Of a stretch of 19,899 nucleotides of DNA, positions 1 through 19,899 are shown one piece after another (the first letter of the stretch is position 1; each line of letters starts with the position of its first letter). The position numbers were made by a program, and so were the translations under genes. The notes beneath the pieces are model-generated. The model saw only the letters and a list, made by a program, of their open reading frames with translations, did not search any database and had not been told where the DNA came from. The stretch is from Nitrososphaerales archaeon TH5896 (GTDB lineage Archaea > Thermoproteota > Nitrososphaeria > Nitrososphaerales > Nitrososphaeraceae). Location of the stretch: assembly GCA_014523625.1 (NCBI GenBank), contig JAATVP010000120.1, positions 1-19,899 of the forward strand, written 5' to 3'.

Positions 1-2
1 AG

Positions 3-155
3 TTAATTTTGCCCGAACATGGAGAATATGATCAGAAATTAAAGAGATGGTTTTGTAGTTATTGGATGACCGAAGAAGAATGGATGGATCTACACCATTA
101 TTTTCCTACAAATAAGTTAGAAGATGAGAATGAAAAAAATAATGACGATCTTTGA
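3..155 (+). CDS. C-terminal end of a hypothetical protein (5' cut by window edge)
   Basis: An open frame enters from the left edge and gives 50 residues before a TGA stop. The visible part contains an aromatic segment with two tryptophans (YWMTEEEWMDLHHYF) followed by a charged, Asn/Glu/Asp-rich tail, a common way for small archaeal proteins to end. The codons are AT-rich, like the neighbours. No family is recognised, and the start lies outside the window. The next gene begins about 270 bp downstream on the same strand, across a spacer in which I see no gene. Confidence 0.5.
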   Translation, partial: LILPEHGEYDQKLKRWFCSYWMTEEEWMDLHHYFPTNKLEDENEKNNDDL

Positions 156-426
156 GAGCAAGAAATGTATTATGTTCTTACTCATTTGCATGTAAAATTT
201 GAAAAGAAACACTTTACCTACACAATATTCCCTTTATGCGTAATTAGTACTTACTCCTTTATTAGGAAAAGCCATGTTTCAAGCCGTACCTCGGTTTGCT
301 AGATTGGTAACAATTAAACAAAAAATTTACTATCATTGCCATTTATTTAGTCTATCAATCATTCAATAATTTTTGTGAAGATTAATACATGCGTCTACAT
401 CATCTGATAGACGATTCATAAGTAGA

Positions 427-756
427 TTGATGGACAAGATGAAAATGGAAGATGAAAAACTGGATCTCGAACTTGAAGAGTCTCATGGAGATCCAAACAA
501 AATGAAAGTAGCTCTTGAAAGGAAGATTAACCTTTACAACCGTGTCCTCAAGGAAAGTGGTCTTGATGATCTTGAAAGGCTTCGCTTAGAAAATAAAAGA
601 GAATGGGCTTTATGCCACCATCTAATAATAGCAATTGGCAAAGAAACTAGTAAGAAAATTGCAGACCTCACCAGACGTGTATCTAGATTAGAAAAGACGG
701 GTCAAAACCTGATTACGGGATTTGAAAATATGCAGAAAAATGTACTTAAAACTTAG
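427..756 (+). CDS. Hypothetical charged coiled-coil protein
   Basis: 109 residues starting with TTG at 427; an ATG follows directly at 430 and may be the true start. The sequence is rich in Lys, Glu, Leu and Arg. A heptad-like stretch (about residues 8-58) and a second amphipathic stretch (about 70-100, with KKIADLTRRVSRLEK) suggest a helical, coiled-coil protein. It has no signal peptide, membrane segment or catalytic motif. No family is recognised. It may be a small structural or nucleic-acid-associated protein like the next gene, which is also helical and charged, but that is a guess. The two are separated by more than 500 bp and are not an operon. Confidence 0.55.
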   Translation: MMDKMKMEDEKLDLELEESHGDPNKMKVALERKINLYNRVLKESGLDDLERLRLENKREWALCHHLIIAIGKETSKKIADLTRRVSRLEKTGQNLITGFENMQKNVLKT

Positions 757-773
757 TAGAGGATAGAAAAAAG

Positions 774-975
774 GTAGACGACCCATGAAGATTTAGGTCA
801 TGCCAGAATATGTTGTAAGGTCGCCGTACCTTGTGTCATTGAAAGCAGACTCTTTATCGTCTGGATCTAACAGTACTTCTTGGTACTGAGGCTGCGTTTT
901 CATGACATACTATAAAAACGATCTAGATCATGTCATGAACAGATAGACGACCCATGGTCTTGAAGGCCGTCTACC
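774..975. repeat. Structured spacer with two related hairpin modules
   Basis: The 13-mer TAGACGACCCATG occurs at 775-787 and again at 944-956. Each copy is followed by a partly complementary arm (AAGGTCGCCGTACC at about 818-830; AAGGCCGTCTACC at about 963-975), so each module can fold into an imperfect hairpin. Between them lie a 6-bp hairpin (CAGTAC/GTACTG, 871-888) and a perfect 9-bp inverted repeat (TCATGACAT 900-908 and ATGTCATGA 930-938). No convincing ORF covers the region. It could be a structured RNA, a decayed miniature element or a regulatory region. The sequence does not decide between these. Confidence 0.5.
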
Positions 976-1279
976 TGCTAGTTTTTGCCATCATGTATTC
1001 CCCTTTGTATGGAAGGCGACAGTATACGCAGTAATAACGCACTACCGGCGGCCTTAGTACAATAACGTTTAAAAAGGATTTATTACTCGTCGCAACAGCC
1101 CACATTAATAGTCCCACAAATGCCCTTGACTATTAGCGCGAAAAAATCGATAGTCAGATTAATGCCAAAACTGCAGACATCAGGAACGAATCAAACAGGT
1201 CATCACACGCCGTTGCCTCTTTATCCAGATTACTCAAACCCAAGTTATATTTATGACCAACAAGATAGTGTAGAAATAT
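976..1279. other. Intergenic region without a gene; one inverted repeat
   Basis: No credible ORF. A perfect 8-bp inverted repeat, TAATAGTC at 1106-1113 and GACTATTA at 1128-1135, has a 14-nt loop. Nothing else stands out before the start codon at 1280. Confidence 0.4.
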
Positions 1280-1849
1280 ATGGCTGAGGAAAGGGAAGAG
1301 GAACCAATTTCACCTGTAATAGCAGAAGATCGGATTTTCGTAGAAGAGACCACGCCTGCGATAATACCCCAGGAACAAGAATTGCAGGAAGAAAAATTAC
1401 AAGAACAAAACATGGAAAACGAAGCATCACAAGAAAAAACTCGTATTAGAAAAAAGAGGCAGAAGAGAAGGCGAGCGATTACATACTTAACACAAATATC
1501 AAAACAAGTAGAGAAAAATGGAAATCAAATTGATAGAATAACAACTTTTATTCAATCTTTACAGAAACAAAGGCAGTCCATTATTTCGGCGGGAGTGGGA
1601 ATTAGACAGTCTCAATCACAATCAATCAAACAAATTAAATCCCAACTTGGTCATCTACAAAAGCAGGTATCGCTGATTCAAAAGGATATTCAAAAATTAA
1701 GAACAACCTCTGCAGGGAAAGCAAGATTTAGGAAATTGAATTCCAGTACCTCTGCTACTATCGCTGTCAAACCTAAATCTAGAATGGGCAAAAAGAACAA
1801 AGCAATTGTTAGTACCAGGCTTAGAAGGAGAAGGATCAAGAAAAGGTAA
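1280..1849 (+). CDS. Hypothetical protein: acidic N-terminus, coiled coil, very basic C-terminus
   Basis: 189 residues from ATG. Residues 1-50 are acidic and Glu/Gln-rich. A basic block follows (about 53-66, RIRKKRQKRRRAI). Residues about 68-145 form a polar helical stretch rich in Gln, Ile, Lys and Ser with heptad-like spacing, likely a coiled coil. The last 45 residues are strongly basic and end in RLRRRRIKKR. There is no signal peptide or membrane segment. The layout (acidic, coiled coil, poly-basic) suggests an oligomeric protein that binds DNA or RNA, but no known domain is recognised and the function is inferred from composition only. Confidence 0.65.
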   Translation: MAEEREEEPISPVIAEDRIFVEETTPAIIPQEQELQEEKLQEQNMENEASQEKTRIRKKRQKRRRAITYLTQISKQVEKNGNQIDRITTFIQSLQKQRQSIISAGVGIRQSQSQSIKQIKSQLGHLQKQVSLIQKDIQKLRTTSAGKARFRKLNSSTSATIAVKPKSRMGKKNKAIVSTRLRRRRIKKR

Positions 1850-2211
1850 AAATGCACTGCATCTATTATTTACAATTTAATGTAGAAGGATGGCTTTCTG
1901 GGAAGGCTGGTAGATAGATTATCGACCAATTGGATGTATGTTCTACAGATTGTAAATTCAAGTGATCTTGCCCTTACTCGGGGACATTAGTGGCAGAGTC
2001 GCTCGCCTTCATTCATGCCTATCGAGATAGGGTTATCAACTAACGTCGACTGCGAGTGACAGCTATGACCATGGACTTAGGAGCATGTAGGTTTGGCTTG
2101 GTTCGGTTTTGTTCGGTTTGTGAGCCAGCCAGAGCCAATCGACGACCAGAATAGTACTATGAGTACTATTACATATTCGATGTTTTCCCTCTGGAAATGC
2201 CGCGTGGTTGT
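1850..2211. other. Intergenic region without a convincing gene
   Basis: About 360 bp. A 9-bp inverted repeat (ATTTACAAT 1868-1876, ATTGTAAAT 1949-1957) spans 72 nt. A GTCGCTCGC/GCGAGTGAC pair (about 1999-2007 and 2051-2059) can pair with one G-T wobble. A short direct repeat of GTTCGGTTT lies near 2101-2119. A reading frame opening at 2093 overlaps the minus-strand small ORF and has no protein-like features. Confidence 0.35.
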
Positions 2212-2349
2212 TTACGTTGCAGTATGGTGGCTAAGGTTTTTCTTTTTGCCTTCGTTCTTCTGCAATTCAATATAATCTGATACAGATATCCCCTCTCCGA
2301 TCAGATCAGCCGTTTCCCTTCCATACGTAGGATCGTAACGAGATTCCAT
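2212..2349 (-). CDS. Small ORF behind a strong Shine-Dalgarno, directly after the VOC gene
   Basis: 45 residues (starts MESRYDPTYGRETADL). Its ATG lies 10 nt after the VOC stop codon, and the stop itself merges with a strong ribosome-binding site (TAAGGAGGCAGCGATG on the minus strand). This spacing is typical of a bacterial operon and argues that the ORF is, or was, translated. The first two thirds have the higher GC of the VOC gene. The last codons are AT-rich and Lys/His-rich, so the ORF may be the front end of a longer bacterial gene cut off on integration. No family is recognised. Confidence 0.4.
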   Translation of the reverse strand: MESRYDPTYGRETADLIGEGISVSDYIELQKNEGKKKNLSHHTAT

Positions 2350-2359
2350 CGCTGCCTCC

Positions 2360-2773
2360 TTACCGTCGGGCAGGCTCGAATAACTCAATCGGGTTGCCAT
2401 CTGGGTCTTCCACCTGGATCTGTCTGCCGCCGGGGCCGACTTCCATCTCATTTCTGAAACGCACTCCCTCCTTCTTGAGTTCGGCAATACGCGTAGGCAA
2501 GTCCTGGGCTTGGAGGACTATCCGGTTCCATCCACCTGGCTCTTGCTGACGGCCATCGGGCATCGATCGAGAACCCGAGGCTCCGGGACCGCTGAGAATA
2601 AGTTTGAGATCGCCTATCGAAACCTGACCGAAAGCAGGCAAATTTTGCAGGTCCAGATTGAAACCGAGCATCTTAGTATAGAACGCAATCGAGCGCTGAA
2701 CTTCTTTGACTTGATATCGAACGCCCCAAAGTCCTAGGATGAAGTTCTGTACCTTTGTTGATGAGTCCTCCAT
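2360..2773 (-). CDS. VOC-superfamily (glyoxalase/bleomycin-resistance/dioxygenase fold) protein
   Basis: A 137-residue protein if started at the ATG at 2773. VOC proteins are metal-dependent enzymes or binding proteins built from paired beta-alpha-beta-beta-beta units. The family pattern is clear: GVRYQVKEVQRSIAFYTKMLGF at the front (first module), then SIGDLKLILSGPGASGSR, WNRIVLQAQDL (second module) and the closing EDPDGNPIELFEPARR, whose Glu is the usual metal ligand. The substrate is unknown. Upstream in-frame starts exist: an ATG at 2818, about 25 nt below a TATA-like GTATAAGG, which would fit a leaderless archaeal message, and a GTG at 2854. I prefer 2773 because it gives the usual family length. 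GC is visibly above the flanks, and the gene is followed by an SD-led ORF, so bacterial origin is likely. Confidence 0.85.
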   Translation of the reverse strand: MEDSSTKVQNFILGLWGVRYQVKEVQRSIAFYTKMLGFNLDLQNLPAFGQVSIGDLKLILSGPGASGSRSMPDGRQQEPGGWNRIVLQAQDLPTRIAELKKEGVRFRNEMEVGPGGRQIQVEDPDGNPIELFEPARR

Positions 2774-3229
2774 GTTTTTACTTGTCCTCGGTGGAGAATG
2801 TTTTTCGTTGTGATACATAAGAATTTCTGTTGAATAGTCATATTCCTTATACACTATCGACCTATTTACAAGATTTGGAATACTATGGGGGAAGGTATTT
2901 CATAATGAAAAAAGAGAGGATCAGTTCAATGAGGAATTTTGGTTCTTCAATCATAAATAAAAATAAGAACACATATAGTTCATGTAATACGTGTTAGAAA
3001 TCTTTTATTTTCTTATAGAATAGGACAATATTCATGCGCACATTAATTCATTCAATTATAACTAAATATCACATTTGCAGGTGTTTCATTGATAAGACAC
3101 TTGTGTAAAGGTTATGGATCGTCGACGTCACATTTTACGTTGACAAAACAAGGGATCACAGTGCTGACTTAAAGTTGCGGCGGCGAGAACTTAATCCATA
3201 GTGTTAACTTCAGGACTAAACACAGACTT
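2774..3229. other. Intergenic region, promoter side of the VOC gene
   Basis: AT-rich, with no credible ORF. The minus-strand TATA-like GTGTATAAGG (about 2845-2854) is a candidate VOC promoter. No repeats or RNA genes were recognised. Confidence 0.35.
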
Positions 3230-3433
3230 ATGTTAGAGCAATTGCATAAGATAGTCAGCACACACCAACCACGAGTAGACCTAGCCAAGTTCTCAAAGGT
3301 TGCAATGGCATTAAGAACAGGCAGCAATAAACCAAATGGGAATATCTGGGATTTAGACAAGGCACAGTCGAATCCAAATGATGTCCTTGATGCGCTGCGT
3401 TTAGCGTTACTTTGTTTGAGGAGTAATAATTAG
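3230..3433 (+). CDS. Small hypothetical protein
   Basis: 67 residues from the only ATG in this frame; an in-frame stop lies about 60 nt upstream. It is soluble and mixed-charge with a probable C-terminal helix (PNDVLDALRLALLCLRSNN) and a middle segment KVAMALRTGSNKPNGNIWDL. No known domain is recognised. The stop is about 40 bp before the repeated promoter block that drives the hydrolase pseudogene. The opposite strand also stays open here, so coding status is uncertain, but the amino-acid composition is protein-like. Confidence 0.45.
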   Translation: MLEQLHKIVSTHQPRVDLAKFSKVAMALRTGSNKPNGNIWDLDKAQSNPNDVLDALRLALLCLRSNN

Positions 3434-3470
3434 AAAATGTCTTCAAACAGCGGAACATATTCAATTACAT

Positions 3471-3545
3471 TTCATGTGTATTGGACTCTAATGATTAAAG
3501 ATATCTTTAAATAACAGACTATTTTATAATGACTACTGAGTTATT
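3471..3545 (+). repeat. Promoter/start block, copy 1 (of the hydrolase gene)
   Basis: About 75 bp that recur without indels 2024 bp downstream at 5495-5569. The central 40 bp (3494-3533) are identical, with scattered mismatches on both sides. The block contains a 16-bp palindrome, a TATA box and the first codons of the hydrolase (ATG at 3529, Met-Thr-Thr-Glu). Confidence 0.9.
3495..3513 (+). promoter_or_regulatory. TATA box with overlapping 16-bp palindrome (copy 1)
   Basis: TTAAAGATATCTTTAA (3495-3510) is a perfect palindrome whose right half runs into the TATA box TTTAAATA (3506-3513). The ATG at 3529 lies about 23 nt after the TATA box, as expected for a leaderless archaeal transcript. 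A dimeric regulator bound to the palindrome would block TBP/TFB. The ArsR-type protein encoded at 5111-5431 is the obvious candidate, by inference. Confidence 0.65.
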
Positions 3546-4440
3546 GTCTATGGAAAAATTGGATGTAATGAAAATTTGGAAAACAACAGAAAATCTTTCC
3601 CGACTACTGGGTCAAAGCAGACCATTATATTGTAAGGTAGCTGTCGTCTCTGCTCTGATTGTCATGCTTCTTGTTACATCTTCAATTGTTCTCCATCAAC
3701 AGCAAATTACAGCACAGAAACAAAAACAGTCTGTATCTAATCAAACAGCATTTAATATGGAAAACCCTGTCGAAGATCTATCTTTTGAGATGGATAATGT
3801 GACATTTTCGCATCATAAAGCATCTGTTAATGGTATTCAAATGCATTTTGTAATTGGAGGCAAAGGGGATCCTGTAGTATTGTTGCATGGATGGCCACAA
3901 GCTTGGTACGAATGGCATACTCCTATGCAGCCATCCATCCTGAAAACGTAAGCAAGTTAGTAATACTAGATGTTCCGGTCTTGGGTATTCTGCCTATAGA
4001 GACTGATAGCAGGCTTTGGCATATTCCGTTTCATCAAGTACCCGACATACCCGAATTTCTTGTAGAAGGCAAAGAGCGAGAGTATTTGTCGATCTTCTAT
4101 AAGGTATGGGCATATAATCCAGAGGCAATTACTGAAGCCGACATAGACGAGTACGTTAGCCATTATTCTGCACCTGGGGGAATGCGCGCTGGTTTTGAAT
4201 ATTACAGAGCTTTTCCCATAGAGGAAGAGCAAAATAGAGAATTCTCTAAGGTTAAGCTTCAGATGCCTGTTCTAGCACTTGGTGGAGAATATAGTTTTGG
4301 CACAGCAGCATTGGAATCAATGAAGTTACTCGCTACAAATGTTAGTGGCGGGCGGCACTGTTCCTTTCTCTGGACACTGGATTGCTGAAGAGCGTCCAGA
4401 CTTTCTCATTAAGGAGCTTGCAAAGTTCTTTAGTGAGTAA
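3529..4440 (+). pseudogene. Epoxide-hydrolase-like alpha/beta hydrolase, broken by deletion and frameshift
   Basis: The intact family uses an Asp nucleophile, a His and an acid to hydrolyse epoxides or related substrates. Here an N-terminal hydrophobic anchor (about residues 37-57) precedes the family start NGIQMHFVIGGKGDPVVLLHGWPQAWYEW, which holds the oxyanion-hole HGWP. At about 3912-3915 the frame jumps directly to MAYSYAAIHPENVSKLVILD. The roughly 50 residues between, which should contain the nucleophile elbow (GHD.G), are gone, probably through recombination at a shared ATGG. A second lesion is a tandem GGCG duplication at 4347-4354. Undoing it restores the end GTVPFSGHWIAEERPDFLIK (catalytic His in GHW), with a stop at 4438. 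Both breaks were found by matching frames to the family pattern. The gene cannot make an active hydrolase. Confidence 0.88.
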
Positions 4441-4645
4441 CAACAAAACAGCTCCTAATGTAATAACATCAACTTGTAGCGAAGTCAACTCAGTCCTGGA
4501 AAGTATTTAGTACAACAATATAGTATCACCATGCGTTGTATATTCATGTCCATCTATCATACGAATTCATATTTAGATATTGATGTTGTTGCTTCGTACC
4601 TAACATGGAACCTGTCTGACTACTCATCGACAATTAAACATTATC

Positions 4646-5107
4646 TCACCTTTTTGCCTCCATCTTGGAGTTACAGTGCACAACCAACCTATCCAAGTAG
4701 TAATCCCACCCTTTCCTGTGTTCATCATACATTTCATTCTCTGCTCCGATAAATCCAGAATGTACCAACTCTACCTTAGTCTTATCGTTTCCAATCTGTT
4801 CTAATTGCCATGTTACTATGGTTTGTGGAAAACCTGCTATATCTTTATGATCCCATGTGTATGAGATTTTCTGGTTGGGGACAAATTCTAGCACCTCACC
4901 CTCAGGAGAATGATCTCTATCCTGGTTTTCAGAGTTTTCACTATGAAACGTGAACTTCACTTTTCCCCCCATCCTTGGCTCTAAGACAGCAAGGTCTGGA
5001 AACCATTCAATTATTTCCTTTTCATCACTAATTGCTTTGAAGACCATATCTGGAGGAGCATCGATCACTACAACCTTCCTAATTGCCCTATCATTGGTAC
5101 TAATCAT
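4646..5107 (-). CDS. SRPBCC/AHSA1 (START-like) domain protein
   Basis: 153 residues. This fold is a ligand-binding cavity related to the Aha1 C-terminal domain; members bind hydrophobic small molecules, and few have a known role. Recognisable elements are the opening strand IRKVVVIDAPPDMVFKAISD, the Trp-containing IIEWFPD, MGGKVKFTF, then the strands GEVLEFVPNQKISYTW, TIVTWQLEQIG, TKVELVHSGF and a C-terminal helix with GWDYYLDRL. It starts 3 nt after the ArsR stop codon, so the two form one transcription unit. ArsR-SRPBCC pairs are common in bacteria and archaea, the SRPBCC partner often being the regulated function. The ligand is unknown. Confidence 0.9.
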   Translation of the reverse strand: MISTNDRAIRKVVVIDAPPDMVFKAISDEKEIIEWFPDLAVLEPRMGGKVKFTFHSENSENQDRDHSPEGEVLEFVPNQKISYTWDHKDIAGFPQTIVTWQLEQIGNDKTKVELVHSGFIGAENEMYDEHRKGWDYYLDRLVVHCNSKMEAKR

Positions 5108-5110
5108 ATC

Positions 5111-5431
5111 CTATTTCCTTTTACCCTGTTTCCTCTTCTTATTTTCTACAAACTCTTTCAAGGAATTCAAATTGTTACTCCACATTTGGTCATAGAAGTT
5201 TTTTATTTCTAAAGTTGCTTCAGTATTAAGTGAATAGAGTCGTCTTTGCCCCTCCCTCCTCTCCTTCACTAAATCAGCATCCCTCAATATACGTAGATGT
5301 GTGGAAACGCCCGCTAGAGTCATATCAAAGTGTTCTGCCAACTCAGAAGGAAACATGTTCTTATCTTTTAATAACAATAACATATGTCTTCTGCTATCGT
5401 CCGACAAGGCTTTCCACACCGATGCTCCCAT
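5111..5431 (-). CDS. ArsR-family winged-helix transcriptional regulator
   Basis: 106 residues, the usual size. The N-terminus VWKALSDDSRRHMLLLLK is typical of the family. The helix-turn-helix spans about residues 28-50 (PSELAEHFDMTLAGVSTHL), followed by RILRDADLV and the wing KERREGQRRLYSLN. The metal-binding Cys motif of classical ArsR/SmtB sensors is absent and the protein has no Cys, so it does not sense metals in that way. It is first in a minus-strand pair with the SRPBCC gene and divergent from the DUF899 gene. A palindrome over the DUF899 promoter, repeated at the hydrolase promoter, is a plausible operator. The C-terminus is basic (KKRKQGKRK). Confidence 0.92.
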   Translation of the reverse strand: MGASVWKALSDDSRRHMLLLLKDKNMFPSELAEHFDMTLAGVSTHLRILRDADLVKERREGQRRLYSLNTEATLEIKNFYDQMWSNNLNSLKEFVENKKRKQGKRK

Positions 5432-5454
5432 AACAATTCAATATTAAAAGAACT

Positions 5455-5464
5455 GCATAAATAC
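5455..5464 (-). promoter_or_regulatory. Candidate TATA box of the arsR-SRPBCC pair
   Basis: The minus strand reads GTATTTATGC, centred about 28 nt before the ArsR ATG at 5431, the distance expected for an archaeal promoter with little or no leader. Confidence 0.45.
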
Positions 5465-5494
5465 TTTATCAATCTAATAAATTGGATTTAATAA

Positions 5495-5569
5495 TTCATA
5501 CGTATTAGAATCTAATAATTAAAGATATCTTTAAATAACAGACTATTTTATAATGACCACTTAGTGGAT
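5495..5569 (+). repeat. Promoter/start block, copy 2 (before the DUF899 gene)
   Basis: The second copy of the block at 3471-3545, at a constant offset of 2024 bp. The 40 bp 5518-5557 are identical to 3494-3533. The start codon of the hydrolase is retained (ATG at 5553) but its fourth codon is TAG instead of GAG, leaving Met-Thr-Thr-stop. The second codon differs only synonymously (ACC for ACT). Similarity fades after about 5569, just before the DUF899 ATG at 5580. Confidence 0.9.
5519..5537 (+). promoter_or_regulatory. TATA box with overlapping 16-bp palindrome (copy 2)
   Basis: The same palindrome (5519-5534) and TATA box (5530-5537) as at the hydrolase promoter. It lies in the divergent region between arsR and the DUF899 gene. 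Transcription would start near 5553, giving the DUF899 message a short leader with a three-codon mini-ORF (5553-5564). Confidence 0.6.
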
Positions 5570-5579
5570 TAAATAAGTA

Positions 5580-6380
5580 ATGACAAGCTTGAAAGATCAC
5601 AAGATCGGAACACGTGAGGAGTGGCTTGCTGCCCGGCTGGAGCTGCTCAAGGCCGAGAAAGAGCTGACGCGACGTAGCGACGAGCTGGCGCAGTGGCGGC
5701 AGAGGCTGCCTTGGGTTAGAATTGACAAGGAGTACCGTTTTGAGACCGACGAGGGCATGGCGTCTCTTGCCGATCTGTTCAGAGGACGCTCGCAGCTCCT
5801 CATCTATCACTTCATGTTCGGTCCTGAGTACACAGGCGGCTGCCCCGCATGCTCTGCGATCGCGGACGGCTTTAACGGCTTCGCCGTGCATCTTGAGAAC
5901 CATGATGTCGCGATGATCGCAGTCTCACGCGCCCCAATTGCCGCGCTTCAAGCCTACAAGCGCCGCCTGGGCTGGACATTCACTTGGGCTTCGTCGCTGA
6001 ACAGCGATTTCAACTACGACTTCAACATCTCGTTCACCGAGGAACAGCAGCGCTCCGGCAGCATCGACTACAACTACAACACGGTCGGAACGACACTCGA
6101 CTCGGAGGCCAGCTCAAAGGGCCGTCAAGACCGGATTCGAGCGAGCCTCGACCCAGGCGAGTTCGCGGCCATGACCGGCACCGACGTCCCCACCTATACC
6201 CGCGAGGCGCCCGGCATGAGCTCGTTCGCACTCTCCGACGGCATCATCTACCACACCTACTCCACCTACGCGCGCGGCCTCGACTTGCTCTGGGGAATGT
6301 ACCAGTGGCTCGACCGGGCGCCGAATGGGCGGAATGAAACGGGGCTGTGGCTTCGGCGGCACGACGAGTACGTGTCTTGA
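5580..6380 (+). CDS. DUF899 family (thioredoxin-like) protein, GC-rich, likely acquired
   Basis: 266 residues. The DUF899 pattern is strong: an N-terminal helix (TREEWLAARLELLKAEKEL), LPWVRIDKEYRF, LADLFRGRSQLLIYHFMFGP, a CPAC motif at residues 88-91 (GGCPACSAIADGF), VSRAPIAALQAYKRRLGW, and the C-terminal GIIYHTYSTYARGLDLL and QWLDRAPNGRNE. The family has a thioredoxin-like fold and is mostly uncharacterised; a redox role for CPAC is plausible but unproven. GC is far above the neighbours (42 of 60 bases in 6181-6240), against a strongly AT-rich surround, which points to recent bacterial origin. It sits behind a copy of a resident archaeal promoter and divergent from arsR. The start at 5580 is the first ATG with the family N-terminus. 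Confidence 0.93.
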   Translation: MTSLKDHKIGTREEWLAARLELLKAEKELTRRSDELAQWRQRLPWVRIDKEYRFETDEGMASLADLFRGRSQLLIYHFMFGPEYTGGCPACSAIADGFNGFAVHLENHDVAMIAVSRAPIAALQAYKRRLGWTFTWASSLNSDFNYDFNISFTEEQQRSGSIDYNYNTVGTTLDSEASSKGRQDRIRASLDPGEFAAMTGTDVPTYTREAPGMSSFALSDGIIYHTYSTYARGLDLLWGMYQWLDRAPNGRNETGLWLRRHDEYVS

Positions 6381-6604
6381 TCGTTATTTCTGCGTTCATG
6401 GTAAGAACTGCCGAGGCAATCCGTCAAAGTGATCAGACCGAGAGTTGTGCACAGGATTGCAATCTGCAATGATTGCAAATGGCGGGATGATGATATACAA
6501 TTAGTAATGATGTAGTGCAGCAGCACTTTCATGCATAGATATTTTTTTACTTGGCGCTACGATGTCAAATGTCTTTTTATCTCATGATTTGCCAAATAAG
6601 GGTA

Positions 6605-6915
6605 TACAAGTAGAAATTTAGAACTGGAGGTGACTTAAGAAGCGGAGTAAAACGAAAGGAATTCACCTAAGAACCCAATACCTTAGGGACCCAAACGCAA
6701 TACTACAAAGGGCTATTGAGAAGTATCTGAATTACTCACCGAATCTTTCAATATAAGAAAGAAATTGAAGATTAAAAGTCTGAAGTTATGTAAACCTATA
6801 GTCACAAGGTAGATCAGTTCTGTCACTATGGCATGACATTATGAGTTGTGCGAATAATGTCACCTTTTGAAAATTTGTTTTGATCAGAATAGCATCTAGA
6901 TTCTGTTAGGAATTC
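6605..6915 (+). repeat. Degenerate ~300-bp direct repeat, copy A, with ORF remnant
   Basis: It aligns by eye with 8943-9228: shared landmarks are TACAAGTAGA at the start, CTGGAGGTGA, CGAAAGGA..CACCTAA, ACGCAAT, a GACATTA cluster and GCATCTAG near the end. The offset drifts from 2338 to 2316, so small indels have accumulated. The + frame from about 6634 to 6753 is open and reads KGIHLRTQYLRDPNAIL then QRAIEKYLNYSPNLSI before TAA, preceded by a stop. A perfect 9-bp inverted repeat (TGACATTAT 6834-6842, ATAATGTCA 6854-6862) lies inside. It is probably the remains of a mobile element or a duplicated gene. It fills most of the gene-free stretch 6381-6961, where I see nothing else. Confidence 0.65.
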
Positions 6916-6961
6916 GACAAGTGTAGACGGTAGGGTCTTAAATTGACTTCAAAAAATTAGT

Positions 6962-7378
6962 CTAAATTATAATGTTCAATTTTACTACGTCCTTTTCTTC
7001 ATTCTTCTTTAAAGTTATATGCTGGTGTTTTTCATTCCAATGATAGACAAAATCATTAATTGTAGGTTGAAGAAAGCTTTTACATAATTCGCCGTGCTGT
7101 TTTGCAGTTTTTCCTATTTTGTTACCAAATTTAATACATTTCCAACACCCAATAAATGGGATCAGATAAACCACCCTATATCCAAGATATCTTGAGGTGT
7201 ATCCCCATGCCTCCCCCACTATACACATTTCTGGCTTGCGAATAAGAACATGTAAATCACTCTTATCAAGGTCGGCTTTAAGTTTGTTTGACCAAGTTGG
7301 ACATATGTCTTCAAATGTTAAGTATTCTGATGATGATGATGATGATGATACCTCTTCCCTAACATTCGCCTTTTGCAT
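6962..7378 (-). CDS. Hypothetical Cys-containing protein with a poly-Ser tract
   Basis: 138 residues. The N-terminus carries seven consecutive Ser encoded by a perfect (TCA)7 run (7328-7348 on the + strand). The rest looks globular: a hydrophobic centre YLGYRVVYLIPFIGCWKCIK with a CxxC (C78, C81) and further Cys at 26, 52 and 99, plus several His near the C-terminus, which could bind a metal. No known family is recognised. It is the downstream member of a minus-strand pair, 21 bp after the small gene at 7400-7612. It ends close to degenerate repeat copy A. Confidence 0.65.
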   Translation of the reverse strand: MQKANVREEVSSSSSSSEYLTFEDICPTWSNKLKADLDKSDLHVLIRKPEMCIVGEAWGYTSRYLGYRVVYLIPFIGCWKCIKFGNKIGKTAKQHGELCKSFLQPTINDFVYHWNEKHQHITLKKNEEKDVVKLNIII

Positions 7379-7399
7379 TATGATATAATGAGGATTATT

Positions 7400-7612
7400 T
7401 TATTTATGCTTATCTATAGTATTTACATATTGAAACGAAGCTTTGTAATTCAACTGATTTATTACGTACGGCTCATTCAGATAACACTCTGGCTCACTTT
7501 TTGTGATAGGGTTTGGATTAGATTTTTGTCGCAATAGCACGTCAAAATGAACGTGGCTTGTGTCGCTTTTTAGAATTTTGATTCTAATAGTTTCATTTAG
7601 TGATTCAACCAC
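7400..7612 (-). CDS. Small hypothetical protein
   Basis: 70 residues from a GTG start. The beginning (LNETIRIKILKSDTSHVHFDVLLRQKS) alternates like beta strands. The C-terminal half is Asn/Tyr-rich. There is no signal peptide, membrane segment or known motif. It lies just upstream of the Cys-containing hypothetical gene on the same strand and is divergent from the LLM oxidoreductase, which makes a shared promoter region of about 85 bp. The start is uncertain because no ATG is available near the front. Confidence 0.4.
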   Translation of the reverse strand: MVESLNETIRIKILKSDTSHVHFDVLLRQKSNPNPITKSEPECYLNEPYVINQLNYKASFQYVNTIDKHK

Positions 7613-7696
7613 AAGTCGGTATAGGTCTTTATTAAATTCTAGATTAATTTATAACGAATCGATAACTGTCATATATAGTAAAGAGTACTGATAAAA

Positions 7697-8716
7697 GTGA
7701 ATCAATTCACAGAAAATAAAGTACAGTTCGGACTTACTATTCCGCAAGGATGGAGAGGAGGAGATCTACCATTACAGCAAGAAAACGACCCAGTTAAGCA
7801 GTATGAATTCTCAAAATCCATATCAATAACAGCTGATAATATCGGATTTGATTCGATTTATGCATATGATCATTTAATTCCATATTACAAAAATGATGTA
7901 AACAAGAACATTTTTGAATGCCTTACTTTACTATCATCTTTAACAGCAATCACAAAAAGAATAAAGATAGGGCAGATAGTGACTTGTAATTCATATCGTA
8001 ATCCAGCACTTTTGGCAAAAATAACCTCTACTTTGGATGTTATTAGTCATGGTAGATCAGAATTGGGCATAGGAGCAGGGTGGTATGGTCGAGAATATGA
8101 ATCCTATGGATATGATTTTCCGTCTCATGTCACCAGAATTGATCAGTTAGATGAAGCATTAACAATAGTCAAAGCAATGTGGAGTAATGAAATATCGCCT
8201 TCGTTTGAAGGTAAATACTACAGGATAAAAGATGCAATATGCAATCCAAAGCCAATTCAAAAGCCTCATCCTATTATCATGATTGGAGGCTCTGGTGAAA
8301 AATATTTGCTAAAGGTGGCAGCAAAACATGCAGATAGATACAACCTTTTCTTTGGATCGCCTGATAACATGAAAAGAAAAATATCTGTTTTGAAGGAATA
8401 CTGTAAGTCTCTTGAAAGTAGTAGAGGCATAGGAAATCACAAAGATATTCAATATTCTGTTGTATTACCTTGTATTATTAGGGATTCAGAAGAAGAAGTG
8501 TATCAGATTATCGAACAGTATAAAAGAAACGATAAGACTGTAGACCAATACATCAAAGATCTTGTTAGTGGTATTGCAATCGGAGTTCCTGAAAGAATTG
8601 TAAAAGGTATAAATGAATATCTTGAACTAGGTGTAACACATTTCATTTTTCAATTCATCGGGTTGGATGAGAAAACACTGAAACTCTTTCATTCTAAAGT
8701 AATTAGAAAGATCTAG
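7697..8716 (+). CDS. LLM-class F420-dependent oxidoreductase (luciferase-like)
   Basis: 339 residues, a usual length for this TIM-barrel family, whose archaeal members use coenzyme F420 (others use FMN) for hydride transfer. Visible family features are the first strand VQFGLTIPQ, FDSIYAYDHLIPY, the segment LTAITKRIKIGQIVTCNSYRNPALLAKITSTLD, the hallmark GRSELGIGAGWYGREYESYG, RIDQLDEALTIVKAMWS, FEGKYYRIKDAICNPKPIQKPHPIIMIGGSGEK and a C-terminal GVTHFIFQF. The substrate cannot be told. The start is GTG; a TATA-like CATATATA lies about 20-27 nt upstream (7670-7677), consistent with a leaderless message. It is divergent from two hypothetical genes and possibly followed by a tiny membrane ORF. Confidence 0.93.
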   Translation: MNQFTENKVQFGLTIPQGWRGGDLPLQQENDPVKQYEFSKSISITADNIGFDSIYAYDHLIPYYKNDVNKNIFECLTLLSSLTAITKRIKIGQIVTCNSYRNPALLAKITSTLDVISHGRSELGIGAGWYGREYESYGYDFPSHVTRIDQLDEALTIVKAMWSNEISPSFEGKYYRIKDAICNPKPIQKPHPIIMIGGSGEKYLLKVAAKHADRYNLFFGSPDNMKRKISVLKEYCKSLESSRGIGNHKDIQYSVVLPCIIRDSEEEVYQIIEQYKRNDKTVDQYIKDLVSGIAIGVPERIVKGINEYLELGVTHFIFQFIGLDEKTLKLFHSKVIRKI

Positions 8717-8734
8717 TAGATAGCTGTCATAATC

Positions 8735-8917
8735 TTGTCATTGATTGCAACAATAATCCTTATCATCGCACTTACAATCTACTGGCTCTTCCAAACAAAG
8801 TTTACAGATAACTGTGCCACAACCAGCACAGGTATTAGTTCCTACAATGCAGCCCCAATGTTTGCAGTTACCCACATAAATTATGATGACCTAGGATATA
8901 AAAACAATGACCATTGA
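8735..8917 (+). CDS. Possible small single-pass membrane protein
   Basis: 60 residues from a TTG start 18 nt after the LLM gene. Residues 2-19 are strongly hydrophobic (SLIATIILIIALTIYWLF), followed by a polar, likely extracytoplasmic tail with a single Cys. No family is recognised. The close spacing would suit co-transcription with the oxidoreductase, but the TTG start and small size leave real doubt. It ends just before degenerate repeat copy B. Confidence 0.35.
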   Translation: MSLIATIILIIALTIYWLFQTKFTDNCATTSTGISSYNAAPMFAVTHINYDDLGYKNNDH

Positions 8918-8942
8918 TCTTATATCTTTATTTAGTATATAA

Positions 8943-9228
8943 TACAAGTAGACGAAGTGTAGATCTGGAGGTGAAGTAAGGAGTTGACAAAGATGAAAGG
9001 AAACCACCTAAAAATCTAATACCTAAAAGACCTGACGCAATGCTAAAAAGAAGCATTGAAGATTTTAGAAACATCCGAATTTATCAAAGTAGATAGGAGG
9101 TTAAAGGGTAGAGGTTTAAAAACTGCAAATTTCAGCTACAATAAATTGGCGTAATAGCACGACATTACGAGCGACATTACGAGCGTTACTTGTTATTTAC
9201 GTTGATTGCATCTAGTCTGGATAGGTAG
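8943..9228 (+). repeat. Degenerate ~300-bp direct repeat, copy B, with ORF remnant
   Basis: The partner of 6605-6915. The ORF homologous to copy A is interrupted here by stops and a one-base difference next to ACGCAAT. Piecewise translation gives MKGNHLKI, stop, YLKD, then in the shifted frame PDAMLKRSIEDF, matching PNAILQRAIEKY of copy A. A perfect tandem duplication of the 12-mer CGACATTACGAG lies at 9160-9183, where copy A has a single related GACATTATGAG. The repeat covers most of the gene-free stretch between 8918 and 9354. Confidence 0.65.
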
Positions 9229-9354
9229 CCAATATCAACAATAGATGCACATGAGCTGCATAAGTTTTAAGCCTTATTATAAAATTAAGAAGCTTATTTA
9301 GACTAGTTTGACTTGTAATAAATACGTCAATTTATTTTTGGAAAGGAGTAAGAT

Positions 9355-9399
9355 ATGAGACAACTGAAGATTAGAATTAAGGAGAATGCGGTTGAATAG
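9355..9399 (+). CDS. Candidate 14-codon leader ORF overlapping the cytidine deaminase start
   Basis: ATG at 9355, stop TAG at 9397-9399, encoding MRQLKIRIKENAVE. A good Shine-Dalgarno (GGAAAGGAG) lies 7-8 nt upstream. The ORF itself contains the second Shine-Dalgarno (AAGGAG) used for the deaminase ATG at 9386, so the two overlap by 14 nt in different frames. It may be a leader peptide that couples translation, or an old N-terminus shifted out of frame. Confidence 0.4.
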   Translation: MRQLKIRIKENAVE

Positions 9400-9853
9400 T
9401 TTCAATCGAGTAGAAGTTCTGCGGGAGGTCGTTTTTTCCTATCTTAATTATGCACAGGCTAATATTAGCGGTCATAGGGTGGCTGCCGCTGTATTTGCTA
9501 TGAGGAGAGCCAGATCGAAGAGCAAAAAAAGATTAGAAACGAAAAGTAGTGATTTGTTCAAAGTCTTTGGTGGTTGCAACTTGGAAATATCTATAAGCAC
9601 AGTTTTGCACGCAGAGGCTGTAGCATTGTACAAGGCATTATCAGAAGGATATACTCAGGTTCAGGCGATAGGTGTGACAAGTGATCATGAAGATCAGATA
9701 AAGCCATTGTGTGGCGCATGCAGACAATTATACATGTATATCAATCCCGCGACAGCAATCTACGTCTTTGGTAAAGACAAAAAAGTCAAACTCAAGGTGA
9801 AACTAATAGATACAATGAATTATCCATATACTAGTAAAGGTAAGATCACTTAA
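9386..9853 (+). CDS. Cytidine deaminase family protein
   Basis: 155 residues. The zinc-dependent deaminase signature is present: GGCNLEISISTVLHAEAVAL with the ligand His75 and catalytic Glu77 in HAE, and PLCGACRQ with Cys109 and Cys112. The Asn-Glu of GCNLE normally contacts the ribose. Cytidine deaminases convert (deoxy)cytidine to (deoxy)uridine in pyrimidine salvage. HAE replaces the CAE usual in small tetrameric enzymes, and the basic insert at about residues 40-52 (RRARSKSKKRL) and extended C-terminus are unusual, so a different substrate is possible. The ATG at 9386 has AAGGAG 5 nt upstream and is overlapped by a leader ORF. Confidence 0.85.
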   Translation: MRLNSFNRVEVLREVVFSYLNYAQANISGHRVAAAVFAMRRARSKSKKRLETKSSDLFKVFGGCNLEISISTVLHAEAVALYKALSEGYTQVQAIGVTSDHEDQIKPLCGACRQLYMYINPATAIYVFGKDKKVKLKVKLIDTMNYPYTSKGKIT

Positions 9854-10083
9854 CTCAAGCTGCACGAGGCTCCACTCTAGGTCGTCCTACCTCTTTCTAC
9901 TAATAATCTTATAATTTGCCGTAATATAATTTGGAGCAGTCCTTTCCTCTATGGATTGGCGGTTATGGACATAACAACCGGTCCTGTCATCTCAGCTGAA
10001 TGTTTTCTACCTTTCTCAGTTACTAGTTCAAGAGTAACAAGTCAAAGCCTAGAGAGGTAGCAGCAGGCCGAGAGCAAAACCCT
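9854..10083. other. Intergenic region without a gene
   Basis: No credible ORF. Short hairpins are visible: GTTATG/CATAAC with a 2-nt loop near 9962-9975 and GTTACT/AGTAAC near 10018-10037. They could be termination or mRNA-end structures for the deaminase gene. Confidence 0.3.
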
Positions 10084-10155
10084 GAAAGATAATAACTAAG
10101 GTTAATAACTAAGGCTACTCTTAAGTGAAAGATAATAACTAAGGCTACTCTTAGT
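10084..10155. repeat. Short tandem repeat, two ~30-bp units
   Basis: Unit 1 (10084-10126) and unit 2 (10127-10155) share GAAAGATAATAACTAAGG followed by CTACTCTTAAGT or CTACTCTTAGT. Unit 1 carries an extra internal copy of TTAATAACTAAGG. Each unit end can form a small hairpin (ACTAAG/CTTAGT). It is non-coding. Confidence 0.8.
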
Positions 10156-10232
10156 GATTTACTTTATATCTAAAAAGTACATATAGTAGCTGCAGAATTA
10201 ATTAAAAATGTAACACAGAAGCGTTCAAACTT

Positions 10233-10673
10233 CTATCTCTTTAGTTTTTGTATGCTTTCAGCAACTAGTTTTTCGACAGCCCCTCCAGTTCCTTCCAATA
10301 ATGGAGAATCCTGATGGGCCATCAATAACTTATCAAAATTATCCGCTCCCAGAAGGAGTTTATCCTTTTCATAATAAAGTGATATATGCCCTGGTGTATG
10401 TCCTGGGGTATGAATGACCTTAAGACTTCCAATCATATCGCCATCAGACACTTGCTCATCAACACTAATAGGTTCTACCTCGAAACTTCCGTATTCCTTT
10501 ATTAATGCCCTCATTGAGACTCCAAGCTTCTCTAATTTTTCAACTGTTTCTTGTGCAGAAGGAGGACCCAGGTACGGTGGATTCTGTCCTAGATATCTTG
10601 CCTCAATCCAATGGGAATAGATCTTGGCACCAGATTTCCTCTTTACTTTATTGGCAGCTTGTGAATGATACAT
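10233..10673 (-). pseudogene. Truncated metallo-beta-lactamase-fold hydrolase
   Basis: 146 residues that begin inside an MBL-fold domain. Present: NKVKRKSGAKIYSH, the region around YLGPPSAQETVEKL, and HTPGHTPGHISLYYE (residues 88-102) with its metal-binding His, then LLLGADNF. Missing: the first 60 or so residues, including the first strands and the HxHxDH motif that holds both metals. At its expected place only MYHSQAANKV remains. The end also lacks the usual last His motif and finishes early. With both metal sites incomplete it should not be an active hydrolase. I treat it as a decayed gene, although the open frame of about 440 bp means a small protein could still be made. Confidence 0.7.
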
Positions 10674-10749
10674 TAATTTTCGATTTGTGCACAGAACTTA
10701 GTACTGAGAATCAATACTATTATAGATAAACTATATTCTGTGCTATATA

Positions 10750-11793
10750 TCAGAATCCAATCTTTACTAACATTTTGCCAATATTTTCTCCTTTAAACAG
10801 ATACAAAAAAGCTTTGGGTGCATTTTCTAGACCTTCAATCACAGTTTCTCTCCATTTCATTTTGCCTTCACCAATCCATTTGGACATATCAGTATGAAAT
10901 TCGTCTAACATGTCATAATGATCTCTAACAATAAATCCCTGAAGCTTGAGTCGATTAGATATTGCTAGAAAAAGGTTAGACGGACCTGTAGGTATCGAAG
11001 TTAGATTGTATTGTGATATCATACCACAAAGCGCAATTTTGCCAAAGGTTTTCATGTTGTCAATAGCTGCTTCTAAATGCTTTCCTCCAACGTTATCAAA
11101 ATAAATATCAATTCCATCAGGATAAGATTTCCCTATCTCAGCTGAAATATTCGTTTCTCCTATCTCTTTATAATTAAAGGCATGATCTATTCCAGCTTGA
11201 TCAAGTAACCATTTTACCTTTTCATGTGAACCAGTACTTCCTATAACATGGGCGCCCTTTATCTTTGCAATCTGACATGCCACAGAACCAACGGCTCCAG
11301 CAGCTGCAGATACAAATACAGTACTATTATCATTGTCAATTAATTGGGCAATTTTTAAAATGCCCATATAAGCTGTAAGACCTGTCAAGCCCAATATACC
11401 CAAGTACCATTGAATTGGAGCCATGTTTGGGTCGATCCTTGTTACATCACTCCCGCTACCATCGGAAATCCAGTATTCTCTCCAGCCTAAGTTTCCGAGA
11501 ACATAATCGCCTACAGTAAATTTGTTATTATTTGATTTTATGATTTGACCTACACATCCACCCTCAAGAGGATTCCCTATTTGAAATGGAGATATATAGC
11601 TCTTAATTTCTCTCATACGTCCGCGCATATATGGATCTACTGACATCCATATGTTGCGCACCAAGAATTCGCCATCCTTTAGATCTGGAACTTCTATTCT
11701 AACAAGCTGAAAATCATTTTCAGTAGGCATTCCAATTGGACGTTGCTTCAAATGAATCTCACGACTAAAAAGTCTCTCTTCTGTCATATGCAA
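10750..11793 (-). CDS. MDR-family NADP-dependent oxidoreductase (PTGR/CurA-like)
   Basis: 347 residues, full length for the zinc-free MDR group that reduces alpha,beta-unsaturated carbonyls with NADPH (prostaglandin reductase, curcumin reductase CurA). Signatures: SVDPYMRGRMRE (about 51-62), IGNPLEGGCVGQI (72-84), LGILGLTGLTAYMGI, the Rossmann motif SAAAGAVGSVACQIAKIKGA (162-181), GSTGSHEKVKWL for the NADP phosphate side, IDIYFDNVGG, and GMISQYN. The zinc-ligand cysteines of classical alcohol dehydrogenases are absent. The true substrate is unknown; detoxifying reactive enals is typical. A TATA-like GATATACAT lies about 20-26 nt upstream, which favours Met1 or Met3 (11787). It is divergent from the DUF763 gene. 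Confidence 0.92.
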   Translation of the reverse strand: MHMTEERLFSREIHLKQRPIGMPTENDFQLVRIEVPDLKDGEFLVRNIWMSVDPYMRGRMREIKSYISPFQIGNPLEGGCVGQIIKSNNNKFTVGDYVLGNLGWREYWISDGSGSDVTRIDPNMAPIQWYLGILGLTGLTAYMGILKIAQLIDNDNSTVFVSAAAGAVGSVACQIAKIKGAHVIGSTGSHEKVKWLLDQAGIDHAFNYKEIGETNISAEIGKSYPDGIDIYFDNVGGKHLEAAIDNMKTFGKIALCGMISQYNLTSIPTGPSNLFLAISNRLKLQGFIVRDHYDMLDEFHTDMSKWIGEGKMKWRETVIEGLENAPKAFLYLFKGENIGKMLVKIGF

Positions 11794-11908
11794 TTAGTCC
11801 AAGAGAAATGTATATCAAACTATTGGGTATTTTCTTAATGAGTTTCATCTGATATTCTTAGTGACCAGCAGGTAAAATCCATCTCCACTAATTTACTTCA
11901 TATGCACT

Positions 11909-11917
11909 TAGTATATA
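11909..11917 (+). promoter_or_regulatory. Candidate TATA box of the DUF763 gene
   Basis: TAGTATATA lies about 26 nt before the TTG at 11939, the distance of an archaeal TATA box in a leaderless gene. This supports the TTG start. Confidence 0.45.
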
Positions 11918-11938
11918 GGTTAGACACGATATCAATTT

Positions 11939-13126
11939 TTGGCTGTAAAGTTGAAATCCTCTTCTGCGGCTATGATTAATCTACCATTACACGGAGGACA
12001 TGCTCCTCCATTCTTGATTAGAAGAATGATCAAACTGTCCAATTCGATATCAAAAGTAATTGTAGATGAATATGGGCAGGGTGAGTTTCTAAGAAGGTTA
12101 TCTGACCCGCTATGGTTTCAAGCGTTTGGTTGTGTTCTTGGATTTGATTGGCATTCTTCAGGAGTTACAACAGTAGTAACAGGAGTTTTGAAGCAATCAC
12201 TTAATCAAGAAATTCATGCGATATCAATTGCGGGCGGTAAGGGAAAGAATGCTACACAGACAAAAAATGATATTCCAAAACTTGCTGAAAGATATTATAA
12301 TTTATCTTCAACTAAGATTGATGATTTGATGTATGCAAGCAGAATGGCCGCAAAAGTAGATAATGCCGCAGTACAAGACTGTTACCCTTTATATCACCAT
12401 GTGATTCTTTTTGATGAACTCGGCGACTGGACTATAATACAACAGGGAATGAATCCTCATAGTAAAATGGCAAGAAGATATCATTGGAATTCGGAGAACC
12501 TCGAGAGCTTCGTGTCCGAACCACATGCAGGAATTATCTGCGGCTGTAAAAGTCCAAATATTCTCAATATGACTTCAACCGATTCGGTAGAAAATCAGAA
12601 AATATGCGTGGAGTTGGCAAATAGCGATACAAATAATCTAAAATCATCCGTATATAAGGTTGGAAGACTGATACATACTATTCGAGAAAAAAATAATACA
12701 TTAGATAACTGGATTATGAAAGAAAACAACAAGAATATTGACGATCAACAGTATGAAGAATATTATGAGATGCCTCGAAGATTGGACTGGGAAGCATTCA
12801 GAAAAAGTTACGATGTTCGACCCCAAAATTACGAGCAACTAATTTCTATTCCGGGGATTGGACCAGCAGCAGTTAGAGCTCTGTCTCTTATTGGAGAATT
12901 AATTTATGGAACAAAAGCATCTTGGCAAGATCCTGTGAAGTATAATTTTGCTCATGGTGGAAAAGATGGAGTGCCATATCCAGTAGCTCGTAAAACCTAT
13001 GATAAATCTATAAGTTATCTTTCTTCTGCAATTGAAGGAGCTGAAATAGAAAGAGAGCAAAGGATTCAAGCGTTGCGGAAATTGGCACAATATTCAGCTA
13101 GAATGTTTAATCAGGATAAATCATGA
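11939..13126 (+). CDS. DUF763 domain protein with helix-hairpin-helix
   Basis: 395 residues, close to family length. DUF763 is widespread in archaea and some bacteria. Its function is unknown, but its C-terminal helix-hairpin-helix suggests DNA binding. Seen: INLPLHGGHAPPFLIRRM (about 13-30), AGGKGKNATQ (98-107), FDELGDWTIIQQGMN (158-172), EPHAGIICG, DWEAFRKSYDVRPQNYEQLI, the HhH ISIPGIGPAAVRALSLIGEL (302-321) and FAHGGKDGVPYPVARKTYD. The TTG start gives about 14 residues before LPLHGG, as in relatives, and has a TATA box at the right distance. The next ATG (11972) would cut into the conserved start. It is monocistronic, to judge by its flanks. Confidence 0.93.
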   Translation: MAVKLKSSSAAMINLPLHGGHAPPFLIRRMIKLSNSISKVIVDEYGQGEFLRRLSDPLWFQAFGCVLGFDWHSSGVTTVVTGVLKQSLNQEIHAISIAGGKGKNATQTKNDIPKLAERYYNLSSTKIDDLMYASRMAAKVDNAAVQDCYPLYHHVILFDELGDWTIIQQGMNPHSKMARRYHWNSENLESFVSEPHAGIICGCKSPNILNMTSTDSVENQKICVELANSDTNNLKSSVYKVGRLIHTIREKNNTLDNWIMKENNKNIDDQQYEEYYEMPRRLDWEAFRKSYDVRPQNYEQLISIPGIGPAAVRALSLIGELIYGTKASWQDPVKYNFAHGGKDGVPYPVARKTYDKSISYLSSAIEGAEIEREQRIQALRKLAQYSARMFNQDKS

Positions 13127-13472
13127 CGTTACACAATTCGACATGACCTTTGAAAAAACTGCAATTTTAATCTTCTAAAGCATATCCATCACTTTGGCGT
13201 AATCAATAAAGTTCGCTTTATCTATTATAAGAGCCAAGAAAAATATGATTTGAGATTGTGAGGTCGCTTACATGACATTAGATAGGATCTTAAGATTAAG
13301 GACGGAAAAAGCATGATTTTCTCTTTACAATATTTACAAATAGTTGAGACAGATTTGGTGAATATTCCTATACTCATATACTATTACCTAAAAAACTTGA
13401 AGATCTAAAATATTTTCATCGAAAATTCGAATTGTTTTAAAGTTTTTAGAGCTGACTCGTAAAACTAGTGTT
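13127..13472. other. Intergenic region, 3' of DUF763 and 5' of the zinc-finger-like gene
   Basis: No ORF. A compact hairpin ATAAAG-TTCG-CTTTAT (13206-13221) with a TTCG tetraloop may mark a transcript end or a structured leader. A TATA-like GTTTTAAAG at about 13434-13442 lies some 31 nt before the next start codon. Confidence 0.35.
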
Positions 13473-14177
13473 ATGTATCAAATAAATAACTCTAATCGCG
13501 TCAGCGAATCCGATTATTCTCATATGGTTAGAGAACCGAGGGTTCCTCAGGCTCCGGTAAAAGTACCGCGCACTTTTGGATGGCATTGCCCCTATGATAA
13601 TTACAAATCAGAAAAGCATTATAACACTCAGAGGCACATTAACCTAAGGCACGGCTCAGGTCAACCAATTGATAGTTCAACAGGGTTGACAAGAGAACAA
13701 AAAAGAAGAAATGCTTTGAGACAAGATACCTCTTCCATAAATATACATGGGAACAACTACAACACAAATAGCTCTTCTCGACCCTTTGACAATGCTCAAA
13801 TCCAGAATAATTCAGGTAATCAAAGTGCATTTGATATGCCTCTCCTAGATGACGCGACCAAAAGAGTCAGGGAACTTGGATATTGTCAAAATGTCCAGAC
13901 GGGAATCCAAAAGATAAATAAAACTCCATATGGTGCCGTCCGTGTCCCAGGGAGGGCGCAGCGCTACATGATTCCCCCTCATCTCCAATCTCGTAAGGGA
14001 ATGAATCCTGCTAATTCACCACAACCGAATCTAAACCCAGATCCGAATCCCTATAATCCTACTGTTCCACATAGTCAATACCCGCTTTCAGATGATCTGA
14101 GCGAAGCCATTGCCGGTGTGCCTCAGAATGATTTGGCACGAAAGCTTGCTCTCTATAATTTAATGAAAGGTCCGTGA
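13473..14177 (+). CDS. Hypothetical protein with a C2H2-spaced, C-to-D finger and disordered tail
   Basis: 234 residues from ATG. Residues 36-61 read like a single zinc finger: C39-x2-D42-x12-H55-x4-H60 (WHCPYDNY .. RHINLRHG). This is exact C2H2 geometry, but Asp replaces the second Cys. The rest is low in complexity: Asn/Ser-rich (83-118), then VPGRAQRYMIPPHLQSRKG, a Pro/Asn-rich segment (NPDPNPYNPTVPHSQYPL) and a closing helix (AIAGVPQNDLARKLALYNLM). It is cytoplasmic, with no signal peptide. Asp can bind zinc, so the finger may still fold, or it may be degenerate. DNA or RNA binding is inferred only from the finger. Confidence 0.7.
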   Translation: MYQINNSNRVSESDYSHMVREPRVPQAPVKVPRTFGWHCPYDNYKSEKHYNTQRHINLRHGSGQPIDSSTGLTREQKRRNALRQDTSSINIHGNNYNTNSSSRPFDNAQIQNNSGNQSAFDMPLLDDATKRVRELGYCQNVQTGIQKINKTPYGAVRVPGRAQRYMIPPHLQSRKGMNPANSPQPNLNPDPNPYNPTVPHSQYPLSDDLSEAIAGVPQNDLARKLALYNLMKGP

Positions 14178-15036
14178 AGGGATTTAAGTAAGTTTCAGCG
14201 GTAAGCACCCTTTGCTATGCCGCAATGAGCTAACATTTGTATTCATGGATTTGTAAAACTAAATGATACCTCAATTCATTATTGTCCTCAATTACAATAA
14301 ACTATTCTTGCCCTATTTTCACATCTGAATCATTTCTGATCAAACGTATTCGCATATTTTGCTGGGATGATTGAAATATAATACTTTGAGGGCCGGATTC
14401 GGTTGCACTAACTTTAAATCGAACTTGACCGGAGCGGCTCATGAGCGGCTCACGGTTAATTCCTGAGCAGCGGCTTGAGGCTTTGGGGAGGGAAGTATTA
14501 AATTCTGCCATTTGTTATTAATCACATCTTTGCAGCTAGCGAATCGAAGGCCTTAGCAAGGATTATGGGAAGCATGATGTTATTCAGAGATTGGATCATG
14601 GTATCACGAAGCATGTTCTAATCTTAGTCTCAAACACATGCTTCATTCGTCATATGAAAGGAGTATGGTTGAAAGGACGATACATCTCCTAAAAAATTGA
14701 ACGATAAAGTTAACTTGGATATCGCTAGTTCTGATATATTCCCAATACTTTACTGAAGGTCAAGCAGCAATCCAGTGCCTATCAATAATCATATTCATGA
14801 GCTAAAACCTGTTCATCTAGTAAGACACACAGAATTTCAGAATGAAATCCAAAATACCGTACCTGAAATCATTGAAGTCAAGTTACTCTGAATTATGCTG
14901 AATAAGGGAAACTGAATTGGATGAAAGAGAGTGAAGATTCAAGATGACACATAATCATGTTATCCAGAAAACCAAATAGGATGGCAACTTCCACTCTATA
15001 ATTTTATATTTGCAACATTCTCTTTCGTTAAGGGAA
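14178..15036. other. Long intergenic region, at most one small ORF
   Basis: About 860 bp. A possible minus-strand small gene (14302-14511) is listed separately. Within it lies a short direct repeat GAGCGGCTCA twice (about 14433-14442 and 14444-14453). From about 14520 to 15000 no credible ORF, tRNA or clear repeat is seen. A TATA-like stretch (TATAATTTTATATTTG, about 14998-15012) precedes the next gene by some 25 nt. Confidence 0.35.
14302..14511 (-). CDS. Possible small hypothetical protein
   Basis: 69 residues from ATG. The second half (QVRFKVSATESGPQSIIFQ, then QNMRIRLIRNDSDVKIGQE) has alternating polar and hydrophobic residues like beta strands, and the composition is protein-like. No Shine-Dalgarno or TATA box is evident and no family is recognised, so it may be a chance ORF in a long spacer. 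Confidence 0.28.
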   Translation of the reverse strand: MAEFNTSLPKASSRCSGINREPLMSRSGQVRFKVSATESGPQSIIFQSSQQNMRIRLIRNDSDVKIGQE

Positions 15037-16185
15037 ATGCCTAGAAGAACTTTGATCTTCTCTATTACTGTTATTTTCTTCTCCTTATTCGTAGTCGTCA
15101 TTATAGGGTTATCCATAACCAATTCTTCCTCTCAAATTCATTCAACCACCATTACAGAAATTGATAAGCCGGTCGGAGTGTGGGGTCCTTTTTCTAATAG
15201 TGGACAAAATCTCGAACAGCTATGGGGAATTAACCAGAGTGAAGCAATATCTGATATTATTACAAAGGGATTTGATGAATATTATTTTGTTATGAGTAAT
15301 TTTGATAATCCTAAGCAAATTGATTCGACGGAATCATTACTACAGTCCGCTGAGAACCTTGATCAGGGTCTAAAAATAATAATCATAGTGCTTCCACCTT
15401 CTGAAGGAGGCCCCGATGGAAATTACGATTGGGATGGCTGGATTAAATATTTCAATTCTCTTAAGGAGAGGTATCCAAACTCCTTTGAAGGATTTACTAT
15501 CGATGATTTCAATTGGATTAGCACGAGAAATGATACTAGATTTGAATACAACATTGATTTTATGGAACATTCAAATCTAATAGATGCACTCCAGCACAAG
15601 AAAGAAGATGTAAAATTTTTTCCCACTGTGTATTTTGAAGGCGAAAGGACAGATGCAGTCATAAACGAATATCTAAATTATGTAGATGGTATTATTGCAG
15701 TAAGTGGCTGCTACTACAATGTGTCTGCATTAGAACCACAATTACACCTTTTTGGAGAACTCTTTGATAATAAACCTATGAAGTATGTTGTATATCCAAC
15801 GATAACGCACAACTATACTAGACAAAACTACAGCCCTCCAAGTGATCAGCTTGTAATCTCAACATTATCTATCGCATCTCGAACGGTCGACGGCATAATA
15901 ATATGGCACAAAATAGATAGTCCTGTAATACAAGAATACTTGAAAAATATCGACAATAGTGAAGCATACATATCTAAGATGAATCGTATGAAAGAAGTAC
16001 AAATTGAAGAGGAACTTACAACATGGGATACAGCCAATAAGAATCATATTAATAGTACCGAAGAAAAGAACTGTCTAGATTGGTATGAAAAATATTTACG
16101 TGCATACAATTACTGGGTAAGTTTAGACTCTGTTCAAAAGGAAGATGATTCGTTAAAGGAAAAGTTGTTAAGTTTTATAGATTAA
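15037..16185 (+). CDS. Membrane-anchored or secreted TIM-barrel-like protein (glycoside-hydrolase-like)
   Basis: 382 residues from the ATG at 15037; a TTG at 15010 would add nine residues but overlaps the presumed TATA region. Residues 5-26 are a signal anchor (LIFSITVIFFSLFVVVIIGL). Then come regularly spaced beta strands: PVGVWGPF (45-52), EYYFVMSNF, LKIIIIVLPP, EGFTIDDF (151-158), VKFFPTVYFEG, VDGIIAVSGC, KYVVYPTI and VDGIIIWHK. Seven to eight such strands alternating with helices fit a (beta/alpha)8 barrel. Acidic residues at strand ends, the Asp pair in IDDF and Glu201 in YFEG, sit where glycosidases keep catalytic acids. Function, substrate and family are not established. The C-terminus (about 305-380) is helical. 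Several N-x-S/T sites suit an external location. Confidence 0.75.
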   Translation: MPRRTLIFSITVIFFSLFVVVIIGLSITNSSSQIHSTTITEIDKPVGVWGPFSNSGQNLEQLWGINQSEAISDIITKGFDEYYFVMSNFDNPKQIDSTESLLQSAENLDQGLKIIIIVLPPSEGGPDGNYDWDGWIKYFNSLKERYPNSFEGFTIDDFNWISTRNDTRFEYNIDFMEHSNLIDALQHKKEDVKFFPTVYFEGERTDAVINEYLNYVDGIIAVSGCYYNVSALEPQLHLFGELFDNKPMKYVVYPTITHNYTRQNYSPPSDQLVISTLSIASRTVDGIIIWHKIDSPVIQEYLKNIDNSEAYISKMNRMKEVQIEEELTTWDTANKNHINSTEEKNCLDWYEKYLRAYNYWVSLDSVQKEDDSLKEKLLSFID

Positions 16186-16235
16186 CATGCATAAACATAT
16201 ATAGATTTAGGCTAGTATAAGTATGAAGTATTTCA

Positions 16236-16712
16236 ATGCCTTCCATGCAATTATCCAACCATGAAAATGTAAATAGTAAAAAGCTACAGTCAGTCGAAGC
16301 CGTACCCCGCACTGGGTTACTAACCAGGTATTTAGATAATGTAAAATCAATGAATACTTTAACTGCAGGGCAGTATAAGTCTGAATTAAACAGTTTTATA
16401 AAATTTGTATGTGATATAGAAATCAGTCCACGAAAGTTCAGTCTTAAGGTGAGGCTTCCCAAATCTGTTAGAAAGGAGAAAGAACCATTGAATAAAGAAG
16501 ATATTGTAACAATCCTTAATGCTTGTTCAAACGTGCGATTGAAAACTTACGTTATGCTACTCGCCGCACAAGGTGCTCTACCTCTGGTAGGAGGAGCGAA
16601 TCATCAAATTCTTGATACTAGCGAGTTGTCTCATGTTAATCTATCTTTTGATAGTATCACGCTTCAAATAAACCCTGAGCCAAAAGATAAGAATAACGAA
16701 AGAGTTGTATAA
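16236..16712 (+). pseudogene. Tyrosine recombinase (integrase) remnant
   Basis: 158 residues. The N-terminal part (about 25-70, LLTRYLDNVKSMNTLTAGQY) resembles the SAM-like core-binding domain. KVRLPKSVRKEKEPLNKEDIVTILNAC then RLKTYVMLLAAQG is the typical entry to the catalytic domain. Where integrases continue with G-x-R-x-x-E, carrying the first catalytic Arg, this has GALPLVGGANHQ. After LQINPEPKDKNNERVV it stops, so the second half with His-x-x-Arg and the nucleophilic Tyr is missing. It is therefore inactive as a recombinase and probably a relic of an integrated element. It lies between two secreted-protein loci. No attachment sites were recognised. Confidence 0.7.
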
Positions 16713-16788
16713 TCAGGAAAAGATGGCTATAGTTTCCGAGAGTAATAAATATATCTGCCATAAATCTTGATGAATCAAATATTTGTAG

Positions 16789-16798
16789 CTTATAAAAG
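16789..16798 (+). promoter_or_regulatory. TATA box of the secreted-protein operon
   Basis: CTTATAAAAG is a strong archaeal TATA element. Transcription would start near 16817-16824, about 30-35 nt before the ATG at 16854. Confidence 0.6.
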
Positions 16799-16810
16799 TA
16801 TTAATCGTAG

Positions 16811-16830
16811 TCGCCTATAATAAAAGGCGA
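16811..16830. promoter_or_regulatory. Inverted repeat at the predicted transcription start
   Basis: TCGCCT (16811-16816) and AGGCGA (16825-16830) form a perfect 6-bp inverted repeat with an 8-nt AT loop, extendable by one G-T pair. It straddles the predicted start site of the operon, so it may be a repressor site or a short 5' hairpin. Confidence 0.45.
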
Positions 16831-16853
16831 TTGATATAGATAGCCATAATTTT

Positions 16854-18031
16854 ATGAAAAGATTAGAATTAGTAGGACTGTGCTTCGGATTAGTAATAGT
16901 TCTAATTTTTGGCTCTATAGTCGTAAATTTATTCGTACCAGTTTATGCTCAAGGTGAATACGTTGTATTCCCAGAAACAGCGTCGGTTTCCACTACTGCT
17001 GATGTAACACCTCTCAAATTTATGCTCAAAGCCATATCAAAACCGAGCGGAGAAGTCGAGAAAGTCACAGGATTCAAGATTGATCCTACCTAAATGTCCT
17101 GAGTATCTCAGAAGGTGGCATCATCTCTCCTGTTTCGACAGACGAGTCTATGGTATTTGAACAAGCCAAAGCCACCTCTTCATCTGATTCTCTATTTGAA
17201 CTACAGAAGGCAACAAGACAAGGACAGCAATCAGAACCACCACAATCAATTGGTGGCTTCTCAATTACTGGTCTTGTCCCAGGAGTATATACGTTGGATT
17301 TGATTGGTACCAAAAATGGTGCTAAAGCCGCATACGAAGGCATATTGGTAATAGGTCAGAACACAGAGAATCCTCAAGTAAAGCAGATAGTAGAGAAGGA
17401 AGTCAATGAAGGAGAACAAGATACCACTATCATTGATATCGTAACTATATTTCAAACACCACCAGCTCAACTACAACAGCAACAAACATCACAGGGTCAA
17501 TCTCAGCCAGGAGCTCCACCACAGACTCTAGCAGCAGGGCAGCAGCAACAACCACAAAGTGGACTACCGCAAACTTTAGCAGCGGGACAGCAGCTTTCGA
17601 CCCAATCAACAGGACCCATTGCACAACAGTTGCCACCAGGCGGAGCGGGAGCCGGAATGCAGCCACTGGCAGCACAACCACAACCACAACAGCTGACTAC
17701 ACCAGCTGGCAATGGGCAGCAAAATGTGACTGGATCTGACCAATGCGTATTGAATCCAGGCCTGCCAGAGTGTCAACAAGTAGGTGATGTTCCCTTAGCA
17801 CTTCTGGGAGCAGAATCATGTCAAGAAGGATTTGTAGGTACTCCACCTCAATGTTCTCCAATAGAGTCTGGAAATGAACCGGTAGATCCAAACGAACCTT
17901 TATTACGGGACACTGGAGAAACTGGCGAAGGTGATGAAACTGAAGATTCAGGAGATTCTGATGATACAGATACTGAGGATTCAGAATCTGATTCAGAAAG
18001 TGATGGGGAAGGAGAAGGAGAAGGAGAATGA
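16854..18031 (+). pseudogene. Secreted Gln/Pro-rich, acidic-tailed protein with a one-base frameshift
   Basis: The frame starts at ATG 16854: signal peptide (about residues 7-33, ending PVYAQG), then EYVVFPETASVSTTADVTPL and EKVTGFKIDPT, where TAA stops it at 17091-17093. Another frame continues seamlessly as LNVLSISEGGIISPVSTDES into the long ORF that has an ATG at 17150 and ends at 18031. Adding one C to the CC before TAA restores a single protein of about 390 residues. Order: beta-rich domain with SIGGFSITGLVPGVYTLDLI, a Gln/Pro-rich stretch with two PQTLAAGQQ repeats, two Cys pairs (CVLNPGLPEC, CQEGFVGTPPQC), and an Asp/Glu/Ser tail ending in Gly-Glu repeats. It is probably a cell-surface protein. 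The break could be real, a sequencing error or programmed slippage. The stop overlaps the next gene's ATG. Confidence 0.75.
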
Positions 18032-19221
18032 AGAATCGGATCTATCTCTCTAGTGGTTCACTAATAGTGTGTTTTACGTTACTGTTGATCTTGGTTTTTG
18101 GTTCGGTTTTCTCCTCTACAAATAACACATTTGGGGCTGATATGCCGGGAGGTTCAATGGACAGTGGAGGCAGTGGGGGAAATAGTAACCAAGGTGGAGA
18201 TTCTGGAGATGGAGATGGAGATAACAGGGGTGACGACAGTTCCGATGCACCATTAACTACTGATTCTCTTACTGCAGGAGGGGATTCAGACGATGATTCG
18301 GAAGGGGTCGAAGATAATGATAATAATAATGACAATGAACCCACATCTAAAGATGCACCCGTAACTACTGATACTCTAACAGCGAAAAAGATAGAATGCC
18401 CTAAAGGTCAAGAAGTTAGTCTTTTCTCGACACTCTGTGCACCGAGTAAAGAACCATCCCTTGACTTTGATGCTATAATTGGAATTGACCCAGATAAATA
18501 TGGTTTGGTAGCTAGTAAGAACAATCCTGATGGATCTACGACCACTATCTTCCAAAACAAAGACCCGACACCTGATAAAGTTGTGAGAATTGAGAAAACT
18601 GCCTTTCGTGAGGGTACTACAAAAGTAATCTATGTAGATAAGTATGGCGGCACTACTGAGAGAAGAACTAATTCGAAAGGGAACATAGAGGAAATCGAAA
18701 AGGACAAAGATAACAACCTACTTCGGACCTACTCCTGCTGCCCTAAAGGAGTAGCAATAGATAGCAAATATTCAGGAGGGAAGCCATACCAAGTCAGCAA
18801 ATATCATGGAGACGAAAAGGAGATAACGAAAATTGCCCCAGATGATAGTTTTACACAGACCTCATTCTATGAGCCTGGTGTTTATCAACCAACCAAGATA
18901 GTTACCGATTATCGTGATCCACCAGGAAGAAAGGTTACGGAAACTTTTGATGGTAATGTAAGAACAGTAATTGATTATAACCCACAAGATGGTTGGACAA
19001 CTTCCAAATCCACTGACCAACGAACTGGCAGCACAACTACTGAGATAACTAAAAACAATCCAAATGGCAGCATTAGTACTAAGAATCCAGACAATACTAT
19101 AACGACTAAAAATAAGGATGGCAGTTGGTTTATTGCGTTTCCGTCGTCACAAGATGGTTCGGTTAAAACATATCATTCTGATGGTAGAACGACTATAGAC
19201 AAACCCCGAATAAATGAATAA
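18028..19221 (+). CDS. Secreted protein with acidic linker and YD-like beta repeats
   Basis: 397 residues. The ATG overlaps the previous stop as ATGA, and the upstream Gly-Glu codons (GGAGAAGGAGAAGGAG) serve as its ribosome-binding site, so translation is coupled. Residues 9-36 are a signal peptide. Residues 38-107 form a Gly/Ser/Asp/Asn-rich linker with an internal repeat (DAPLTTDSLTA, 73-83; DAPVTTDTLTA, 109-119). A Cys pair (ECPKGQEVSLFSTLCAP) and SCCPKG are likely disulphides. From about 155 the protein consists of short turn-strand repeats such as NNPDGSTTTIFQNKD, DKYGGTTERRTNSKGN, NNPNGSISTKNPDN and NKDGSWFIAF, like YD/RHS-type strand repeats, though no toxin or RHS core is present. A role as surface adhesin or matrix component is inference only. 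Confidence 0.85.
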   Translation: MKNRIYLSSGSLIVCFTLLLILVFGSVFSSTNNTFGADMPGGSMDSGGSGGNSNQGGDSGDGDGDNRGDDSSDAPLTTDSLTAGGDSDDDSEGVEDNDNNNDNEPTSKDAPVTTDTLTAKKIECPKGQEVSLFSTLCAPSKEPSLDFDAIIGIDPDKYGLVASKNNPDGSTTTIFQNKDPTPDKVVRIEKTAFREGTTKVIYVDKYGGTTERRTNSKGNIEEIEKDKDNNLLRTYSCCPKGVAIDSKYSGGKPYQVSKYHGDEKEITKIAPDDSFTQTSFYEPGVYQPTKIVTDYRDPPGRKVTETFDGNVRTVIDYNPQDGWTTSKSTDQRTGSTTTEITKNNPNGSISTKNPDNTITTKNKDGSWFIAFPSSQDGSVKTYHSDGRTTIDKPRINE

Positions 19222-19466
19222 ATCAGTCAAATCCAGTCGAATAAATAAACCTGTGCTAATATAGTAGTAGTAGTATGGTGCAATTCAAGGATCTCCAAAA
19301 GTTAGTACAATCGTAATCTGATCTTACTAAGTATTTAACCTATTATTTATTATGAAGATATCTTCGTAATACTATACATTATAGGTAAGATTTCTTTATC
19401 ATAATTCGTTCTTAATGTTTAAAGGGCCGGTGGTTAGGTCTTCAAGGTTTGAAGCGTAAAAATGTG
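19222..19466. other. Intergenic region after the secreted-protein operon
   Basis: No ORF. It contains a short (AGT)n run (about 19263-19275) and a perfect 12-bp palindrome GAAGATATCTTC (19354-19365), whose core AAGATATCTT equals that of the palindrome at the two duplicated promoters. Confidence 0.35.
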
Positions 19467-19599
19467 TTACCAGAGATAAGGCAACGTTTCCATTGCAACC
19501 CATCCTTTATCATCGATTTCCAGGATGACAGTTGCATTGACAACCAGTTCCACCGGCAAAACTATGAGTACAATACTCGTGCCTTCTGGTGCTAAACAA
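19467..19599 (-). pseudogene. Possible frameshifted C-terminal part of the edge gene
   Basis: The minus strand encodes a protein-like stretch CLAPEGTSIVLIVLPVELVV then NATVILEIDDKGWVAMETL, ending at a stop at 19467. It lies directly downstream of the gene at 19600-19899 but in another frame, and has no good start of its own. The frame changes at an AT-repeat run (about 19603-19622), a likely slippage site. If so, both pieces were once one gene. Confidence 0.35.
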
Positions 19600-19899
19600 T
19601 CAAAGTTTATTATATATATTATTATGTACCTTAGGCTCATGTGATGCTCCAAGAGCTGTTAAAGTACCAGTATAGTCACCTGTAACCTCCGTCACAAAGT
19701 CAAAATTATCCAATGTTTTGAGAATTTCAAGTGTTAATCTCATATTCGTTACATAGTGAGTACCTTTGTCATATATTGCTGGAACAAAGCCGGTAGTTTT
19801 CCATATATGATCTTTACACCATTCTGAATCGGTACCAGGCTTGGTAAATACTTCTACCATGTAAAAAGGTGCACGTTCAGATTTTTCTTCCTCACGTAC
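19600..19899 (-). CDS. Hypothetical protein, 5' end beyond the window
   Basis: The frame is open to the right edge: VREEEKSERAPFYMVEVF, continuing as TKPGTDSEWCKDHIWKTTG, FVPAIYDKGTHYVTNMRLTL, EILKTLDNFDFVTEVTGDYT and GTLTALGASHEP. An ATG at 19860 is possible, but the upstream residues read naturally, so the gene probably starts outside. The composition is that of a soluble globular protein. No family is recognised. The end (KVHNNIYNKL) comes from an AT-repeat run and may be a frameshift product; the original C-terminus may lie in the next frame at 19467-19599. Confidence 0.55.
   Translation of the reverse strand, partial: VREEEKSERAPFYMVEVFTKPGTDSEWCKDHIWKTTGFVPAIYDKGTHYVTNMRLTLEILKTLDNFDFVTEVTGDYTGTLTALGASHEPKVHNNIYNKL

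Follow-up and report, generated by a model that had tools for sequence, protein, structure and literature searches.

In prokaryotes, near-identical promoters before non-homologous genes have reportedly arisen by promoter propagation, which is said to have been described by Matus-Garcia et al. in 2012. Unlike that phenomenon, the case presented here comprises only two copies and is local, not genome-wide. In bacteria, the capture of promoters by tandem duplication or deletion is known from the his fusions of Salmonella, the citrate transporter of the long-term experiment with E. coli, and the activation of transferred genes, and the published examples considered here are laboratory ones in bacteria (PMC11111574). 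Our locus resembles them in that expression would be gained by joining a neighboring promoter, and it differs in being natural and archaeal, in being about as old as the split between sister species, and in carrying a palindrome beside an ArsR gene. Gene fusions born by deletion are also described for bacteria, for fused gene fragments in general, in a second source (PMC12803068). The joins of DUF899 genes to hydrolase and SDR genes reported below likewise look deletion-made and keep the promoter and first codons; compared with the fusions described there, the retained part is the promoter and about 20 codons. In the open-access literature, examined by titles and the openings of abstracts, we found no report of this promoter-block case.

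Results

Duplicated block before two non-homologous genes

The window, i.e., the whole stretch of 19,899 nucleotides analyzed here, belongs to the draft assembly of Nitrososphaerales archaeon TH5896 (2.74 Mb, 277 contigs, 92% complete). It contains a direct repeat of 71 nt on the forward strand, at positions 3471–3541 (copy 1) and 5495–5565 (copy 2), with a spacing of 2024 bp. The copies are identical at 64 of 71 sites (90%), and a site-by-site comparison revealed a run of 40 nt without a mismatch (3494–3533). This comparison confirmed the original prediction that a block recurs at a constant 2024-bp offset with 40 identical bp; the limits given for it (3471–3545 and 5495–5569) captured the repeat but not its ends, because the ungapped similarity stops at 3541 and 5565. 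When a gapped alignment was extended to the ATGs at 3568 and 5580, 114 of 4000 shuffles were equal to or better than copy 1 versus copy 2, and 187 of 2000 and 293 of 2000 were as good in the comparisons with the sister genomes G003 and G002, respectively. Copy 2 scored 11 in this extension, and nine other gene starts in the window scored 6.0–9.5. Homology of the copies beyond 3541 and 5565, up to these ATGs, is marginal.

Copy 1 is located before a hydrolase pseudogene, and copy 2 lies between the divergent ArsR and DUF899 genes, where it is kept in G002 and G003. This AT-rich block stands, nearly identical, before two non-homologous genes (an alpha/beta hydrolase gene and the DUF899 gene), as is expected of promoter capture or duplication. 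A query around copy 1 matched two places in the window's own 2.74-Mb assembly, both in the repeat (E = 1.2e-21 for the second), and no third copy was found. Chance is therefore excluded, and the block is not a dispersed repeat. In 61 genomes (E ≤ 0.001), a query around copy 1 matched four: its own, G003, G002, and G012, the last with a 26-bp piece. The 71-nt query also matched four of 70 genomes of the family, namely its own, G003, G002, and G070 (a 35-bp piece). The full-length block was found in neither set elsewhere than at this locus, and a plasmid collection gave zero matches to positions 3440–5620. A dispersed repeat or mobile element was ruled out by the two genomic copies, the search of 70 genomes, and the absence of a plasmid match. 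Two circumstances named in the original prediction as speaking against it did not apply: the block occurs twice in the assembly and is not a frequent dispersed repeat, and it occurs in three sister species rather than as the promoter of an ancestral DUF899 gene in many archaea.

Within copy 1, a perfect 16-bp palindrome, TTAAAGATATCTTTAA (3495–3510), is a candidate operator and overlaps a TATA-like box, TTTAAATA (3506–3513). The palindrome of copy 2 (5519–5534) is also perfect in G003 and has one change in G002. The usual spacing between the TATA box and the start in archaea puts putative transcription starts near 3536 and 5560. A 22-nt pattern of the palindrome was sought in 41 genomes with up to three mismatches, with the reversed pattern as a control. 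It occurred at 25 places in 16 of the 41 genomes, six of them in the block itself; the remaining 19 had three mismatches each, so that no match with fewer was found outside the block in these genomes, and the reversed pattern gave nine hits. On account of these mismatches and control hits, the palindrome was dropped as the operator of a wider regulon.

Directly before copy 1, positions 3230–3433 hold a 67-codon frame with no Pfam match. This stretch resembles positions 346–553 of locus L032 (72% DNA identity), which follow, in G001:C436, a broken DUF899 gene. Farther along the window, two adjacent low-complexity frames, one Gln/Pro-rich and the other Ser/Gly/Asp-rich, occupy positions 17150–19221.

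Hydrolase pseudogene behind copy 1

The alpha/beta hydrolase gene behind copy 1 (3544–4440, forward strand) is a pseudogene. It was compared with the intact ortholog P0052, a protein of 361 aa with 41 member sequences that its source names an alpha/beta hydrolase of a Nitrososphaeraceae archaeon. The window gene matches P0052 in three pieces with 84%, 93%, and 97% identity; an internal deletion has removed residues ∼126–185 with a change of frame, and a second frame change near 4345–4352 could be an assembly error of the 277-contig draft. The missing part includes a Gly-His-Asp motif, which we take to resemble a nucleophile elbow. With these residues missing, the window gene lacks the complete fold with its nucleophile elbow (PF00561), for which an intact relative (L028:8602–9696) gave a match of 101 bits. 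Among the 70 family genomes, the N-terminal 40 residues matched only the window itself, and one database protein matched this N-terminus. P0052 had no match in viral contigs.

The annotated start of P0052 aligns to position 3544, i.e., 3 nt past the end of the block. The ATG within the block (3529 and 5553) is not conserved, being ATA in G002. The original prediction had placed the hydrolase start codon inside the copied block; because the block ATG is not conserved and the ortholog starts after the block, copied hydrolase codons are unsupported. The Met-Thr-Thr-stop of copy 2, which had been taken for a relic of this start, is conserved in neither sister and reads as a different short peptide in G003. 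Nor did the supposed decay of an original gene downstream of copy 2 find a counterpart: the decayed gene here is the hydrolase behind copy 1.

Sister genomes and age of the duplication

In G002 and G003, the block match is located directly before the orthologous DUF899 gene (91% and 92% protein identity, respectively). The window can be aligned with G002 at 1–2901 and 4234–6683, and with G003 at 4410–6600. The intervening segment without a counterpart in G002 (2902–4233) contains copy 1; what G002 retains of the hydrolase is its 3′ part, still in frame (residues 295–361 of P0052). DNA to the left of 4410 cannot be aligned in G003, where, as read by eye, the hydrolase appears to persist only as its final ∼33 bp; a protein search for a hydrolase remnant found nothing at that place. 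The site of copy 1 is missing in both sisters, and its presence or absence is therefore uninformative on the direction of copying.

Over the 71 sites, copy 1 differs from copy 2 at 7 sites, from G003 at 6, and from G002 at 11; copy 2 differs from G002 at 8 and from G003 at 9, and G002 and G003 differ from each other at 9. At three sites, copy 2 shares its base with G002, and copy 1 shares its own with G003; at one, the two copies go together. The neighboring genes of the window are nearer to G002 than to G003, both in AHSA1-ArsR (94.7 vs. 91.9% identity) and in DUF899 (91.9 vs. 91.5%). Because of this order and the grouping of the sites, the duplication looks older than the split between the window and G002, although the counts are tiny (three sites against one). 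By divergence, it is about as old as the split of the sister species.

DUF899 gene and its 5′ end

The DUF899 gene (5580–6380, forward strand) matches the PF05988 profile over residues 5–264 with 310 bits (cut-off, 27). It is GC-rich: two 400-bp intervals inside the gene have a GC content of 0.57 and 0.62 and four that partly overlap it have 0.39–0.60, compared with 0.32–0.46 elsewhere in positions 2500–7499. In the named genome collection, 563 relatives were found, and the best 80 loci consisted of 7 from Nitrososphaerales and 73 from bacteria, the latter with 65–73% identity. A tree was constructed from 87 of the 93 rows collected, leaving out five identical rows and one partial row. In this midpoint-rooted tree, whose bootstrap had not settled, 11 archaeal rows, the window gene among them, form a clade (support 100/99), which groups with actinobacterial, Gemmatimonadota, and Chloroflexota rows. 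The archaeal rows of G025, G027, G029, and L151 are placed elsewhere among bacteria, which would fit at least two transfers. The original prediction was right that the gene is GC-rich and of bacterial ancestry.

The three block-bearing DUF899 genes form a clade (96/86), and their next relatives, in G003_C200 and G004, have no block. Among seven block-less archaeal DUF899 genes inspected, five (G003_C200, G004, G006, G016, and G023) carry an AAGGAGA-type site ahead of the start, G030 has GGAGGAGAG, and G025 has neither; similar sites to the AAGGAGA type precede bacterial members. The block-bearing proteins start with MTSLKDHKIG. Their first five codons (MTSLK, 5580–5594) are common to G002 and G003 and not found in the block-less archaeal relatives, to which DNA homology starts only at 5595–5598. 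These relatives, with their other leaders and no block sequence, mark DUF899 as a recipient at some point. Since the nearest of them keep a bacterial-type leader, the gene would have exchanged its 5′ end after it entered the archaeal family. The idea of promoter capture therefore held insofar as DUF899 did not bring the promoter, but not as a capture within the gene transfer itself, because block-less members of the clade keep the bacterial-type leader.

In G004, G006, G016, and G023, a short frame seems to precede the bacterial-type DUF899 gene, overlapping the start of that gene with its stop (ATGA) and containing the AAGGAGA-type site, as seen by eye and, for G006 only, by script. These frames lie upstream of 7301 in L028 and upstream of DUF899 in L029, L034, and L035.

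ArsR-AHSA1 neighborhood

The gene order in the window is copy 1 and the hydrolase on the forward strand, AHSA1 (4646–5107) and ArsR (5111–5431) on the reverse strand, and copy 2 and DUF899 on the forward strand. The ArsR-family repressor-like gene, which is divergent from DUF899, matches PF01022 with 43.2 bits (cut-off, 22). ArsR matches numbered 28 in 22 of 61 genomes, the four best beyond the window and its two sisters being in G036, G026, G033, and G023. Another 12 ArsR-containing loci were mapped. In those of G036, G026, G033, and G023, ArsR-AHSA1 is divergent from an archaeal-type DUF899 gene whose protein is 41–45% identical to that of the window. ArsR stands before archaeal-type DUF899 on the same strand in G006, G024, G025, and G030, and ArsR, AHSA1, and DUF899 are all on one strand in G031. 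In three of the 12 (G004:C22, G012, and G015), DUF899 was absent from the stretch fetched. When the ArsR-DUF899 intergenic regions of four genomes were compared with the block, over two segments, as its possible ancestral source, 12 to 613 of 1000 shuffles were as good.

The window thus has the same order and orientation as the divergent ArsR-AHSA1/DUF899 unit of Nitrososphaeraceae, and differs from it in having a bacterial-type DUF899 and, between the divergent genes, the block. Most simply, a bacterial-type DUF899 would have replaced the archaeal-type gene at the ArsR locus in an ancestor of the three sisters. Near the start, the archaeal-type DUF899 of G004:C122 and G025 has LKDHKI and that of G030 has LEDHKI, much like the window. 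A crossover at this point would fit.

Besides these genes, the window holds other accessory genes of the detoxification type. Including AHSA1, these are a glyoxalase (2360–2854), AHSA1 (4646–5107), a luciferase-like monooxygenase (7697–8716), a metallo-beta-lactamase fold (10233–10673), and a zinc-binding dehydrogenase (10750–11793).

Archaeal-type DUF899 promoters joined to other genes

The archaeal-type DUF899 gene has a promoter of its own, which contains the palindrome CTCCCCAAGGGGAG, and its first codons are MNKIVSDEEWVEARKALLKK. A DNA search with this promoter and the first codons found 15 places in 8 of 61 genomes, the weak ones being pieces only. A 41-nt degenerate pattern for this start matched nine sites in 5 of 41 genomes (none with the reversed control): five DUF899 genes, a hydrolase gene in G004, two SDR genes (G000:C194 and G013:C68), and one broken frame (G001:C782). 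Identity to DUF899 covers the promoter plus some 20 codons, beyond which it is lost, and the joins to the hydrolase and SDR genes are in frame. A further promoter copy in G004, before another SDR gene, extends only a few bases beyond the start codon. As the captured codons match the N-terminus of the DUF899 family, DUF899 is the donor, and these fusions in the same genus are precedents of promoter capture whose polarity is clear. DUF899 and hydrolase genes adjoin in G002:C388 and G000:C268, and deletion is therefore a likely route to the fusions.

In the protein database, the start of the hydrolase chimera matched 23 proteins (3 hydrolases, 1 SDR, and 19 DUF899), and the SDR chimera matched 29, of which 16 spanned all residues 1–45. 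Five of six inspected among these 16 have the DUF899-like start, and P0048 does not. The SDRs P0043–P0046, which start with MML(K/N)DKVAV, also lack it. A divergent HTH_45-type gene lies beside the archaeal-type DUF899 promoter in G004, G013:C68 (SDR copy), G000:C268, G002:C388, and G001:C591, and is not present at G000:C194 (an HxlR gene instead), at G000:C243, or at the DUF899 copy of G013:C68.

Locus L028 (G004:C323, 6285–9767) has two copies of the archaeal DUF899 promoter with the same orientation, separated by about 2.5 kb, one before an SDR gene and the other before a hydrolase gene; between them, on the opposite strand, lies the bacterial-type DUF899 gene. This layout is much like that of the window, with a different promoter. 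A database hydrolase, P0002, has a DUF899-like N-terminus and a body rather unlike that of the G004 hydrolase, as if it had been swapped again.

Discussion

Given the repeat, its conservation, the hydrolase pseudogene, the gene order, and the phylogeny, we consider an exchange of the 5′ end combined with an old, local duplication of the promoter to be the best reading, and a reasonably probable one. The common ancestor of the three sisters would have had a bacterial-type DUF899 already resident in the archaeal family, which would have displaced the archaeal-type DUF899 opposite ArsR-AHSA1. In doing so, the gene would have shed its Shine-Dalgarno-type leader and taken on five new codons along with the archaeal promoter block. 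The 71-bp block would also have stood before the neighboring hydrolase, presumably a full gene in the ancestor, which is now reduced to a different extent in each of the three species; copy 1 is visible only in the window. We infer from the sequence that the block acts as a promoter and that the palindrome is bound by the adjacent ArsR protein, which plausibly reads it as an operator; the hydrolase and DUF899 would then both be controlled through a single promoter and its palindromic operator.

Within this reading, there are two alternatives as to which gene lent the block. It may have been the promoter of the hydrolase, copied before DUF899 as the recipient, as the original prediction preferred. 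We regard this as possible, with limited confidence. The block-less DUF899 relatives have leaders of their own, so DUF899 was a recipient at some point, and the annotated start of P0052 right at the block end is what a promoter of its own would give. Against this, the 61 and 70 genomes yielded no further hydrolase preceded by the block, and it is on the DUF899 side that three species have retained it. The other alternative, a rather doubtful one, is the tandem duplication of a larger ArsR-promoter-DUF899-hydrolase unit, followed by the deletion of one DUF899, which left the promoter running into the hydrolase. The same-strand DUF899 and hydrolase neighbors in G002:C388 and G000:C268, the DUF899 5′ end fused to a hydrolase in G004, and the similar age of the copies and the species are consistent with it. 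However, no DUF899 codons are seen behind copy 1, and the hydrolase N-terminus, which matched only itself in the 70 genomes and one database protein, also argues against it.

An origin without duplication, in which two promoters of one regulon share an operator kept by selection, is improbable. The identical core is indeed centered on the palindrome and the TATA-like box, but the ungapped similarity of 90% over 71 bp is longer than an operator, the genome contains no further full-length match, and the palindrome pattern had no hit with fewer than three mismatches outside the block in 41 genomes. That the repeat is an artefact of the draft assembly with its 277 contigs is scarcely credible, as the copies differ at 7 sites, each in its own context, and copy 2 is present in two other assemblies.

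Under the preferred reading of 5′-end exchange and local duplication, the window shows promoter capture, an already-known kind of event, as it occurs naturally in an archaeon, and its recurrence is the interesting part. As a tentative and rather unlikely generalization, regulated 5′ modules made up of an operator, a TATA box, and first codons may serve Nitrososphaeraceae as portable caps that arise at DUF899 genes with a divergent regulator and are repeatedly placed on new oxidoreductase or hydrolase bodies. If this is true, the window would supply one such module (ArsR and palindrome), a second would be the HTH_45/DUF899 one that shows the fusions at 20 codons, the joins would often lie at about codon 20, and genes would enter an existing stress regulon in one step. 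The locus touches on the general question of how a transferred bacterial gene falls under archaeal control. Here, the stages are legible from living relatives, first a bacterial-type leader on the transferred gene and then an entire 5′ end swapped for an archaeal promoter next to a repressor gene, and the joins of DUF899 to hydrolase and SDR genes make the frequency of capture and the favored junction points testable by genome surveys.
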